DNA from: Arthrobacter russicus
GTDB taxonomy: Bacteria; Actinomycetota; Actinomycetes; Actinomycetales; Micrococcaceae
Direction of reading: 5' to 3'
Assembly: GCF_031454135.1 (NCBI RefSeq)
Contig: NZ_JAVDQF010000001.1
Span: 3,596,001 to 3,660,000, forward strand
Length of the DNA: 64,000 nucleotides
Part shown: one piece after another, positions 1 to 64,000 of the stretch
How positions within the stretch are numbered: position 1 is the first letter of the stretch
Layout of the letters: each line of letters opens with the position of its first letter
Program-made: the position numbers and the translations under genes
The notes under the pieces: model-generated
Databases searched by the model: none
What the model was told of the DNA's origin: nothing
What the model saw: the letters and a program-made list of their open reading frames with translations, nothing else

Positions 1-2
1 AA

Positions 3-932
3 TCGCTGGACCAGTCGGCCACGATGTACGAGCTGGTGAAATCCGGAAACGCCGTCGCGGTGTTCGACGACTACCCGGTATTGGCCTACGGCATCGCGCA
101 GAACAACGGACTGAAAACCGTCACCGACAAAGTTCCGGGGGCTTCCTACGGCTTCGCGGTGAACAAAGGGCAGAATCCGGATCTGCTCGCGGCGTTCAAC
201 GACGGTCTGGCCAAACTCAAAGCCAATGGGGAGTACCAGAAGCTGCTGGACACCTACCTCAAGGCGCCGCCGGCGGCCGCGACCTCGTTCTGGGAGCTGC
301 TTGCGCAGAGCATGCCGGCGCTGCTGAGCGGTTTGGGCAACACCTTGCTGGTCACCGTGATCTCGTTCGCGTTCGCGATGCTCCTGGGCTTGTTGTTCGG
401 CTTCCTCAAGGTGTCGCACAATGTACTGCTGCGCGGCATCGCGACCACCTTCGTGAACGTCTTCCGCGGCACGCCCTTGCTGGTCCAAGCATTTTTCTTC
501 TACTTCGGCATCCCGCAATTGACCGGGCAGCCGATCAACATCTGGGTGGCCGGGGTGCTGACCCTGGCGCTGAATTCCGGGGCCTATGTCACCGAAATCG
601 TCCGCGGCGGCATCCAATCGGTCGATCCGGGACAGCTCGAAGCCAGCCGGAGTCTCGGCCTGGGTTATCTGACCTCGATGCGCAAGGTCGTGGTGCCCCA
701 GGCGTTCAAGATCATGACGCCGTCATTGATCAACCAGTTGGTGATCCTGCTCAAGGATTCCTCCTTGCTGCTGGCCATCGGCTTCGCCGAACTGCTCTAT
801 CAGGGCCAGCAGATCTACGCCGGCAACTTCCGGGTGGCGGAGACCCTGCTGATCGTCGGCGTGATGTACTTCATCGTGATCATGGCGCTGACCAAACTCG
901 CCAACGTCGTGGACAAGAAGGTCAACAAATGA
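3..932 (+). CDS. Polar amino-acid ABC transporter, fused substrate-binding/permease protein (5' partial)
   Basis: The reading frame is open from the window edge, so the start lies upstream. About the first 85 visible residues are the end of a periplasmic-binding (SBP_bac_3) domain, finishing in [13 protein letters not shown]. The rest is a GlnP/HisM-type permease with about five membrane helices and the cytoplasmic EAA loop ([11 protein letters not shown], then VPQA) that contacts the ATPase. Binding protein fused to permease is a known architecture for glutamine and other polar amino-acid importers. It overlaps the downstream ATPase gene by the ATGA at 929-932, so the two are one translationally coupled operon. 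The exact substrate cannot be told; glutamine, glutamate or a basic amino acid are all possible. Confidence 0.9.
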
Positions 933-1681
933 GCGTGCCCACAGCCCAGAACCCAGCCAAGATCGCGGTACACGGTTTGCATAAGACCTTCGGCGCCAAT
1001 CAGGTGCTCAAGGGCATCGATGCGCAGATCGCGGAAGGCGAGGTGGTCTGCGTGATCGGCCCGTCCGGTTCCGGGAAATCGACGTTCTTGCGCTGCCTGA
1101 ACAAGCTCGAGGAGATCACCGGCGGCACTGTGGTGGTCGACGGATTCGATCTGACCGACGCGACGATCGATCTGAACCAGGTCCGCCAGCGCATCGGCAT
1201 GGTGTTCCAGCACTTCAACCTGTTCCCGCACATGACGGTGCTGGAGAACATCATGCTGGCTCCGGTGGAATTGAAGAAACTGTCGAAGCCGCAGGCCCGC
1301 GCCAAAGCCGTGGAGTTGTTGGAGCGGGTCGGCCTGGCCGAGAAGGCGGATGCCCGGCCAGCCTCCTTGTCCGGCGGGCAGAAGCAGCGCGTGGCGATCG
1401 CCAGGGCGTTGGCAATGGCCCCCGGGATCATGCTCTTCGACGAAGCGACCAGTGCGCTCGATCCGGAAATGGTCGGCGAGGTGCTGCAGGTGATCAAGGA
1501 TCTGGCTGCCGAGGGAATGACCATGGTGGTGGTGACCCATGAAATGGGTTTCGCCCGGGAGGTTTCCGACCGGGTGATCTTCATGGCGGACGGCGTGATT
1601 TGCGAAGAGGGCACTCCCGAGCAGATTTTCGGCGCTCCGCAACAACCCCGATTGCAGGATTTCCTCGCCAAGGTGCTCTGA
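929..1681 (+). CDS. Polar amino-acid ABC transporter ATP-binding protein (GlnQ-like)
   Basis: This 250-residue ATPase energises the upstream fused permease. The Walker A motif GPSGSGKST is at about residues 44-52, the Q-loop is in [14 protein letters not shown], the signature is LSGGQKQR, Walker B is [14 protein letters not shown], and the switch histidine is in [10 protein letters not shown]. This is the typical length and motif set of the PAAT (polar amino-acid) subfamily. The start ATG overlaps the permease stop (ATGA). The stop TGA at 1679-1681 abuts the next GTG start, so the acetyltransferase gene is probably in the same transcript. Substrate is inferred only from subfamily. Confidence 0.95.
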
Positions 1682-2209
1682 GTGCTGGAACTGCTTCTGC
1701 TCGAGGACGTTCCGGATGCCGAGCGGGCCGCGTTGGAGGCCGGGATCGCCGGACTGGCGATGCTGCCGGGCCAGGAGGCTTTCGTGTCCGGTCCGGAACG
1801 GTTGCTCCGTGCCGCGGCAGCGGATCCGGATCGGAAGCTCTTTGCGATCCAGTACCAGGACGAAGTGGTCGGCACCGGAACCTTGCACCGCGGCGGCGGC
1901 GCGGCCGCGCTCGGCTGGCCCGGCGACTGGGTGTTGCTGCGCGGTCTGCTGATCGCCGCGCCAGGGCAGGGCCGGGGTTATGGCAGTGCGGCGGCGGCTG
2001 CCGCGGTCGCGTTGGCCCGGCAGCTCTTCCCGCAGGCCGAAGGCGTGGTCCTCGGGGTCAATATCGCGAATCCGGCCGGGCAGCGGGCCTATGCCAAGGC
2101 CGGGTACGCCGTCGTCGGGGAGTACCTGGAGCCGCGGAACGGACCGCAGTTGGTCATGGCCCAGGGCTTTTCGTCAACTAAGGTTGACGACTGGACTGCT
2201 GTCAACTAA
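1682..2209 (+). CDS. GNAT family N-acetyltransferase
   Basis: A 175-residue protein with a GTG start directly abutting the upstream stop codon. The acetyl-CoA pyrophosphate loop (motif A) is visible as GQGRGYGSAAA near residues 98-108. It is followed by the motif B pattern VNIANPAGQRAYAKAGY, in which N and the aromatic pair are typical of GNAT enzymes. The substrate cannot be deduced. The last codons (from residue 164) run through the first copy of a 16-bp palindrome that otherwise looks like the operator of the following gene, so the natural C-terminus may be recently altered or simply shares the operator. Confidence 0.85.
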   Translation: MLELLLLEDVPDAERAALEAGIAGLAMLPGQEAFVSGPERLLRAAAADPDRKLFAIQYQDEVVGTGTLHRGGGAAALGWPGDWVLLRGLLIAAPGQGRGYGSAAAAAAVALARQLFPQAEGVVLGVNIANPAGQRAYAKAGYAVVGEYLEPRNGPQLVMAQGFSSTKVDDWTAVN

Positions 2210-2216
2210 GGTTGAC
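2173..2216. promoter_or_regulatory. Two identical 16-bp inverted repeats, probable operators of the small HTH gene
   Basis: The sequence GTCAACTAAGGTTGAC occurs twice, at 2173-2188 and 2201-2216, with a 28-bp period (nearly three helical turns). Each copy has 6-bp arms GTCAAC/GTTGAC around TAAG. The second copy ends 17 bp before the preferred ATG of the downstream HTH gene. The symmetry, duplication and position fit a dimeric repressor site; autoregulation by the small HTH protein is inference. Confidence 0.7.
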
Positions 2217-2233
2217 GCATGGAGGTGGAGCGA

Positions 2234-2434
2234 ATGCGGACTCTGCTCGGAGACATGGACGGGAACAGCCCCTCGGACGCGTTGTCCGCCTTGTCGGAAG
2301 TGCAAAAAGAACTGGGCCGGACTGAGGCGGCATTGGTGCGCCGGGCCCGGCAATCCGGCATGTCCTGGGAAATGATCGCGGCGTGCTTGGGCGTGAGCAA
2401 ACAAGCGGTGCACAAAAAATTCGGCAAACGCTGA
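2234..2434 (+). CDS. Small helix-turn-helix DNA-binding protein
   Basis: A protein of 66 residues. The C-terminal half is a helix-turn-helix: SGMSWEMIAACLGVSKQAVH, where W/I/LGVS and the second helix SKQAVHKKFG are diagnostic. The N-terminal half is a predicted helix rich in Ala, Glu and Leu. An in-frame ATG at 2219 is possible, but ATG 2234 has a strong GGAGGTGG ribosome site at 2221-2228, so I prefer it. Two palindromes lie directly upstream, suggesting autoregulation. Similar short HTH proteins with SxQAxHKRFG-type ends occur in actinobacteria, sometimes as part of ClpN-like proteins. The target and signal are unknown. Confidence 0.75.
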   Translation: MRTLLGDMDGNSPSDALSALSEVQKELGRTEAALVRRARQSGMSWEMIAACLGVSKQAVHKKFGKR

Positions 2435-2451
2435 ACTGGCCGCCGATCGAT

Positions 2452-2892
2452 TCAACGGGTCAGGAACTCGTTCCGGCCGGTGACGAGGCGATGTAGGTAA
2501 CGCTCCAGGAAGATCCGTTCGGCGAGCCAGCCCAGCGGACCCAGTGGCGCGGTGACCACCAGGGCGTCGGTCATCAGAGTGCCTTCGGCGGTCTCGGTGA
2601 ACCGGTGTTCGTGGCGGAAGCGCTTGAAGGGGCCGCGTTGTTGCTCGTCGACGAAGCGCCAAGGCGCCTCCAGCTCGGTGATCTTCGAGGTCATGGTGAA
2701 CCAGACGCCGAAATGCCGGGCCCGCCAGGTGACCGATTCACCCCAACCGATCTGCCCCTGCCGGACGCCGGCGATCGCGGTTTCGGCGCTCTCCGCCATC
2801 GAGGCGGTGTGCTCGTCAATGCTCAATGAACGGTCGAAGAGCTCCTGGACGCCGAGGCTGGAGACGGTGCGCAGCACCAGACGGAAAGTCAC
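2452..2892 (-). CDS. SRPBCC-family protein (polyketide cyclase/ligand-binding fold)
   Basis: A 146-residue protein with no signal peptide or membrane helix. The pattern of a beta strand bearing the START/SRPBCC entry (FRLVLRTVSSLGVQELFDRS), WRARHFGVWFTMTSKITELEAPWRF in the middle, and a long C-terminal helix (LGWLAERIFLERYLHRLV) is that of SRPBCC proteins of the cyclase/dehydrase or cell-division-inhibitor-like type. These bind hydrophobic ligands in a deep pocket; the ligand here is unknown. It lies downstream of the GH84 gene start, on the same strand, but is transcribed after that gene with a 20-bp gap, so the two may be co-transcribed. Confidence 0.75.
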   Translation of the reverse strand: MTFRLVLRTVSSLGVQELFDRSLSIDEHTASMAESAETAIAGVRQGQIGWGESVTWRARHFGVWFTMTSKITELEAPWRFVDEQQRGPFKRFRHEHRFTETAEGTLMTDALVVTAPLGPLGWLAERIFLERYLHRLVTGRNEFLTR

Positions 2893-2912
2893 TGCTCCAG
2901 CCTACGGCGTGC

Positions 2913-5291
2913 TCAGGCGGCTTTGCCGTAGGCGGCGATTTCGAAGATCGAGTACCCCCACGAAGTGGCCCGCTTGATGCCTTGGATCTTGATGAATCCG
3001 ATCGGTTGGCTGGCACTGACCGCGACGGTTTGCACCCCGCAGACCGGCTTGTCCACCGGGTAGTCGGTCCAGTTCACACCGTCCGGCGAAGTCTGCACTT
3101 TGTAGGCCGAGGCGCAGGCGGATTCCCAGTTGATCTGCACTGAGTCCAAACGGGCCGACTGGGTCAGCTTGACCTGGATCCAGGCGTTGTCCGCATAGTT
3201 GGAGGCCCAGCGGGTGCTGGAATCGCCGTCGACCGCCTTCGGCCCGGTGAAGGAGGTGCCTGGCTCGACGCCGCTGACCTTCACCTCGGGTGAATTGAGC
3301 GCGAAGTTCGAGGTTTTGGTGACGATATTGTTGAGCGTGCTGATCAGCGTGTCCAGGACGCCGTCGCCGAGCTTGGGTGCAGGAGTGGCCTTTTCGCTCC
3401 AGGTGTTCTTCTTGTCGGTGATTTTGACTGCCCGCGCCTGGTCGACCGCGGCCTGCGATTGTTGCACCAGGGCGGTGGCTGAATTCTGCTCGCCGGCCCG
3501 GGCGGCCTCGACCGCTGCGGCGGCCTTTTGCAGAGCGCGTCCCCAGAGCGGCTCCGCGTCGAGCCAGGCGCTGGCGTCCTGGACGAAGATCCGGTCTGCC
3601 AGCTGATTCCGGATCAACGGCGCTCCGGTGACCATCGAATCGGCATAGTCTTTGATCGCAGCCAGCGAAGCGGTCTGCGGAGCGGCATTGAACGCGTCGC
3701 TCAATTGCTTCAGCGCCGGGGCCTGGGGGAGCCAGAAAGTGTTCCCGAAGGTGGGCGCGGCGTAATTGAGGTCCGCGAACGTGGTCAGCGCTGCGGCCAG
3801 TGCCGGATTGCCCTGGTTCGCGCTGCCCTGGGCGAGATAGGCCAAGGCCCAGCGCCAGGTGCTTGCCGCATCGTAGGCCCCGTCGTTCCAGGCAAAGCCC
3901 GCGACGCCGATCACCGCAGGTTTGCTCGCGGAAGCTTGGTTCATCGGGTTCGAGACGATGCCCTGCAAAGAGGTGGAGAGTCCGGCTTCGCGTTTGGCAT
4001 AGGCGCCCATCAGCAATCGGCCGGTGGTCTGGCCGAAGTCGTTGACCGGGTAGTTGTCCCAGAGGAAGACCTTGCGCCCCCAAACCGCAGCTGCCGCGGC
4101 GGCGTCGGAATTGCTGATTTTCGGCGGGACCACATCGGTGCCGGTCCACATGATCACGATGTCCGGTTGCAGGGTCTTGAATTGCTGCTTGTAGGCCGTG
4201 GGCCTGACGTCCGAATACTCCGTGGGCACCATCTGCAGCGGGAAGATCCCGGACTTGGTTTTGATGAAGCTGCTGTTGAGGTAGTTCAAGAAGTCGACCT
4301 GGGCTTTGCCGGCATTGCCCGAGCCCGGAGCGCCATAAGCGGTCTGGTCTGCCGAACAATTCCACTTCGTGTAGGAGATATCGTCCAGCGGGATCGAAAA
4401 GGCCCGAACGCCGACGTCGTACATCGCCTGCATTTTGGCGATCGCCGCATTCCGATCGGCTTGTGAGGAGAAGCACACCGATTCGCCGGGGGAGAGCGCG
4501 AAGGTGAACCGGACGTGGTTCGCGGTGCTGGCGTCGACCAGGGCCTTCAGCTCGGCCAGTTTGGCCGCCGGATAGGGATCGCGCCATTGCGAGCGGTGAT
4601 AGGGGTCGTCCTTGGGTGCATAGATGTAGGTATTCATTTTGACGTCGCCGTAAAAGGCCAGCTGGTCCAAGCGGTCCTGTTGGCTCCACGGGGCGCCGTA
4701 GAAGCCTTCGATGGCGCCCCGGATCGGCATTGAAGGGCTGTCCGTGATCGCGAGTTTGGCCACGGCGGTCTGCGCGCCTTCGCCGGCGAGCAGCTGTTTG
4801 AGCGTCTGCACGCCGTAATACTGCCCGGCGCCGTCCGAGCCGCCGATCACGACGTCGGTATCGGTCACCAGCAACGCATAGCCTTCCGCTTTGCCCGGCA
4901 CGCTGTTGCCCACGGCCGGCGTGATGTCCGCCCGGGACCCGGAGCCGAGCCGCAACTTGCTGCCGTTGCCCGGTGCCGCGGGTGAGTTGATCGTGACCTG
5001 CACGCCGCGGGCCTGCAGGATTTTCTGCGCCAGTGCCTGTGCTGCGGGGTCGGTGTCCGGCGAAACCACCAAAGAAACCTGGCTGCCCAAGACCACAGGG
5101 GCGCCCAACGACGTCGTGGACTGCGGCGTCGGCACGATCACCGGCGGCGGCGGGGCTACGGCCTCAGGCGTCTGGCTGTTTCCGGCCAACGGGCTGAGCC
5201 CGAGCAATCCGGTAGCCATAAGTGCGCTCAGGCCGAATTGCACGGCCCGACGACGCGTGCTGGGCAGTTGATTGGTTTTCGAAATCGGCAT
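2913..5291 (-). CDS. Secreted beta-N-acetylglucosaminidase, GH84 family, with C-terminal F5/8-type carbohydrate-binding domain
   Basis: A protein of 792 residues. The chosen ATG at 5291 has a GGGGGA ribosome site. Residues 1-40 form a signal peptide with a twin-arginine-like RRR before the hydrophobic core. A GH20b/GH84 N-terminal domain (about 60-185) is followed by the GH84 barrel, starting at RGAIEGFYGAPW (about 191-202). The catalytic aspartate pair is in SIPLDDIS (Asp303-Asp304), matching the substrate-assisted mechanism known for NagJ and OGA. The C-terminal about 140 residues are a discoidin/CBM32-like domain (TRWASNYADNAWIQV, ending in GYSIFEIAAYG). It probably cleaves terminal GlcNAc from host or environmental glycans outside the cell. 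An earlier in-frame start would add 72 unlikely residues. Confidence 0.93.
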   Translation of the reverse strand: MPISKTNQLPSTRRRAVQFGLSALMATGLLGLSPLAGNSQTPEAVAPPPPVIVPTPQSTTSLGAPVVLGSQVSLVVSPDTDPAAQALAQKILQARGVQVTINSPAAPGNGSKLRLGSGSRADITPAVGNSVPGKAEGYALLVTDTDVVIGGSDGAGQYYGVQTLKQLLAGEGAQTAVAKLAITDSPSMPIRGAIEGFYGAPWSQQDRLDQLAFYGDVKMNTYIYAPKDDPYHRSQWRDPYPAAKLAELKALVDASTANHVRFTFALSPGESVCFSSQADRNAAIAKMQAMYDVGVRAFSIPLDDISYTKWNCSADQTAYGAPGSGNAGKAQVDFLNYLNSSFIKTKSGIFPLQMVPTEYSDVRPTAYKQQFKTLQPDIVIMWTGTDVVPPKISNSDAAAAAAVWGRKVFLWDNYPVNDFGQTTGRLLMGAYAKREAGLSTSLQGIVSNPMNQASASKPAVIGVAGFAWNDGAYDAASTWRWALAYLAQGSANQGNPALAAALTTFADLNYAAPTFGNTFWLPQAPALKQLSDAFNAAPQTASLAAIKDYADSMVTGAPLIRNQLADRIFVQDASAWLDAEPLWGRALQKAAAAVEAARAGEQNSATALVQQSQAAVDQARAVKITDKKNTWSEKATPAPKLGDGVLDTLISTLNNIVTKTSNFALNSPEVKVSGVEPGTSFTGPKAVDGDSSTRWASNYADNAWIQVKLTQSARLDSVQINWESACASAYKVQTSPDGVNWTDYPVDKPVCGVQTVAVSASQPIGFIKIQGIKRATSWGYSIFEIAAYGKAA

Positions 5292-5721
5292 CTTTCCCCC
5301 TGATGTTGCTTCCGCAGATCGCGGACAACGGCTACCGTCATTTGCTTGTAGAGCAGAATGCCGTACTTTTCTGGGTAAATCCATGGATTTCCGGCCTTGA
5401 TGCCGGCATCCCGCAATACTCACAGATTGCGGTGCACCGTTCAGCCTGGAAAGCCGTCCAATACCGGCCGAAAATCGGCGTGTTCCGCCGACACGCCGTG
5501 CGGCCACGCCAACCTGCTATCCGGCTCGGTTGGATCAGAGCGGAAAAGAAGCGCCCCTGCCGAGGAATACCTCGAGGAGGGGCGCGCAAACCGTAAAGGT
5601 TTATGCCGGGGAAGGCGATTTCAGTTTATCCCAAGAAGGGCGTAAGTGGTAGGGGGCTTTCAATTCGAAAGTCCGATTCCTGCGGAGCCGGAGCCGGCCG
5701 GAATTGGTTAGGCTGGCAACC
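5292..5721. other. Intergenic region between GH84 gene and small membrane protein
   Basis: This 430-bp stretch has no convincing gene. It must hold the promoter of the leftward GH84 gene; I see no clear -35/-10 pair. Short frames on both strands lack ribosome sites and family signatures. The only structure seen is the imperfect hairpin at 5551-5585. Confidence 0.5.
5551..5585. terminator. Imperfect GC-rich hairpin
   Basis: GCGCCCCT near 5551 pairs with AGGGGCGC near 5578-5585, and CGAGG pairs with CCTCG around an AATA loop. It sits in an intergenic region with no gene running into it from the left, so it may be a regulatory hairpin or a vestigial terminator rather than a functional terminator. 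Confidence 0.35.
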
Positions 5722-5871
5722 ATGAAAAGAAATGGCGCCATTGGAGCCGGAGCCTGCCTCGTTCTGGGGGTGGCCATCGGGTTGGCAACCAACCAGTTGA
5801 TCTGGGGCATCATCATCGGCTTGCTGGTCGGAGCGGTCGTCGGGGGCACCACTTCGCGCCGCAAGAGCTGA
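5722..5871 (+). CDS. Small membrane protein (49 residues)
   Basis: A short gene with ATG at 5722: the translation starts MKRNGAIGAGACLVLGVAIG and ends GGTTSRRKS. It has two hydrophobic glycine-rich helices (about residues 5-22 and 26-42) and a positively charged tail, giving a helical hairpin with both ends probably cytoplasmic. There is no clear ribosome site. TAGGCT at 5709-5714 is a possible -10 with 7 nt to the ATG, compatible with leaderless translation. It ends just before a strong terminator shared with glnA. Function unknown; small genes of this type next to glnA are ordinary in related genomes as far as I recall. Confidence 0.6.
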   Translation: MKRNGAIGAGACLVLGVAIGLATNQLIWGIIIGLLVGAVVGGTTSRRKS

Positions 5872-5884
5872 TCCGGCGCGAAAA

Positions 5885-5915
5885 CGGCCCGGTCACCGAA
5901 AAGGTGACCGGGCCG
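5885..5915. terminator. Bidirectional terminator between small membrane protein gene and glnA
   Basis: A perfect 13-bp stem: CGGCCCGGTCACC at 5885-5897, loop GAAAA, and the complement at 5903-5915. It sits between two converging genes and can serve both. No long U-run is present on either strand, as is common in actinobacteria. Confidence 0.85.
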
Positions 5916-5933
5916 CCGTCGTGCGTCGGCTGG

Positions 5934-7358
5934 TTACACGCCGTAGTAGAGCTCGAACTCGTAGGGGTTCGGGCGCAGTGAGAGCGGCTTGATTTCGTTC
6001 TCCCGCTTGTATTCGATCCAGGTGTCGATCAGGTCCTGGGTGAATACCCCGCCGGCCTGCAGGAACTCGTTGTCCGCTTCCAGCGCGGCCAAGGCTTCTT
6101 CGAGCGAACCCGGGGCCTTGGGGATGTCCTTGGCTTCCTCCGGCGGCAGCTCGTAGAGGTCCTTGTCCACCGGAGCCGGCGGTTCGATCCGGTTGCGGAT
6201 GCCGTCCAGGCCAGCCATCAGCTGCGCGGCAAACGCCAAGTACGGGTTCGACGAGGGGTCCGGTGCGCGGAACTCGATGCGCTTGGCCTTCGGGTTGGAT
6301 CCGGTGATCGGGATCCGGATACCAGCGGAACGGTTGCCCTGCGAGTAAACCATATTGACCGGAGCTTCGAAGCCCTTGACCAAGCGGCGGTAGGAATTGA
6401 CCGTCGGATTTGTGAAAGCCAGGATCGCCGAGGCGTGTTTGAGCACGCCGCCGATGTACCAGCGGGCCAGATCGGAAAGGCCGGCGTAGCCCTTCTCGTC
6501 GTAGAACAACGGCTCGCTGCCGTTCCACAGCGACTGGTGGCAGTGCATCCCGGAGCCGTTGTCGCCGAAGATCGGCTTCGGCATGAAAGTAACCGTCTTG
6601 CCCCATTCGGCGGCGGTGTTCTTGATGATGTACTTGAACTTCTGCAGGTCGTCCGCGGCGTGCACCAAGGTGGAGAACTTGTAGTTGATCTCGGCCTGGC
6701 CGGCGGCGCCGACTTCGTGGTGCGAACGCTCTACCTCGAGGCCGGAATCGCCGAGCGCGATGCACATCGCATCGCGCAGATCTGCCTGGTGGTCCACCGG
6801 CGCCACCGGGAAGTAACCGCCTTTGAACGGCGTCTTGTTGCCCAGGTTGCCGCCCTCTTCTGCCCGGCCGCTGTTCCACGGGGCTTCGATCGAATCGACC
6901 TTGTAGAACGCGCCCTGCGGCGAGGACTCGAACTGGACGTTGTCGAAGACGTAGAACTCGGCCTCCGGCGCGAAGTACGCGGTGTCCGCGATGCCGGTCG
7001 ATGCCAGGTAGGCTTCGGCCCGCTCGGCGACGCTGCGCGGATCGCGGTGGTACGGCTCACCGGTGCGCGGGTTGACGATCGAGAAATTCAGGGCGAGGGT
7101 CTTTTCGATCCGGAAGGGGTCGACGAAGGCCGTGGTCACGTCCGGGATCAACTGCATGTCGGATTCATGGATGCCCTGGAACCCGCGGATCGACGAGCCG
7201 TCGAAAAGCTGCCCGTTGACGAAGAAGTCGGCGTCGACGCTTTGCGCCGGCACATTGAAGTGCTGCTGCACTCCGGGCAGGTCGGTGAAGCGGATATCGA
7301 CGAACTTGATGTCTTCGTCTTTGATGAACGTGAGGACTTCGTCCGCGGTGGTGAACAT
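5934..7358 (-). CDS. glnA: Glutamine synthetase, type I
   Basis: A 474-residue enzyme that makes glutamine from glutamate, ammonia and ATP; cytoplasmic dodecamer. Family landmarks are [32 protein letters not shown], the metal/ATP region [27 protein letters not shown], and MHCHQSLW. The adenylylation loop is [12 protein letters not shown] with Tyr402, so regulation by GlnE-type adenylylation is expected (GSI-beta). The ATG has an AAGGAG ribosome site. A GlnR-like double box lies about 80 bp upstream. The length is normal and all motifs are intact. Neighbouring RDD, DUF4191, lipA and lipB genes match the order around Mycobacterium glnA1. Confidence 0.98.
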
Positions 7359-7437
7359 CTATGCTCCTTCGGCATTTCGGCTGGTGCCGCGGGCAGGCCA
7401 GAAGCCCCCGCAACTGTTAACAGCATAGTCAGAGGGC

Positions 7438-7475
7438 ATTTCCCGACCGTGTCGGCATTGTTTCGGGCAGGTTAC
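7438..7475 (-). promoter_or_regulatory. GlnR-type double operator upstream of glnA
   Basis: Read on the minus strand, the region is GTAAC-n6-GAAAC-n6-GACAC-n6-GAAAT, with the four pentamers at 7471-7475, 7460-7464, 7449-7453 and 7438-7442. This matches the described actinobacterial GlnR consensus gTnAC-n6-GaAAc-n6-GtnAC-n6-GaAAc in sequence and in exact spacing. Its position 80 bp upstream of glnA fits nitrogen-dependent control. The divergent RDD gene could also respond. Confidence 0.85.
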
Positions 7476-7502
7476 AGACGCGGCGGCCGCCGGGATTGCC
7501 GG

Positions 7503-7508
7503 TAAACT
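7503..7508 (+). promoter_or_regulatory. Candidate -10 element (TAAACT) of RDD gene, leaderless type
   Basis: TAAACT is followed by exactly 6 nt and then GTG at 7515. This supports 7515, rather than the GTG at 7512, as the translated start. No good -35 is seen; the GlnR double box ends 27 bp upstream. Confidence 0.4.
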
Positions 7509-7514
7509 CGAGTG

Positions 7515-8000
7515 GTGGTAGATCGCAAAGACCTCGGTTCCTGGCTCTCCGGACCCGACACGAGTCATATTTCCAAGTATCCGGGGGAGCGCTTGGGCTT
7601 GCCGGAATCGGGTCCCGGCTCGATTGCCCGGGCCGGCCGCCGGATTCTGGCGATCTGCATCGACTGGCTGCTGTGCCTGCTGATCAGCCAGTTCCTGTTC
7701 GACGGCGCAGCTTTGGCCACGATTGGGATCTTCTTCGTCGAGCAGGTGCTGTTGGTCGGAACGCTCGGTTACAGCGTGGGGCATCGGATCATGAACATCC
7801 ACGTGGTCAGATTGGCGCCGCGCGCCGGAGCGGCTTCCGGAGCCAGCGGCCCCGGCGGCCCGGGCACGCTGCCCGCCGGCCCTTTGGCCGCCGTCGTCCG
7901 GACTTTGCTGCTCTGCCTGGTGATCCCCGCAGTGGTTTTCGACCCGGATCAACGCGGGCTTCATGATCGCGCAATGAACACGGTGTTGTTGCGGCGTTGA
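7515..8000 (+). CDS. RDD family membrane protein
   Basis: A protein of 161 residues. The RDD signature is seen as AGRRILAICIDWLLCLL near residues 38-54: an Arg, then an Asp (D of IDWL) at the start of a membrane helix. A second helix pair (FLFDGAALATIGIFFVEQVLL) follows, then the family element TLGYSVGHRIMNIHVV, and a last helix ending in LHDRAMNTVLL. RDD proteins are poorly understood; some act as ion exchangers. An RDD gene beside glnA is conserved in actinobacteria (Rv2219A in Mycobacterium tuberculosis). It is divergent from glnA and shares the region with the GlnR box. Confidence 0.85.
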   Translation: MVDRKDLGSWLSGPDTSHISKYPGERLGLPESGPGSIARAGRRILAICIDWLLCLLISQFLFDGAALATIGIFFVEQVLLVGTLGYSVGHRIMNIHVVRLAPRAGAASGASGPGGPGTLPAGPLAAVVRTLLLCLVIPAVVFDPDQRGLHDRAMNTVLLRR

Positions 8001-8055
8001 CGGTACTCTCGGGCTAGGGGCGCATCCGGCGCACGACGAGTTCAAAGGAGAACCT

Positions 8056-9120
8056 GTGTCAGAAAAAGCCGTGGAAGCCCAGCCTGGAGCGGGTGTCGAA
8101 TTGAGCCGCGAAGAGATATTCGCCGCCCATCTCGGCGGGAAATTGAGCGTGGAAACCCGACTGCCTTTGCTCAGCAAACGGGATCTGTCGATCGCCTACA
8201 CCCCGGGCGTCGCCGAGGTCAGCCGGGCGATCGCCGAAGAACCCGGATTGGTGGACAGCTACACCTGGACCAAGCGGCTGGTGGTCGTGGTCAGCGACGG
8301 CACCGCGGTGCTCGGGCTGGGCGACGTCGGCCCCCGGGCCTCGCTTCCGGTCATGGAGGGAAAGTCAGCGCTGTTCAAGACGTTTGGCGGGTTGGATTCG
8401 ATTCCGTTGGTCCTGGACACCACCGACGTCGACGAAATCATCGAAACCCTGGTCCGGTTGCGGCCGAGCTTCGGGGCGGTCAACCTGGAGGACATTTCCG
8501 CGCCGCGGTGTTTCGAATTGGAAGCCCGGCTGATCGAGGCTTTGGACTGCCCGGTGATGCACGACGACCAGCACGGCACGGCGGTGGTGGTTCTGGCCGC
8601 GTTGCTCAATGCGGCCCAGGTGGTGCAGCGCGAGATCGCCGGTTTGAAAGTGGTGATTTCCGGGGTCGGCGCCGCCGGCGTTGCGGTGGCGAAGATCCTG
8701 CTCGCGGCCGGGGTGCAGGACTTGGTCCTGGTTGACTCCCGGGGCATCATCCACCACGGCCGGGAGGACCTTACCGCGGTGAAAACCGATCTGGCCGGAC
8801 AGAGCAATCCGCAGGGCCTGACCGGCGGACTGGCGGAAGCGTTGCGCGGAGCCGACGTTTTCGTCGGGGTTTCTTCCGCGCAGGTCCCGGAGGCCGAAAT
8901 CGCACTGATGAGCGATGACGCGATCGTCTTCGCCTTGTCCAATCCGACGCCGGAGATCCACCCGGAGATTGCCGCGAAGCACTGCCGGGTGGTGGCCACC
9001 GGCCGCAGCGACTTCCCGAACCAGATCAACAATGTGCTCGCCTTCCCGGGGATCTTCAAGGGCGCTTTGGACGCGGCAGCGCTCCGGATCACCGAACCGA
9101 TGAAACTGGCCGCGGCCTAG
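8056..9120 (+). CDS. NAD(P)-dependent malic enzyme, ended early by an in-frame TAG
   Basis: Converts malate to pyruvate and CO2. The visible 354 residues contain the malic N-domain (SIAYTPGVAEVS with the catalytic Tyr; GLGDVGPRASLPVMEGKSALFK with the catalytic Lys), the metal site (NLEDISAP, DDQHGTAVV) and the Rossmann domain (ISGVGAAGVAVAKILL). The frame stops at TAG 9118-9120 inside the conserved C-terminal helix (ITEPMKLAAA). It then continues open for 39 more codons that look like the normal family C-terminus. So the enzyme is either truncated by about 40 residues, made by readthrough, or affected by a sequencing error. All catalytic residues I can name precede the stop. The ribosome site is AAAGGAGAA upstream of GTG 8056. 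Confidence 0.9.
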   Translation: MSEKAVEAQPGAGVELSREEIFAAHLGGKLSVETRLPLLSKRDLSIAYTPGVAEVSRAIAEEPGLVDSYTWTKRLVVVVSDGTAVLGLGDVGPRASLPVMEGKSALFKTFGGLDSIPLVLDTTDVDEIIETLVRLRPSFGAVNLEDISAPRCFELEARLIEALDCPVMHDDQHGTAVVVLAALLNAAQVVQREIAGLKVVISGVGAAGVAVAKILLAAGVQDLVLVDSRGIIHHGREDLTAVKTDLAGQSNPQGLTGGLAEALRGADVFVGVSSAQVPEAEIALMSDDAIVFALSNPTPEIHPEIAAKHCRVVATGRSDFPNQINNVLAFPGIFKGALDAAALRITEPMKLAAA

Positions 9121-9240
9121 GCGATTGCCGGAATGGTTCCGCAGCCCTCGGCCGCGATGATCGTGCCCAGCCCGTTGGATCCGGAGGTGGCTGATGCGGT
9201 AGCCGCCGCGGTGGCTGCCGCGGTGCACTTGACGGACTGA
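9121..9240 (+). pseudogene. In-frame C-terminal remainder of malic enzyme after the TAG codon
   Basis: Directly after the TAG the same frame runs 39 codons to TGA at 9238-9240, with no own start or ribosome site. It contains the family-type tail VPSPLDPEVADAVAAAVAAA; small-subunit malic enzymes usually end with a similar PSPLDPRV...VA(E)A segment, from memory of the family. This is strong evidence that the TAG is a recent substitution. Confidence 0.85.
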
Positions 9241-9246
9241 CCCGGA

Positions 9247-9294
9247 ACGTGAAAAGGCCCCGATGCACGCGCGTGCATCGGGGCCTTTTCACGT
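9247..9294. terminator. 48-bp perfect palindrome, bidirectional terminator
   Basis: Two 24-bp arms meet without any unpaired centre: ACGTGAAAAGGCCCCGATGC and its complement around GCGC. It lies between converging malic enzyme and DUF4191 genes. The A-run and T-run flanking the GGCCCC core give a U-tract on either strand. The long perfect arms and position favour a bidirectional terminator. Confidence 0.9.
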
Positions 9295-9298
9295 AATT

Positions 9299-10069
9299 TC
9301 AGCGGCCGCGGGCGGCCTTGCGGTCCGGTCTGGCCTTGTACGGATCGATGCCTTTGGGGATCGGCAATCGGGAGCCCAGCGAAGAAATCCGCTTGCCGAC
9401 CGCGCTGACTTCGGCTTTGGTCAGTTCCTTTTTGAGCTTCTGCACCGTTTTGGCGACCTTGGCCAGCGGCACCTGGCCTTCTTCCCGGCCGGACTCGATC
9501 ACGTGCACCGTGACATTGGGCAGGATCCGGTTGAGCTTCTTCTGCTCGGCCTGGACCAGCGTGCGGACCCGGTGCGAGGGGCCTTCGGTCACCAGGACCA
9601 CGCCCGGGCGGCCGACGGCACGGAACACGGCATCCTGGCTGCGCGGGTTGACCGCCACCGGTTGTTCTTCGACCACCCAGCCGCGGCGCAGCGTGTTCAA
9701 GGCTGCACCGGAAGCACCCGGCTTGCCCTCGATCTGGCCGAACGCGGCGCGCTCGGCACGCCGGGAAAGCACCAGCATGGCGCCCAACAGGCCCAAGGGG
9801 ATGCCCAGGATCAAGCCAGTGATCCAGTTTCCGTTGAACGCGAAGAAACCGACCGCGAGCGAGACCGCGATCACGCCCAGGAAGACCAACAGCATCAGCC
9901 AGACCACCGTCGGGTCGCTGCGGCGGGTCATCTTGAAGATGTCCACCATCTGCTTGAGCCGGCCGGGTTTCTTTTCCGGTTTGGGCTTGTTGTCTTTGGG
10001 CTTGCGGGCGAACAGGCTCCGTTTGGGCTTCGGTTCGGAGGCAGCGTCGGGTGCGGAATTCTTGGCCAT
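9299..10069 (-). CDS. DUF4191 domain membrane protein
   Basis: A 256-residue protein. A basic N-terminus (residues 1-55, many Lys and Pro) is followed by two membrane helices (about 56-80 VVWLMLLVFLGVIAVSLAVG, and 86-103 ITGLILGIPLGLLGAMLVL), then a soluble domain of about 150 residues with GWVVEEQPVAVNPR and GRPGVVLVTEGP. It matches DUF4191 in length, topology and place next to lipA (Rv2219 in Mycobacterium tuberculosis). It is transcribed after lipA with about 100 bp between. Function unknown; the lipA neighbourhood does not prove a role in lipoylation. Confidence 0.85.
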   Translation of the reverse strand: MAKNSAPDAASEPKPKRSLFARKPKDNKPKPEKKPGRLKQMVDIFKMTRRSDPTVVWLMLLVFLGVIAVSLAVGFFAFNGNWITGLILGIPLGLLGAMLVLSRRAERAAFGQIEGKPGASGAALNTLRRGWVVEEQPVAVNPRSQDAVFRAVGRPGVVLVTEGPSHRVRTLVQAEQKKLNRILPNVTVHVIESGREEGQVPLAKVAKTVQKLKKELTKAEVSAVGKRISSLGSRLPIPKGIDPYKARPDRKAARGR

Positions 10070-10176
10070 AGTGCATCCATTCTAGCCGGTCGGCGAGGTT
10101 CGCACCCGCCGCCGTCGGTTCGCTCGCCGACAGCTGAATGACGGGCGTACGAGTTCGGTCTGGAATGAGGAGCGGC

Positions 10177-11196
10177 TCAGCTCCGCGCGGCGACCAGGCT
10201 GGCGGCTTCTTGCCGGGTGCTGCCGGCGTCTTCGATGCCTTCGGCGATATGCGCCAACTCGGCCGGAATCTCCAGGCCTTTTTTGCGCATCGCGGTGGCC
10301 CACAATCGGCCGGCCCGGTAGGAGGAACGCACCAGCGGGCCGCTCATCACGCCGAGGAATCCGATCTCCTCGGCCTCGTCGCGCAGATCCAGGAACTCCT
10401 GCGGCTTGACCCAACGGTCCACCGGCAAGTGCCGTTCGCTGGGCCGCAGATACTGGGTGATCGTGATCAAATCGCATTTGGCCTCGTGCAGGTCGCGCAG
10501 CGCCTCGGAGATCTCCTCCCGGGTTTCGCCCATGCCCAGGATCAGGTTGGACTTGGTCACCATGCCCAAGTCGTGGCCCTGGGTGATCACATCGAGCGAG
10601 CGTTCGTAACGGAAGGCCGGGCGGATCCGCTTGAAGATCCGGGGAACGGTCTCGACGTTGTGCGCGAAAACCTCGGGCTTGGCATCGCAGATCGCCTGGA
10701 TGTTCTCCGGTTTTCCGGAAAAATCCGGGATCAGGATCTCGACGCCGGTGCCCGGGTTGAGCTCGTGGATCTTCCGGATGGTCTCGGCGTAGAGCCAGAC
10801 GCCTTCGTCTTCCAAATCGTCACGGGCGACGCCGGTGACCGTGGCATAGCGCAAATTCATCTTGACCACGCTGCGGGCCACCTTGGTCGGCTCGAAGCGG
10901 TCCAGGGGGGAGGGTTTGCCGGAATCGATCTGGCAGAAATCACAACGGCGGGTGCACTGTGCTCCGCCGATCAGGAAGGTCGCCTCGCGGTCTTCCCAGC
11001 ATTCGAAGATGTTCGGGCAGCCGGCTTCCTCGCAGACCGTGTGCAGCCCCTCTTTTTTGACCAAGTTCTTCATCCCGATGTATTCCGGGCCCATGTTGAC
11101 CTTGGCCTTGATCCATTCAGGCTTGCGTTCCACCGGGGTCTGCGCGTTGCGGGCTTCGACGCGCAGCATTTTGCGGCCTTCAGGTGCCAGGGTCAC
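10177..11196 (-). CDS. lipA: Lipoyl synthase (radical SAM)
   Basis: Inserts two sulfurs into protein-bound octanoyl groups to make lipoyl cofactor. The 339-residue protein has the auxiliary-cluster cysteines in [12 protein letters not shown] and the radical-SAM motif CTRRCDFC, plus the family end region ([13 protein letters not shown]), including the C-terminal R-S-S-Y. Its ATG overlaps the lipB stop (ATGA type, 11193-11196), so lipB-lipA is a coupled operon. It supplies lipoate for E2 proteins such as the sucB product at 24.4 kb, which carries two lipoyl domains. Confidence 0.98.
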
Positions 11197-11897
11197 TGGA
11201 GAACTCCTTCTGCGGCTGTTAATTCGGGTTTTTCGGCGGCGTGCACCGTGCTTCCGGTCAACGCGTTTTCGCGTGCCGAGAATTCCCGGATGATGTGCGG
11301 CAGCACTCCGGTGGGCGAAATGTCGGATCCGGTTTCCGCCGACATCGTGGTGGTCCCGGCGTCCGAAATCCCGCAGGCGATGATCTGCGCGAAGGGCGCC
11401 AGGTCGTTGTTGCAGTTGAGCGAGACGCCGTGCATGGTCACGCCGTTGTGCACCCGGATGCCGATCGCGGCGATCTTCCGGTCCGGCCCTTTCGCGTCGG
11501 CGGGCAACCAGATGCCGGCCCGGCCCTCGACCCGCTGGCCTTTGATGCCGAATTCGGCGAGCACTGCGAGGAGCACGTCTTCGAGCAGCCAGACGTATTC
11601 CCGGATCGCGTGCGGATCGCGCAGCGCGATGATCGGGTAGGCGACCAATTGGCCCGGGCCGTGCCAGGTCAATTTGCCGCCGCGGTCAACCGGTACCACA
11701 GGGGTCCCGTCGAAAGGCCGTTCGTGGTCTTCGGTGCGTTTGCCGGCGGTGTAGACCGCGGCGTGCTCCAGGAGCAGCACAGTGCTCGGGGCCTGTCCGT
11801 CGACGACGTCGTCGTGCAGTTTCTGCTGCATGTCCCAAGCCTGCATATAGTCAACAAAGTTCGGTGCGAACCCGACTTCGGAGAACTCAAGCGTCAT
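11193..11897 (-). CDS. lipB: Octanoyl-[ACP]:protein N-octanoyltransferase
   Basis: A 234-residue enzyme that transfers octanoate from ACP to lipoyl domains. Landmarks are the Lys/His substrate region ([19 protein letters not shown]), [30 protein letters not shown], and the catalytic Cys in IIACGIS. The ATG at 11897 is chosen because the protein then begins [19 protein letters not shown], the usual N-terminus; a further upstream in-frame ATG would add 29 residues. TACGCT followed by 7 nt and the ATG suggests a leaderless promoter. It overlaps lipA by 4 nt. Confidence 0.96.
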
Positions 11898-11990
11898 GCC
11901 TAACAGCGTAGCCCCGTTGCTTCCAGCGCCTAAATTCATGACCTGTGGATAACATCTGCGCGAAGTGCCGGTTCCGGGGCACACTGGGGT

Positions 11991-13718
11991 ATGGAGACCA
12001 GCTTCCCGCCGGGCATTCCGATTGCCCCCGGCTACCGGTTCGAGCGCTTACTCGGGGCCGGCGCGAGTGCCCAAGTCTGGCTTGTGCTCGGCGATGCCGG
12101 GGTCGAGCGGGCGATCAAGTGTTTTCCAGCCGCGGCATGGCCGACCGGCGCGACGGCTCCCGGAGGGCGTGCCGGGCAGCTCCGCCGGGAGATCCGGATC
12201 CGGGTGAACGTGCAGCACGAGCATTTGCTCGCCGTTCATGATGTGGTCAAACTCACAGGGGCCTGGGCCGGCGGTACCGGCTTGCTGATGGACTATGCCG
12301 CTGGCGGGTCCCTGGCCGCCGTGCTGGCCAACCGGGGCCGGATCAGTCCCGGTGAACTGGTCACGGTCTTGGTCCCGATGTTCCAGGTACTGGCTTTTCT
12401 GCACCGGCAAGGCATCGTGCACGGGGACGTTTCGGCGGCGAACGTCCTGTTTACCGAAACTGGCAAACCGCTGCTGGCCGATTTCGGCACGGCAAAGCTC
12501 CGCGGCGACCGGTCCGACGGCGAGCTTTTCGGCACCGACGGCTTCGTGGATCCGGCGTTGCTGCGGCCGGCCGGCGGCACTGGGCGCTTGGCGGTGGACG
12601 CCGCTGCGGATGTCTATGCGCTCTCGGCCTTGGGCTGGTGGTGTCTCAGCGGGGCGCTGCCGGGACCCGCGAATCCCCGCTTCCCGATGCCCGGCGGGGT
12701 TCCGACGGCGGGCAGCGCCGAGCTGTTCAGCCTCTTGGCTTCCGGAATGGATCCGGAACGACGACGGCGTCCAGCTGCGGGCGACTTGGCCCGGGAACTG
12801 TTCCGTTCCGCAACTGCCGAACCGCTGGACCTGATGCCGTCGGTGCATCCGAGCGTGCTGCCCCGGTTGCTCACCCGACGGCAGCTGCGCGGCGGCCAGG
12901 CGTCGTCGCTGCCGACCGCCGCCGCTGTCCGGGCGGCCGACGCCCCGGCGAGCACCACTCCGGCCGGCCGCAACGCGTCAGGCAGACCGGCCGGCAGCAG
13001 GCGGCGCAACCGGAGTTTTCGGTGGGCGCGGAGTTCTCGGGGCGGACGGCGTCGGGCCGGCTTGCCGCGGCCCGATCTGCGTCGCTCCGGGCTGCCCGGC
13101 CGTGCCGTGGCCTTGTTTGCTCTGCTGGGCGGCATCTCCTGGTTGCTCGCGGTGCTGCCCGACCACGGTCCGCCCGGCGAAACCACGCCGGTCCCGGCGC
13201 GGCAGAATCCGGCCCAGCAGAGTCCGGCGCAGCAGAGTCCGGCGCAGCAGAACCCGACGCAGCAGAACCCGGCCGAGCGACGTTTGGACCAAGCCGCGCC
13301 GTCGGCCGAGGACGCTGCTGCGCTGCGGCTTTCCGGGGATCCGGTCTTGGCGCTCCATGGGCTGAGCCGGTTGCGGGCCGAAGCCTTCCGGACCGCTGAC
13401 GCGAGCCTCCTGGCAGCGGTGAACGCCCCGGATTCGCCGGCCTCGGCGGCGGACCGGCAGACCATGGCCGAACTGGTCAGCCGATCCCGGGTGCTCGCCG
13501 GGTTCTCGGCGACGGTTCGGGCCGCGGCGGTCCAAGCCGGCGATGCGACACCGGATCCGGTGGTTTCGGCCACGGTCGAATTGAGCCCGTTCGTGGAGCA
13601 GGACGCCGCGGGTACGGTGTTCAACCGGCAACCCGCAAGCCGGCTCCAAGTGCTGAACTTCCGGATGGTGAACCAATCCGGCCGGTGGCTGATCGCCGAG
13701 GTGCGGAACGCCGGATGA
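11991..13718 (+). CDS. Membrane-anchored serine/threonine kinase-like protein with atypical catalytic loop
   Basis: A protein of 575 residues. The kinase domain is at about 15-270: Gly loop LLGAGASAQVW, Lys in AIKCF, catalytic loop HGDVSAAN (about 144-151), then DFGTAKL. The loop has the Asp but lacks the Arg of HRD and the Lys of DLKPxN, and the activation segment is short. A basic, proline-rich linker leads to one membrane helix (about 369-388), then an extracellular part opening with five Gln/Pro pentapeptide repeats and a ~150-residue C-terminal domain of unknown fold. The topology matches PknB-type receptors but without PASTA domains. It may be a weak kinase or pseudokinase. Confidence 0.85.
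   Translation: METSFPPGIPIAPGYRFERLLGAGASAQVWLVLGDAGVERAIKCFPAAAWPTGATAPGGRAGQLRREIRIRVNVQHEHLLAVHDVVKLTGAWAGGTGLLMDYAAGGSLAAVLANRGRISPGELVTVLVPMFQVLAFLHRQGIVHGDVSAANVLFTETGKPLLADFGTAKLRGDRSDGELFGTDGFVDPALLRPAGGTGRLAVDAAADVYALSALGWWCLSGALPGPANPRFPMPGGVPTAGSAELFSLLASGMDPERRRRPAAGDLARELFRSATAEPLDLMPSVHPSVLPRLLTRRQLRGGQASSLPTAAAVRAADAPASTTPAGRNASGRPAGSRRRNRSFRWARSSRGGRRRAGLPRPDLRRSGLPGRAVALFALLGGISWLLAVLPDHGPPGETTPVPARQNPAQQSPAQQSPAQQNPTQQNPAERRLDQAAPSAEDAAALRLSGDPVLALHGLSRLRAEAFRTADASLLAAVNAPDSPASAADRQTMAELVSRSRVLAGFSATVRAAAVQAGDATPDPVVSATVELSPFVEQDAAGTVFNRQPASRLQVLNFRMVNQSGRWLIAEVRNAG
13200..13274 (+). repeat. 15-bp tandem repeat (5 copies) inside kinase gene
   Basis: Five near-identical 15-bp units encode RQNPA, QQSPA, QQSPA, QQNPT and QQNPA, just outside the membrane helix. 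The unit length keeps the frame. It probably forms a flexible cell-wall-spanning linker and may vary in copy number between strains. Confidence 0.9.
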
Positions 13719-13740
13719 TCCGGGACGCTAACCTGGTGGA

Positions 13741-14643
13741 ATGGACACCGCCGGCAAAGTATTGGAACTTCAGGGCATCAATCGGTCGTTTTCCGGCCGC
13801 CAGGTGCTCGACGACGTCGGCCTGACGGTGCGACCGGGCCGGATGACCGGCTTCGTCGGGGCGAACGGGGCGGGCAAAACCACCACTATGCGGATCATCC
13901 TCGGCGTGCTCACCGCGGACAGCGGGAGCGTGACCCTCGACGGGCAGCCGCTCGTGGCGGTCGACCGCCGCCGTTTCGGATACATGCCCGAGGAACGCGG
14001 GCTCTATCCGAAAATGAAAGTCGCCGAACAGCTCGGCTACTTCGCCCGCTTGCACGGCCTGGGGCCGGCGGCTGCCAAAGCCAACACCAAGGTGTTGCTC
14101 GAGCGGTTGGGCCTGGCCGAACGGGCCGCCGAGCCGGTCGAAAAGCTCTCCTTGGGCAATCAGCAACGGGTCCAAGTGGCCGCGGCGCTGGTCCACGACC
14201 CCGAAGTCCTGATTCTGGACGAACCCTTCTCCGGTCTCGACCCGGTCGCGGTCGAGACCGTGCAGACCGTGCTCACCGACTATGCCGCCCGTGGTGTGCC
14301 GGTGCTCTTCTCATCGCACCAACTCGATATCGTCGAGCGGATCTGCGACGACGTGGCGATCATCGCGCGAGGCAGCATCCGGGCGAACGGGGAACGGGAG
14401 GCCCTGCGAGCCGAATTCTCCGAACCGGAGTATGAAATCCAGTTCGGCGGCGACCTCGGCTGGCTGTCCGGATCGCCGGGCCTCACGGTGCTCGAAACGT
14501 CGGCCGGCCGGGCCCGGTTCCGCGCCGAGGACCCGGCGGCGGCGCAACAAGCACTCAGCCGCGCGGTGGGCTTGGGCCCGGTCATCAGTTTCGCGCCGTC
14601 CAGGCCTTCACTGGCCGATATTTTCAAGGAGATCATCCAATGA
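13741..14643 (+). CDS. ABC-2 type exporter ATP-binding protein (NatA-like)
   Basis: A 300-residue ATPase with Walker A GANGAGKTT at about residues 38-46, signature LSLGNQQRVQ and Walker B LILDEPFSGLDP, then the switch His in SSHQLDIVE. The C-terminal about 70 residues fit the DUF4162 extension found in NatA-like exporters. The start ATG has TAACCT 6 nt upstream (13729-13734), a leaderless-type arrangement. Its stop overlaps the permease start (ATGA at 14640-14643), so the two form one exporter. The substrate is unknown; sodium export is known for NatAB in Bacillus but cannot be assumed here. Confidence 0.92.
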   Translation: MDTAGKVLELQGINRSFSGRQVLDDVGLTVRPGRMTGFVGANGAGKTTTMRIILGVLTADSGSVTLDGQPLVAVDRRRFGYMPEERGLYPKMKVAEQLGYFARLHGLGPAAAKANTKVLLERLGLAERAAEPVEKLSLGNQQRVQVAAALVHDPEVLILDEPFSGLDPVAVETVQTVLTDYAARGVPVLFSSHQLDIVERICDDVAIIARGSIRANGEREALRAEFSEPEYEIQFGGDLGWLSGSPGLTVLETSAGRARFRAEDPAAAQQALSRAVGLGPVISFAPSRPSLADIFKEIIQ

Positions 14644-15731
14644 CCGAGCAGACCGCGCCCGCGGGCAACGCAACCTGGTTGGTCGCGCAACGCGAAATCT
14701 TGGCCAAGCTCCGCAGCAAAGCCTTTTTGTTCTCCACCGGATTCCTGTTGGCCGCGGTCCTGGTCTCGGTGCTTCTGGGCGGACTTCTGGGCGGCCAGCA
14801 GAGTTCCAGCAAGGTCGCGGTGATCGGCGGCAATGTCGAGGTGCTCGGGCAGTTCAAGGGCATGGAACCGATTGCCGCCCGCGACGCTGCGGAGGCCGAA
14901 TCGATGGTCCGTTCCGGTGAAGTCGAGGCGGCGATCGTACCGGATCCCAGCAGCCCGTTCCTCGGATTCAAAGTCGTGGCGCTGAACCAGGCACCGACGG
15001 CGATCATCCAATCGTTGAGCATCGCCCCGAGTCTGCAGTTGCTCGAACCGGGAGCGCAGGACCCGTTGCTGGCCTACTTCGTGGCGATCGGCTTCGGCTT
15101 GGTCTTCTTCGTTTCATCGATGATGTTCGGGCAGACGATTGCGCAAAGCGTGGTGGAAGAGAAACAAACCAGGATTGTGGAGATCCTGCTTTCCACGGTC
15201 AGCGCCAGAACCTTGCTGACCGGGAAGATTTTGGGCAACAGCGTGCTGGCGTTCGTCCAAATCGGCTTGATCGCGCTGCTCAGCACCGGAGGGCTGCTGC
15301 TCACCGGACAGCAGAACCTGTTCGCCGCGCTGGGTCCGAGCATCCTGTGGTTCCTGGTGTTCTTCATCATCGGCTTCGTGATGATCGCGGCCCTCTACGC
15401 CGGTGCGGCGGCCCTGGTTTCCCGGCAGGAGGACGTCGGTTCGGCGACGGCCCCGGTGATGACCCTGGTGATGTTGCCGTACATCCTGGTCATCGTGTTC
15501 TTCAACAATCCGACGGTGCTGACTATCATGTCCTACGTGCCGTTTTCAGCTGCAGTGGGCATGCCGATGCGGCTTTTCGCCGGTACCGCCCAGTGGTGGG
15601 AGCCGCTGCTGTCGCTGTTGATCCTCTTGCTGAGCACGTTGCTCATGGTCTTGCTCGGCGCGCGGATCTACCGGAACTCGCTGCTGCGCACCGGTGCCAA
15701 AGTACGGTTGTCCGAAGCCTTCAAGGCCTGA
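14640..15731 (+). CDS. ABC-2 type exporter permease (NatB-like)
   Basis: A 363-residue membrane protein. The first helix (about residues 26-46) is followed by a large external domain of about 120 residues, then five helices from about 140 on (LLAYFVAIGFGLVFFVSSMM to LLSLLILLLSTLLMVLLGA). The cytoplasmic EEKQTRIVEILLSTVSAR segment after the second helix is characteristic of the ABC2_membrane_3 family. It is coupled to the upstream ATPase by a 4-nt overlap. It ends 2 bp before the stop of the converging TIGR01777 gene, so no terminator fits between. Confidence 0.9.
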   Translation: MTEQTAPAGNATWLVAQREILAKLRSKAFLFSTGFLLAAVLVSVLLGGLLGGQQSSSKVAVIGGNVEVLGQFKGMEPIAARDAAEAESMVRSGEVEAAIVPDPSSPFLGFKVVALNQAPTAIIQSLSIAPSLQLLEPGAQDPLLAYFVAIGFGLVFFVSSMMFGQTIAQSVVEEKQTRIVEILLSTVSARTLLTGKILGNSVLAFVQIGLIALLSTGGLLLTGQQNLFAALGPSILWFLVFFIIGFVMIAALYAGAAALVSRQEDVGSATAPVMTLVMLPYILVIVFFNNPTVLTIMSYVPFSAAVGMPMRLFAGTAQWWEPLLSLLILLLSTLLMVLLGARIYRNSLLRTGAKVRLSEAFKA

Positions 15732-15733
15732 GT

Positions 15734-16642
15734 TCAGCGCCGTTTGAGTTCTTCGGCCACCCAATCCGCGGCGTCGGCCAACTCGGGATAATCGAAGTCG
15801 AAGCCATGGTCCAGCAGCACCGCCGGACGCATTGTGGTGCTGGCCAACAGGACCTCTTCGGCGGGCGCGCGGCCCAGCGCCAACTTGAGCAGGGCCGCGG
15901 GCACCGGCAAGACCGTGGGCCGGTGCAGGGCACGGCCGAGTTCGGCCACGATGGTCCGCACATCGGCGTGCTGCGGAGCGCTCAGGTTGACCGGACCGGA
16001 AATCCGGTTTTCCAGGATGAACAGCATGGCTTTGCTCAAGTCCGGCAACGCGATCCACGGCCAGAATTGCCTTCCGTCACCCAACCGGCCGCCGACTCCG
16101 GCCCGGATGGGCAGCAGCAGTTTGCCGAGCGCGCCGCCCCGCGGACCGAACACGATGCCGGTGCGCAGGAACGCGGTTTCGGTCACCGCCGGGGCGGCCT
16201 GGGCAGTCGCCTCCCAGCGTGCGCACAAATCGGAGAGCACGGTACCGCCCTGGTGCGGCGAAGATTCATCGAACTCGCCGCCCTCGCCGTAGAAATCCTT
16301 CCCGGACTGGCTCAGGAACATGGCCGGCGGGGCATCTGCGCGCTGCATCGCTTCGACCAGCGTCCGGGTCGACCCGATCCGCGAGGCGTAGAGCTCTTCG
16401 ATGAAGCTCCTGGTCCAGCGGCGCGGCGGTTGGATCACGAGCGAGCCGGAGAGATTGACCACCGCGTCGACGTCGTCGAACACCGAAGGGTGCAGATCGC
16501 CTTCCGCTGGATTCCAGAAAACCTCCTCCGGAGCCTGCACCGGGCGCCGGACCAAGCGCCGGATCTGATGCCCGTTCTGCTGCAAAGCGGCGCGCAGCGC
16601 CGAACCGACCATTCCTGAGGCTCCGGAGACCAATACTCGCAT
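15734..16642 (-). CDS. TIGR01777-family SDR/epimerase-like protein (YfcH-type)
   Basis: A 302-residue protein. The N-terminal nucleotide-binding motif is VSGASGMVGSAL (GxxGxxG at residues 7-13), followed by family motifs VNLSGSLV, WTRSFIEELYASRIGSTRTL, SGKDFYGEGG and ARWEATAQ, then the C-terminal domain DUF1731 (VPVPAALLKLALGRAPAEEVLLAS). Enzymatic activity of this family is unclear. In Mycobacterium tuberculosis a homologue (Rv2216) lies beside dlaT and lipB; here sucB is 8 kb away with inserted genes. One oddity is SQSGKDFYG where many members have SASAVGFYG. Confidence 0.9.
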   Translation of the reverse strand: MRVLVSGASGMVGSALRAALQQNGHQIRRLVRRPVQAPEEVFWNPAEGDLHPSVFDDVDAVVNLSGSLVIQPPRRWTRSFIEELYASRIGSTRTLVEAMQRADAPPAMFLSQSGKDFYGEGGEFDESSPHQGGTVLSDLCARWEATAQAAPAVTETAFLRTGIVFGPRGGALGKLLLPIRAGVGGRLGDGRQFWPWIALPDLSKAMLFILENRISGPVNLSAPQHADVRTIVAELGRALHRPTVLPVPAALLKLALGRAPAEEVLLASTTMRPAVLLDHGFDFDYPELADAADWVAEELKRR

Positions 16643-16732
16643 ACCCCCATTTGACCACTGCCGCCTGGGTTTGGATCGTTTTTCCGAAGACTTTCCGGCG
16701 CCAGCCGGCTTCCGGAGGGCAGTTTCGCACCG

Positions 16733-16760
16733 TTGCCTGCCGGAGCCGTATGACTAAGAT
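16733..16760 (+). promoter_or_regulatory. Predicted promoter of tricorn-like protease, leaderless type
   Basis: TTGCCT at 16733-16738 and TAAGAT at 16755-16760 are separated by 16 bp. TAAGAT is followed by 6 nt and then the ATG at 16767. No ribosome site is seen, so transcription probably starts at the start codon. Confidence 0.6.
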
Positions 16761-16766
16761 CGACAC

Positions 16767-19700
16767 ATGACCGAACAGGCTTCGAGCTACCTCCGTTACC
16801 CGCACCTCCACGGCGATTTGATCAGCTTCGTGGCAGAAAACGATGTCTGGCTGGCGCCGTTGGCCGGCGGAAGGGCTTGGCGGGTTTCGTCCCTGGGCCT
16901 GCCGGCCAAGAATCCGCGATTCAGCCCGGACGGCAGTCGGTTGCTGTGGACTGTGGTGCAGGGCGCTGCCCCGGAATTGGTCTCGGCCGCAGTGGACGGC
17001 GGGGACTTCCGCCAGCTGACCTGGTTCGGGCACGCCTCGACCAAGTTCCGCGGCTTCACCCCGCAGGGCGCCGCCTTGGTGGTCAGCGCCTTCGAACAGC
17101 CGGATGCCCGGCACACTTTCGGTTATGCGGTCTCCATCGAGGACGGCTCCCGGAGCATCCTGCCGTACGGACCGATCGATGCGGTGGCCTATGGCCCGGT
17201 GGTCGGTGATGAAAAGCCGCTGCTGGTCGCCTCGCCTGCTTCGCGGGAGCCGGCTTGGTGGAAGCGTTACCGCGGCGGCACCGCGGGCAAGCTCTGGTTG
17301 GACCGGGACGGTTCGGGGGAGTTCGCGCGGCTGGTCCCGGAGCTGGACGGCAATCTGGTCGATCCGATGTGGATCGGCGACCGGATCGCCTTCCTGTCCG
17401 ACCACGAGGGCTACGGAAACCTCTACTCGGTCAAACCCAATGGCAAGAAGCTCCGCAGGCACACCGACCACCAGGGCTTCTACGTCCGGCACGCGAGTTC
17501 CGATGGCCGCCGGGTGGTTTTCGAGTCGGCGGGAAACCTGTTCCTGCTCGACGGCCTGGACGCCGAACCCGTGCAATTGGACATCACCCTGGGCTCAGCC
17601 GGGACTTCGCGCCGGCCGTATCCGCTCAATGTGGCGGAGCATTTGGGCGGCGTCCGGCCGCTGGGCGACGGCAAAGCCAGCCTCGTGGAATCGCACGGCA
17701 CCGTGCATTTGCTGAGCCACCGGGATGGTCCGGCCCGGGCCATCGAGTCGACGTCCGGGGTCCGGGCCCGCCTGGCCCGGCCCTTGGGCGAGGCCTCAGT
17801 CGCCTACATCGCCGACCACGACGGCGTGGAAGCGCTCTACCTGGCGCCCCTGGACAAAACCTTGGCGGCCGATGAACCGCAGCCGGCCCCGACGCGGGGA
17901 TCCGGCTCGGAAACCTCCGGGGACGCTGAAGCCGGAGCGGTCCTGCCGCAACCGGTCCCCGCGGCCTCGGTCAACGGCTCGGTGCAAAAGCCGGCGACCA
18001 CCCCGCAGCCCGGGCCGAGTCCGGAACCTGCTGCAGCGGAGCACGCGGCGGATGTCCCGACGGCGGTCGGTGCCAAGCCGGCCGCTTCACCGGAAGCGGC
18101 CCGCAGAGTCGATTTCGCTTCGCCGACCCGGGCCTGCGCAGTGGAAACCAGCCCGGATGGGAAATTCGTGGCGGTTGGCACCGAGTACGGGCAGGTTTTA
18201 CTCGTGGAAGCGGCCAGCGGCACGGTCCGCGAAATCGCGGCACAGAAGATCTCGCATGTCTCAGACCTGGTCTTCAGCCCGGACTCGCAGTGGCTGCTTT
18301 GGTCGGAGTTCACCAGTGCCGAGGCCGAACGTGCCAGATTGCGGATCGTGCCGGTCGCCGGAGGCGAGATCGAAGACCTCACCGATGGCCGGTTTGCGGA
18401 CTTCTCGCCGTCGTTCACCCCGGACGGGAAATTCATCGCGTTCCTCTCCAGGCGCAGCTTCGACCCGGTGTACGACACACACAATTTCGACCTGGCATTC
18501 CCGACCGCGGTCAAGCCATATCTGCTGGCGCTCGATGCCGAAACCCCGTCGCCGTTCGGGCCGGCGGTGTCCGGCCAGGAACCCGCAGCGGCCTCGGCCG
18601 CCGAGGACGATCAGCGCACGCCGGCCGGCTCTGAGCCGCGGAAGAATCCGGTCCCCACGATTCGGCTCAGCCGCGACGGCTTGGCGGAACGGATCATTCC
18701 GGTACCGGTGCCACAGGGTGACTATCTGAATCTGCGCGCGGTCGACGGCGCGCTGCTCTGGCTCAACCGCGAACTCCAGGGGGTCACCGGGGACGGCCGG
18801 GGGAGCAGTACGGATCAGGCACGCCCGCCGAAGCTGGAACGGTTCGAGTTTTCCAGCAAGGAGAGCAGCACTCTGCTCGATGCGGCGGACTCCTTCGAGC
18901 CCACGGCCGCCGGTGCCAAACTCGTGGTCCGGGACAAAGCCAAGATCCGGGTGATCCCGAGCGACAAGAAGGCCGAGCCGGATTCCCCGGAGCACACCCT
19001 GGTCGATCTGGGCCGGATCCGGGTAGTCCTGGAACCGGTCAAGGTCTGGGGACAGGCTTTCGACGAGGCTTGGCGCCTGCAGCGGGATTTTTTCTGGACC
19101 GAAGACATGGCCGGCATCGATTGGCAGGCGGTCCACCGGAACTACCGCCCGATCGTGGAACGCCTGGGCTCGCACGACGACTTGGTGGACCTGCTCTGGG
19201 AGATGCACGGTGAGTTGGGCACCTCGCACGCTTACGTGACGCCGAAGCCGGCCAAGGAGCCGGGGGCCGGGGCGCAGGGCCGGCTCGGTGCGGAGTTCGA
19301 AGCGGGCGCCGAAGGCTGGTTGATCGCCTCGATCCTGCCCGGTGAGTCATCGGACCCGTTGGCGCGCTCCCCGCTGAACGCGCCGGGCGTCGCGGTTAAA
19401 CCGGGCGATCTGCTGCTCGCCGTGGACGGGGTGGAGTTGGGCTCGGCCGGACCGGAACCGCGGTTGGCGGGCGCCGCCGGGAAGATCGTGGAGCTGACCG
19501 TGCGCAATGGCGCCGGGCACGGCGATGCCGCGGGCCGGCAGCGCCGGGTGGCGGTGTTGCCGATCGGCGACGAAGAACGGTTGCGTTACCAGGAATGGGT
19601 GCGGAAGAACCGGGAATTGGTGCGACAAGCATCGGACGGCACGTTCGGCTATGTGCATATTCCGGACATGCAGGCCAGGGGTTGGGCCCAGCTGCACCGC

Positions 19701-20282
19701 GACATCGACGCGGAGTTCGGCAAGGACGCGCTGATCGTGGACGTGCGCCGGAACCGCGGTGGCCATACCTCGCAACTGGTCGCCGAGCTGATCGGACGCA
19801 AAGTCACAGCCTGGAACAAGCCCCGAGCAGTCGAAGACATCACGTATCCGCACAACGCGCCGCGCGGGCCGGTGCTGATCTTGACCGATGAATTCGCCGG
19901 TTCGGACGGCGACATCATCACGCAGGTGGCGAAACTGCGCGGCATCGGGCCGGTGGTCGGCACCCGGACCTGGGGCGGCGTGGTCGGCATCGACGGCCGG
20001 TTCTCTTTGGCCGACGGCACCGGGGTCACCCAGCCGCGCTATGCCTTCTGGTTCACCGGAGGCGTGGGCTGGTCGGTGGAGAACTACGGCGTCGATCCGG
20101 ATATCGAGGTCGGCTTCCCGCCGCATGCGTATGCGGCCGGTCAAGACCCGCAGTTGGAGTACGGCCTCGGGGCGTTGCGCGAAATGCTCGCCGAGTTGCC
20201 TACCGACCGGCCGCCGGCCCGGACCGGCTATCGGAACCTGCAGCCTGGAGCCCTGCCGCCCCGGCCGCAGGCAGCGGACTGA
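16767..20282 (+). CDS. Tricorn-like S41 protease with beta-propellers and PDZ domain
   Basis: A 1171-residue cytoplasmic protease without signal peptide. The N-terminal half has WD-like/TolB-type beta-propeller blades (FSPDGSRLLW, FSPDSQWLLW, FTPDGKFIAFLS). They are interrupted by an Ala/Pro/Glu-rich disordered insert at about residues 370-455. The tricorn core follows: FDEAWRLQRDFFW, GELGTSHAYV (His821, expected catalytic His), a PDZ domain (VKPGDLLLAVDG), then the S41 domain with FAGSDGD carrying Ser1046, expected nucleophile by alignment of motifs to tricorn. The final part is YAFWFTGGVGWSVENYGVDPDIEV. It probably acts downstream of the proteasome on oligopeptides. Confidence 0.95.
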   Translation: MTEQASSYLRYPHLHGDLISFVAENDVWLAPLAGGRAWRVSSLGLPAKNPRFSPDGSRLLWTVVQGAAPELVSAAVDGGDFRQLTWFGHASTKFRGFTPQGAALVVSAFEQPDARHTFGYAVSIEDGSRSILPYGPIDAVAYGPVVGDEKPLLVASPASREPAWWKRYRGGTAGKLWLDRDGSGEFARLVPELDGNLVDPMWIGDRIAFLSDHEGYGNLYSVKPNGKKLRRHTDHQGFYVRHASSDGRRVVFESAGNLFLLDGLDAEPVQLDITLGSAGTSRRPYPLNVAEHLGGVRPLGDGKASLVESHGTVHLLSHRDGPARAIESTSGVRARLARPLGEASVAYIADHDGVEALYLAPLDKTLAADEPQPAPTRGSGSETSGDAEAGAVLPQPVPAASVNGSVQKPATTPQPGPSPEPAAAEHAADVPTAVGAKPAASPEAARRVDFASPTRACAVETSPDGKFVAVGTEYGQVLLVEAASGTVREIAAQKISHVSDLVFSPDSQWLLWSEFTSAEAERARLRIVPVAGGEIEDLTDGRFADFSPSFTPDGKFIAFLSRRSFDPVYDTHNFDLAFPTAVKPYLLALDAETPSPFGPAVSGQEPAAASAAEDDQRTPAGSEPRKNPVPTIRLSRDGLAERIIPVPVPQGDYLNLRAVDGALLWLNRELQGVTGDGRGSSTDQARPPKLERFEFSSKESSTLLDAADSFEPTAAGAKLVVRDKAKIRVIPSDKKAEPDSPEHTLVDLGRIRVVLEPVKVWGQAFDEAWRLQRDFFWTEDMAGIDWQAVHRNYRPIVERLGSHDDLVDLLWEMHGELGTSHAYVTPKPAKEPGAGAQGRLGAEFEAGAEGWLIASILPGESSDPLARSPLNAPGVAVKPGDLLLAVDGVELGSAGPEPRLAGAAGKIVELTVRNGAGHGDAAGRQRRVAVLPIGDEERLRYQEWVRKNRELVRQASDGTFGYVHIPDMQARGWAQLHRDIDAEFGKDALIVDVRRNRGGHTSQLVAELIGRKVTAWNKPRAVEDITYPHNAPRGPVLILTDEFAGSDGDIITQVAKLRGIGPVVGTRTWGGVVGIDGRFSLADGTGVTQPRYAFWFTGGVGWSVENYGVDPDIEVGFPPHAYAAGQDPQLEYGLGALREMLAELPTDRPPARTGYRNLQPGALPPRPQAAD

Positions 20283-20328
20283 CCCTGGACGGGAGGCAGG
20301 TCCGGCCAGCCCCGGGGCGCGGTCCGAT

Positions 20329-20790
20329 TCAGCGCTTTGCCGGGCTGAGCCGGGTGCCTACGCCGATCCGGTTCCAGGCATTGATCGTGATCGCGGTCGC
20401 CATCACCCCGGCGAGCTCCGACTCGCTGAATGCTGCCGCGGCACGCTGGTAGACGTCGTCGGGCACTCCGGCAGCCGGGAGCAGGGTCAGCGCTTCGGTG
20501 AGCGCCAGGGCAGCCTGTTCCGGTTCGCTGAACAGGGCGCCGGCTTCATGCCAGGCGCTGAGCACGTCCAGGCGCTGCTGCGACTCTCCGGCGCTGCGGG
20601 CGTCATTGACGTGGATGTCCAGGCAAAAGGCGCAGTTGTTCAACTGCGAGGCCCGGATCCGGATCAGCTCGACCAGAATCGGGTCCAAGCCCGCGGCCCC
20701 GGCGGCATCCAGGGCGCCGAGCGAGGCGTAGAAATCCGGGCGGAGTTTCGGAATGCGGATCCGGCGGGCGGTTGGGTTCGGTGTGTTCAT
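20329..20790 (-). CDS. Carboxymuconolactone decarboxylase/AhpD-like protein
   Basis: A 153-residue protein with the AhpD-type pattern: two Cys in NNCAFCLDIH with the downstream His, and the flanking helices ELIRIRASQLNN and ALALTEALT. In AhpD and related proteins the CxxC is redox active and the His assists. It may act in peroxide or disulfide metabolism; the adjacent OsmC gene transcribed just before it on the same strand (70-bp gap) supports an oxidative-stress role. Minus-strand TAAGCT at 20797-20802 with 6 nt to the ATG suggests its own leaderless promoter. Confidence 0.88.
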   Translation of the reverse strand: MNTPNPTARRIRIPKLRPDFYASLGALDAAGAAGLDPILVELIRIRASQLNNCAFCLDIHVNDARSAGESQQRLDVLSAWHEAGALFSEPEQAALALTEALTLLPAAGVPDDVYQRAAAAFSESELAGVMATAITINAWNRIGVGTRLSPAKR

Positions 20791-20809
20791 GGAGCCAGCT
20801 TAAACCGCG

Positions 20810-20839
20810 GCGGCCGCCCCGAAGTACCGGAGCGGCCGC
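20810..20839 (-). terminator. Hairpin between OsmC and AhpD-like genes
   Basis: GCGGCCGC at 20810-20817 pairs with GCGGCCGC at 20832-20839 (each self-palindromic), with partial pairing CCG/CGG inward. It lies just after the OsmC stop on the minus strand and could terminate or attenuate. Confidence 0.5.
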
Positions 20840-20859
20840 GAGTTCGGCGAATCGGACGA

Positions 20860-21288
20860 TTACGCCTCGAGGCTGGCCTCGAGCGTGATCGTGGTACCGG
20901 TCAGCGCTGCGGAGACCGGGCAACCGGTTTTGGCGCCTTCTGCGATTCGCTGGAAATCGGCTTCGCTCAGGCCCGGAACCGAAGCATTCAGGGTCAGATG
21001 GATGCCGGTGATGCCTTCACCCGGTTGGAAGCTGACGTCGGCCGTGGTCTGCACCCGGTCCGGAGTCTTGCCTTCTTCGCCGAGCGCGTGGCTGAATGCC
21101 ATCGAGAAACAAGCCGAATGCGCGGCCGCGATGAGTTCTTCGGGACTGGTTTTGCCTTCTGCCTGTTCTGCGCGAGCCTTCCAGGTCACGTCATAGGTGC
21201 CCAAACCCGAACTGTCCAAAGTCACCTGGCCGCTGCCGCTGGGCAAATCGCCCTGCCAAACCGTGTGGGCTGTGCGTACTGTCGCCAT
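20860..21288 (-). CDS. OsmC/Ohr-family peroxiredoxin (OsmC subgroup)
   Basis: A 142-residue enzyme that reduces hydroperoxides. The two conserved redox cysteines are in HSACFSMAF and KTGCPVSAAL; the Glu of the loop is in SPEELIAAAHS. It carries the OsmC-specific N-terminus MATVRTAHTVWQGDL. The ATG at 21288 is preferred over 21303 because AAGGAG lies 6 nt upstream of it. Neighbours are an AhpD-like gene after it and, divergently, a VOC-fold gene. Oxidative-stress function is known for the family; this copy's preferred peroxide is not. Confidence 0.95.
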   Translation of the reverse strand: MATVRTAHTVWQGDLPSGSGQVTLDSSGLGTYDVTWKARAEQAEGKTSPEELIAAAHSACFSMAFSHALGEEGKTPDRVQTTADVSFQPGEGITGIHLTLNASVPGLSEADFQRIAEGAKTGCPVSAALTGTTITLEASLEA

Positions 21289-21362
21289 CGAAGGCTCCTT
21301 CATGTGGTCCGTTAATCTTCCGGTTCCATCCTAGGCAGGTCGCGGCTAGGAAGCCCAGGGCC

Positions 21363-21391
21363 TTGGCCAAGCCGGGGCAGGCTGTTAGCAT
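21363..21391 (+). promoter_or_regulatory. Predicted leaderless promoter of VOC gene
   Basis: TTGGCC at 21363-21368, a 17-bp spacer, TAGCAT at 21386-21391, then 6 nt to the ATG at 21398. There is no ribosome site between, so the start codon probably coincides with the transcript start. Confidence 0.65.
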
Positions 21392-21397
21392 GAGCGC

Positions 21398-21742
21398 ATG
21401 TTGCGGCTTTCCACGGTGATGATCAATACCGAAAACCCCGAACGGCTGGCCCGGTTCTGGGCGCAACTGCTGGGCACCGAGCCCGTTTCGGAGCACGGGG
21501 ATTTCATTTGGCTCAAGGCCGTCGAGGGCCAAACCGGCTTGGCTTTCCAAGCTGTTTCCGAACCCACCAGCGGTCCACGGAGGCTGCATTTGGACCTGGT
21601 CGCCGACGATTTGGCGGCCGAGCTGGCCCGGGCCGAGAGTCTCGGCGCGAGTCAGCTGGCCGACCATTGGTCCGGATCCTTTCATTGGTACGTCATGGCG
21701 GATCCGGATGGCAATGAATTCTGCATCTCGCCCGGGCACTAG
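21398..21742 (+). CDS. VOC (glyoxalase-fold) superfamily protein
   Basis: A 114-residue single-module-pair VOC protein: begins LRLSTVMINTENPERLARFW, contains RRLHLDLVADDL, and ends WYVMADPDGNEFCISPG, the classical second-strand and metal-site motif D-P-x-G-N-E-F. The His of LHLDL and Glu of NEFC are probable metal ligands. VOC proteins act as lyases, dioxygenases or antibiotic-binding proteins; substrate unknown. It has a clear leaderless promoter and stands alone between divergent and converging neighbours. Confidence 0.88.
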   Translation: MLRLSTVMINTENPERLARFWAQLLGTEPVSEHGDFIWLKAVEGQTGLAFQAVSEPTSGPRRLHLDLVADDLAAELARAESLGASQLADHWSGSFHWYVMADPDGNEFCISPGH

Positions 21743-21775
21743 TCCCGGACGTCACCGGGATGGCAGGCTAACCGG

Positions 21776-22126
21776 TCAGTTCCAGAGCGTGGCCACCGCG
21801 ATATTGATCAGGGCCATGCCGCCGACCGCGTGGGCCAAACCGGTGGAGACCTGCTCGCCCTTTTTGGCCTTCCGGTAACCGATGATCGCCGGAACCAGAA
21901 CCGCGATGGCGATCAGCAGTTTGACCGTGATCTTGATGTAGTTCAGCGGGTCGCGGCTTGCCCCGGCCAAGCCCACAAGGGCCAGGCCGGTGATCAATTG
22001 CGCAGTGGCGCCCCAGAGCTGGATCGGCAGCACCGTAGGCTTTTTGAAAGTGGCGAACCAGCCGCCGACGACGGCCGCGGCACCGAGGATGTGCAAGAAG
22101 ATCAGCAGGTATTTGACGAAGTCCAT
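21776..22126 (-). CDS. Small integral membrane protein, candidate BlaI-regulon member
   Basis: A 116-residue protein with four predicted membrane helices (about 4-25, 34-54, 66-86, 95-114) and short loops. His12 in the first helix (LLIFLHILGAA) and His98 in the last (TGLAHAVGG) are placed where heme or copper ligands often lie in small membrane proteins; this is inference only. No ribosome site precedes the ATG; a TAGAAT -10-like hexamer (22133-22138, minus strand) ends 6 nt before it, pointing to a leaderless transcript. A TTCTAC-N5-GTAGAA palindrome overlaps that hexamer. The same palindrome type occurs at the cyd operon. No family is recognised. Confidence 0.8.
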   Translation of the reverse strand: MDFVKYLLIFLHILGAAAVVGGWFATFKKPTVLPIQLWGATAQLITGLALVGLAGASRDPLNYIKITVKLLIAIAVLVPAIIGYRKAKKGEQVSTGLAHAVGGMALINIAVATLWN

Positions 22127-22133
22127 ATGGTTA

Positions 22134-22150
22134 TTCTACGGGATGTAGAA
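22134..22150 (-). promoter_or_regulatory. TTCTAC-N5-GTAGAA palindrome over the -10 of the small membrane protein gene
   Basis: TTCTAC at 22134-22139 and GTAGAA at 22145-22150 flank GGGAT. It overlaps the -10-like TAGAAT and begins 7 nt from the ATG. Arms and spacer are the same as at the cydA sites 38269 and 38315. A half-site TTTCTAC is also at 22179-22185. Confidence 0.75.
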
Positions 22151-22258
22151 GGTGCTTGGTGACACTGCGTCGACAAAATTTCTACCAATCTCGTCCACTT
22201 TCGCCGGATCCGGCCCCGGCAAGCCTCCGGGCACCGGAACTCGCCGGCAGCCAAAAGC

Positions 22259-22291
22259 TGTGGGAGCGGCCGGAACCCGGCCACTCCCACA
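22259..22291 (-). terminator. Terminator of M14 carboxypeptidase gene
   Basis: A 15-bp stem with one mismatch: TGTGGGAGCGGCCGG at 22259-22273 pairs with CCGGCCACTCCCACA at 22277-22291. On the minus strand it is followed by GCTTTTGG, a short U-run, downstream of the carboxypeptidase stop. Confidence 0.8.
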
Positions 22292-22322
22292 ACCAACCCT
22301 TCGATGCCGTCGGCCGGTGTTG

Positions 22323-22386
22323 GACCGGTTGATTATTGGACCGGTCAATTACTGCGTCGGTCGATTACTGGGCCGGTCGATTACTG
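22323..22386. repeat. Four 16-bp tandem repeats beginning at the carboxypeptidase stop codon
   Basis: Units at 22323, 22339, 22355 and 22371 are variants of GGCCGGTCGATTACTG. Read on the minus strand each begins CAGTAA, and the first is the Gln-stop end of the carboxypeptidase gene. So the gene end has been tandemly duplicated three times; the oldest copies have diverged. Confidence 0.9.
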
Positions 22387-24168
22387 GACGAAGACGGCCT
22401 TGGCCGGCCCCCAATTGCCATCCGCGTCCTTGGCCCGGACGAAGATGGTCTGCTTGCCGTCGGCGACGTTGCCAGCGGTCCCGTTGAACGATTCCGTCGT
22501 CGAATTCGCCGACCCGTCGGACAATGCGAGTGCGGTGCCGCTGCCGGCCGCAGCCGGCAATTTGCCCACCGAGTATTCGGCTGCAGTGACGTTTTGCGCC
22601 GCGGGTTTGCGGTTCGACGGGTTGGTCCCGAAGGCGTTGTCGTTTCCGGTGGCGTTGATCGACACCGACTTGTCGCTGTTGCGGCTAGCGGTCAATGAGG
22701 TGACCGTCGGCCCGGCCGGAGTCTTGTACGGTGCCGAAGCCGCGTTGGCGGCGTAGAAGATGCCTCCGCGGTACTGGTTGTACAAACCGGCAGTCCGGGA
22801 GAATGCCGGGAAGAATCCGCCCTGGCTGCTCGTGCCGATTTCCCAGGTGTAGGCCGGAATGCCGTTTTGCTGGTAAATGGTGTCGATATCGCCGCCGGCC
22901 GCGTTGTAGATGACGTCTCCGGCGGCACCGGTCTTGAAACCGTTGTAGAAGCTCTGCCGGAAGCCCAGATTCTTGATCGCCGCGATGTTCGGCGGGATCA
23001 CCGTGTTGTCATAGGCATAGGGGTAAATCACCAGGTTCGAGAAGCTGTGCAGGTTCAGCACGGTTCCTTGCCGGCTATCCGGCGCCGGGGTGTTGCCCGT
23101 GACCGTGAATTTGCCGAACAGCTGGCTGAAGAAATCGGCTTGCTGCTTGGACTCCGGCTCGGAGAGCGGCCCCTTGCCCCGGTACGACTGGTCGCTGGGA
23201 TCGTTTGAGGTGCCTTGGCCGCCCCAGCCGGTGGACCAGTTGCGGTTCAAGTCGATGCCGGGCTGGCTCTGCGTGTAGTCGCTGCTGCCACCGGTGTAGC
23301 CGTCGGTGTCCATGTTCTTGCGCTGCCAGGCGGTGTTGTTGGCCGCCGGGTTGCCATCCCCGCTCGAAGTGGTCGCCGCGGTTTTGAGGCCCTTCTCAAC
23401 GGTCGCGATGCCATCGGGGTTGGAGCCGAAAACCACCCAGACTTCGGTCGAATCCAGCAGTGCGGTGGCTTCCGGATCGGTGCCGTAGCCGTTGAGGATG
23501 TCCGCGGTGAAGCGGGAGACGAATTCACTGCCGATGATTTCCCGGGCGTGGATCTGGCCGCTGAACACGAATCGAGGTTTGTGGTTGGTGTTGGTCTTCC
23601 AATCGCTGCCGTCGTTGGCGTTGGCCGTGATCCGCAGGGCGAACAGATCGTGCCCGCCTTGGCCTTTGGTTTTCTGCCAGGAATCTCCGTAGTCCACGTA
23701 CTGCGCGAACTCGGGGTATGCGCTGGCGATGTCAGTGGCGAGTTTTTGATAGGCCGCGATGGTCTTGTATCCGCCGAAATACGTTTCGTAGCTGTTGTTC
23801 TTGACCCGCTCCGGCAGCGGGGAGGCTGCCGCGGCGGCCCGGGCGTTGGCTCCCGGAACCGGAGTGAAGTCGCTGCCGTAGGGCGTCTCTTTCACGACCT
23901 TGATGCCCTTGGCAGCCAGGTCCAGGGCTACCCGGTGGCTGCCGATGATGGTTCCGCTGTTGGCCGAGCCCGGGTCGACGTCGTAGCCGGCGAGCAGCGA
24001 CTGTGCTTTCGCCGGGTCCATGCCGTCGGTTCGGAACTCGATGACCTGGACCACATTGTCCAAGTTTTGCGCAGAGGGGGAAGCCGCGGCGGAAACACCT
24101 AGGGTGCCGCCGGAGACCGCCATGACGACTGCTGCAGCCAGCAGTCCGTATCGGGTTTTCTTCATCAT
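22381..24168 (-). CDS. Secreted zinc carboxypeptidase, M14 family (carboxypeptidase T-like)
   Basis: A 595-residue protein with a signal peptide (hydrophobic core about residues 8-24, cleavage near VSAAA). A propeptide-like region is followed by the M14 domain from about residue 130: zinc ligands His and Glu in SGQIHAREIIG and the third ligand His in VLNLHSFSNLVIYPY. The substrate-site Arg is in GIDLNRNWSTGW, and the general-base Glu is in PAYTWEIGT. A C-terminal Ig-like domain of about 110 residues ends in NWGPAKAVFVQ. It probably trims peptides outside the cell. AGGAAAACTTCCC precedes the ATG. The stop lies inside a 16-bp tandem repeat. Confidence 0.95.
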   Translation of the reverse strand: MMKKTRYGLLAAAVVMAVSGGTLGVSAAASPSAQNLDNVVQVIEFRTDGMDPAKAQSLLAGYDVDPGSANSGTIIGSHRVALDLAAKGIKVVKETPYGSDFTPVPGANARAAAAASPLPERVKNNSYETYFGGYKTIAAYQKLATDIASAYPEFAQYVDYGDSWQKTKGQGGHDLFALRITANANDGSDWKTNTNHKPRFVFSGQIHAREIIGSEFVSRFTADILNGYGTDPEATALLDSTEVWVVFGSNPDGIATVEKGLKTAATTSSGDGNPAANNTAWQRKNMDTDGYTGGSSDYTQSQPGIDLNRNWSTGWGGQGTSNDPSDQSYRGKGPLSEPESKQQADFFSQLFGKFTVTGNTPAPDSRQGTVLNLHSFSNLVIYPYAYDNTVIPPNIAAIKNLGFRQSFYNGFKTGAAGDVIYNAAGGDIDTIYQQNGIPAYTWEIGTSSQGGFFPAFSRTAGLYNQYRGGIFYAANAASAPYKTPAGPTVTSLTASRNSDKSVSINATGNDNAFGTNPSNRKPAAQNVTAAEYSVGKLPAAAGSGTALALSDGSANSTTESFNGTAGNVADGKQTIFVRAKDADGNWGPAKAVFVQ

Positions 24169-24330
24169 GGGAAGTTTTCCTGACCGTCGGGGCGCTGGGT
24201 GTGCGCCGGTTGGATGGATCTGGGCCCGTTCAAACTATTGGAAAACTTCCTCCATCTTTGGGGAGTTCTTGCTGTGAATTCACCGGCAAGCAGGATTGCC
24301 GCCACGGCTGACGGTGGCCGAGGCGCAACA

Positions 24331-24374
24331 AAAAGGCCGGGGCGGACATCAATGGATGTCCGCCCCGGCCTTTT
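24331..24374. terminator. Terminator of sucB
   Basis: A perfect 20-bp stem: AAAAGGCCGGGGCGGACATC at 24331-24350, loop AATG, complement at 24355-24374, 12 bp beyond the sucB stop on the minus strand. Confidence 0.9.
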
Positions 24375-24386
24375 ACTGGAAAGTGC

Positions 24387-26153
24387 TCAGAGGCCCAAAT
24401 CGGCTTCGAAGGCTCCTTCTTCGAGCCGGGCTTTGAGCGTCTGCAGGAAGCGTCCGGCGTCCGCGCCGTCGACCAAACGGTGGTCGTAGGTCATCGACAA
24501 GTACATCATCTGCCGGATCGCGATGGTGTCGCCGCCGTCCGCGTCGGTCAGCACGACCGGGCGCTTGACGATCGAGCCGATGCCGAGGATCGCGACCTGC
24601 GGTTGGTTGATGATCGGGGTGTCGAAAAGCGCGCCGACCGAACCGAAGTTCGTGATCGAGAAGGTCCCGCCGGAAAGCTCGTCCGGGCCGATCTTGTTGT
24701 TGCGCGTCCGATTCGCCACGTCGGCGATCTTTCCGGCCAGGCCGGCCAGGTTGAGATTGCCGGCGTCGGAAATCACCGGAACCAGCAGGCCACGGTCGGT
24801 ATCGACCGCGATCGCCAAGTGCTCGGCATCGTGGAACGTGATTTCCTGCTTTTCTTCATCGTAGGAGGCGTTGACCTTGGGGTGCTGCTTGAGCGCCTCG
24901 GCCACCGCCTTCGCGATGAAGGGCAGGAAGGTCAGTTTCACGCCGCCGTTCTGTGCCTGGAAGGTGTTCTTCGCGGCATTGCGCAGCTTGGCGATTTTGG
25001 TCATGTCGACCTCGTGCACCTGGGTGAGCTGCGCCGAGGTGTCCAAAGACTCGCGCATCCGCCGCGCGATCACCTGGCGGATCCGGGGTGCCTTCTCCAC
25101 CGTGCCGCGCAGCGGCGACGGAGCCGCCGGGGTGCTGGCCACGGGGAGCTTTGCCGCTGGAGCCGTGAGCGGTGCGGCGGCTGCCGTCGCTGCGGGGGCC
25201 GCGACGGCCTTTGCAGCTTCTGCTGCGGCGAGCACGTCCTGCTTCCGGATCCGGCCGCCGACTCCGCTTCCGGTCAGGGCGCTGATCTCGATTCCGTGCT
25301 GGTTCGCGAGCTTGCGGACCAACGGCGTGACATAGTTCGACTCGCTGCCGGAGGCAACCGGAGCTGCGGCCGGAGGAGTAGCGGGTGCGGCCGGTGCCGG
25401 AGCAGCCGGTACTGCGGGAGCCGGTGCCGGAGCGGCCGGTGCTGCTGCGGGAGCCGCGGCCGGGGGAGCCGGTGCCGCCGGGGCAGCAACCGGTGCCGGA
25501 GCGGGCGCTGCCGGTGCGCTGGAGCCGATGACCGCGAGCACGGAGCCCACTTCCGCGGTCTCATCTTCGGCGACCTTGATTTCCAGCAACGTCCCGGCGA
25601 CCGGCGACGGGATCTCGGTGTCTACCTTGTCCGTGGAGACTTCCAACAGCGGTTCGTCCACTTCGACCGTTTCGCCGACGGCTTTGAGCCAACGGGTCAC
25701 GGTGCCTTCGGTGACGCTTTCGCCCAACGCCGGAAGGGTCACATCCTGGCCGGCTGCGGCGGGTGCAGCGGCCGGAGCTGCTTCGGCGGCCGGCGCGGCC
25801 GGAGCCTCGGCGGCAGGAGCCGGCTCGGCAGCCGGCGCCGCTTCGGCGACCGGTGCGGGCGCGGCTTCGGCAGCGGGTGCCGCTTCGGCGGCCGGAGCCG
25901 GGGCGGCCGCGGCATCGCCGGAACCGATCCGGACCAAGGGCGCGCCGACTTCGGCAGTCTCGTCTTCGGCGACCAGAATTTCCTCGATCACTCCGGCAAC
26001 CGGGGAGGGGATTTCGGTGTCGACCTTGTCGGTGGAAACCTCCAGCAGCGGTTCGTCGACTTCAACCCGGTCTCCGACCTGTTTGAGCCAGCGGGTGACC
26101 GTACCCTCGGTGACGCTTTCACCAAGAGCCGGCAAATTCACGGATTCAGACAT
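24387..26153 (-). CDS. sucB: 2-oxo acid dehydrogenase E2 (dihydrolipoamide succinyl/acyltransferase) with two lipoyl domains
   Basis: A 588-residue protein. Lipoyl domain 1 (residues 1-78; Lys43 in [10 protein letters not shown]) and a nearly identical lipoyl domain 2 (about 137-213) are joined by long Ala/Pro linkers. A peripheral-subunit-binding domain ([19 protein letters not shown], about 278-312) precedes the acyltransferase domain, ending in the catalytic [16 protein letters not shown]. It transfers succinyl or acetyl groups from E1 to CoA. In actinobacteria this type serves both pyruvate and 2-oxoglutarate complexes (dlaT of Mycobacterium), so the symbol is approximate. It follows lpd on the same strand with about 97 bp between. 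Confidence 0.95.
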
Positions 26154-26249
26154 GTCGTCCCCGTTTCTCCTTCAGAGATGCTGTTGTACTTTCAATCGTC
26201 TTCGTATCGAGCCTAGCGCCTAAGCCGCTTGCAGCCATGCTCCGCCGTC

Positions 26250-27650
26250 CTAACCGTGCAACGGCTTGCCGGCGAGCGCCATGGCGGTCTCGCCCAGGGA
26301 TTCGTTCTGCGTCGGGTGTGCGTGCACCAGTTGCGCCACGTCTTCCGGGTACGCTTCCCAGTTGACGATCAACTGGGCTTCGCCGATCTGTTCGCCCATC
26401 CGGGCGCCGATCATGTGCACGCCGACGATCGGGCCGTCTTTCTGCCGCACCATTTTCACGATGCCGCTGGTGCCCAGGATCGAGCTCTTGCCGTTGCCGG
26501 CCAAGTTGTACTCCTGCGCCTGGACATTGTCCGCGCCGAACTTCTCTTCGGCGGCCTTCTGGGTGAGGCCCACCGAAGCGATTTCCGGGTCGCAGTAGGT
26601 GACTTTCGGGATGTTGACGTCTTGCACCACTACCGGGTTGAGGCCGGCGATTTCTTCGGCGACGAAGATGCCCTGCTGGTAACCGCGGTGTGCCAGCTGC
26701 AAGCCCGGCACGATGTCGCCGATCGCGTAGACGTTGCCGACTCCGGTGTGCAGCCGCTCGTTGGCGAGCACGAAGCCGCGGTCCATCGGGATGCCGGCTT
26801 CTTCGTAGCCCAGTCCTGCAGTGTTCGGTCCACGGCCCACCGCGACGAGCAGCAGCTCGGCCTCAAAGGTGGTGCCATCGACCAAGGTGACCTTGACGCC
26901 GTCGTCGTTCTGTTCGACGCCCTGGAAGAAGGTGCCGGTGGAGAACTTGATGCCGCGCTTCTTGAAAGCGCGCTCCAGGTTCTTCACGATCGTGGCGTCC
27001 TCGTTCGGCACCAACGACGGCAGACCTTCGACGATCGTGACGTCGACGCCGAAGGACTTCCAGACCGAGGCGAATTCGCAACCGATGACGCCGCCGCCGA
27101 GGATGATCGCGCTCTTCGGAATGAAGTCCAGATTCAGCGCGGATTCGGAGGTGATCACCCGGCCGCCGATTTCCAGTCCGGGCAGGGTCTTCGAGTAGGA
27201 GCCGGAGGCCAACACGATGTTCTTGCCGGTGTAGGCGGTTGCCTTGCCGTCGGCATCGGTCACGGTGACGGTGTCGGGGGCGGTGAGTTTGCCCTCGCCC
27301 TCGAGCACCGTGATCGCCTTCTTGGACTTGATCAGTCCCTGCAGGCCTTTGTATTTGCCCGCGATGATGTTGTCTTTGTACGCGACGACCGCGTTGATGT
27401 CGATGCCCTGGAGTTCGACATTGACGCCGTATTTCGCCGAGTCGCGGGCGTGGTCGGCGAGTTCCGCAGAGTGCAGCAAAGCCTTGGTGGGGATGCAGCC
27501 GGTGTGCAGGCAGGTGCCGCCCAGCTTGCTCTTCTCTACCAAGCCCACGGTGAAGCCCAGCTGGACCGCGCGCAAAGCGGTCGCATAACCGGCGCTTCCG
27601 GCGCCGAGAATAAGGATGTCGAATTCTTGCCCAGTTGCCTGTTCGGCCAC
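26250..27650 (-). CDS. lpdA: Dihydrolipoamide dehydrogenase (E3)
   Basis: A 466-residue FAD enzyme that reoxidises the lipoyl groups of the E2 encoded next to it. The FAD-binding GAGSAGYATA is near residue 17, the redox disulfide is in LGGTCLHTGCIPTK, the NAD-binding GGGVIGCEFAS near residue 185, and the catalytic His-Glu is in HAHPTQNESLGE near the end. The GTG start at 27650 gives the normal N-terminus (AEQATGQEFDILILGAGSAG) and has a GGGAG ribosome site; an upstream ATG would add 36 unlikely residues. Order pepA, lpd, sucB on the minus strand. Confidence 0.97.
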   Translation of the reverse strand: MAEQATGQEFDILILGAGSAGYATALRAVQLGFTVGLVEKSKLGGTCLHTGCIPTKALLHSAELADHARDSAKYGVNVELQGIDINAVVAYKDNIIAGKYKGLQGLIKSKKAITVLEGEGKLTAPDTVTVTDADGKATAYTGKNIVLASGSYSKTLPGLEIGGRVITSESALNLDFIPKSAIILGGGVIGCEFASVWKSFGVDVTIVEGLPSLVPNEDATIVKNLERAFKKRGIKFSTGTFFQGVEQNDDGVKVTLVDGTTFEAELLLVAVGRGPNTAGLGYEEAGIPMDRGFVLANERLHTGVGNVYAIGDIVPGLQLAHRGYQQGIFVAEEIAGLNPVVVQDVNIPKVTYCDPEIASVGLTQKAAEEKFGADNVQAQEYNLAGNGKSSILGTSGIVKMVRQKDGPIVGVHMIGARMGEQIGEAQLIVNWEAYPEDVAQLVHAHPTQNESLGETAMALAGKPLHG

Positions 27651-27882
27651 GTGAACGCTCCCTCGCGTGTATGACTGTTCAACGGTGTGATGGTCGGTAG
27701 GACAGTCGATTGCTGAACTTCCCTGGGCGCCCGCCGAATCCACACTTAAGCCCGGCACGTTCGGGAAATACTTTCAGGATTCACCTTAGCGTCCGGCGCA
27801 CGCCGTCTCCACCTGTGACAGGGTGTCAGCGTCCGTTTGTGGTGCGATTCACTCAGGGTTGTGATTCAGCAGCCATCCGGGA

Positions 27883-29412
27883 CTACTTGGCGCCTGCGGC
27901 TAGGCCCTCCGCGTAACTCACCAAGGTCCGCACCGATACTCCGGTGCCCTGTTTCGGTGTGTATCCGTAAGGCGCGGATTCGTTGAAGGCCGGTCCGGCG
28001 ATATCCAGGTGCGCCCAGGGGATCTGCTCGCCGGACTTCGCCTGGCCGACGAATTCGTTCAGGAAGGCCGCTGCGGTCATCATGCCGCCGGCCTTTTCGC
28101 CGATGTTCGCCAGGTCGGCGACCGGGGAATCCAGGCTGGGCCGGAGTTCTTCGGGGATCGGCATGGTCCAGAACAGCTCGCCGGCCTTGTCCGCCGCGGC
28201 TTTGACCGCGTTGCTGGTCTGCTCATCGCCCATCACGGCACTCACCCGGTTGCCGAGCGCGACCATCTGGGCGCCGGTCAGCGTGGCCACATCCAGGATC
28301 ACGTCGGGGTGTTCGGTGGAGGCGACGGCCAAGCCGTCGGCCATCACCAGACGGCCTTCGGCATCGGTGTTGAGCACTTCGACGGTCTTGCCGCCGAAGA
28401 TGGTGATCACATCGGAGGGGCGGGTCGCCGTAGCCGAGGGCATGTTCTCGGCGATGCACAGCCAAGCGGTGACCTTCACCGGCAAGCCGAGCTCGGCTAC
28501 TGCCAGGGTCGCGTTCAGGATCGCCGCGGCACCGCCCATATCGCACTTCATGGTCATCATCGATGCTGCCGGCTTGAGCGAAATTCCGCCGGTGTCGAAA
28601 GTGATGCCTTTGCCGACCAGGGCCATGTGCTTCTTCGCCCGGGCCGGCGCGTACTCGACCTTGACCAGGCGCGGCGCCCGGGAAGAACCCTTTCCGACGC
28701 CCAGGATTCCGCCGAAGCCTTCCTTTTCGAGCTTTTTCTCGTCCCAGACGGTGACCTTGACCGGCAGGCCTTTGGCCAAGTCTTTGGCGGCCTCGGCGAA
28801 GGTCTCCGGGAACAGGTGGCTCGGCGGTTCGTTCACCAGCGAGCGGGTAGCGTTCACCGCTTTGCCCACCGCCGTCGAGCGGTTCAGGATGGTTTTCGCG
28901 GCCCGGGAGTTCAGCGACGTCGCAATCACCGCTTTCTGCACCGGGGATTTCAGTGCGGCCGGATCGCTCCGGCGGGCTTGGTAGCTGTAGGCGCCCAGCG
29001 CAGCGCCCTCGGCGATCGCGGTGAGCTGGGCGGCTTCGGCGGCGGGCAGGGCCAGCACCACGGTGTCGGTTCCGGCGAGTTGCCGCAAGGCGGAGCCGGC
29101 TGCGCGGCGCAGCGCTTCCGGGCTCGGCGCGGCGTCCGGGCCGGTGCCGATTGCGCCCAATCCGGCCAGGACCAGGACTTTGGCTTCGACTCCGGCCGGA
29201 GCCGGCAACCGGTGGAATCCGTCCGCGTTGCCGGTCACCCCGAGCGAACTCAGCGATTCGTTCAACGCTGCGGTCTCCTCCGCAGCCAAGGGGCTGTCCA
29301 AGAGCGCCGGACCATCGCTTCCTTTGACCACGCCGATCACCAGGGCATCGCCCTCGATCGATCCGGCGGGAGAATTGCTTGCTGCAAGCGAAACGACACT
29401 GTTCAAGGCCAC
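27883..29412 (-). CDS. pepA: Leucyl aminopeptidase (M17)
   Basis: A 509-residue cytoplasmic metallopeptidase that removes N-terminal residues from peptides. The C-terminal catalytic half has the two-metal site: Lys and Asp in VGKGITFDTGGISLKPA, Asp in MKCDMGGAAA, and Asp-Glu plus Arg in NTDAEGRLVMADGL; YTPKQGTGVSVRTL is the usual end. Length is normal for the family. It is the first gene of a leftward set pepA-lpd-sucB; 233 bp separate it from lpd, so lpd may have its own promoter. A 21-bp palindrome lies 44 bp upstream of the ATG. Confidence 0.97.
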   Translation of the reverse strand: MALNSVVSLAASNSPAGSIEGDALVIGVVKGSDGPALLDSPLAAEETAALNESLSSLGVTGNADGFHRLPAPAGVEAKVLVLAGLGAIGTGPDAAPSPEALRRAAGSALRQLAGTDTVVLALPAAEAAQLTAIAEGAALGAYSYQARRSDPAALKSPVQKAVIATSLNSRAAKTILNRSTAVGKAVNATRSLVNEPPSHLFPETFAEAAKDLAKGLPVKVTVWDEKKLEKEGFGGILGVGKGSSRAPRLVKVEYAPARAKKHMALVGKGITFDTGGISLKPAASMMTMKCDMGGAAAILNATLAVAELGLPVKVTAWLCIAENMPSATATRPSDVITIFGGKTVEVLNTDAEGRLVMADGLAVASTEHPDVILDVATLTGAQMVALGNRVSAVMGDEQTSNAVKAAADKAGELFWTMPIPEELRPSLDSPVADLANIGEKAGGMMTAAAFLNEFVGQAKSGEQIPWAHLDIAGPAFNESAPYGYTPKQGTGVSVRTLVSYAEGLAAGAK

Positions 29413-29455
29413 GGGGGATTCCTCACTGCTCTACGCTGATTCTTTTCGGGCTGCT

Positions 29456-29476
29456 GGAGGTTGCACTGCAACCTCC
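29456..29476. promoter_or_regulatory. 21-bp palindrome in the pepA / PAC2 divergent region
   Basis: GGAGGTTGCA, a central C, and TGCAACCTCC form a perfect 10-bp-arm inverted repeat, 44 bp upstream of pepA. It may be an operator for pepA; a short hairpin in the leader is the alternative. Confidence 0.5.
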
Positions 29477-29631
29477 GCGTTCTTGATCGTAGTCTTTTCC
29501 GCGCCGCGGTGTTCGCCGGACCGTGTTCGCTGCCGGAGAACCCGGCCCGGCGTCGGAATGTTTCGGCCGGGTGCCGGTGTTGCAGAAGTAGATTGTTAGG
29601 CTTGTAAGCCCAGAGTTGCGGGAGGACCGGG

Positions 29632-30561
29632 ATGAAAGAAATCAAGTACGTGCCGTTTTTGGATCCGGAGTCCCTTTACGCCTCGAATGAAGATTTGCTG
29701 CACGACGGAGGCCTCAAAGGGCTGAACTTGTTGATGGGATTCACCGGATTCACCGATGCCGGCCATGTGGTGAGCCAGATCAATGCCGAGCTCCTGGACA
29801 AATTGGATGCCGAGCCGGTTGCGCTGTTCGACATCGACCAGTTGATCGATTACCGTTCCCGCCGCCCGCAAATCAGCTTCGTCGAGGACCACCTCACCGA
29901 CTACCAGCAACCGGCGATGATCCTGTACAAACTGGTCGACGGTTTGGGCCAGCCGTTCTTGTTCCTGGCCGGAAACGAGCCGGATCTGCAGTGGGAGCGG
30001 TTCAGCGCCGCGGTCGTCGACCTGGTGCAGCGGCTGGACGTGAACCTGGTGGCCTGGGTGCATTCGATCCCGATGCCGGTGCCGCACACCCGGCCGATCG
30101 GCGTCACGGTGCACGGCAACCGGCCGGATCTGATCGAAGGCATGTCCACCTGGAAGGCCACCGTGCAGTTGCCGTCGGCGATCGGGCACCTCTTGGAAGT
30201 GCGTCTGGCCGAGGCCGGGCGGAACATCGCCGGCTACGCGGTCCATGTGCCGCATTATCTGGCGGATGCCGAGTACCCGCGGGCCGCAGTGGCCGCCTTG
30301 GAGTACTTGGGCGCAGCCGCTTCGTTGATGCTGCCGACCGACCGGTTGCGCGAGTCCGGGCGCGAGGTGGAGCGTCAGATCACGGAACAGGTGAAAGGCT
30401 CGACCGAGGTGCAGGGCGTGGTGCAACGGTTGGAGCAGCAATACGACGAGCGGCAGCAGGACGTGCCGGTGCGGTCCTTGTTGGCCGCGGACGGCGAACA
30501 CCTGCCCGACGCCGACGAGCTGGGTGCCGCGATCGAGGCCTATCTCGCCGACCAGGACTGA
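29632..30561 (+). CDS. PAC2-family protein (proteasome-assembly-chaperone fold)
   Basis: A 309-residue protein beginning with LLMGFTGFTDAGHVVSQ and containing IDQLIDYRSRRP, VHSIPMPVPHTRP and VPHYLADAEYPRAAVAALEYL, the usual PAC2 pattern of actinobacteria. The C-terminal 60 residues form an acidic helix. The ATG has a GGGAGG ribosome site. PAC2 proteins occur beside proteasome genes in some actinobacteria, but a chaperone role in bacteria is unproven. Its last codons and stop lie in an 18-bp repeat duplicated downstream. Confidence 0.88.
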   Translation: MKEIKYVPFLDPESLYASNEDLLHDGGLKGLNLLMGFTGFTDAGHVVSQINAELLDKLDAEPVALFDIDQLIDYRSRRPQISFVEDHLTDYQQPAMILYKLVDGLGQPFLFLAGNEPDLQWERFSAAVVDLVQRLDVNLVAWVHSIPMPVPHTRPIGVTVHGNRPDLIEGMSTWKATVQLPSAIGHLLEVRLAEAGRNIAGYAVHVPHYLADAEYPRAAVAALEYLGAAASLMLPTDRLRESGREVERQITEQVKGSTEVQGVVQRLEQQYDERQQDVPVRSLLAADGEHLPDADELGAAIEAYLADQD

Positions 30562-30616
30562 TTCGCCGACCAGGACTGATTCGCCGAGCAGGGCTGATTC
30601 GCCGAGCAGGGCTGGG
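30545..30616 (+). repeat. Four 18-bp tandem repeats covering the PAC2 gene stop codon
   Basis: Units start at 30545, 30563, 30581 and 30599, with the pattern TCGCCGACCAGGACTGAT. The first holds the PAC2 end (ADQD, TGA). Because the unit is 18 bp the same stop recurs in frame in copies 2 and 3, while in copy 4 TGA has become TGG. Confidence 0.9.
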
Positions 30617-30811
30617 CGGTTGGGCTGGTTCGGGCAACGCTTCCCGGGTGGGGGCTCGGGCCGCCGGGCCTGTGCCCCGTGGCCGCTTGCCGCTCCCTGG
30701 TCTTTTCCTCCGCTCCTTGTCTCTTCCTCCGCAGGGGCGAGTTCAGCCGGTTTCCCCACATCCGCTGTTCCGCCGTTGTACCGAGCCGGCGTCGTTGGGC
30801 AGGCTGGGGAA

Positions 30812-32095
30812 ATGGATCGCGAAGAGGTAGTCTCCGTCGCTTCACCCGAGGACGTTTTGGCTTACGTGCCGCATTTCCTGGGTTATTGGCCGCAGCGCTC
30901 GCTGGTGGTTCTGGCCTTGCGGGGCAAGCAGCTCGGGGCCAGCCTGCGGCTGGATTTGCCGGACCGTTCCGCTAGTTTCCCGGAGCAGATCCGGTATGCC
31001 CGCAATGTTGCCGGGCACCTCTCGGTGGATGATAGGGCAGACGGTGCTTTGCTTGCCGTGTATGCCGGAATCGACTGGCGCGACGCTGCGGATCCCGGCT
31101 ATGACCGGTTGATGTTCTGCTTGGCCCAATCCCTGGCATCGGCGGGGCTGCCGGTGCGCGAGGCTTGGTGGGTCGGCGAAACCAAGTGGCGGGATTACTT
31201 GTGTCGGGACGCCTCGTGTTGCCCGTTCGACGGCTATTCCCTGAAAACCGTCCTGAACAGTGCACTGAGCGCAGAGTTGGTGTTCCGCGGCAGCTGTTAC
31301 GAACCGGATTTGGCGGCAGCGATGGAACTGCCGGAGACGAGCCCGGCGCGGCGCGCAGCCGGCCGGGCGGCATTCGAAGCTGCAGGGCGCGGTGTTTCCC
31401 TCGGGCAGCCGGAGGCCGCGGAATTCGACCGGGCCCTGCGCCACTGGGAGGCCGCGTTGTCCACTGAAGATTCCGTACCGGACGCCGTCGTACCCGACAC
31501 TGCCGTACCCGACACTGCCGTACCCGACGCGGTTCGGCCGGATGCGGCCGCAAGCGGAATGCCGGGGGCCGGGACCAGTGCCGGAGGCATGGGCCAGGCG
31601 GGTCGGCTCGCCGTTTGGCTGTGCAATCCGCATCTCCGGGACGCCATTTTGGTGCTCGCGCTTGCGGATCGCAGTCGGGCTGCGGAAAAAGGTGCTGCGG
31701 AGCTGCTGCTGGGCAGCCCGGAGCTGGTGCCGGACTGGCCCAGGTTGGCCCGGCTCGAAGCAATCCTGCGTCAGATCGTCGCTTTGCACGGAATCAAGGC
31801 GGTTCCCGGAACGGCCGGATCAGGCGGAGTGCTTGCCGAAGAATCTTGCTCCGGAGAACCCTGCTCCGGGCCGACGCTCCGTGGCGCGGCCGTAGCGGCG
31901 CTGACCGGTCTCGGCTGGCTGGAATGGTGCCGAGGCCGGGGGAGCCGTGCCGGTGCCCATCTGGATGCCGCGCTCGCCCTGCAGCCCGGCTACCGTCTGG
32001 CCGCGCTTTTCCTGCAGCTGATCGAATCCGGACTGCTCTGCAACTGGGCCAAAAATGAAGCGACCGCTTGGCAGCGCGGCCCGGAAGCTGCCTGA
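30812..32095 (+). CDS. DUF4192 domain protein
   Basis: A 427-residue protein, no membrane helix. The DUF4192 hallmark is at the N-terminus: SPEDVLAYVPHFLGYWPQRSLVVLAL, followed by YAGIDW and AWWVGETKWRDYLC. Residues about 225-241 contain four VPDxA-type repeats. The C-terminal part resembles a TPR-like helical region (GAHLDAALALQPGYRLAALFL). ATG at 30812 is preferred because GGGGA precedes it and the family begins there. Function unknown; upstream of sigA by 336 bp in the same direction. Confidence 0.85.
   Translation: MDREEVVSVASPEDVLAYVPHFLGYWPQRSLVVLALRGKQLGASLRLDLPDRSASFPEQIRYARNVAGHLSVDDRADGALLAVYAGIDWRDAADPGYDRLMFCLAQSLASAGLPVREAWWVGETKWRDYLCRDASCCPFDGYSLKTVLNSALSAELVFRGSCYEPDLAAAMELPETSPARRAAGRAAFEAAGRGVSLGQPEAAEFDRALRHWEAALSTEDSVPDAVVPDTAVPDTAVPDAVRPDAAASGMPGAGTSAGGMGQAGRLAVWLCNPHLRDAILVLALADRSRAAEKGAAELLLGSPELVPDWPRLARLEAILRQIVALHGIKAVPGTAGSGGVLAEESCSGEPCSGPTLRGAAVAALTGLGWLEWCRGRGSRAGAHLDAALALQPGYRLAALFLQLIESGLLCNWAKNEATAWQRGPEAA
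31475..31534 (+). repeat. Four 15-bp tandem repeats inside DUF4192 gene
   Basis: Units at 31475, 31490, 31505 and 31520 (middle ones GTACCCGACACTGCC) encode the peptide pattern VPDAV/VPDTA. They are in frame, so length polymorphism would be tolerated. Confidence 0.9.
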
Positions 32096-32431
32096 CCGGA
32101 AACCGGGGAATGCCCGCCGCTGCTCGGTTCACGGAGCTTTCCTAGCCGGTCTTCAGGGAGTCCGAGGGTGCGTCCCGATGAATTCGGCTCTTCGTTCAAA
32201 AGCGGCCCGCAAGTCGTGAGACAATATATGGACGACCCGGTGGGGTCCGTGAATGATTCGCGTAGTCGGTTTCCGAATTCCTCAGTGGTTTCGGGAACAA
32301 GATGACATTGTCGGCAGTTGTAACCATTGACCCTGCAGGCTGTGATCGCGAGTGATAGCGATCACGGACTTGACAGGGTCATAGTGGTGTTGCGCGCAGG
32401 TAACGCTACAAGCTGCAAGGAAAGGTAATCA
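32096..32431. other. Upstream region of sigA
   Basis: A 336-bp region that must hold the sigA promoter(s). No further gene is seen. It contains the CRP-like site at 32351-32366, a perfect -35 TTGACA at 32370-32375 without an obvious -10 at normal distance, and an 8-bp-arm inverted repeat GTGATCGC/GCGATCAC at 32342-32365 that overlaps the CRP-like site. Confidence 0.6.
32351..32366. promoter_or_regulatory. CRP/GlxR-like site next to a consensus -35 upstream of sigA
   Basis: AGTGATAGCGATCACG has the GTGA-N6-TCAC layout known for CRP-family regulators (GlxR consensus TGTGA-N6-TCACA). TTGACA follows 4 bp later at 32370. Binding here is inference. Confidence 0.45.
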
Positions 32432-33787
32432 GTGTCTCCAACTGCACGGAAGATCAGCGCAACCGCTGCCCCCGAGGAACCTGCCGTGGCAGCGACGTCC
32501 GGCACCCGTACCGCGGTGAAGGATGCCCCGGCGACGAAGAAGCCGGCCGCCAAAAAGACCGCCGTTTCAGCCAAGGCTGAGCCGGCGGAGGAAAAATTGA
32601 CTCCGGCACAGAAGCGGGCAGCCACTGCTGCCGCGAAAAAGGCCGAACTTCCCGACGGGGAGGCTGCAGCCAAACCTGCCCGTGGCCGCAAGCCCAAGGC
32701 CGAAGCCGAAGAGCCGGCCGCTGAGGTCGACGAGGATGCCGAAGAGCCGGCAGAGCCTGCCGAAGGCGAGTTGGGCGAAGCCGCGGCAGTTGCCGAGGAG
32801 CCGACCGGTTCCGGTTTCGTCTATTCCGATGCCGACGATGACGATGCTCCAGTGCAGCAGGTCATGTCCGCCGGAGCCACTGCGGATCCGGTCAAAGACT
32901 ATTTGAAGCAGATCGGCAAAGTCGCCCTGTTGAACGCGGAGCAGGAAGTCGACCTGGCCTTGCGGATCGAAGCGGGTCTTTACGCCGAGGAAAAACTTGC
33001 TGCGGACGACGGCAAGCTCGCGGACAAACTCAAGCGGGAATACCAGTGGGTCATCCATGACGGCAAGCGGGCGAAGAACCACCTGCTCGAGGCCAACTTG
33101 CGCCTGGTGGTTTCGCTCGCGAAGCGTTACACCGGCCGCGGCATGCTGTTCCTGGATTTGATCCAGGAAGGCAACCTCGGGTTGATCCGCGCGGTGGAGA
33201 AGTTCGACTACACCAAAGGCTTCAAGTTCTCCACCTATGCCACTTGGTGGATCCGGCAGGCGATCACCAGGGCCATGGCGGACCAGGCGCGGACCATCCG
33301 CATTCCGGTGCACATGGTCGAAGTGATCAACAAACTTGCCCGGGTGCAGCGCCAAATGCTCCAGGACTTGGGACGCGAGCCCACGCCGGAAGAGTTGGCT
33401 CTGGAACTCGACATGACGCCGGAAAAGGTCGTCGAGGTGCAGAAGTACGGCCGGGAGCCGATTTCGCTGCACACGCCCTTGGGCGAAGACGGGGATTCGG
33501 AGTTCGGCGATCTGATCGAAGACTCCGAGGCCGTGGTGCCGGCGGATGCGGTCAGCTTCACCTTGCTCCAGGAGCAATTGCACTCGGTGCTCGATACCCT
33601 CTCCGAGCGGGAAGCCGGAGTGGTCGCGATGCGCTTCGGACTGACCGACGGACAGCCGAAGACTTTAGACGAAATCGGCAAAGTCTACGGCGTCACCCGC
33701 GAGCGGATCCGGCAGATCGAGTCCAAAACCATGTCGAAACTTCGGCACCCCTCGCGGTCGCAGGTCTTGCGCGACTACCTGGACTAA
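32432..33787 (+). CDS. sigA: Primary RNA polymerase sigma factor
   Basis: A 451-residue housekeeping sigma factor. The first about 145 residues are a Lys/Ala/Pro-rich then acidic stretch typical of actinobacterial SigA/HrdB. Region 1.2 follows ([20 protein letters not shown]), then region 2 ([32 protein letters not shown] with the -10 reading [19 protein letters not shown]), region 3, and region 4 ([20 protein letters not shown]) ending in LRDYLD. GTG start with AAGGAAAGG ahead. The place near DUF7455 and parE is conserved in Micrococcales as far as I recall. Confidence 0.98.
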
Positions 33788-33838
33788 ATCGGTTCCACAT
33801 CGCCGGTCGGCCCACGGCTGCTGCGATGCCGGATTGAA

Positions 33839-33874
33839 CGGAAGGGCGGAACTCCCAGGAGTTCCGCCCTTCCG
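33839..33874 (+). terminator. sigA terminator
   Basis: A perfect 15-bp stem, CGGAAGGGCGGAACT at 33839-33853 with its complement at 33860-33874, loop CCCAGG, 51 bp after the sigA stop. Confidence 0.9.
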
Positions 33875-33906
33875 CGTACTCGGCCCGTGAATCTCCGGTA
33901 GACGCA

Positions 33907-33937
33907 AAGGGCACCCGGCGGATTGCCGGGCGCCCTT
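33907..33937 (-). terminator. Terminator of DUF7455 gene
   Basis: AAGGGC-A-CCCGGC at 33907-33919 pairs with GCCGGG-C-GCCCTT at 33925-33937 around GATT-type loop, 30 bp beyond the minus-strand stop at 33968; it may also back up sigA termination. Confidence 0.85.
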
Positions 33938-33967
33938 CAACGCTACTGTTCAGTTCGGTGCAAATCT

Positions 33968-34192
33968 TCAGTCGTCGACGAGGACGGCGTCCTTTTCGAA
34001 CAGTCTCGAGGTCTCGTCGTGCCACTCGGAGGACATCGGCTTGAGTGTCGCTTCCACGGCACGAGCATGGTGTCCGCAAAAAAGCAGCTCGCCGCCAGAG
34101 GACTCGAGGATCACTCGGACATATGCTTGCGCTCCACAGCGGTCGCAACGGTCCAAGGCGTTCAGTTCACGACTTACGGTTGCAGTTGTCAT
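33968..34192 (-). CDS. DUF7455 small zinc-binding protein
   Basis: A 74-residue protein with a likely zinc site: CDRCGAQAYVRV and LLFCGHHA (Cys-x2-Cys and Cys-x-x-His). The start ATG has a strong GGAGGG ribosome site. Proteins of this family occur next to sigA in many actinobacteria. The zinc-ribbon-like fold suggests binding to nucleic acid or RNA polymerase, but no role is established that I know of. It faces sigA across a pair of terminators. Confidence 0.85.
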   Translation of the reverse strand: MTTATVSRELNALDRCDRCGAQAYVRVILESSGGELLFCGHHARAVEATLKPMSSEWHDETSRLFEKDAVLVDD

Positions 34193-34360
34193 GATCCCTC
34201 CTTCTTCTCTGGCCTATCTTCGGCTCTATCCCGATACAAGCTCCAGCCTTATTGCTTGTACATCTATACAACCATTATTCGGTTCCAAACCATCTCAGGC
34301 TGGGTGTTCTTTCGCTGTGCGCGTATTGCAATTTCATAACCGAAAAGATTCCCTCCGGAA

Positions 34361-34382
34361 TGCCGTGACGCCCGTCACGGCA
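34361..34382. promoter_or_regulatory. 22-bp inverted repeat upstream of parE
   Basis: TGCCGTGACG, CC, CGTCACGGCA: perfect 10-bp arms. It contains GTGA-N6-TCAC (34365-34378), the CRP/GlxR layout, 95 bp upstream of the parE start. It sits between the divergent DUF7455 and parE genes. Confidence 0.5.
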
Positions 34383-34476
34383 CGCCTAAGCCCTTGCGGC
34401 GGCCCGAGGAGATAGCCTGAATAAGCTCACTGTGCCCAGGAAACTGCGGCTGCACGACCCGAGGAGGAACGCCCTA

Positions 34477-36588
34477 GTGGCCGCCACCAATTCCGATTAC
34501 AACGCACGTCACCTTTCCGTCCTGGAGGGACTCGAAGCGGTCCGCAAACGACCCGGCATGTACATCGGCTCAACCGACTCCCGGGGGCTGATGCATTGCC
34601 TCTGGGAAATCATCGACAACTCGGTCGACGAGGCCCTCGGCGGGCACGGGCAGAAGATCCTGGTGATCCTGCACAAGGACAACTCGGTGGAAGTCCACGA
34701 CGACGGCCGCGGCATCCCGGTGGACATCGAGCCCAAGACCGGGCTCAGCGGCGTCGAAGTGGTGCTGACCAAATTGCACGCCGGCGGCAAGTTCGGCGGA
34801 TCGTCGTATGCCGCCTCGGGCGGTTTGCACGGCGTCGGCGCTTCCGTGGTCAACGCGCTTTCGGCGCGGCTGGACGTCCAGGTCGACCGCGGTGGCAAGA
34901 CCTACCAGATGTCCTTCCGTCGTGGCGAGCCGGGCACCTTCAAAGACACCGGTCGTTCGTTGAGCCCCTCGGCTACCTTCGAACCGTTCGTGCAGAAGTC
35001 CAGCCTGGCAGTGGTGGGCAGCACGAAACGCGGGATCACCGGAACCCGGATCCGGTATTGGGCGGACCGGCAGATTTTCACTCCGGACGCGAAGTTCTCC
35101 TACGACGAGTTGGCCGCCCGGGCCAGGCAGACCTCATTTCTGGTCCCCGGCCTGAAGATCACGGTCCGGGACGAACGCGGTCTGCCGGGTACCCCGGGCG
35201 AACTCGGAGCGCATGAAGAAGTTTTCCACCACGACGGAGGCATCTCCGAGTTCGCGGACTACCTCGCGGTGGATGCCCCGGTCACCGACATTTGGCGCCT
35301 GCACGGCACGGCGAGCTTCAAGGAGACCGTGCCGGTACTCGATGCCAACGGCCATATGATGCCCACCGAAGTTGAGCGCGACTGCGAGGTGGACATCGCG
35401 GTCCGCTGGGGCATCGGCTACGAAACCACAATGCGCAGTTTCGTGAACATCATCGCCACGCCCAAAGGCGGCCGGCACCAGGAAGGCTTCGAGCAGGCGT
35501 TGCTGAAGACCTTCCGCAAGGTGATTGAAGCGAATGCGCGCAAGCTCAAGGCCGGCAACGACAAGATCGAGAAAGATGACGTGCTGGCCGGGCTGACCGC
35601 GGTGCTCACGGTGCGCTTGGCCGAGCCGCAGTTCGAAGGCCAGACCAAGGAGATCCTGGGCACGCCTGCGGTCCGGGCGATCGTGGCCAAGGTGGTCGAA
35701 CAGGAGATCACCGCGAAGCTGAATTCTTCGAACCGGAATGACAAGGCCCAGTCGGCACTGCTGCTGGAAAAAGTCGTCTCCGAAATGAAGTCCCGGATTT
35801 CGGCCCGGGTGCACAAAGAGACGCAGCGCCGCAAAAACGCCCTGGAGACCTCCTCGCTGCCGGCCAAGCTGGCGGATTGCCGATCGGAGGAGACCGAGCG
35901 CACCGAGCTGTTCATCGTCGAGGGCGACAGCGCTTTGGGCACCGCCCGGCTGGCTCGCTCTTCGGATTTCCAAGCGCTGCTGCCGATTCGCGGCAAGATC
36001 CTCAACGTGCAGAAGGCCTCGGTGGGGGACATGCTCTCCAACGCCGAGTGCGCCGCGTTGATCCAGGTGGTGGGTGCCGGCTCCGGGCGGTCCTTCGATT
36101 TGGAAGCGGCCAGGTACGGGAAGATCATTCTGATGACCGACGCCGACGTCGACGGCGCGCATATCCGCACGCTGCTGCTGACCTTGTTCTTCCGCTACAT
36201 GCGGCCGATGGTGGATGCCGGCCGGGTTTTCGCCGCGGTGCCGCCGCTGCACCGGGTGGAGGTGATCAACCAGGGCCAAAAGGCCAACGAGCTGATCTAC
36301 ACCTATTCCGAGACCGAGCTGAACACGCTGCTCAAGCGTTTGGAGCAGGAGAAGAAGCGTTACAAAGAACCGATCCAGCGTTACAAGGGCTTGGGCGAGA
36401 TGGACGCCGACCAGCTGGCCGAAACCACCATGGACCCGCGGCACCGGACCTTGCGCCGGGTGACTGCGGCGCATGCCGAGGCTGCCGAAAAGACCTTCGA
36501 GTTGTTGATGGGTTCCGACGTGGCGCCGCGCAAGGAGTTCATCATCGCCGGCTCGTCCTCGCTGGACCGGGAGCGGATCGACGCCTGA
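34477..36588 (+). CDS. parE: DNA topoisomerase IV subunit B (GyrB-like)
   Basis: A 703-residue ATPase subunit of a type IIA topoisomerase. The GHKL fold shows RKRPGMYIGST, EIIDNSVDEALGG, DDGRGIPVD, and GGLHGVGASVVNALS. The TOPRIM part has VEGDSALGTARLARS (EGDSA), DADVDGAHIRTLLL, and the C-terminal RYKGLGEM. The GTG at 34477 is preferred (GAGGAGG 11 nt upstream) over an ATG at 34432. Its partner parC is at 47-50 kb. Whether it relaxes, decatenates or supercoils cannot be told; a second gyrB/gyrA pair is expected elsewhere. An intergenic repeat element lies downstream. Confidence 0.95.
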   Translation: MAATNSDYNARHLSVLEGLEAVRKRPGMYIGSTDSRGLMHCLWEIIDNSVDEALGGHGQKILVILHKDNSVEVHDDGRGIPVDIEPKTGLSGVEVVLTKLHAGGKFGGSSYAASGGLHGVGASVVNALSARLDVQVDRGGKTYQMSFRRGEPGTFKDTGRSLSPSATFEPFVQKSSLAVVGSTKRGITGTRIRYWADRQIFTPDAKFSYDELAARARQTSFLVPGLKITVRDERGLPGTPGELGAHEEVFHHDGGISEFADYLAVDAPVTDIWRLHGTASFKETVPVLDANGHMMPTEVERDCEVDIAVRWGIGYETTMRSFVNIIATPKGGRHQEGFEQALLKTFRKVIEANARKLKAGNDKIEKDDVLAGLTAVLTVRLAEPQFEGQTKEILGTPAVRAIVAKVVEQEITAKLNSSNRNDKAQSALLLEKVVSEMKSRISARVHKETQRRKNALETSSLPAKLADCRSEETERTELFIVEGDSALGTARLARSSDFQALLPIRGKILNVQKASVGDMLSNAECAALIQVVGAGSGRSFDLEAARYGKIILMTDADVDGAHIRTLLLTLFFRYMRPMVDAGRVFAAVPPLHRVEVINQGQKANELIYTYSETELNTLLKRLEQEKKRYKEPIQRYKGLGEMDADQLAETTMDPRHRTLRRVTAAHAEAAEKTFELLMGSDVAPRKEFIIAGSSSLDRERIDA

Positions 36589-36640
36589 ACCTCGGATTCC
36601 GCCGAGTATCGGAGTCCAGCCCGAATATCCATGACACCCC

Positions 36641-36831
36641 GCGCGAGTGCACACGTGAGCGTTCGGCCCTTTCGTGTCGAACTCCGTTCGCCACGTAGGG
36701 ACCCTGGCGAACGCACACGTGAGCGTTCGGCCCTTTCGTGTCGAACTCCGTTCGCCACGTAGGGACCCTGGCGAACGCACACTTGGCGCGGGTGTTTCGC
36801 GGAATTACCCGCGCCAAGTGTGCACTCGCGC
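36641..36831. repeat. Intergenic repeat element: 64-bp tandem duplication plus long hairpin, bounded by 14-bp inverted repeats
   Basis: Two perfect 64-bp copies at 36649-36712 and 36713-36776 are followed by a hairpin with 17-bp perfect arms (36777-36793 and 36807-36823). The first arm is GCACACTTGGCGCGGGT. The whole is bordered by GCGCGAGTGCACAC (36641-36654) and its complement at 36818-36831. It lies between converging parE and M56 genes, so the hairpin may serve as a terminator, but the repeats suggest a REP/MITE-like element. Confidence 0.8.
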
Positions 36832-36860
36832 AGGGTTTGGGGCTGCGGGGTTCGGGAGGT

Positions 36861-37814
36861 TCAGCCCAGGGCGGGGAGGACCAGCAGCGCGGTGGGCGCC
36901 GCCAGCAGCAGCACCGAAGCGGCCAGTACCAGGGCCTGCAGTGGGGTGCTCAAGGGCGGTTCCGGGTTGATCAACCGCTGGATCCGCGAGGCGGTGGTGG
37001 CTTCGGTGTCGAAACCTTCCAGCGGGACCGCGTGGCTGCTGCCCTCGAGCGAGCCCGAGGCGACCAGGGCGATGGAGCGGACCAGGACCGGCTCCGAGAC
37101 CACGGTCAGCGCCGCGTCGTCGGCGAGCATTTCGATCAGCTCGTTGACCGAGCGCTGGGCCAATTTCGACGTCGGCAACCAGGGCAGGGCGGATTTCCAG
37201 GCGGCGAAAGCCCAGAGCAGCAGGTGGTGCCGTTGGGTCAGGTGCGTATTTTCATGGGTCAGCACGGCACGCAGTTCTTCGGGCTTGAGCAGTTCGAGCA
37301 ACCCGTCGGAAAGCACGGTCACCGATCTGGCCCCGCCGGGCAGGCAATAGGCGACCGGCATCCGGTGGTTGATGACGACCGTGCCCGGCTGTTCTGCCGA
37401 AGGCGAAGAAAGCAGGAGCAGCAGTTCCCGGTGCCGGCCGCGTTGCCGTTGGATCCGCACGTAGGTCAGCAGCAAGGTGAACAGCAGATGCGCGCCGAGC
37501 AGTCCGGCCGCGGAGAGGGCGAAGGCGTGCCAGAAGCGCAGGCCGCCGATCGGCGCGTTGAAGAATACGATGTCGATCAGCCGGTGCGAGGCCGAGAAGA
37601 TGTTGCTGCCCAAGGGCGCCAGGCCCCAGGTCAGCATGGCGCCGATCATCGACAGTCCGCCGGCCAGGCCGATCGCCTGCCAGAGGATCATCGCACTGGC
37701 CGGCGAGCGGCGGGGCCACTGCGCCCGGGAGAGCAGTACCGGTGCGGGCCAGGCCAAAATGACCGCCAGGGCGGCCAGCACCCAAGCAGCGACGGTGAGC
37801 GGATCCAGGCTCAA
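36861..37814 (-). CDS. M56-family membrane metallopeptidase (BlaR1-like, without sensor domain)
   Basis: A 317-residue membrane protein. The zinc-metalloprotease motif is LTHENTHLTQRHHLL (HExxH-type, with Glu in place), flanked by membrane helices at about residues 5-26, 37-60, 85-110 and 285-310. The BlaR1/MecR1 N-terminal layout is present but the extracellular penicillin-binding domain is absent, so beta-lactam sensing is unlikely. It is downstream of the BlaI-like gene by 22 bp on the same strand, the standard repressor/protease pair. By analogy it may cleave or trigger inactivation of the repressor in response to a membrane or respiratory signal. Confidence 0.88.
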   Translation of the reverse strand: MSLDPLTVAAWVLAALAVILAWPAPVLLSRAQWPRRSPASAMILWQAIGLAGGLSMIGAMLTWGLAPLGSNIFSASHRLIDIVFFNAPIGGLRFWHAFALSAAGLLGAHLLFTLLLTYVRIQRQRGRHRELLLLLSSPSAEQPGTVVINHRMPVAYCLPGGARSVTVLSDGLLELLKPEELRAVLTHENTHLTQRHHLLLWAFAAWKSALPWLPTSKLAQRSVNELIEMLADDAALTVVSEPVLVRSIALVASGSLEGSSHAVPLEGFDTEATTASRIQRLINPEPPLSTPLQALVLAASVLLLAAPTALLVLPALG

Positions 37815-37836
37815 GGAGATCCTCCCTGAACCGGGG

Positions 37837-38208
37837 TCAGTCCCCGCTGCGTTCGAGCAGCTTGCGCAGCGTTGTGGCTTCGTCTGCAGAGACCGAGCCG
37901 ATGAAGCGGGCCAGAACGGCTTCCCGGTCCGGAGCGGAACCGAGCACTTCGTGCATCAACTCCGCGGTGTGCTCCGCGCGGGAGGTCACTGAGCGGTAGC
38001 GGTGCGGACGGATGTCCCGTTCACGTTCCACCAGCCCCTTTTTCTCCAATCGCGACAACACCGTCAAAACCGTGGTCACCGCGAGTTCTTTGCCGTGCGA
38101 AGCCTCCAGGTGCGAGAGCAGATCCCGCAACTCGTTGGCCGTGAGCGGCTCGGGTTGCTGCCACAGCAGATCCATTACGGATCGCTCCAGTTCACCCAGT
38201 GTCGCCAT
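37837..38208 (-). CDS. BlaI/MecI/CopY-family repressor
   Basis: A 123-residue winged-helix dimeric repressor. The helix-turn-helix region starts ATLGELERSVMDLLWQQPEP, with LAVTTVLTVLSRLEKKGLVERERD as the recognition helix and wing (residues about 43-66), and the acidic C-terminal helix (TLRKLLERSGD) gives dimerisation. The ATG at 38208 has AAGGA 6 nt upstream; longer starts at 38232 and 38247 lack one. The divergent cydA gene and three TAC-N5-GTA palindromes upstream make regulation of cytochrome bd and of itself very likely. In Mycobacterium tuberculosis BlaI (Rv1846c) was reported to control respiratory genes, which agrees. Confidence 0.92.
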   Translation of the reverse strand: MATLGELERSVMDLLWQQPEPLTANELRDLLSHLEASHGKELAVTTVLTVLSRLEKKGLVERERDIRPHRYRSVTSRAEHTAELMHEVLGSAPDREAVLARFIGSVSADEATTLRKLLERSGD

Positions 38209-38268
38209 GCTCGTCCTTCGTTCGTCTGCCATTGCTGCAGATACCAATGTAGCTTGTTTCCCGGGTTA

Positions 38269-38287
38269 TTTCTACGACCAGTAGAAA
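38269..38287. promoter_or_regulatory. BlaI-type operator 1 (cyd/blaI region)
   Basis: TTTCTAC (38269-38275), GACCA, GTAGAAA (38281-38287): perfect 7-bp arms with the TAC-N5-GTA core of BlaI-family sites. Centre 38278. Confidence 0.85.
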
Positions 38288-38290
38288 ATG

Positions 38291-38307
38291 TTCTACACTG
38301 TGTAGAA
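38291..38307. promoter_or_regulatory. BlaI-type operator 2 (cyd/blaI region)
   Basis: TTCTACACTGTGTAGAA is a perfect 17-bp palindrome containing TACA-N3-TGTA, the core described for BlaI/CopY repressors. Its centre is 21 bp from operator 1. Confidence 0.88.
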
Positions 38308-38314
38308 GTTATAT

Positions 38315-38331
38315 TTCTACAAGACGTAGAA
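38315..38331. promoter_or_regulatory. BlaI-type operator 3, overlapping the cydA leader
   Basis: TTCTAC (38315-38320), AAGAC, GTAGAA (38326-38331). It abuts the GAGG ribosome site of cydA, 10 bp before the ATG, and follows a TATATT -10-like hexamer at 38310-38315. Its centre is 24 bp from operator 2. Confidence 0.82.
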
Positions 38332-38340
38332 GAGGATGGG

Positions 38341-39960
38341 ATGGAAGCCCTCGACATCGCCCGCTGGCAATTCGGCATCACCACGGTGTACCACTTCCTG
38401 ATGGTGCCGCTGACCATCGGCTTGGGTCTGGTGGTCGCAGTTCTGCAGACCGTGTGGCTCAAAACCAAGAAGCCCGAATACTTGCGGATGACCAAGTTCT
38501 GGGGCAAGTTGTTCCTGATCAATTTCATCCTCGGGGTGGCTACCGGCCTGGTTCAGGAGTTCCAATTCGGCTTGGCCTGGAGCGAATACAGCAGGTTCGT
38601 CGGCGACGTCTTCGGGGCGCCGCTGGCGATGGAAGCCCTGCTTGCCTTCTTCATCGAATCGACCTTCCTCGGTTTGTGGATCTTCGGCTGGAAGAAGCTC
38701 CCGGCGAAGCTGCATCTGGCTTGCCTGTGGATCGCGGTGCTCGGCTCCGTGGTGAGCGCCTATTTCATCCTGGTCGCCAATTCCTGGATGCAGCATCCGG
38801 TGGGCGTCACCATGGTCGATGGCCGTCCGCGGATGACCGATGCCTGGGCGGTCTTCACGAACAACACCGCGCTGGTGGCCTTCCCGCACACGATTTTCGG
38901 TGCACTCGCGGTGGCCGGGGGATTCCTGCTCGGCATCTCCTGGTACCACCTTTGGAAACGGCGGCGTCTGGGCATCGACACCGTGGACGCGAAAAAGCGC
39001 GTGGTGGTAGGCGAAAGCCCCGTCGTGGACGGCAAGATGCAGTACCCGGGGCGGGACAAAACGGACCACAAGGTCTGGATCCGTTCCTTGCGGATCGGCG
39101 CCGTGGTCGCGATGATCGCTTTTGCCGGAACCGCGATCAGCGGGGATTTGCAGGGCAAGCTGATGTTCGAACAGCAGCCGATGAAAATGGCCGCGGCCGA
39201 GGCCGCCTGCCAGAACGGCACCAGCTTCTCGATCCTGTCGATCGGCGACGTCGGCGCAAAAAACTGCAATGACGTCGCGGCGCTGATCGAAATCCCCGGT
39301 CTGCTGTCCTTCTTGGCGCACGGCGATTTCGACACCGAGGTGAAGGGCGTCAACACCCTGCTGCCGGAATACCAGGCGAAATACGGGACCAACCTGCCGG
39401 ACAATCCGATTTACGGCGACCGGGCCGGCCAGCCGATCCAGTACGTTCCGGTGATGGCGGTGACCTACTGGGGATTCCGGATGATGATCGGCTTCGGCGG
39501 GATCGCGGCTTTGGCGGCCTTCGTGGCCTTCTTCATCGCCAGACGCGGCACTGTGCCGGAATCCAAGTGGCTGATGCGGCTCGCGGTCTTCGGCATCCTG
39601 GCGCCTTTCGGGGCCAACTCGGCCGGTTGGATCTTCACGGAGTTGGGCCGGCAGCCCTTCGTGGTGGCGCCGAATCCGCAATTGAGCGGCATCGACCAAG
39701 TCTTCATGTTCACCGCGGCGGCGGTATCGCCGGGGGTGAGCGTGGGCGAGCTGGTCTTCTCGTTGGTGGCCTTCATCGTGGTCTACGCGGCGCTGTTGGT
39801 GGTCGAAGTGTTCCTGTTGTTCCGTTATGTCCGAGGCGGAGTGGCCTCCGCGATGCCGGAGCTGGCGGCGCCGCCACCGGACCCGGACGACGAAGCCGAC
39901 GACGGCGACGCTGAAAACCAGAAAAAGGACGACGACGATGTGCTCGCCTTCGCCTATTAA
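38341..39960 (+). CDS. cydA: Cytochrome bd ubiquinol oxidase subunit I
   Basis: A 539-residue membrane protein and terminal oxidase subunit that carries the hemes. Family marks are ARWQFGITTVYHFLMVPLTIG with His18 (heme b595 ligand), ALLAFFIESTFLG (Glu), SWMQHPVG, and ELGRQPFVV. The quinol-loop is short (actinobacterial form). The C-terminal 25 residues are acidic (DDEADDGD). ATG at 38341, GAGG 9 nt upstream; a longer in-frame start would run through the operators. Divergent from the BlaI/M56 pair, followed by cydB and cydDC. Probably induced when the main oxidase is limited or inhibited. Confidence 0.97.
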   Translation: MEALDIARWQFGITTVYHFLMVPLTIGLGLVVAVLQTVWLKTKKPEYLRMTKFWGKLFLINFILGVATGLVQEFQFGLAWSEYSRFVGDVFGAPLAMEALLAFFIESTFLGLWIFGWKKLPAKLHLACLWIAVLGSVVSAYFILVANSWMQHPVGVTMVDGRPRMTDAWAVFTNNTALVAFPHTIFGALAVAGGFLLGISWYHLWKRRRLGIDTVDAKKRVVVGESPVVDGKMQYPGRDKTDHKVWIRSLRIGAVVAMIAFAGTAISGDLQGKLMFEQQPMKMAAAEAACQNGTSFSILSIGDVGAKNCNDVAALIEIPGLLSFLAHGDFDTEVKGVNTLLPEYQAKYGTNLPDNPIYGDRAGQPIQYVPVMAVTYWGFRMMIGFGGIAALAAFVAFFIARRGTVPESKWLMRLAVFGILAPFGANSAGWIFTELGRQPFVVAPNPQLSGIDQVFMFTAAAVSPGVSVGELVFSLVAFIVVYAALLVVEVFLLFRYVRGGVASAMPELAAPPPDPDDEADDGDAENQKKDDDDVLAFAY

Positions 39961-40008
39961 TGTCACTGGGCATACTGACCGCAAACCCGAGACGAACGGA
40001 GCACTCTG

Positions 40009-41010
40009 ATGGATTTCCTGCCCACCTTGTGGTTCGTGGTGATCGCGGTGCTGTGGACCGGGTACTTGTTCCTGGAAGGCTTCGACCTGGGCGTCGGCAT
40101 GCTGATGAAGCTGTTCGCCCGCGACAATGCCGAGCGCCGGGTGCTGCTCAATACCGTCGGGCCGGTTTGGGACGGCAACGAGGTTTGGCTGATCACGGCG
40201 ATCGGCGCGACTTTCGCGGCGTTTCCGAGTTGGTACGCCTCGCTGTTGTCGGCGCTCTACTTGCCGATGATCCTGGTGCTCCTGGGCCTGATCTTCAGAG
40301 CGGTGGCTTTCGAGTACCGCGGAAAGGTCGATGCGGTGCGCTGGCGCGGAGTCTGGGACTGGGCGATCCTGCTGGGCTCGGCAGTGTCGGCCTTCGGGGT
40401 CGGCGCGGCATTGGCTTTGACCAGCACCGGGCTGCCGTTGAACGCGAACGGAGACCGGATCGGCGGCGCCTTCGCCTGGTTCAACGGCTATGCCGTGCTG
40501 GGCGGTGCTGCGGTAGTGCTCTTCTGCGTGGTCCATGCCGCGGCGTTCCTGGCGCTCAAAACCGATGGCACGGTGCGCGAACGCGCCCGCAAGCTGTTCC
40601 GCCGGGCGGCGCCCTTCGCGCTGCTGCCATTGCTCGCCTGGGGGCTGGCGGTGCAACTGTCGAACCAGAAGCCGCTCGGTTGGGCGTTGCTGCTGCTCGG
40701 CGTGCTGGCGGTGGGCTTCGCGGTGATCGCGGCTGCCCGGCGGCGTGAAGGCTGGGCGTTCGTGGGTTGCGGCGTGTTCCTGCTCAGCATGATGGCCACG
40801 ATCTTCCTCAACCTGTTCCCGAATGTTCTGCCCTCGACGCTCTCCGCGGACTTTTCGTTGACCGTGCAGAACGCCTCGGCCTCGCCTTATACCTTGGGCC
40901 TGATCAGCATCATCGCGAGCTTCGGCGTGCCTCTGGTGCTGGCTTACCAGGGTTGGACCTACTGGGTGTTCCGCAAGCGGATCAGCAGCCGAAGCCTGCC
41001 GGCGCACTGA
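40009..41010 (+). CDS. cydB: Cytochrome bd ubiquinol oxidase subunit II
   Basis: A 333-residue membrane protein with about eight to nine helices, beginning MDFLPTLWFVVIAVLWTGYLFLEGFDLG, the standard CydB N-terminus (the Glu-Gly-Phe-Asp motif). VWDGNEVWL with Trp and Asn, and FNGYAVLGGAAV are further family patterns. It pairs with CydA to build the oxidase. 48 bp separate it from cydA and 10 bp from the following fused ABC gene, so cydA-cydB-cydDC are one operon. Confidence 0.97.
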   Translation: MDFLPTLWFVVIAVLWTGYLFLEGFDLGVGMLMKLFARDNAERRVLLNTVGPVWDGNEVWLITAIGATFAAFPSWYASLLSALYLPMILVLLGLIFRAVAFEYRGKVDAVRWRGVWDWAILLGSAVSAFGVGAALALTSTGLPLNANGDRIGGAFAWFNGYAVLGGAAVVLFCVVHAAAFLALKTDGTVRERARKLFRRAAPFALLPLLAWGLAVQLSNQKPLGWALLLLGVLAVGFAVIAAARRREGWAFVGCGVFLLSMMATIFLNLFPNVLPSTLSADFSLTVQNASASPYTLGLISIIASFGVPLVLAYQGWTYWVFRKRISSRSLPAH

Positions 41011-41020
41011 GGACCGGCAG

Positions 41021-44000
41021 ATGAAACCCGAAATTCCGCGTTCCAGTCTGCCGGGGCTCTATCTCCTGGGGGTGCTCAACGCGCTCAAAGCCGCCTCGAT
41101 GGTGGTTTTCGCCGACGGCCTGGCGAATGCGATCATGGCCTCGATCGAGGGCCGTCCGGTCAACGGTCCCTTGGGCGTTGCCGCGGCCGCGGTGGTGCTC
41201 CGCGCTGCGATGGTATGGGCCGTGCAGGCGAGTGCGAAACGGACCGGGCTCGGTGCCAAGGAGAAGCTCCGCGCCGAGCTGACCCGCAATTGGCTGGACA
41301 AGGCCGGGACGAAACGCACCGAGGCGGCTGGCGGAGCTTCGGTTTTGGCGAGCAACGGCTTGGACGCCCTGGACGGGTACTACAACCAATATCTGCCGGC
41401 CCTGGTCAGCGCGGCGACCGTGCCGCTGGTGATCGGCACCCGGATCCTGACCGCCGATTGGGTCAGTGCGCTCATCGTAGTGCTCACGATTCCCCTGATT
41501 CCGATCTTCATGGCTTTGATCGGCTGGTACACCGAAGAAAAAGTCAGTGCGGCGACCGGCGCCTTGTTGCGGTTGTCCGGGCAGCTCGCCGAACTCGCCC
41601 GTGGATTGCCGGTGCTCATCGGGTTGCGCCGGGCCAAAGAGCAGCGTGCGGCCCTGGACCAACTGGGCGAAGCATACCGGAGCACTACCATGGCGACGCT
41701 CCGGGTCGCCTTCTGGTCGGCATTGGCCTTGGAACTGATCGCAACCCTGTCGGTGGCGCTGGTCGCGGTATTCATCGGCGTGCGGCTGGTCTACGGCCAG
41801 CTCGGTCTGGGGACCGGACTCCTGGTGCTGATCCTGGTCGCGGATTGCTACCTGCCGTTCCGGGAGCTCGGCTCGGCGTTCCATGCCAGCGACGACGGGC
41901 GCGAGGCCTTGCGTCGCAGCCGGAAGGAGCTGGCCGCGCCGGCGGGCCGTCGCTTGCCGGAGCATTCCGGGCCGGACGCTGCGGGATTGCAGGTCGAGCG
42001 GCTCAGCGTGCGCTACTTGGACCGGGCAGTACCGGCTTTGAACGGCGTCCGCCTCCGAATCCCTGCGGGCTCGCTCTGTGCAATTTCCGGCCCGAGCGGG
42101 TGCGGCAAATCGACTTTGTTGGGTGTGCTGGCCGGGACCGTGACCTCTGCGGATGCCGAGATGTCCGGCAGCGTGCAAGGCCTCGATCCGGAAAAGCTGG
42201 CATGGCTGCCGCAGAACCCGGGCAGCACCGAAACCACTGCGGCCGATGAACTGGTGTTGTGGGGTGCCAGCGGGGAGGCGCAGATCTCTGCTGCCTTGGC
42301 CGCGGTGGGACTGGCTGGACGAGAAGCGCAGCACCCGGCCTCGCTGAGTCCCGGGCAATTCCGGAGGCTCGCCTTGGCGCGGATTCTGCTCCGGGTGGAG
42401 GCGGGAGCCACCGTGGTCCTGGTTGATGAACCGACGGCCCATGTGGACGCTGCTTCAGCGCGACTGATCGAAGCGGCTCTGGTCTCGCTGCGCGGCCGGG
42501 TCACGGTGTTGTTGGTGAGCCACGATCCGCGCGTCGTGGCGCTCGCCGACCAGCATCTGGAGTTGGCCGGGCCGGTGGTCCCGGAATTCCGGACGCAGCC
42601 GGCTGCGGATGCACCAGCAGTCCGTCCGGCCGGGAATCCGGCAGCTCGGGAGCTGTCTGCTGCCGAGGCCGGTGCTGAATCACAGTCGGACCCTGATATC
42701 GGAAGCGGCCAGGCGAGGTCCCGGGCCGGATCGACGTTCCGGATCTGGCTGCGGGTTCTGCAACCCTGGCGGCCGGGTTTCCTGGGTGCGGTGGGCTTCG
42801 GCGTCTTGGCCGCCTTGGCCGGTCTGGCGCTCACTGCGCTTTCCGGCTGGCTCATCGTCCGGGCGAGCCAGCAGCCGCCGATCCTGTATCTGCTCACCGC
42901 GATCGTCGGGGTGCGGTTCTTCGGTCTGCTGCGCGCGGTTTCCCGTTATCTGGAACGGCTGAGCACCCATCAAGCGGTCTTCGCCGCCGCCGACCGGTTG
43001 CGTGGGCGGCTGTGGGACGCCTTGGCCAAAACGCTGCCCGGGAACCGGGCCTTGGGCAGGGGAGAGGCGGTGCTGCCGAGGCTGGTTGGCGAAGTGGACG
43101 AACTCCGGAACTTGATGCCCCGGGTGCTGCTGCCGCCGGTCACCGCAGTGCTGGCTTCGGTCGCGGTCCTGATCTGCACTTCGCTGCTGTTCCCGCAAGG
43201 TTTCGGACTGCAGCTGGCCGTAGTCCTCGGCGCGGCACTGGCGGCTCCGGCGTTGGCGCTTTGGGCGGATCGGCGCTCGGTACGGTTGGAACAACAGCAA
43301 CGCGATCAACTGTTCCGCGGTCTCACGGTGCTACTCGGTGCGGCCGCGGAACTGCGGACGAACCGGGTAGACGGGCCGCTGCTCGCCCGGCTCTCCGCGG
43401 TGGACCGCGGTGCGACTGCCTCGGCGCAACGCGGAGCTTGGGCCGAGGGGCTGGCCATGGCGGCGCTGACCTTGTTCGGCTGCCTGGCGGCGCTGGGCAT
43501 GGTGTTCATCGGCGCTCCGTTTCTCAGCTCCGGCCAACTCCGACCGGAAGTGCTGGTGGCGCTGGTGCTCCTGCAATTGGGGTTGGTGGATGCGTTCTCG
43601 CCCTTGGTGCAATCAGCGCCGGGCTTGCCGCTGCTGCGGCGCATGGCCCGGTCGCTCGGCGCCCAACTGCAGGTTCCCGAGCTTCCGGTGGTCCCCATCG
43701 CGGCACCGGGCCGGGCGATCCAGGCCGAAGCCCTGGCGATCGGCTGGCAGGGCAGCACGGTGGCCGAGGCGCTGGAGGTGGATCTGGCGTCCGGGGATTG
43801 GCTGACTGTGACCGGGCCTTCCGGATCCGGCAAGTCGACCTTTCTGGCGACCTTGATGGGTTTCACGCCTGTGCTCGGCGGGCGGCTGGCCGTGAACGGA
43901 AAGCTTGCCTGGTGTCCGCAGGAAGCCCATCTGTTCAACTCGAGCCTGCGCGGGAACCTGGCTTTGGCCAGAGCCAAAGCGGATGCCCCGTCGGCAGAGG

Positions 44001-44335
44001 AGATGACCCGGGTTTTGACCGAGGTCGGCCTGGGCGAGTGGCTTGGCGGGCTCAGCCGGGGACTGGATACCCCACTCGGCGTGGCCGGCGGATTGGTTTC
44101 CGGTGGTCAGCGGCAGCGAATCGCGGTGGCCCGGGCATTGCTGACCCGGGCCGACATCGTTTTGCTCGATGAGCCGACGGCGCATTTGGACCGGGCATCC
44201 GCTGCCGAGCTGATGGCCGATCTGCGGCGCAGCCTGGCCAGCAAAGCGGTAGTGCTGATCACCCACCATGTGGCCGACCGGAGCGCCGGGGATGCGGTGC
44301 TCGACCTCGGCACGCTCGAGCCTGCCAGGCGCTGA
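41021..44335 (+). CDS. Fused CydD-CydC thiol/heme-assembly ABC transporter
   Basis: A 1104-residue protein in which two half-transporters are joined. CydD part: membrane domain to about residue 300, Walker A GPSGCGKST (about 357), signature LSPGQFRRLALAR, Walker B VLVDEPTAH. A low-complexity linker (about 525-570) leads to the CydC part: membrane domain about 575-860, Walker [10 protein letters not shown] (about 931), signature SGGQRQR and Walker B IVLLDEPTAHLD. CydDC is needed for assembly of cytochrome bd (export of cysteine/glutathione in Escherichia coli). The fusion form is known from other actinobacteria. ATG 10 bp after cydB. Confidence 0.95.
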   Translation: MKPEIPRSSLPGLYLLGVLNALKAASMVVFADGLANAIMASIEGRPVNGPLGVAAAAVVLRAAMVWAVQASAKRTGLGAKEKLRAELTRNWLDKAGTKRTEAAGGASVLASNGLDALDGYYNQYLPALVSAATVPLVIGTRILTADWVSALIVVLTIPLIPIFMALIGWYTEEKVSAATGALLRLSGQLAELARGLPVLIGLRRAKEQRAALDQLGEAYRSTTMATLRVAFWSALALELIATLSVALVAVFIGVRLVYGQLGLGTGLLVLILVADCYLPFRELGSAFHASDDGREALRRSRKELAAPAGRRLPEHSGPDAAGLQVERLSVRYLDRAVPALNGVRLRIPAGSLCAISGPSGCGKSTLLGVLAGTVTSADAEMSGSVQGLDPEKLAWLPQNPGSTETTAADELVLWGASGEAQISAALAAVGLAGREAQHPASLSPGQFRRLALARILLRVEAGATVVLVDEPTAHVDAASARLIEAALVSLRGRVTVLLVSHDPRVVALADQHLELAGPVVPEFRTQPAADAPAVRPAGNPAARELSAAEAGAESQSDPDIGSGQARSRAGSTFRIWLRVLQPWRPGFLGAVGFGVLAALAGLALTALSGWLIVRASQQPPILYLLTAIVGVRFFGLLRAVSRYLERLSTHQAVFAAADRLRGRLWDALAKTLPGNRALGRGEAVLPRLVGEVDELRNLMPRVLLPPVTAVLASVAVLICTSLLFPQGFGLQLAVVLGAALAAPALALWADRRSVRLEQQQRDQLFRGLTVLLGAAAELRTNRVDGPLLARLSAVDRGATASAQRGAWAEGLAMAALTLFGCLAALGMVFIGAPFLSSGQLRPEVLVALVLLQLGLVDAFSPLVQSAPGLPLLRRMARSLGAQLQVPELPVVPIAAPGRAIQAEALAIGWQGSTVAEALEVDLASGDWLTVTGPSGSGKSTFLATLMGFTPVLGGRLAVNGKLAWCPQEAHLFNSSLRGNLALARAKADAPSAEEMTRVLTEVGLGEWLGGLSRGLDTPLGVAGGLVSGGQRQRIAVARALLTRADIVLLDEPTAHLDRASAAELMADLRRSLASKAVVLITHHVADRSAGDAVLDLGTLEPARR

Positions 44336-44449
44336 GCCGCAGCGCTTCCGCGCGCGAACGAGCACAGGAATCCTGATTATTCGCAGCGGATCTTGACGAT
44401 GATGTTATCGTTTCGTTAGGAATTGGTTTGGACTAATAAGAAGTTCGCG

Positions 44450-45958
44450 ATGAAGAGCCTGTTCAGATCTGGTGTCGCTTTGTTGGGCGCCAGTGCGGTA
44501 TTGGTTACTCCGGCATTTGTGGCTTTGCCGGTTGCGACGGCCGCAGAAGACACGGGATTCACGGTGCGGGTGACGGCGGTGGATGCGGACGCTGCAGCTT
44601 CGTCGCTGGACCGGACGGTGACTGGAACCTGGTCCTGCGTGCTGGGCGATGCGCCCGCGTTGACCGGGAAATGGTCGGCCACTGCGGCAAAGGAGGCCCG
44701 GGTCAGCGAAGCTCCCGAAGGTGCCTCGTGCACGATTTCGGTCGACCCGGATGCGCAGCCTCCGGCTGCTGCTCCGGGCTCGGTCTGGGCCCAGCCCGCG
44801 ATCGAAACGCCGACGCAGACCGTGCCGGCCAAGGCTGCGGAGCCGGTGGTATTCGCGGTGCGGGCGCCGATGGTCAAAAATGCGGTTGCCGAGCCGGTGC
44901 CGACTGATCAAACCAAGGAACCCGCTGCGGAGCCTGCGGCTCCGTTGAATCTGACGTTCAAGGTCAATGTCGTGGATCTGCAGGGTAATCCGGCTCCGTT
45001 GTGGGGGAAATACGACTTCAATTGGAGTTGCACCGCGCCGGACGGCCAGTCCCTCCCGCTCACCGCGAACCAGCCGGTTTCGGTGCCGCCGAACGGCACT
45101 GCGACTCCGGATGCGCGCGATAATCCACCGGTTGGCAGTACCTGCTCGGTAGGAGAGCCATCGCCGTTGTTCCGGGAGAACCGCACGGCTTCGTTCCTCA
45201 GCAGCACACTTTCAGTTGAAGGTGGCCCGTACACCAAAGAACTGACTCCGATCAACGAATTCCAGTTCGTCGAGTTTACGATCCAGGCCCCGATGACGGT
45301 CACTCTGCAGGTGGTTCTGGGCCCGCAGATCGTGTCGCAAAACGGCGCAGTCCCGGGTTTGAAGTTGGTGGCGGATGGGGGCGGAAAGGCTACCGTGGGG
45401 CAGCCGATGGGGTTTACCCTGCGATTCGACCCGGCCTTGGCAAGCTCGCAGCTTCCGGTGGAGCCTCGGATCTCGTTGGCTAATCTGGGCACGTCGGCAA
45501 CTTTGGTTCCGGGGTCCCTGACGACCAACCTTGGCACTGCCCAGGTGCAGAGCTTTCCTAATTCCACGTCGCAGATGATCGTCTGGAAGGCAGGTGTGTT
45601 GCCCGGTACCGTGGTTCCCGAATTGCGATTCCAGGTGCAAATCGATCTGACTGCATTGGGGAAGACGTTCGAACTCAGATACACATCCTTCCCGGGAGAG
45701 TGCTTCGTGAGCGTGATGTACCAGGTAACGACGCCAATTGCTGCGCGAAGGGGCAGTGATTTGAACTGGTGTCGGAGCAGCTTCACCGTCTCGGCGCCGG
45801 ACCCCGTGGTCCCGGCTGTTGCGGTTTCCTCCGGGGACGAACTGGCCGCGACCGGAAGCAACGGTTTGGGGCTGGCGGGTCTTGGTGCTCTGCTGTTGCT
45901 GAGCGGCACAGCTGCAGTGGCCTATGGCTCGAGAACTATGCGGAGCAGCGGTCGCTGA
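44450..45958 (+). CDS. Cell-wall-anchored surface protein with LAxTG sortase signal
   Basis: About 502 residues. Signal peptide: MKSLFRSGVALLGASAVLVT then ALPVATAAE. The middle has two similar regions with Cys pairs (GTWSCVLGD/GASCTIS and FNWSCTAPDG/GSTCSVGE), suggesting repeated Ig-like modules, and a later domain with Cys-containing FPGECFVS. The end is ELAATGSNGLGLAGLGALLLL, a charged tail (SRTMRSSGR): a class E sortase signal (LAxTG). The start was chosen at ATG 44450 (TTG 44423 also open); TTGACG at 44393 with TTAGGA at 44416 may be a weak promoter. Function unknown, possibly adhesin or pilin-like. Confidence 0.82.
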   Translation: MKSLFRSGVALLGASAVLVTPAFVALPVATAAEDTGFTVRVTAVDADAAASSLDRTVTGTWSCVLGDAPALTGKWSATAAKEARVSEAPEGASCTISVDPDAQPPAAAPGSVWAQPAIETPTQTVPAKAAEPVVFAVRAPMVKNAVAEPVPTDQTKEPAAEPAAPLNLTFKVNVVDLQGNPAPLWGKYDFNWSCTAPDGQSLPLTANQPVSVPPNGTATPDARDNPPVGSTCSVGEPSPLFRENRTASFLSSTLSVEGGPYTKELTPINEFQFVEFTIQAPMTVTLQVVLGPQIVSQNGAVPGLKLVADGGGKATVGQPMGFTLRFDPALASSQLPVEPRISLANLGTSATLVPGSLTTNLGTAQVQSFPNSTSQMIVWKAGVLPGTVVPELRFQVQIDLTALGKTFELRYTSFPGECFVSVMYQVTTPIAARRGSDLNWCRSSFTVSAPDPVVPAVAVSSGDELAATGSNGLGLAGLGALLLLSGTAAVAYGSRTMRSSGR

Positions 45959-46019
45959 GTACGAATTCGAGCGACTTGGCAGGTTCCACAGCCGACGCCG
46001 AGCAGGATAGCGTTGCGGT

Positions 46020-46991
46020 ATGACACTGCCTGGCCGGGAACAAGGACTCGAATTCCGTCCGATCACCGAAGCCGATCTGGCCGCTTGGTACGAACTCGTG
46101 TTGCGGATTTCCGAGGCCGAAAAACCGCCTTGGCATGATCAGCCGGAAGATCTGGCCAATGCACTCAGTTCGGCCAAGAACGATCCGCGGCAGAACACGC
46201 TGCTCGGTCTCGACGAATCCGGCGTGCCGCGCGCCTTCGGCCGGGTGTCGAAGAACCCCGGGGGCGACAAGGCCCACGTCTTCGGCGGGGTGGACCCGCA
46301 GTGGCAACGCCGGGGGATCGGCTCGGCCGTGCTCAGCTGGCAGCTCCGGCAAGTCGCCAAGCGGTTTGCGGAGCAGGGGCAGAGCCCGGCGCGGGCCAGG
46401 GGGTTCCTCGAAGCGGACAATGCTGCCCAGCGGGCGCTCTATGCCGCCCAGGGTTTCGAAGTGGTCCGGTACTTCTCGGAGATGCGCCGGCCGTTGGCCG
46501 AAGCCATCCCGGACATCGATTTGGCGCCAGACCTGCAGTTGGTCCGGTACCGGCCGGAGCAGTCGGAAGCGGTCCGGCTGGCGCACAATGCTGCCTTCGC
46601 CGATCATTGGGGCTCGGAACCCCGGGACGCCGAAGCCTGGGCGAACACGGTGGGGCATCCGCAGTTCCGGGCCGACTGGAGTTCGGTGGTGCTCGACGCC
46701 GGCAGTGGAGACGTAGTCGGCTACCAATTGGCCAGCTATGACGATGAAGTGCTCACCAAGTTCGGCCGACGCGAGGGCTACACCGAGTTGCTCGGCGTCC
46801 GCCGGGAGTACCGGGGCCGGCGGATCGCGGCCGCACTGCTCGCTGATGCGCTGCAGCGTTTCGCGGAAGCCGGGATGGACTATGCCGCCCTCGACGTGGA
46901 CACCGAGAGTCCGACCGGAGCGGTGGGGCTGTACGACCGAATGGGCTACCGCCCGACGCACCGGTCGATGGCATTGGATCTGGTACTCTAG
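46020..46991 (+). CDS. Two-domain GNAT acetyltransferase (mycothiol synthase-like)
   Basis: A 323-residue protein with two GNAT folds: domain 1 motif A DPQWQRRGIGSAVL near residues 90-103, domain 2 motif A RREYRGRRIAAALLAD near residues 260-275, followed by VDTESPTGAVGLYDRMGY. Tandem GNAT proteins of this length include MshD, the last enzyme of mycothiol synthesis, but I cannot assign it with certainty; many paralogues exist in actinobacteria. TAGCGT with 6 nt to the ATG suggests a leaderless promoter. Confidence 0.75.
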   Translation: MTLPGREQGLEFRPITEADLAAWYELVLRISEAEKPPWHDQPEDLANALSSAKNDPRQNTLLGLDESGVPRAFGRVSKNPGGDKAHVFGGVDPQWQRRGIGSAVLSWQLRQVAKRFAEQGQSPARARGFLEADNAAQRALYAAQGFEVVRYFSEMRRPLAEAIPDIDLAPDLQLVRYRPEQSEAVRLAHNAAFADHWGSEPRDAEAWANTVGHPQFRADWSSVVLDAGSGDVVGYQLASYDDEVLTKFGRREGYTELLGVRREYRGRRIAAALLADALQRFAEAGMDYAALDVDTESPTGAVGLYDRMGYRPTHRSMALDLVL

Positions 46992-47024
46992 GCACGTTCC
47001 AACCCTTGCAACCGGGAGTCCTAA

Positions 47025-47345
47025 ATGCCCTATGTTTTCCTCGCGGTAGCGATCGTCTGCGAAATCATCGCCACCTCACTACTGAAGGTCTCCGACGGCT
47101 TTTCCAAGCTCTGGCCCTCGGTCGGTGTGGTGATCGGCTATGGCGCGTCGTTTTATTCGCTCAGCCTGGCGCTCCGCGAAGTCCCAGTGAGCACCGCCTA
47201 CGCGATTTGGTCCGGGGTGGGTACCGCGGTGATCGCGGTGATCGGTTTCTGGCTTTTCAAAGAACCGCTGTCCCTGACCAAAATCATCGGGATCAGCTTG
47301 ATCGTGGCCGGTGTGGTCGCGCTCAATCTGGACGGCGGGCATTAG
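47025..47345 (+). CDS. Small multidrug resistance (SMR) family transporter
   Basis: A 106-residue protein of four helices. The essential membrane Glu is Glu13 in AIVCEIIATSLLK, and the family pattern YSLSLALREVPVSTAYAIWSGVGTAVIAVIG is present. SMR pumps exchange protons for quaternary cations or guanidinium; EmrE/QacC-like features (ATSLLK, AYAIWSG) are seen. The ATG has GGGAG upstream. The subtype, and whether it needs a partner, are not clear; it appears to stand alone. Confidence 0.92.
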   Translation: MPYVFLAVAIVCEIIATSLLKVSDGFSKLWPSVGVVIGYGASFYSLSLALREVPVSTAYAIWSGVGTAVIAVIGFWLFKEPLSLTKIIGISLIVAGVVALNLDGGH

Positions 47346-47364
47346 CCGGCCCTCCAGATTAACC

Positions 47365-49929
47365 TCATTCGGCAGATTCCGGCAGCATCGGTTGTGCATC
47401 GGCGCCGGCGTCCGAAGTGGCGGCTGGCGGCTCTTCAGCCGCACTCTGGTGCAGCGTCGGCCCGATCTCATCGATCGATTGCGCCAACGGAATCCCGGAC
47501 CCGTCACGCCGGCCGTGTTCGGTCGGCAGCGCCCGGGCCACCCCGGCCGATGAAGCGGCTTTGGCCGGCCCCGGACCGGCCCAGGCCAGCAGCAGCACGT
47601 CTTCGCCTTTGAGGAACCGGTGTGCCCGGACCCCTGCAGTGGCCCGGCCCTTCGCCGGATACTCGGTGAAATCGCTGACTTTGGCGGAACCCGGCGCAGT
47701 GCCGGGCAGAGCGTCGGTGCTGCCGGAGACGGTCACCACGACCGCGCTCGGATCCCCGGCCGGAACCACGGTGAAACTGAGCACCGCATCTCCGGCACCC
47801 AGTTTGATCCCGGCCATGCCTCCCGCGGTACGGCCTTGCGGTCGGACCGCGGAAGCCGCGAAGTGCAGCAATTGGGCCTGTTCCGTGATGAAGACCAACT
47901 CGTCGTCGTCCTTCGCGGCCGCCGCGCCCACGACCGAATCCTTGTCCTTGAGCGCGATCACCTCCCAATCCTCACGGTTGAGCGGGTACTCGGGGGTGAC
48001 CCGTTTGACCACGCCGTATTTGGTGCCCAGGGCCACCACGGCGTCGATCGGCACGAAGCCGACCAGGCTTTCGCCCTTGAGCAAGGTGATGAACTCCTTG
48101 GCCGGCACACCGCCGGCCAGATTGGGCAAGCCGGCGGTCGGCGGCAGCACCGGCATGTCCAGCACTTGCAATCGGAGCATCCGGCCGGCCGAGGTCACCG
48201 CCGCGACTTCGCCGCGGGCACTCGTGGCGATCACCGAACGGAACACATCGTGCTTCACCCGGCCGCCCGAATCCAGCAACGGCTCGCGCGAGCTGGTGCG
48301 CGCGATCTGTCCCGAGCTGCTCAGCAGCACCCAGCAGGGGTCGTCGGCGATCTCCAAAGCCAGCGGCGCGGCCTTGCTGCTGGCCGACGTTGCGGCCAGG
48401 GCTTTGGCCACGGTGGCCGAAACCGCTTCGGATTCGAGCAGCACAGTGCGCCGCGGGGTGCCGTACTTGGCGGCGACTTCGGCCAACTCGTCGGAGACCA
48501 GGGCGCGCAGGACCGACTCGGAACCCAAGATGCGTTCCAGCTCGGCGATTTCGCGGCGGAGTTCGTCTTGTTCTTTTTCCAATTCGATCCGGGAGAACTT
48601 GGTCAGCTGACGCAGCCGCAGTTCCAGGATGTAGTTGGCCTGCAATTCGCTGAGGTCGTAGATCGCGATCAAACGTTCCCGGGCCGCGGCGGTCTCGTCG
48701 GAAGTGCGGATGATCTGGATGACCTCGTCGATGTCCAGGATCGCAATCAACATGCCTTCGACCAGGTGCAACCGGTCCTGCTTCTTGCGCAGCCGGAAAG
48801 CGGTCCGCCGGCGCACCACATCGATCCGGTGCGACACGTAGACGCTCAGCAGCTCGACCAGGCCCAGAGTCTTCGGTTGGCCGTCCACCAGGGTGACGTT
48901 GTTGATCCCGAAGGAGTCTTCCATCGGCGTGAGCTTGTAGAGCTGCTGGATGATGGCTTGCGGATTGAAGCCGTTCTTGAGTTCGATCACCAGACGCAGG
49001 CCGTGGTTGCGGTCGGTCAGATCCATGATGTCCGAGATGCCTTGGAGCTTCTTGGCGGTGACCGCGTCCTTGATCTTCTCGATCACTTTTTCCGGGCTGA
49101 CGGTGTAAGGCAGCTCGGTGACGATCAATCCGGTGCGCCGGGCGCTGAGCTGTTCCACCTCGACTTTGGCGCGGGTCTTGAACGACCCCCGGCCGCTTTC
49201 GTAGGCGTCGCGGATGCCGTCCAGGCCCACGATCCGGCCGCCGGTCGGCAGATCCGGCCCGGGCACGAAGCGCATCAGGTCATCCAGCGTGGCGTCCGGG
49301 TGGTCGATCAGATGCCGTGCGGCGGCGATGACTTCGATCAGGTTGTGCGGCGCCATATTGGTGGCCATGCCGACCGCGATGCCGGTGGCGCCGTTGACCA
49401 GCAGATTCGGGAAGGCCGCCGGCAGCACTTCCGGCTGGGTGAGCTGGTTGTCGTAGTTCGGCACGAAGTCGACGACGTCTTCGTCCAGGTGATCGGTCAA
49501 GGTCAGTGCGGCGGCGGCCAACCGGGCTTCGGTGTACCGGGGGGCGGCCGGGCCGGCATCGAGCGAACCGAAGTTGCCGTGCCCGTCGATCAGCGGCAGC
49601 CGCAGCGAGAAGTCCTGCGCCATCCGGACCATCGCGTCGTAAATCGCGGCGTCGCCGTGCGGGTGCAGCTTGCCCATCACTTCGCCGACCACCCGGGCGC
49701 TTTTCACATGGCCCTTCTCCGGCCGCAGGCCCATCTCGCTCATCATGTACAGGATGCGGCGTTGCACCGGTTTGAGGCCGTCCCGGGCATCGGGCAGCGC
49801 CCGGGAGTAGATCACCGAATAGGCGTACTCCAGGAAGGAACCTTCCATTTCCTGGGACACATCGATGTCAATGATGTTCTCGGTGAAGTCTCCGGTTTCC
49901 GGAGGTTTCGGTGGCGTGCGCCTTGCCAT
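47365..49929 (-). CDS. parC: DNA topoisomerase IV subunit A (GyrA-like)
   Basis: An 854-residue subunit that cleaves and rejoins DNA. The catalytic Tyr is in [10 protein letters not shown], with [10 protein letters not shown] and the quinolone-region [19 protein letters not shown] ahead. The long helical tower and the C-terminal pinwheel domain follow ([28 protein letters not shown]); there is no intact GyrA box, favouring ParC. The ATG at 49929 is preferred ([19 protein letters not shown] upstream); the earlier ATG adds 17 residues. The partner is the ParE at 34.5 kb. Confidence 0.94.
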
Positions 49930-50129
49930 GCTCTGCGGGTTCCTGCCGTGTACGTGTGGATGCGGGTTGCGCGCGTGCAATACATGCGCAACTCACATCC
50001 TATGGTGCAAGGGGCCGGAATCCGCGGATTAGCGCGGCTGCCGGCCTTCGGAGCCGAACCCTCCGGGCGCCGGTCCGGGCGCCGGTCGGGACGCCGGGAC
50101 GGGCCCGCGCGCCGGGGCAGCCGACCCGG

Positions 50130-50135
50130 TACAGT
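50130..50135 (+). promoter_or_regulatory. Candidate -10 (TACAGT) of the GNAT/acyl-CoA synthetase gene
   Basis: TACAGT is followed by 6 nt and the ATG at 50142, a leaderless layout. No clear -35. Confidence 0.4.
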
Positions 50136-50141
50136 GAAAAC

Positions 50142-52844
50142 ATGACCGAGCCGCCGGCGGAGCCGCGATATCCGCACCATTGGGAGGCCGACGTCGTGCT
50201 CCGGGATGGCGCGACGGCCCACTTGCGCCCGATCCGGGCCGCGGACGTGGAGGCGGTCCGGACATTCCACAGCGGGCAGTCCGAAAACTCGATCTACATG
50301 CGGTTCTTCACCTACAAATCGGTGCTCAGCGACAAGGAGCTCCGCCGCTTCACCGAAGTGGACCACCGGGACCGGGTGGCGTTCGTGATCACCGTGGCTG
50401 GTGCGATCATCGGGATCGGCCGCTACGACCGGTTGCCGGATCCCTCGGTCGCCGAAGTCGCCTTCAATATTTCGGATGCCCACCAGGGGCGCGGCCTCGG
50501 CTCGATCCTGCTCGAACATCTGGCGGCGGCCGCAAGGGAAAACGGGATTACCCGGTTCACCGCCGAGGTCCTGCCGGAAAACCGCAAGATGCTCACGGTC
50601 TTCGCCGAAGCCGGTTACGAAGTGAGCCGGCACTTCGACGACGGCGTGGTCAGCCTGAGCTTCGACATCGATCCGACCGAGAAATCCCGTGCCGTGATGG
50701 AATCCCGGGAGCACCGGGCGGAGGCGCGGAGTGTGGCCGGGCTGCTTTCGCCGGCCTCGGTCGCGGTGATCGGTGGCCGGGCACCGGATGCCGGCGCCGC
50801 TACCGGTGGGGAATCCTTGGCCGAGCAACTGCTGGAGAACTTGGTGCGCGGCGGTTTCACCGGGCCGGTGCACCGGGTCAACCGGCTGGATCCGGAGAGT
50901 TTTCCGACCATCGCGGCGGTCGGTTCCGTGGTGGATCTGGTGATCATCGCGGTGCCCTACGATCAGGTTCCGGCGACGGTCGCCGAATGCGCGGCGGCCG
51001 GCAGCAAAGGGGTGCTGATCGCCACCGGAGGCTTCGCCGACGACGGCGAGCTCGGCCTGGTGGCGCAACGCGGCTTGGTGCGCACAGCACGGGCCGGCGG
51101 CATGCGGCTGATCGGGCCGGCTTCGTTGGGCGTGGTCAACACCCGGCCCGGGGTGTCTTTGAACGCCTCCCTGGCACCGACCATGCCCAAGCGGGGGAGC
51201 CTCGGTCTGTTCAGCCAATCGGCGGCGCTCGGCGCCGCACTGTTCGCCGCCACAGTGCAACGCGGCTTGGGCTTTTCCACGGTGGTTTCGGCCGGCAACC
51301 GGGCGGACGTCTCCGGCAACGACATCATGCAGTACTGGGAGGACGACGCCGACACTGCGGTTTGCGGGCTGTATCTGGAATCGATCGGCAATCCGCGGAA
51401 GTTCTCCCGGCTGGCCCGGCGGCTGGCCCGGAGCAAACCGGTGATCGTGGCGAAGTCGGACGCTCTCGGCTTGCAGCTGCCGCCCGGACACGCGGTACGG
51501 ACCACGCAGGCTCCGGTGGGAGCCTTGGACGCGATGCTCCGGCAATCCGGGGTGATCCGGGTGCGGACCATCGACGAGCTGGCGGATGTGGCGCAGATCG
51601 CGGTGAGCCAGTCGCTCCCGGCCGGACCGCGATTGGCCGTGCTGAGCAATTCGCTTGCCTTGGCCCGGGTCGTGGCGGATTCGGCCGCGCAGCGCGAACT
51701 GAGCGTGACCCGTACCGAGGCCGGCCTGCGGCTGGACGGCGGACCTGAGGCGGCCTTGCCGAAGCTGCGCGAAAAACTGCTTTCGGCGCTGCGCAGCAGC
51801 GACGTGGATTCGGTGATCCTGACCATGCTTCCGGTCCGGAGCTTGAGTGTGCGGGAGATCGCCGGAACCCTCGCCGAATGCGCGGCAGAGGTCGGCAAAC
51901 CGGTATTGGCGGCGTTCAGCGGATTCGTCGACCAGCAGGTGACGGTCAACGGGCTGCTCCATGCTGAGACGGCTGCCGGTCCGCTTTCGGTGCCCGGTTA
52001 CACCAGCCCCGGTGCCGCGATCGCCGCGCTCGCGGCTCTGGTGCGCTACACCGCCTGGCTGCGCCGGGAACAAGGCCATTTCGAGGATCCGCCGGGCATC
52101 GACCGGGTGGCTGCCGAGGAGTTCATCGAGGCCAGGCTTTCCGGCACCGAGAGCGCGGAACTGCTGACTCTGTCAGCTGCCGAGACGGCACGGCTGCTGG
52201 CCTGCTACGGGATCGAACCGCTGCCCTCGATTCCGTTCGGCACGGTCCGCGAAGCGGTCGCCGCCGCGGAACAGCTCGGCTGGCCGGTCGCGATCAAGAC
52301 TTTGGACTCGGCGCTGCGGCACCGGCTGGATTTGGGCGGCGTACGGTTGAACATCGACGACGCGGCAGCACTGGGCGCCAATATCGCGCAGATGCGCGAA
52401 TCCCTGCGCGCGTTCGGGAACTTCGACCTGGAAGTCCAGTCGATGGCCCCGGTGGGCCAGTCCTGCGTCCTGCGGGCCATCGAGGACCCGTTGCTGGGCC
52501 CGGTGGTCTCCTTCGGCCTGGCCGGCGATGCGGTCAATCTGCTCGATGACTGGGCGCACCGGATTCCGCCGCTTTCCAGCACCGATGTCAGCGAGTTGGT
52601 CCGCTCACCCAAAGCGGCCGCCCGGCTGTTCGGCTACCAGGGCCTGCCCCCGGTGAACATCGCGGCGTTGCAGGACTTGGTGGCCCGGCTGGCCGCGCTC
52701 AAGGACCACCACCCGGAAGTCGCTTCCGTCGAGTTCCACCCGGTGCTGGCCGGCAGCGCGACCGCGACGGTGCTCTCGGCCCTGGTGAAACTCGGCAATG
52801 CGGAACAGCGTACGGACAGCGCCCGCCGCGCGATGAATGCCTGA
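50142..52844 (+). CDS. GNAT / ADP-forming acyl-CoA synthetase-like fusion (protein lysine acetyltransferase type)
   Basis: A 900-residue protein. An N-terminal GNAT domain (residues 1-180; HQGRGLGSILLEHL is motif A) is followed by a CoA-binding Rossmann domain (about 200-320), a succinyl-CoA ligase-like part (SLGLFSQSAALGAAL) and a C-terminal ATP-grasp domain (LACYGIEPLPSIPFGTV to the end). Pat of Salmonella has these parts in the other order; the N-terminal GNAT form is common in actinobacteria. The synthetase phospho-His is not evident, so it probably regulates by acetylating metabolic enzymes such as acetyl-CoA synthetase and senses acyl-CoA or cofactors. Confidence 0.9.
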   Translation: MTEPPAEPRYPHHWEADVVLRDGATAHLRPIRAADVEAVRTFHSGQSENSIYMRFFTYKSVLSDKELRRFTEVDHRDRVAFVITVAGAIIGIGRYDRLPDPSVAEVAFNISDAHQGRGLGSILLEHLAAAARENGITRFTAEVLPENRKMLTVFAEAGYEVSRHFDDGVVSLSFDIDPTEKSRAVMESREHRAEARSVAGLLSPASVAVIGGRAPDAGAATGGESLAEQLLENLVRGGFTGPVHRVNRLDPESFPTIAAVGSVVDLVIIAVPYDQVPATVAECAAAGSKGVLIATGGFADDGELGLVAQRGLVRTARAGGMRLIGPASLGVVNTRPGVSLNASLAPTMPKRGSLGLFSQSAALGAALFAATVQRGLGFSTVVSAGNRADVSGNDIMQYWEDDADTAVCGLYLESIGNPRKFSRLARRLARSKPVIVAKSDALGLQLPPGHAVRTTQAPVGALDAMLRQSGVIRVRTIDELADVAQIAVSQSLPAGPRLAVLSNSLALARVVADSAAQRELSVTRTEAGLRLDGGPEAALPKLREKLLSALRSSDVDSVILTMLPVRSLSVREIAGTLAECAAEVGKPVLAAFSGFVDQQVTVNGLLHAETAAGPLSVPGYTSPGAAIAALAALVRYTAWLRREQGHFEDPPGIDRVAAEEFIEARLSGTESAELLTLSAAETARLLACYGIEPLPSIPFGTVREAVAAAEQLGWPVAIKTLDSALRHRLDLGGVRLNIDDAAALGANIAQMRESLRAFGNFDLEVQSMAPVGQSCVLRAIEDPLLGPVVSFGLAGDAVNLLDDWAHRIPPLSSTDVSELVRSPKAAARLFGYQGLPPVNIAALQDLVARLAALKDHHPEVASVEFHPVLAGSATATVLSALVKLGNAEQRTDSARRAMNA

Positions 52845-52907
52845 GCCGGTGGATCGGACCGCGCCGCAGGCGGGACCGGTTAGCTTGCCGGGGAGCTTTC
52901 TGGGAAA

Positions 52908-53588
52908 ATGTCCACTATGAACGCATTCCGCGCGGCCGGCTCCCACTCGGCGCAAGGCCAAACTTTGGACCAAGCTTTGCAACGCGCGGGCTTTTACCCG
53001 CGTTTGGTGGGCGACGTGGTGATCGATGCCTTGGACGGACGCGAATGCCTCTCCCACCTGGCCCACTTGGAAACGCATTTCGACCGCACCGAGGTGCACC
53101 GGCACATCACGGTGCTGGCGCTGACCGAGGACATGCTCGTGATCGTCCACGTGGACGACCAGCAGATGGACGACGCCGGTGAGCAAGTAGTGGCCCAAGT
53201 TTCCACCGAATCGGTTCCGGTCAGCCAGATCCGCTCGGTGGTGCTCAGCTACCTCTACAACCAGCCGCAGGATTACCGGCCTTCGGATCCGATCCGGGAG
53301 CTGACCCTGTCCATCGGCTGGTCGGGCGGCCAGCGGATCGACATCGCCCCGGCCGCCTGCGGCGACCCGCAGTGCGAGGCCGATCACGGGTACACCGGAA
53401 ATCTGGCCCAGGAAGACATCGCGCTGCGGATCAGCGCAGAAGCGGACGGGCTGCAGGCGGTCCAGGACGCCAAGGTCTTCGCCCGGGCGCTGCGGGCAGT
53501 GAACACCAGGGCGCTGCCGGAACAGCCGGCGCCGCGGACCGGGCTGTCCACCTTGGGTACCAGATTGGGCCGGAACCATCACCGCTGA
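52908..53588 (+). CDS. DUF5998 family protein
   Basis: A 226-residue protein. It starts MSTMNAFRAAGSHSAQGQTLDQ; then GFYPRLVGDVVIDALDG, THFDRTEVHRHITVLALTED, and VLSYLYNQPQDY are the conserved DUF5998 segments. CGDPQCEADHGYTG near residue 160 looks like a metal-binding motif (two Cys and His). Function unknown. It is followed at once by the phosphodiesterase and thymidine kinase genes, so probably one operon. ATG 52908 or 52917 cannot be separated; the latter has GGGAAAATGTCC near. Confidence 0.8.
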   Translation: MSTMNAFRAAGSHSAQGQTLDQALQRAGFYPRLVGDVVIDALDGRECLSHLAHLETHFDRTEVHRHITVLALTEDMLVIVHVDDQQMDDAGEQVVAQVSTESVPVSQIRSVVLSYLYNQPQDYRPSDPIRELTLSIGWSGGQRIDIAPAACGDPQCEADHGYTGNLAQEDIALRISAEADGLQAVQDAKVFARALRAVNTRALPEQPAPRTGLSTLGTRLGRNHHR

Positions 53589-53682
53589 GTTTTCCGCGCG
53601 GCCGGGAACCCCCGAGCTGCCGAAAGCCTCCGGCTACGCCGCAGCGTCGATCGCCCAGGTCTTCAGCAGCTCCGCAGCGGCC

Positions 53683-54798
53683 ATGGGGGCGCCCGGTTTC
53701 GAGAACGCGCTCGCGCTCCCGCCGGCCAGACGGGTGTGCGTGGTCCTGGTCGACGGCTTGGGTTCGGCGTTGCTGAAGCGCAAGATCGCGCATGCCCCGT
53801 TCCTGCGCAGCGTGCTCAATGGAACCCTGGCCGGTGCCGGGCACCGCACGATCCAATCGGCTTTCCCTTCGACCACCGCGAGTTCGCTCTCCAGCCTGGG
53901 CACCGGCGTCGAACCCGGACTGCACGGCATGGTCGGCTACGACGTGCTCGACCCGGACCAGGACAAGGTGGTGAACCTCCTGGGCAATTGGGACGCCGGC
54001 GTGGATCCCTTGCGTTGGCAGCCGTACCCGACGGTTTTCGAAAAGCTGGACGGCGTCCTGCCCAGTGCGACGGTCAGCCTGCCGAAATTCGCCGACTCGC
54101 CGATGACCCGGGCCGCTTTGCGCGGCAGCCGCTTCGTACCGGCTGGCTCTCCGCATGCCCGGACTTCGGCTGCCGCGGAGCTGATGGCCGCCGAACCGGA
54201 GCTGTTGATGTACTTCTACTGGTCCGAATTGGACAAAGCGGGGCACCGGCACGGGGTGGACTCGGCGCAGTGGGAACACGAATTGGAAGAACTCGATGCC
54301 GCGGTGCGGCGGCTCGCCACGCAATTGCCCGCCGGCACCCTGCTGTTGTTGACCGCGGACCACGGCATGATCGATGTGCCGGAAAGCGCCAGGATCGATT
54401 ACTCGCGCTCCGCCGAACTGGTGGCCGGAGTCAGGCATACCGGCGGTGAACCGCGATTGGTACAGCTTTATCTGGAGCCGGACGCCGATGCCGCAGCCCT
54501 CGCGGACGCCTGGCAGCAGGCTTGGGGCCAACAGGCCTGGGTGCTCAGCCGGGCGGAAGCGGTGCGGAGCGGCTACTTCGGCACGGTGCGTCCGGAAGTG
54601 CTCCCGCGGATCGGCGACCTGCTCATCGCGGCCCGTGAACCGGTGGCGTTCTACGATTTGCGCCGTTCCGCACCGCACGCCATGGCGATTGTCGGGCAGC
54701 ACGGATCATTGACTAAAGTGGAGCGCGACGTGCCGCTCCTGCGAATTCCGGTCGACGGGAAAGCCGGCGGAAAAGGAAGAACGGGCAAGCGTGGCTGA
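53683..54798 (+). CDS. Alkaline-phosphatase-like phosphodiesterase/pyrophosphatase; normal start codon missing
   Basis: A metal-dependent hydrolase of the type I phosphodiesterase/nucleotide pyrophosphatase family. Asp is in VVLVDGLGSAL, the nucleophile Thr in FPSTTASSLSSLGTG, and metal ligands in YWSELDKAGHRHG and LTADHGMID. From ATG 53683 it has 371 residues, but a conserved-looking stretch of about 35 residues (ELPKASGYAAASIAQVF) is encoded upstream in the same frame back to 53581 and beyond. No ATG, GTG or TTG exists before the in-frame stop at 53500. ATC at 53578, overlapping the DUF5998 stop, sits where an ATG is expected. It overlaps the tdk start by 8 bp. Confidence 0.88.
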   Translation: MGAPGFENALALPPARRVCVVLVDGLGSALLKRKIAHAPFLRSVLNGTLAGAGHRTIQSAFPSTTASSLSSLGTGVEPGLHGMVGYDVLDPDQDKVVNLLGNWDAGVDPLRWQPYPTVFEKLDGVLPSATVSLPKFADSPMTRAALRGSRFVPAGSPHARTSAAAELMAAEPELLMYFYWSELDKAGHRHGVDSAQWEHELEELDAAVRRLATQLPAGTLLLLTADHGMIDVPESARIDYSRSAELVAGVRHTGGEPRLVQLYLEPDADAAALADAWQQAWGQQAWVLSRAEAVRSGYFGTVRPEVLPRIGDLLIAAREPVAFYDLRRSAPHAMAIVGQHGSLTKVERDVPLLRIPVDGKAGGKGRTGKRG

Positions 54799-55468
54799 AT
54801 TGGTTTTCTACTCCGGGACCATGGACTGCGGCAAGTCGACGCTTGCCCTGCAACTGGACCACAACCACAGTGCCCGGGGCCGGGCCGGGGTGTTGTTCAG
54901 TTGCAACGACCGGGCCGGGGAATCCATGATCTCCAGCCGTCTGGGATTGCGGACCGGGGCCGTGGAAGTCGCGCCGGAGACGGATTTCTGGGCCGAAGTG
55001 GTCCACCGGCGCACCCGCGGCGGGGCGGTGGATTACCTGATCTGCGACGAGGCCCAGTTCTACACGCCGGAACAGGTGGAGCAGCTGGCCCGGGTGGTGG
55101 ACGAAATGGGCGTCGATGTCTTCGCCTTCGGGATCACTGCGGACTTCCGGACCCGCTTGTTCCCCGGCTCGCAGCGGCTGATCGAGCTGGCCGACCGGGT
55201 GCAGGTGCTGCAGGTCGAAGCGTTGTGCTGGTGTGGTTGCCGGGCCACGCACAATGCACGCACGGTGGACGGTGTGATGGTGGTCGAGGGCGACCAAGTG
55301 GTGGTCGGCGATGTGGCCGGCGCATCGGCTGACCCTGAGCCGTCGACCGAGCCGCATATCGGATATGAGACTCTGTGCCGCAAGCACTACATGCGGAGGG
55401 TTACCGAGTTCACCGCCAACCGGCTGGTGGAAGCAGACCAATTGCTGCCTTTCGAGCCGAGCGCGTAG
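54791..55468 (+). CDS. tdk: Thymidine kinase
   Basis: A 225-residue enzyme that phosphorylates thymidine for salvage. The P-loop is SGTMDCGKST (residues 8-17), the catalytic Glu/metal region is LICDEAQFYT, the lasso is FRTRLFPGSQRLIELAD, and the zinc site cysteines are in LCWCGCRATH and LCRKHYM. The GTG start (GTGGCTGAATTG) overlaps the phosphodiesterase stop. It is coupled to that gene and followed by the sepH gene on the opposite strand. Length is typical with a small insert. Confidence 0.97.
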   Translation: MAELVFYSGTMDCGKSTLALQLDHNHSARGRAGVLFSCNDRAGESMISSRLGLRTGAVEVAPETDFWAEVVHRRTRGGAVDYLICDEAQFYTPEQVEQLARVVDEMGVDVFAFGITADFRTRLFPGSQRLIELADRVQVLQVEALCWCGCRATHNARTVDGVMVVEGDQVVVGDVAGASADPEPSTEPHIGYETLCRKHYMRRVTEFTANRLVEADQLLPFEPSA

Positions 55469-55495
55469 CACCTCGGCGATTGCCCGGAGGCGCGG

Positions 55496-55518
55496 CACCG
55501 GCCCGGGCGTTGCCGGTG
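55496..55518 (+). terminator. Weak hairpin after tdk
   Basis: CACCGGC at 55496-55502 pairs with GCCGGTG at 55512-55518, with a further GC-rich palindromic GGCCGG next to it. It lies between converging tdk and sepH. Confidence 0.4.
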
Positions 55519-55549
55519 GCCGGCCATTGCCCGGCCGCCAGTTTCCGGC

Positions 55550-56890
55550 TCAGTCGCCTTTGGTGCCGAAGACGATTTCGTCCCAGCTCGGCACACTCGA
55601 CCGTTTCGGTTTGACGGTTGGCCGCCGGTCGTTGGCTGCCGGGGTTTCTGCCGCGTCTTCCTTGCTGTCTTTGCCAGGTTTTTCCTGGGGCTCAGCGGGT
55701 ACATTGTGGCCCGAAGCCGGCGCCCGGTTGGGCGTGGCCGGCCGGATCGGCGGAGCCGCCGAGATCCGGATTTCCCGAGTCTGGGTGCTGATGCCCTCGG
55801 ACAGATCCAGTGGATCCGGCCGCACGGTGCCGGCGAAATCTTCACTCTGTGCCGGCCGTTCGACCGGATCCGGGCTGAGCGCGGGCGCCAGGCTGAGCGC
55901 CGGGAAGAAAGCGGGTTGTTCCGATGCCGATTCGTCAGCTTCCGCAGGCTGCTCCGGGGAACCCCTTTCCTCCCGCGGTTGCGCGGCCGGCACGCCGTCG
56001 GTGAGCAGCAGGGCCAAAGCGTCGTCGTCGTCCTCGTCGATGCCCAAACGCTGGCCGCGACGCGAGCGCAAAAGGTCCAGCAGACCGTCCGAGCTGTCGG
56101 CCGCGGGCTCAGCGTCGGTGGGCTCGGTGTCGGGCGCCGCCGAGCCGGATGCTTCCGCGCCGGGTTCGGCGGTGGCCTCCTCGGCTTCCGGGCGATCGGT
56201 TTCGAAATCGAAAGGACGGTCCGCTACCGCGGCCAGACGCCGGGAGGGCAGCGGAGCGTCCAAGGGCTCCATTTCGCTGAGCAACTGCGCCCAGCGGTTG
56301 GTGTTCTGGATGGTTTTCCGGGAAACGCTGTAAATCCATTGCGCCGGCGCGGATTCGCCGACGCCGGTCAGCTTCGCCTGGCTGCTGTCGAAGTCCGCAG
56401 TAACTGCCCATTGGCCGTCCGGCCGGCGCCAGGCGTCCCAGACCAGGGTGTTGGCGTCGATGCCCATCGCGATCAACCGGTGCGAGACCATTTCATCGAG
56501 GCTGGCCGGGTCGTCGCCGAAGGCGGAGCGATAGCCGTCGTGGCTCGGAATGGCATCGGAGACCTCGACGCGGCGGGCCTGCAACGCGATGTGTTCGCGT
56601 TCGGCCAGTACCGGGCCCTCATAGCGCTGCACGTGCGCCAAGGGGACACCGGCCGCCTCGGCGACTTCTTCGGCGCTGGCGCCGCCACGGATCCGCTGCT
56701 GGATGTCTTTGGGCGACAACCGTCCCGGAGCCGAATCCTGGCTCATCGGCGCCGCCGGCCGCGGTGGGGTGCGCGAAGACGCCACACGGAGTGCTTCGTC
56801 GATCCGCAACCGGTAGATTTCACCGCCGGCGCCACTGAGCAGCAGGTGTTCGCCATCGTCGTGAACGCCTACCAATCTAAGATCCTGCAT
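55550..56890 (-). CDS. sepH: Septation protein SepH (DUF3071)
   Basis: A 446-residue protein. The N-terminal region (MQDLRLVGVHDDGEHLLL) and the helix-turn-helix (LSPKDIQQRIRGGASAEEVAEAAGVPLAHVQRYEG, from about residue 65) define DUF3071. The rest is an acidic, Pro- and Ser-rich disordered segment ending in the conserved RRSSVPSWDEIVFGTKGD. SepH of Streptomyces binds FtsZ and aids Z-ring assembly. ATG 56890 is preferred over 56920. It faces tdk and diverges from DUF4193. Confidence 0.93.
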   Translation of the reverse strand: MQDLRLVGVHDDGEHLLLSGAGGEIYRLRIDEALRVASSRTPPRPAAPMSQDSAPGRLSPKDIQQRIRGGASAEEVAEAAGVPLAHVQRYEGPVLAEREHIALQARRVEVSDAIPSHDGYRSAFGDDPASLDEMVSHRLIAMGIDANTLVWDAWRRPDGQWAVTADFDSSQAKLTGVGESAPAQWIYSVSRKTIQNTNRWAQLLSEMEPLDAPLPSRRLAAVADRPFDFETDRPEAEEATAEPGAEASGSAAPDTEPTDAEPAADSSDGLLDLLRSRRGQRLGIDEDDDDALALLLTDGVPAAQPREERGSPEQPAEADESASEQPAFFPALSLAPALSPDPVERPAQSEDFAGTVRPDPLDLSEGISTQTREIRISAAPPIRPATPNRAPASGHNVPAEPQEKPGKDSKEDAAETPAANDRRPTVKPKRSSVPSWDEIVFGTKGD

Positions 56891-57293
56891 GCTTTTACCC
56901 ACCCGATTCACCGACCTCACTGGAATCTCGGTCCTCCCAGCTATTCATCTGAAACTCTGCCACTGAACGCGGCCATTTCCTACGACCGGCACAGGCGTGG
57001 CGGATGTTGTATGGTGGCGTATGCCATTTGCGTTACGTAACCATGAAACGCGGTGGCAAGGGGCCGCAATGGCTGCCCGAACCAGTGAGAATGCTGTGAT
57101 TTTCCGAGGTTTTTGCCGCAGTGTGAGCAGGAACATAGGGGATTATGGCGCTTGAATTGGCGTTTGGGAAGATTTTCGGGAAAAATCACCCCGTTACCGG
57201 GCACAAAATCGACTTTCATGACGTTTGATCTGAGAGGCGCCGAGAGGGCCTGAGTTAGACATTGAGAAAAGACCGGAGCGTGAGCATAGAACT
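56891..57293. other. Divergent intergenic region sepH / DUF4193
   Basis: A 403-bp AT-richer stretch holding both promoters. It contains the 10-bp palindrome GTTACGTAAC at 57032-57041 and one short reading frame at 57145-57228. No RNA gene is recognised. Confidence 0.55.
57145..57228 (+). CDS. Possible 27-residue leader or small protein
   Basis: ATG at 57145 with AGGGGA 4 nt before it, encoding 27 residues from MALELAFGKIFGK to DFHDV and ending at TGA 57226-57228. There is no homologue recognised and it lies 66 bp before DUF4193. It could be an upstream frame in the mRNA leader. Low confidence. Confidence 0.25.
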   Translation: MALELAFGKIFGKNHPVTGHKIDFHDV

Positions 57294-57593
57294 ATGGCGA
57301 CTGATTACGATGCGCCGCGGAAGACCGACGACGAACTCAGTGAGGATTCAATTGAAGAATTGAAGTCCCGCCGCACCGACAAACAGTCTGCGGTTGTCGA
57401 TGAGGACGAGGCGGAAGCGGCTGATAGTTATGAGCTCCCCGGAGCGGACTTGTCCGGCGAGGAGCTTTTGGTACGGGTACTGCCCGCCCAGGCGGACGAA
57501 TTCACCTGTTCGTCCTGTTTCCTGGTCCGACACCGTTCGCAGATTGCGCGGGAGAAGAACGGCTTGCTGTACTGCAAGGATTGTGAGGGCTGA
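57294..57593 (+). CDS. DUF4193 zinc-ribbon-like protein
   Basis: A 99-residue acidic protein. The N-terminus (MATDYDAPRKTDDELSEDSI) and the zinc site CSSCFLVRHRSQ plus LYCKDCEG (two Cys-x2-Cys) are the DUF4193 signature (Rv2699c in Mycobacterium tuberculosis). Function unknown; the zinc ribbon suggests an accessory role in transcription or translation. Followed by a strong bidirectional terminator. Confidence 0.92.
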   Translation: MATDYDAPRKTDDELSEDSIEELKSRRTDKQSAVVDEDEAEAADSYELPGADLSGEELLVRVLPAQADEFTCSSCFLVRHRSQIAREKNGLLYCKDCEG

Positions 57594-57606
57594 GCCCGAG
57601 CAGGTG

Positions 57607-57633
57607 CCGCCGGCCCGTTAGCGGGGCCGGCGG
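57607..57633. terminator. Bidirectional terminator DUF4193 / DUF3093
   Basis: CCGCCGGCCC at 57607-57616 and GGGCCGGCGG at 57624-57633 form a perfect 10-bp stem with a 7-nt loop between converging genes. Confidence 0.85.
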
Positions 57634-57646
57634 ACCGGAGGAAAAT

Positions 57647-58126
57647 CTAACCGATACGCGAGGTGGTCAAGGCGGCGACGAGCTGCTCTGGCCGCCTCGT
57701 CGAGGTTAACCAGTAAGGCGTCGGATCGGATTCGTCCGTGACTTCGATCCGGACCACCGGACCGATCCAGCCCCGGATGCACAAATAGGCCAGTCCGTTG
57801 AGCTGGGTGCCCCGTTGGGCGACCGCATCATCGCGGTTGAAGCCTTCGACTTTGCCGATGAAAGCACGGTCGATCGTGGCCCTGCCGACGGTCAGCGTCT
57901 GCCCGTCCACCTCGATCCGCGGGGTGCTCATCAGCAGGAACAGAGCCTCCAGTGCGAAGATCACTACGGCCGCGGTGTAACCGGCCACGATGCTGATCGG
58001 AGCCAGGATCAAGATGCCGGCGACGGCGATTCCCGCCGCCACGACCCAGATCCAAAGTGCGGGCCAAAGTTTTTCGGAATAGACGACGTCGGCATTGCCA
58101 TGGTCTCCAGGTGCATTCTGCGGCAT
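57647..58126 (-). CDS. DUF3093 membrane protein
   Basis: A 159-residue protein with two membrane helices (about 23-46 and 50-70), then a soluble part with IEVDGQTLTVGRATIDRAFIG and RIEVTDESDPTPYWLTSTR. It matches DUF3093 and its place near dut (Rv2698). Divergent from dut; the 286-bp gap between holds a long palindromic element. Function unknown. Confidence 0.9.
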   Translation of the reverse strand: MPQNAPGDHGNADVVYSEKLWPALWIWVVAAGIAVAGILILAPISIVAGYTAAVVIFALEALFLLMSTPRIEVDGQTLTVGRATIDRAFIGKVEGFNRDDAVAQRGTQLNGLAYLCIRGWIGPVVRIEVTDESDPTPYWLTSTRRPEQLVAALTTSRIG

Positions 58127-58148
58127 GGCATCAGCTTGTCACCTTTCG

Positions 58149-58252
58149 CTGTGCGTCGCGAAATCAAGCTGCGCCGCCCGGCCGCTGCTCGGCACCCGGC
58201 CGGGCGGCGCAGCTTGATTTCGCGACGCACAGCCGCTGCTCGGCACCCGGCC
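58149..58252. repeat. Perfect 35-bp-arm palindrome with duplicated loop, between DUF3093 and dut
   Basis: Left arm 58149-58183 and right arm 58198-58232 are fully complementary (35 bp each, containing AAATCAAGCTGCGCCGCC), with a 14-nt loop. The loop sequence GCCGCTGCTCGGCACC with flanks (58181-58201, 21 bp) is repeated directly at 58232-58252. It lies in a divergent promoter region, so it is not a terminator of either gene; a mobile palindromic element is likely. Confidence 0.85.
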
Positions 58253-58411
58253 GCGCATGATCCGCTGTGGGCTACGCTCGGTTCAGGGAGAACAGGGTGC
58301 CGGCTGTCAGGAACTCCCGATAGAGTAATTCGCGGAGCCACCGGTTCCGACGTTCCGCGGAACGTGCAGATTTTGCCGACGACGACCGTGCCGACCCCGG
58401 AGGACGACCCC

Positions 58412-58891
58412 GTGCCAGAGACAACCGAGCCGACGCTTTCGGTGCAGCTCAAAATGCTCGATCCGGAGATCGAAGCGCCCAGTTATGCGCATCCGGGCGA
58501 TGCCGGCGCGGACTTGCGGGCCAGGGTCGATGTGCTGATCGCGCCGGGCGAGCGGGTTCTGGTGCCGACCGGGGTTTCGATTGCGCTGCCCGAGGGATTC
58601 GTGGCCCTGATCCACCCGCGTTCCGGACTCGCCACCAAACACGGCCTGACCATCGTCAACGCTCCGGGTACGGTCGATGCCGGGTACCGCGGCGAGATCG
58701 CGGTGACCTTGCTGAACACCGATGCGCGGCAGTCGATCAATCTCGCACGCGGCGATAGAATTGCCCAAATGGTGATCCAACGCGTCGAGTACGCCAGGTT
58801 TGTTCCGGTTGCGGAGCTCCCGGACTCGGTTCGCGGGGCCGGTGGATTTGGTTCGACCGGCGGCTTCACAACGACCCCTACCCAGGATTAG
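58412..58891 (+). CDS. dut: dUTP diphosphatase (dUTPase)
   Basis: A 159-residue enzyme that hydrolyses dUTP to dUMP and keeps uracil out of DNA. All five motifs are present: HPGDAGADLRA, PRSGLATKHG, GTVDAGYRGEI, RGDRIAQMV and the C-terminal GAGGFGSTGG. GTG start with GGAGGA 7 nt before. Its order with DUF3710, OB-fold, DUF3159 and TrkA genes matches Mycobacterium (Rv2697c to Rv2691), so it likely starts that operon. Confidence 0.97.
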   Translation: MPETTEPTLSVQLKMLDPEIEAPSYAHPGDAGADLRARVDVLIAPGERVLVPTGVSIALPEGFVALIHPRSGLATKHGLTIVNAPGTVDAGYRGEIAVTLLNTDARQSINLARGDRIAQMVIQRVEYARFVPVAELPDSVRGAGGFGSTGGFTTTPTQD

Positions 58892-58903
58892 CAGGAGAAG
58901 CAG

Positions 58904-59692
58904 ATGGCATTCGGGCGCAAACGATCCAAAGCGGGCAACGACGAAGCGGTGCCGGCCGCAGCAGAGGCTCCGGAAGAATCGGCGGACTCGACCGAATCGG
59001 CTGACCCCGGGGCGGCCGGTGCCAGCGCGGCGAACCCGCTGGACTCGGCGTACGAGCGCGAGGTGCACGGGCCATTCGACGTCGACGAGATCGAGAGCCA
59101 GGACGGCTACGTCGACCTCGGCGCGCTGTTGATCACGCCGCACGAAAATCTCCAGCTGCGCCTCGAAGTGGAGGAGGCGAGCCAACGGGTCATCGCGGTG
59201 ACCCTGGATTTGAACGGGTCGAGCCTGCAGCTCCAGGCCTTCGCAGCTCCGCGTTCCGAAGGACTCTGGGCCGATATCCGGGAACAGATCGGCATGTCGG
59301 TCGCCTCCCAAGGCGGCAGCATCGAAGAGCTCGACGGCACCTTCGGCGCCGAGATCCTGGCCAAGCTGCCGGCCGAAGCCTCCGACGGCAGCCGCGGCTT
59401 CCGGGTGGCCCGGTTCATCGGCGTCGATGGCCCGCGTTGGTTCCTGCGCGGCGTGATCGGCGGCCAAGCCGCCTTGGAGCCGGAAGCAGCCACCGAGCTC
59501 GAAGCCTTGTTCCGCGCCGCGGTGGTGGTCCGCGGCGAGACTCCGATGCCGCCCCGCGACCTGCTTCCGTTGTCACTGCCCAAGGATGCGGTGGCCGATG
59601 CCGAAGGCAATGTGCCGGCCGAAGAGCCGGCCGCGGGCAAACCGAAGTTCGGGCCGGTGGAACGCGGTCCGGAGATCACCCAGATTGGGTAA
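58904..59692 (+). CDS. DUF3710 family protein
   Basis: A 262-residue protein, 12 bp after dut. The Lys/Ala-rich N-terminus (MAFGRKRSKAGNDEA) is disordered to about residue 45; then the conserved HGPFDVDEIESQDGYVDLGAL, LDLNGSSLQLQAFAAPRSEG and RGFRVARFIGVDGPRWFLRGV. Strand-rich, no membrane helix. No known function. The stop overlaps the next start by about 8 nt. Confidence 0.92.
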   Translation: MAFGRKRSKAGNDEAVPAAAEAPEESADSTESADPGAAGASAANPLDSAYEREVHGPFDVDEIESQDGYVDLGALLITPHENLQLRLEVEEASQRVIAVTLDLNGSSLQLQAFAAPRSEGLWADIREQIGMSVASQGGSIEELDGTFGAEILAKLPAEASDGSRGFRVARFIGVDGPRWFLRGVIGGQAALEPEAATELEALFRAAVVVRGETPMPPRDLLPLSLPKDAVADAEGNVPAEEPAAGKPKFGPVERGPEITQIG

Positions 59693-60065
59693 TTTCGCGG
59701 CCAAGGTCGAACTGAGCGCGATCAGCCAGCTGCCGGAGCGCGGCCGGGCCTTGTGCCGCGGCTACATCGAGTCGATCACGATTGCACCGGCCAATCGGGC
59801 GCCGGAATTCTCCGCCGTGGTCACCGACGTCGACAAGTACGCTCCGCGGCAGCGGCGGGAGCCTGCCGGCGCAGACGCCGAGCGGAAGCCGCAGGGCAGC
59901 CGGGTCCGTCTGGTCTGGCTGGGCCAACGCACGGTGCCCGGCATCGAAGCCGGCACCGAGCTTCGCTTCGAGGGCATGGTGGCCCGCCGGGACGGGATGC
60001 CCACGGTGTTCAACCCGCGATACGAAATCATCGGCAAACCAGAATTCCAGGAGTACCCGGCGTGA
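59685..60065 (+). CDS. OB-fold nucleic-acid-binding protein
   Basis: A 126-residue protein with a TTG start at 59685 (GGAG 10 nt upstream) overlapping the DUF3710 stop. The strand pattern VRLVWLGQRTVPGIEAGTELRFEGMVAR is typical of an OB-fold, and the homologue Rv2694c has the same place. It may bind DNA or RNA; the target is unknown. Alternative upstream starts are in frame but lie inside DUF3710. Confidence 0.82.
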   Translation: MGNFAAKVELSAISQLPERGRALCRGYIESITIAPANRAPEFSAVVTDVDKYAPRQRREPAGADAERKPQGSRVRLVWLGQRTVPGIEAGTELRFEGMVARRDGMPTVFNPRYEIIGKPEFQEYPA

Positions 60066-60811
60066 GCGAAGATACCCCGAAACCGGAGTCCGAGCCGGTA
60101 CCGCCGAGCTTCGCGCAGATGGCGGAGAGCTATGCGGCGAAATCCGGGCTGAAACGCAATGAGCACGGGCACATCGACATCATGTCGGCGGTCGGCGGAT
60201 GGCGTGGCTTGGCCGAGACCCTGCTGCCCGGATTGGTCTTCCTGTTCAGCTTCATCATCGGGCAGAACCTCACGGTGTCGCTGGTCGCGGCAATCGCGGT
60301 GGGCGCCGGGTTCACGGTGCTCCGGCTGATCCAGCGCAGTACCGTGGTCCAGGCCTTTTCCGGGCTCGTAGGCATCGCCATCTGCGCATTCTTCTCCGGG
60401 AGCACCGGAAGCGCCCTGGACTATTACGTGCCCGGTTTCATCACGAATGTGGTCAGCATCGTGGTGGTACTGGCATCGATCCTGGCCGGTTGGCCGATCA
60501 CTGGATTGCTGTTCGGCTTCATTCGGGGGGAAAACCTCGAATGGCGGGCGAATCCGCTGCGCCGGCGGGCCTATGTGCTGGCGGCATGGATCGTGTTGTC
60601 CTTGTTCGTGCTCCGGCTTGCAGTTCAGGTGCCGCTGTATTTCGCCGAGAACCTCGCCGCACTGGGCACCACCCGATTGGCCATGGGCGTGCCGCTGTAC
60701 GCGCTGGCACTCTGGCTGGCCTGGATGGTTTCCCGGCCGGTGCCGACTAGCTCGGCGTCGGATCCGGATGCTCCGGATCCGAGCGGCGACGGGCGCCCAG
60801 CAGTTCCCTGA
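60062..60811 (+). CDS. DUF3159 membrane protein
   Basis: A 249-residue protein with about six helices, from GLAETLLPGLVFLFSFIIGQ (about residue 45) to LYALALWLAWMV (about 225). GTG start overlaps the OB-fold stop by 4 nt. It matches DUF3159 and the Rv2693c place. The C-terminus is Pro/Asp/Ser rich and its last 65 bp overlap the 3' end of the converging TrkA gene. Role unknown; the neighbouring potassium genes hint at ion transport. Confidence 0.87.
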   Translation: MSEDTPKPESEPVPPSFAQMAESYAAKSGLKRNEHGHIDIMSAVGGWRGLAETLLPGLVFLFSFIIGQNLTVSLVAAIAVGAGFTVLRLIQRSTVVQAFSGLVGIAICAFFSGSTGSALDYYVPGFITNVVSIVVVLASILAGWPITGLLFGFIRGENLEWRANPLRRRAYVLAAWIVLSLFVLRLAVQVPLYFAENLAALGTTRLAMGVPLYALALWLAWMVSRPVPTSSASDPDAPDPSGDGRPAVP

Positions 60812-61445
60812 GATCGTCCTCAGCCGGAATCGTGCTGATGAAGAACAGTTCGTCGCCGCCGTCGACCACATCGTCGATGCTCGGCGTGATCGGGGCTTCG
60901 TCGCGCAGGATCGCGACCAAGGTCGAATCGGCCGGCCATTGGATCGAGCCGACCGTGGCGCCGACGATATATGAATCGCTCGGAACCGTGAATTCGACGA
61001 GCGAAGACACTCCGGTCTGCAGGGTCAGCAGCCGGACCAGGTCGCCGATCTCGACGGCTTCCTCGACCAAGGCGGTCATCAGCCGGGGCGTGTTCACCGC
61101 GACGTCGACGCCCCAGGAATCATCGAACATCCAGTCGTTTTTCGGATTGTTCACCCGGCCCACGGTGCGGCCGACGCCGAACTCGGTTTTGGCCAGCAAG
61201 GAGACCACCAGGTTGACTTTGTCATCGCCGGTCGCCGAGACCACGACGTCGGCCTCGTCGAGCTTCGCTTCCCGCAAAGTGCTGATTTCGCAGGCATCGC
61301 CGACCAGCCAACGCGCGCCGCGCAGGCCGCTGCGGCCGATCACTTCCGGCTTCGGATCGATGAGCAGGATCTCATGGCCGTGCGCCAGCAGTTCCCGGGC
61401 GATGGACGAGCCCACGCTGCCGGCCCCGGCAATGACTACCTTCAC
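60747..61445 (-). CDS. TrkA-type potassium uptake regulatory subunit (CeoC-like)
   Basis: A 232-residue RCK-domain protein. The NAD-binding motif is VIAGAGSVGSSIARELL (GxGxxG), followed by LLIDPKPE and GDACEISTL. The RCK_C domain ends at about residue 215. With the upstream CeoB-like protein it would gate a Trk/Ktr or KimA-type K+ channel. The start overlaps the previous stop by 4 nt. Its C-terminus overlaps DUF3159 by 65 bp. Confidence 0.9.
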   Translation of the reverse strand: MKVVIAGAGSVGSSIARELLAHGHEILLIDPKPEVIGRSGLRGARWLVGDACEISTLREAKLDEADVVVSATGDDKVNLVVSLLAKTEFGVGRTVGRVNNPKNDWMFDDSWGVDVAVNTPRLMTALVEEAVEIGDLVRLLTLQTGVSSLVEFTVPSDSYIVGATVGSIQWPADSTLVAILRDEAPITPSIDDVVDGGDELFFISTIPAEDDLRELLGARRRSDPEHPDPTPS

Positions 61446-62116
61446 TCTGACTCCTTAGCTGGCGCACTGGCCAGAATCCGTTCGATGTCCGCCATTTTCG
61501 CGACCTCCAGGATCACGTGCACGGTGTCGCCCTGCTGGTAGCTGGTTTCGCTGCCCGGCAGGATCCCCTCGCCGAAGCGGGTCAAATAGGCCACCCGGGC
61601 GCCGCTGGCATGTTCGATGTCATCGAGATGCCGGCCGATCCAGCCGTCATGCAGTGAAACTTCGCTGAGGATCAGCCGCCCCGACGGCTCGCGGAAGTCG
61701 CCGCTGATGCTCTGTTCCGGCAGGATCCGGCGCAGCACCTGGTCGGCGCTCCAACGCACCGCGGCTACCGTGGGGATGCCCAACCGCTGGTAGATTTCGG
61801 CTCGGCCGGGATCGTAGATCCTGGCCACGACGTGTTCGACATGGAAGGTTTCGCGGGCGACCCGGGTGGCCAGGACATTGGAATTGTCACCGCTGGAGAC
61901 CGCTGCGAAGGCGTAGGCCTGTTCGATGTCCGCCTGCTTGAGGGTTTCCCGGTCGAAGCCGATGCCGGTCACCTTGCGTCCGCTGAAGCCATTGCGCAGT
62001 CTGCGGAAGGCCCGGTCGTCCTGGTCGATGATGGCTACCGAGTGCCCGGAGTCTTCCAGCGTATGCGCCAGCGTGGCGCCCACCCGGCCGCACCCCATGA
62101 TCACGTAATGCGCCAC
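61442..62116 (-). CDS. TrkA-type potassium uptake regulatory subunit (CeoB-like)
   Basis: A 224-residue RCK-domain protein beginning MAHYVIMGCGRVGATLAHTL, with the NAD motif GCGRVG and acidic VAIIDQDD. GTG start at 62116 with GAGGAGA 6 nt upstream; the longer frame with ATG far upstream has no support. The C-terminal RCK_C domain spans about 130-215. Divergent from the KimA-like transporter; a 24-bp palindrome lies in between. Confidence 0.9.
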   Translation of the reverse strand: MAHYVIMGCGRVGATLAHTLEDSGHSVAIIDQDDRAFRRLRNGFSGRKVTGIGFDRETLKQADIEQAYAFAAVSSGDNSNVLATRVARETFHVEHVVARIYDPGRAEIYQRLGIPTVAAVRWSADQVLRRILPEQSISGDFREPSGRLILSEVSLHDGWIGRHLDDIEHASGARVAYLTRFGEGILPGSETSYQQGDTVHVILEVAKMADIERILASAPAKESE

Positions 62117-62225
62117 TGGCTCTCCTCTTTTGTCGTACTGCTCGTGCTGCCGCGGTTTGCTGCGGTACCGGAGCCAATTGTAGGCACACGCTCCTGGTGG
62201 CTGCAGCGTCGAAGCGGTCGGGTTC

Positions 62226-62249
62226 CGCAGCCCGGGTACCCGGGCTGCG
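62226..62249. promoter_or_regulatory. 24-bp perfect palindrome in ceoB / kimA-like divergent region
   Basis: CGCAGCCCGGGT and its complement ACCCGGGCTGCG have no central spacer. It is 110 bp from the CeoB-like start and 123 bp from the transporter start. Operator or hairpin; neither tested. Confidence 0.5.
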
Positions 62250-62371
62250 ACCGGCAGGCCCGTGCACCGTGGTACAGCGGTGGTACATTTGTGCAGTTGC
62301 GGGCAGCTGGACGTACGCAGCACCAGGGCGGGTTCTTGCACTTGCCGCCGAATTTACGCAGAGTGGGAATC

Positions 62372-64000
62372 GTGCTGACCTTTTTCAACGCCCTGAAACG
62401 GGTTCTCGTCGGACGGCCGTTCCGCAATGACCGGCTCGCGCACACCCTTTTGCCCAAACGCATCGCCTTGCCGATCTTCGCTTCGGATGCGCTTTCATCG
62501 GTGGCCTACGCACCCGATGAAATCCTGCTGACCTTGGCTCTGGCCGGAGCCGCCGCGGTGACCATTTCGCCACTGGTCGGGCTGGCCGTGATGATCGTGC
62601 TGATCACCGTGGTGGCTTCCTACCGGCAGAATGTGCACGCTTACCCGTCCGGCGGCGGCGACTACGAGATCGCGAACACCAACCTCGGCAAGTTCGCCGG
62701 TCTGACCGTGGCTTCTGCGCTGCTGGTCGACTATGTGCTCACCGTCGCAGTTTCGATGTCCGCAGCGGCGAATTACTTGGCCACCGCGGTGCCCGGAATG
62801 CACGGCAGCCAGGCCTGGATCGCGGTGATCGGCGTGGTGATCCTCGCCCTGGTCAACTTGCGTGGGATCAAAGAGGCCGGCACCGTTTTCGCGATCCCGA
62901 CGTACATCTTCATGGTCTGCATCTTGGGCATGACTGTGGTCGGCATCATCCAAGGCGTGACCGGCACGTTGGGGCAAGCGCCGAGTGCGCAGTTCGAAAT
63001 CATCCCGGTGCCGGAGTACGAGCAGGGCATTGTGGGGCTGGCCGGCGCCTTTTTGCTGCTCCGGGCTTTTTCCTCCGGGGCTGCTGCCCTGACCGGCGTG
63101 GAAGCGATCAGCAACGGCGTGCCGAACTTCCGCAAGCCGAAGTCCAAGAACGCCGCCACCACGTTGTTGCTGCTCGGCGCGGTTGCGGCAGCGATGCTGG
63201 CCGGCATCCTCTACCTGGCCAATGCCACCAAAGTCCACATCGTGCAGGACCCGGCGACCGAGTTCCTGATCAATGGCCAACCGCCGCCCGCGGACTACGT
63301 GCAGAACCCGGCGATCAGCCAGATCGCTTCCACGGTCTTCGGTTCCGGATCGGTGATCTTCTTCATCATCGTGGCGGCCACCGGGGTGATCCTGGTGTTC
63401 GCTTCGAACACCGCCTTCAACGGGTTCCCGGTGTTGGCCTCGATCCTGGCCAAGGACGGCTATCTGCCGCGGCAGCTGCGCACCCGTGGCGACCGCTTGG
63501 CGTACAGCAACGGCGTGCTCGCTTTGGCAGCTGGCGCGCTCGTGCTGATCATCGCGTTCGACGCCGACGTGACGAAGCTGATCCAGCTGTACATCGTCGG
63601 CGTGTTCATCTCCTTCACGGCCAGCCAACTCGGCATGATCCTGCACTGGGGACGCCGGTTGAAGCTGGTCAAGGAGCGCGCGGAGCGGCTGCGGATCATC
63701 AAGTCGCGGACCATCAACACGCTGGGCTTCTCGATGACTTTGTCGGTTTTGGTGATCGTGTTGATCACCAAGTTCGAGCAGGGGGCTTGGATCGCCTTGT
63801 TGGCGATGCTGGTCCTGTTCCTGATCATGTGGAGCATCCAATCCCACTACCGCAATGTGGCCCGCGAGCTGGCGGTCGACGAGGATGCCTCGCCACGGGC
63901 ATTGCCCACTCGGGTGCACGCGGTGCTGCTGGTTTCGCACGTGCGCAAACCGGTGCTGCGGGCCCTGGCGTTCGCCCGGGCTTCGCGGCCCTCGCAGCTG
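62372..64000 (+). CDS. KimA-type potassium/proton symporter, APC family (3' partial)
   Basis: 543 codons are visible and the frame runs off the window. The GTG at 62372 (GTGGGA ahead) begins MLTFFNALKRVLVGRPF. Landmarks shared with KimA of Bacillus are FASDALSSVAYAPDEIL, ASYRQNVHAYPSGGGDYEIA, LLVDYVLTVAVSMSAA, AFSSGAAALTGVEAISN and RGDRLAYSNG; about twelve membrane helices are visible. KimA is a high-affinity K+ importer inhibited by c-di-AMP. The adjacent TrkA-type genes support a potassium role; substrate is still inferred. Confidence 0.88.
   Translation, partial: MLTFFNALKRVLVGRPFRNDRLAHTLLPKRIALPIFASDALSSVAYAPDEILLTLALAGAAAVTISPLVGLAVMIVLITVVASYRQNVHAYPSGGGDYEIANTNLGKFAGLTVASALLVDYVLTVAVSMSAAANYLATAVPGMHGSQAWIAVIGVVILALVNLRGIKEAGTVFAIPTYIFMVCILGMTVVGIIQGVTGTLGQAPSAQFEIIPVPEYEQGIVGLAGAFLLLRAFSSGAAALTGVEAISNGVPNFRKPKSKNAATTLLLLGAVAAAMLAGILYLANATKVHIVQDPATEFLINGQPPPADYVQNPAISQIASTVFGSGSVIFFIIVAATGVILVFASNTAFNGFPVLASILAKDGYLPRQLRTRGDRLAYSNGVLALAAGALVLIIAFDADVTKLIQLYIVGVFISFTASQLGMILHWGRRLKLVKERAERLRIIKSRTINTLGFSMTLSVLVIVLITKFEQGAWIALLAMLVLFLIMWSIQSHYRNVARELAVDEDASPRALPTRVHAVLLVSHVRKPVLRALAFARASRPSQL

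What the first reader, a model, noticed from the sequence alone, without database searches (positions are those of the whole stretch)
37837..38340. BlaI/M56 pair likely controls cytochrome bd through three palindromes
Between the BlaI-like repressor and cydA lie three palindromes with TAC-N5-GTA cores (38269-38287, 38291-38307, 38315-38331), centres 21 and 24 bp apart, i.e. about two helical turns. Site 3 touches the cydA ribosome site. The M56 protease has no penicillin-binding sensor domain, so the signal is not a beta-lactam. BlaI of Mycobacterium tuberculosis was reported to act on respiratory genes, which supports a respiratory-stress circuit; direct control of cyd by a BlaI/M56 pair would be new to me.
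Basis: partly seen in the sequence, partly recalled or inferred. Interest (0 to 1): 0.8.

Follow-up and report, generated by a model that had tools for sequence, protein, structure and literature searches.

The report
BlaI repressor sites control cytochrome bd
In many actinobacteria a repressor of the kind best known from penicillin resistance appears to have become the switch for a backup respiratory oxidase and for heme and nitric-oxide genes, through one conserved DNA palindrome.

Summary
The three palindromes are real: exact 17-bp TTCTAC-N5-GTAGAA sites at 38270, 38291 and 38315. The genome holds 6 such sites, about 0.04 expected. The other three lie upstream of hmp, chdC (hemQ) and a small membrane protein gene.

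Across 149 genomes of the family the site tracks the BlaI ortholog: 125 of 126 BlaI-positive genomes have it (683 sites, 59 for the reversed control); the 23 without the ortholog have 6 sites (control 4), although 15 keep a full cydA and 23 chdC. A scan of named genomes for tandem sites (capped) gave 80 loci, 72 at cydA, 63 also at blaI. Mycobacterium-like genomes carry a variant, TACKAC-N5-GTAGTA, at blaI (8 of 8 regions) and cydA (5 of 5 genomes examined).

I conclude that BlaI reads the sites and cyd is a direct target within a wider heme, cytochrome and NO-defence regulon. Repression and protease release are inferred from the family; the signal is unknown. Not wholly new: a 2017 paper states that M. 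tuberculosis BlaI binds cytochrome bd and ATP synthase promoters. Apparently new: the linked conserved operator and the regulon's breadth.

The parts
38270..38286 (.). operator site 1, TTCTAC-N5-GTAGAA
   Evidence: exact palindrome; one of 6 in the genome
38291..38307 (.). operator site 2, TTCTAC-N5-GTAGAA with 8-bp arms
38315..38331 (.). operator site 3, overlapping the likely cydA ribosome-binding site
38330..38336 (+). AAGAGGA, likely ribosome-binding site of cydA
   Evidence: read from sequence, (inference)
37837..38208 (-). BlaI-family repressor (123 aa), called BlaI1 here
   Evidence: PF03965 E 1.8e-22; best PDB match 2g9w E 9.3e-21
36861..37814 (-). membrane zinc protease of the BlaR1-like M48/M56 kind, no sensor domain (317 aa)
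   Evidence: AlphaFold model pLDDT 92.4; top PDB fold matches S. aureus BlaR1
38341..39960 (+). cydA, cytochrome bd subunit I
   Evidence: PF01654 E 1.4e-153
40009..41010 (+). cydB, cytochrome bd subunit II
   Evidence: PF02322 E 7.1e-102
41021..44335 (+). cydDC fusion (CydD and CydC in one 1104-aa protein)
   Evidence: TIGR02857 and TIGR02868 above cut-off
22134..22150 (.). fourth exact operator site in the window
21776..22126 (-). 116-aa small membrane-type protein 7 bp downstream of the 22134 site, likely regulon member
   Evidence: homologs with a site in L050 and L129 and a weak one (30% identity) in L330; no Pfam or NCBIfam family

Best explanation
The divergent BlaI/protease pair is a repressor-protease switch for a respiratory and heme regulon. 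BlaI, a winged-helix protein, binds 17-bp TTCTAC-N5-GTAGAA palindromes. Three of them between blaI and cydA cover the cydA start region and repress cydABDC and blaI-protease together. Single sites repress hmp, chdC and a small membrane gene; one-mismatch sites before a ResA-like gene, an ABC gene and two membrane-protein genes probably belong too. On a signal at the membrane the BlaR1-like zinc protease inactivates BlaI, and the bd oxidase, NO-detoxifying flavohemoglobin and heme or cytochrome assembly genes are released. Shown here (by comparison): the site, its rarity, its tracking of BlaI, its position at blaI and cyd, its conservation across families, and the protease's catalytic motif. 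Inferred: binding, repression, proteolysis. Most likely signal (speculative): failure of the main heme-copper oxidase branch, for example by NO, heme or copper shortage, or low oxygen.
For: 6 exact sites in the genome, reversed pattern 0, expected 0.037. Site follows BlaI: 125 of 126 BlaI-positive and 6 of 23 BlaI-negative family genomes; family f4, 11 of 11 and 0 of 6. In BlaI-negative genomes no site (up to 1 mismatch) in the 16 cydA and 23 chdC loci read, except four g12 cydA loci. In 29 of 29 sampled genomes with the ortholog, blaI has a site within 361 bp upstream. Unlinked and split operons keep sites. Tandem-site scan: 72 of 80 loci at cydA, 63 also at blaI, with cydA as low as 26% identical. 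Four of nine one-mismatch sites of the own genome lie before homologs of genes with exact sites in relatives. Where the motif differs it differs at both genes: three TACTAC-N5-GTAGTA between blaI and cydA in L406; TACKAC-N5-GTAGTA at blaI (8 of 8 f11 regions), cydA (5 of 5) and a gene ahead of ATP synthase genes (5 of 5) in Mycobacterium-like genomes. HExxH in 102 of 102 proteases; BlaR1 first in the fold search. PMC5473688 states that BlaI binds cytochrome bd and ATP synthase promoters. PMC7924339 reports cyd and rv1303-rv1305 raised together in a copper-starved sigC mutant and names blaI in the same section.
Against: No binding, expression or proteolysis data for this organism. Four g12 genomes lack a close BlaI ortholog (best match about 39% or less) but keep one exact site before cydA (L146-L149); upstream of their diverged BlaI a two-mismatch (L316) and a three-mismatch (L317) relative of the site was found, none for L318, and the fourth was not fetched, so a second BlaI-family protein may read the site. 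G347 has BlaI and cydA side by side without the site (L398), and G162 has none at its BlaI (L405). 9 of 80 tandem loci have cydA without blaI within 200 bp, 4 have neither. 18 of 135 sites read in the family stand before genes with no recognised link. The variant motif is only mildly enriched genome-wide (85 strand hits against 47 for the control in 16 genomes). The own genome has a BlaI paralog with two near-identical sites. No sigma-70-like promoter was found in 38150-38400. hmp also follows an Rrf2/NsrR-like gene. In PMC5473688 cydAB rose but ATP synthase genes fell on amoxicillin-clavulanate, which does not fit simple joint release. In M. smegmatis the shown regulator of cydAB is Crp; BlaI has 0 occurrences in that paper by the listing, and its authors suspect a further element far upstream, not at the site position seen here.
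Confidence: 0.82

Rival explanations
1. The palindromes are the operator of another regulator, the Rrf2/NsrR-like protein encoded before hmp, and BlaI is a bystander.
For: One site lies between the Rrf2-like gene and hmp, and hmp and cyd are common NO-response genes (recalled).
Against: Taking strong Rrf2-like matches (90 of the 96): absent with BlaI present, 52 genomes, mean 5.79 sites; present with BlaI absent, 16 genomes, mean 0.12. 67 of 80 tandem loci have a BlaI-family gene within 200 bp.
Confidence: 0.03
2. Several BlaI paralogs share the site, and the paralog BlaI2 (genome position 534846) reads some or all of the targets.
For: BlaI2 is 39% identical and lies 2.3 kb from two one-mismatch sites 21 bp apart. 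In g12 only a diverged BlaI remains with a site at cydA.
Against: Genomes with a single BlaI match at E <= 0.001, such as G017, G019, G025, G030 and G075, still have 5-7 sites at blaI and at chdC, hmp or other recurring targets.
Confidence: 0.1
3. It is a beta-lactam or cell-wall-damage regulon as described for M. tuberculosis BlaI, and the respiratory genes follow because envelope damage disturbs respiration.
For: The M. tuberculosis system lacks the sensor domain, yet blaR-blaI and cydAB rise on amoxicillin-clavulanate (passages of PMC5473688).
Against: None of the 6 exact own-genome sites is at a penicillinase or wall gene; they lie at cyd/blaI, hmp, chdC and a small membrane protein. I did not search the genome for beta-lactamases.
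Confidence: 0.15
4. The palindromes at cyd persist only because they travel with the blaI-cyd block and control blaI alone.
For: blaI and cydA lie on either side of the tandem sites in 63 of 80 loci.
Against: In G004 blaI and cydA are unlinked and both keep sites; split cydDC keeps its own site in L329 and L332; Mycobacterium-like cydA has the variant site although blaI with its site lies elsewhere.
Confidence: 0.05

Closest known systems
Mycobacterium tuberculosis BlaI (Rv1846c) / BlaR (Rv1845c) and its regulon
   Same: BlaI with a BlaR without sensor domain; respiratory targets. Rv1303 of the ATP synthase operon is a shown target (PMC12565901) and cytochrome bd a stated one (PMC5473688). Same N5 palindrome architecture upstream of BlaI in Mycobacterium-like genomes.
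   Different: Here the pair is next to cydABDC with three tandem operators, the outer bases differ (TTC against TAC), and hmp and chdC carry sites. No penicillinase was seen at the 6 exact sites; the genome was not searched for one.
Staphylococcal BlaR1-BlaI / MecR1-MecI
   Same: PF03965 repressor with a membrane zinc protease; the fold search puts S. aureus BlaR1 first.
   Different: No penicillin-binding sensor domain (317 aa), no beta-lactamase at the exact sites, NCBIfam BlaI cut-off not met (24.7 against 180 bits).
CopY/TcrY copper repressors
   Same: Same superfamily (30.2 bits to TIGR02698); a few sites in relatives precede CopC genes.
   Different: Score far below the cut-off of 121.95; paired with a protease and linked to cyd.
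Rex, Crp, ArcA, SenX3-RegX3 control of cyd
   Same: Same output, the bd oxidase, on respiratory stress (as summarised in passages of PMC7739888 and PMC5874750).
   Different: Other regulators; the Crp consensus quoted in PMC7739888, TGTGA-N6-TCACA, is unlike this site.

Membership tests
BlaI/MecI family (PF03965) | Penicillinase_R winged-helix domain above the gathering score | tested here: met
   80.3 bits against 22.6
BlaI/MecI family (PF03965) | palindromic operator upstream of its own gene | tested here: met
   29 of 29 orthologs in the 30 sampled genomes
BlaI/MecI family (PF03965) | binds the operator as a dimer and represses | not testable with these tools
   no binding or expression data
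BlaR1-type receptor protease | HExxH zinc site in a membrane protease | tested here: met
   HENTH at residue 187 in the window; HExxH in 102 of 102 homologs read
BlaR1-type receptor protease | Pfam M56 gathering score | tested here: not met
   20.2 bits against 31; M48 met at 40.3 against 20.3
BlaR1-type receptor protease | extracellular penicillin-binding sensor domain | tested here: not met
   317 aa, only protease-domain matches; the model ends in a helix at 289-315 with no further domain
BlaR1-type receptor protease | fold of the BlaR1 membrane-protease part | tested here: inconclusive
   BlaR1 ranks first (E 8.5e-4, prob 1.00) but TM is only 0.32; the second aligner was busy
Beta-lactam resistance system | beta-lactamase or mecA among the targets | tested here: inconclusive
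   none at the 6 exact sites; genome not searched for beta-lactamases
CopY/TcrY | NCBIfam TIGR02698 cut-off | tested here: not met
   30.2 bits against 121.95

The most novel reading that the evidence does not exclude
The BlaI/sensor-less BlaR pair is, across much of the actinobacterial class, a detector of failure of the heme-copper oxidase branch. The protease senses the state of the respiratory membrane (quinol pool, heme, copper or NO), and the released regulon swaps in cytochrome bd, removes NO and rebuilds heme and oxidase assembly. The beta-lactam response of mycobacterial BlaI would be a side branch of this older respiratory role.
Probability: 0.33. Interest if true: 0.87.

Novelty: new variant of a known kind. 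Interest (0 to 1): 0.7.

Why it matters
BlaI/BlaR is usually presented as an antibiotic-resistance switch. Here the same kind of pair is tied by position and operator to the bd oxidase in many actinobacteria, and the variant operator at blaI, cydA and the ATP synthase locus of Mycobacterium-like genomes suggests that the respiratory role is old. It gives a testable candidate for the part of cydA induction in M. smegmatis that survives loss of both Crp sites (7.3-fold, PMC7739888), although the authors of that paper suspect an element further upstream. It also bears on an open question: what a BlaR without a sensor domain senses.

Tried and rejected
Rrf2/NsrR-like protein as reader of the sites: rejected by co-occurrence.

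Site conserved only by linkage to cyd: rejected by unlinked and split cases.

Sigma-70 promoter scan of 38150-38400: nothing found; one terminator-like match at 38234-38253, not pursued.

Regulon assignment rests on my own simple codon-model gene calls; 5 of 135 sites had no called start within 350 bp. One of them, L140, is next to blaI and cydA by tblastn; the other four stay unassigned, and 18 of 135 in all have no recognised respiratory, heme or recurring target. Of the nine one-mismatch sites in the own genome, three (L306, L310, L311) are unexplained.

Exceptions followed up: G087, the one BlaI-positive family genome with no exact site, has a one-mismatch site between blaI and cydA (L397). 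G347 (L398) and G162 (L405) show none at blaI and stay unexplained. G012 and G025 have a site at blaI but no cydA next to a site; whether they have cydA at all was not searched.

Tandem loci without an assigned gene: L193, L195, L211, L237.

Literature. One search (BlaI with cytochrome bd, whole words) listed 5 papers. Of these I saw passages of PMC5473688 and PMC5874750, and passages and section 8 of PMC7924339; PMC10530867 and PMC6207760 I saw as listings only. I also saw passages of PMC8125079, PMC7739888 and PMC12565901, and the Discussion of the last. Nothing I saw there describes a BlaI-cyd operator in Micrococcaceae; subscription papers are mostly not held. Sala 2009 I know from citations and recall only.

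Full report
Observation. The three palindromes are as described: 38270-38286, 38291-38307 and 38315-38331, each TTCTAC-N5-GTAGAA, centres 21 and 24 bp apart, the third overlapping the AAGAGGA before the cydA ATG. The genome (3.82 Mb, one contig) has 6 exact sites and none for the reversed control. At the window's 65% GC 0.037 are expected. With one mismatch there are 15 sites against 6 in the control, so some one-mismatch sites are chance.

Genes. BlaI-like repressor, PF03965. Protease: M48 above and M56 below the Pfam cut-offs, 317 aa, HENTH. An AlphaFold model made with an alignment of 36 sequences has pLDDT 92.4; its best PDB matches are S. aureus BlaR1 (E 8.5e-4, prob 1.00, TM 0.32), so a similar but poorly superposed fold. 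CydA, CydB and a CydDC fusion follow.

Other sites in the same genome: upstream of flavohemoglobin hmp, just behind an Rrf2/NsrR-like gene; upstream of chdC (HemQ_actino, 316.6 bits against 235), which is followed by a ferrochelatase gene; and 7 bp before a 116-aa membrane-type protein in the window (22134-22150). Of nine one-mismatch sites, four lie before a ResA-like thioredoxin gene (L313), an ABC gene (L314) and two membrane-type proteins (L307, L312), whose homologs in relatives carry exact sites; two form a pair near a BlaI paralog (L315); three are unexplained (L306, L310, L311).

Family survey. 131 of 149 genomes have the exact site. I count as BlaI-negative the 18 genomes without a match and five with only a weak or diverged one (G011, G040, G064, G085, G058). 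Then 125 of 126 positive genomes have the site (683 sites, reversed control 59) and 6 of 23 negative ones (6 sites, control 4); Mann-Whitney p 2e-14, inflated by relatedness. The positive genome without an exact site, G087, has a one-mismatch site between blaI and cydA. The 23 negative genomes keep chdC (23 of 23) and cydA (16 of 23, one a fragment). None of these loci has the site at up to one mismatch except four g12 cydA loci. Those four have only a diverged BlaI; a site relative with two mismatches (L316) or three (L317) stands 133 bp upstream of it, none was found for L318, and the fourth was not fetched. The Rrf2-like protein (90 strong matches of 96) does not explain the site: BlaI without it, 52 genomes, mean 5.79 sites; it without BlaI, 16 genomes, mean 0.12.

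Targets in 30 sampled genomes. These all have at least one site and are not a random sample: own genome plus 29 of the 32 searched; 135 of their 137 sites were read (two of G020 were not listed). Because regions were taken around sites, a cydA without a site would not be seen. blaI has a site within 361 bp upstream in 29 genomes, all but G011, which lacks the ortholog; cydA has one in 28 (not seen in G012 and G025). chdC has one in 14 genomes and hmp in 11. By site: 60 at blaI or cydA, 25 at chdC or hmp, 17 at heme, cytochrome, copper or ATP synthase genes, 15 at four recurring small-protein groups, 18 elsewhere. The third class holds an ABC gene (followed in L049 by an ABC permease and a CtaA-like gene), hemE/hemA, CopC, ResA-like, and single cases of SURF1, CtaB, QcrC, a COX2 protein and a gene ahead of ATP synthase genes. 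CtaA and ATP synthase labels are by eye. In G004 blaI and cydA are unlinked and both keep sites.

Wider survey. 72 have cydA within 200 bp, 63 of these also blaI; 4 have only a BlaI-family gene (Aurantimicrobium three times, one Planctomycetota) and 4 have neither. Taxa include Micrococcaceae, Microbacteriaceae, Geodermatophilaceae, Pseudonocardia, Nesterenkonia and Parafrankia. cydA identity to the window runs from 26% up, so the pairing is unlikely to be one block inherited without constraint. Centre spacings of 24-25 bp make up 61 of 89. In 344 genomes of the class, 48 have the site: 5 of 6 in the own family, 11 of 17 in f4 (exactly the 11 with BlaI; the 6 without have none), 28 of 29 in f23, and 4 of 292 elsewhere. 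Two f4 genomes have cydDC split from cydAB, each part with its own site (L329, L332). Against: G347 (f6) and G162 (f23) have BlaI without the site beside it (L398, L405).

Variant operators. In several more distant BlaI the site keeps its architecture and changes its outer bases. In Mycobacterium-like genomes (BlaI of L338 matches 2g9w, which I recall to be Rv1846c, at E 1.6e-66) TACKAC-N5-GTAGTA or its complement lies 35-63 bp upstream of blaI in 8 of 8 f11 regions. Genome-wide this looser pattern is only mildly enriched (85 strand hits against 47 for the control in 16 genomes, palindromic hits counted twice), so position is the evidence. In the five genomes for which I fetched part of the other sites it lies before cydA (5 of 5) and before the same small gene (5 of 5), followed by ATP synthase genes by eye in the three read further; other fetched sites lie before genes without evident link. 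One f30 genome has blaI and cydA divergent with three TACTAC-N5-GTAGTA sites between them (L406). Position 48 of BlaI, in the recognition helix by homology, is L in 86 of 93 proteins from TTC-site loci and M in 17 of 17 from f11, f22, f25 and f37; clade and motif are confounded there.

Literature. PMC12565901 (passages, Discussion) reports BlaI binding and repression at Rv1303 of the ATP synthase operon. [quoted passage not shown] there cydAB rose but ATP synthase genes fell on amoxicillin-clavulanate. As I recall the abstract of Sala 2009, cyd was not among its five loci; I could not check. PMC7924339 (section 8) reports cydABCD and rv1303-rv1305 raised together in a copper-starved sigC mutant and names blaI in the same section. 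PMC7739888 (passages) shows Crp control of cydAB in M. smegmatis and a residual 7.3-fold induction without Crp sites, for which its authors suspect a further element upstream.

Judgement. That BlaI reads these sites and that cyd is a direct target is well supported by comparison and untested at the bench for this group. Repression and protease release follow from the family. The signal is open; absence of a penicillin-binding domain does not exclude an indirect beta-lactam response. The pair works like BlaR1/BlaI but fails the sensor-domain test, so it is a variant, and for cyd it has a stated precedent in M. tuberculosis.

Noticed in passing
own genome G000:C1:534846-535184 and 537474-537511 (L315 4000-8105): A second BlaI/protease pair (BlaI 39% identical) lies 2.3 kb from two one-mismatch sites 21 bp apart, between a DUF5134 and a DUF3515 gene.
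   Followed up: partly
36638-36829: A 64-bp tandem direct repeat (94% identical) and a 28-nt inverted repeat between the gyrase/topoisomerase B-like gene (label by eye) and the protease gene.
   Followed up: no
L188, L201, L246: In Aurantimicrobium the same tandem site precedes a distant BlaI-like gene beside what looks by eye like a PCuAC-type copper chaperone, not cyd.
   Followed up: partly
L206: A Planctomycetota contig has the tandem site 16 bp before a BlaI-family gene (36% identity), so the operator may be older than the class.
   Followed up: no
L193, L195, L211, L237: Tandem sites in Clostridia, Tyzzerella, Verrucomicrobiales and Oscillospiraceae contigs without a recognised BlaI or cydA nearby.
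   Followed up: no
L312 1027-1458, L307 847-1455, window 21776-22126: Small membrane-type proteins without any Pfam or NCBIfam match that recur behind the site in relatives; candidates for unknown respiratory factors.
   Followed up: partly
L398 (G347), L405 (G162): BlaI present (55% and 53%) but no such palindrome at up to one mismatch beside it; in L398 cydA (64%) is the divergent neighbour.
   Followed up: partly
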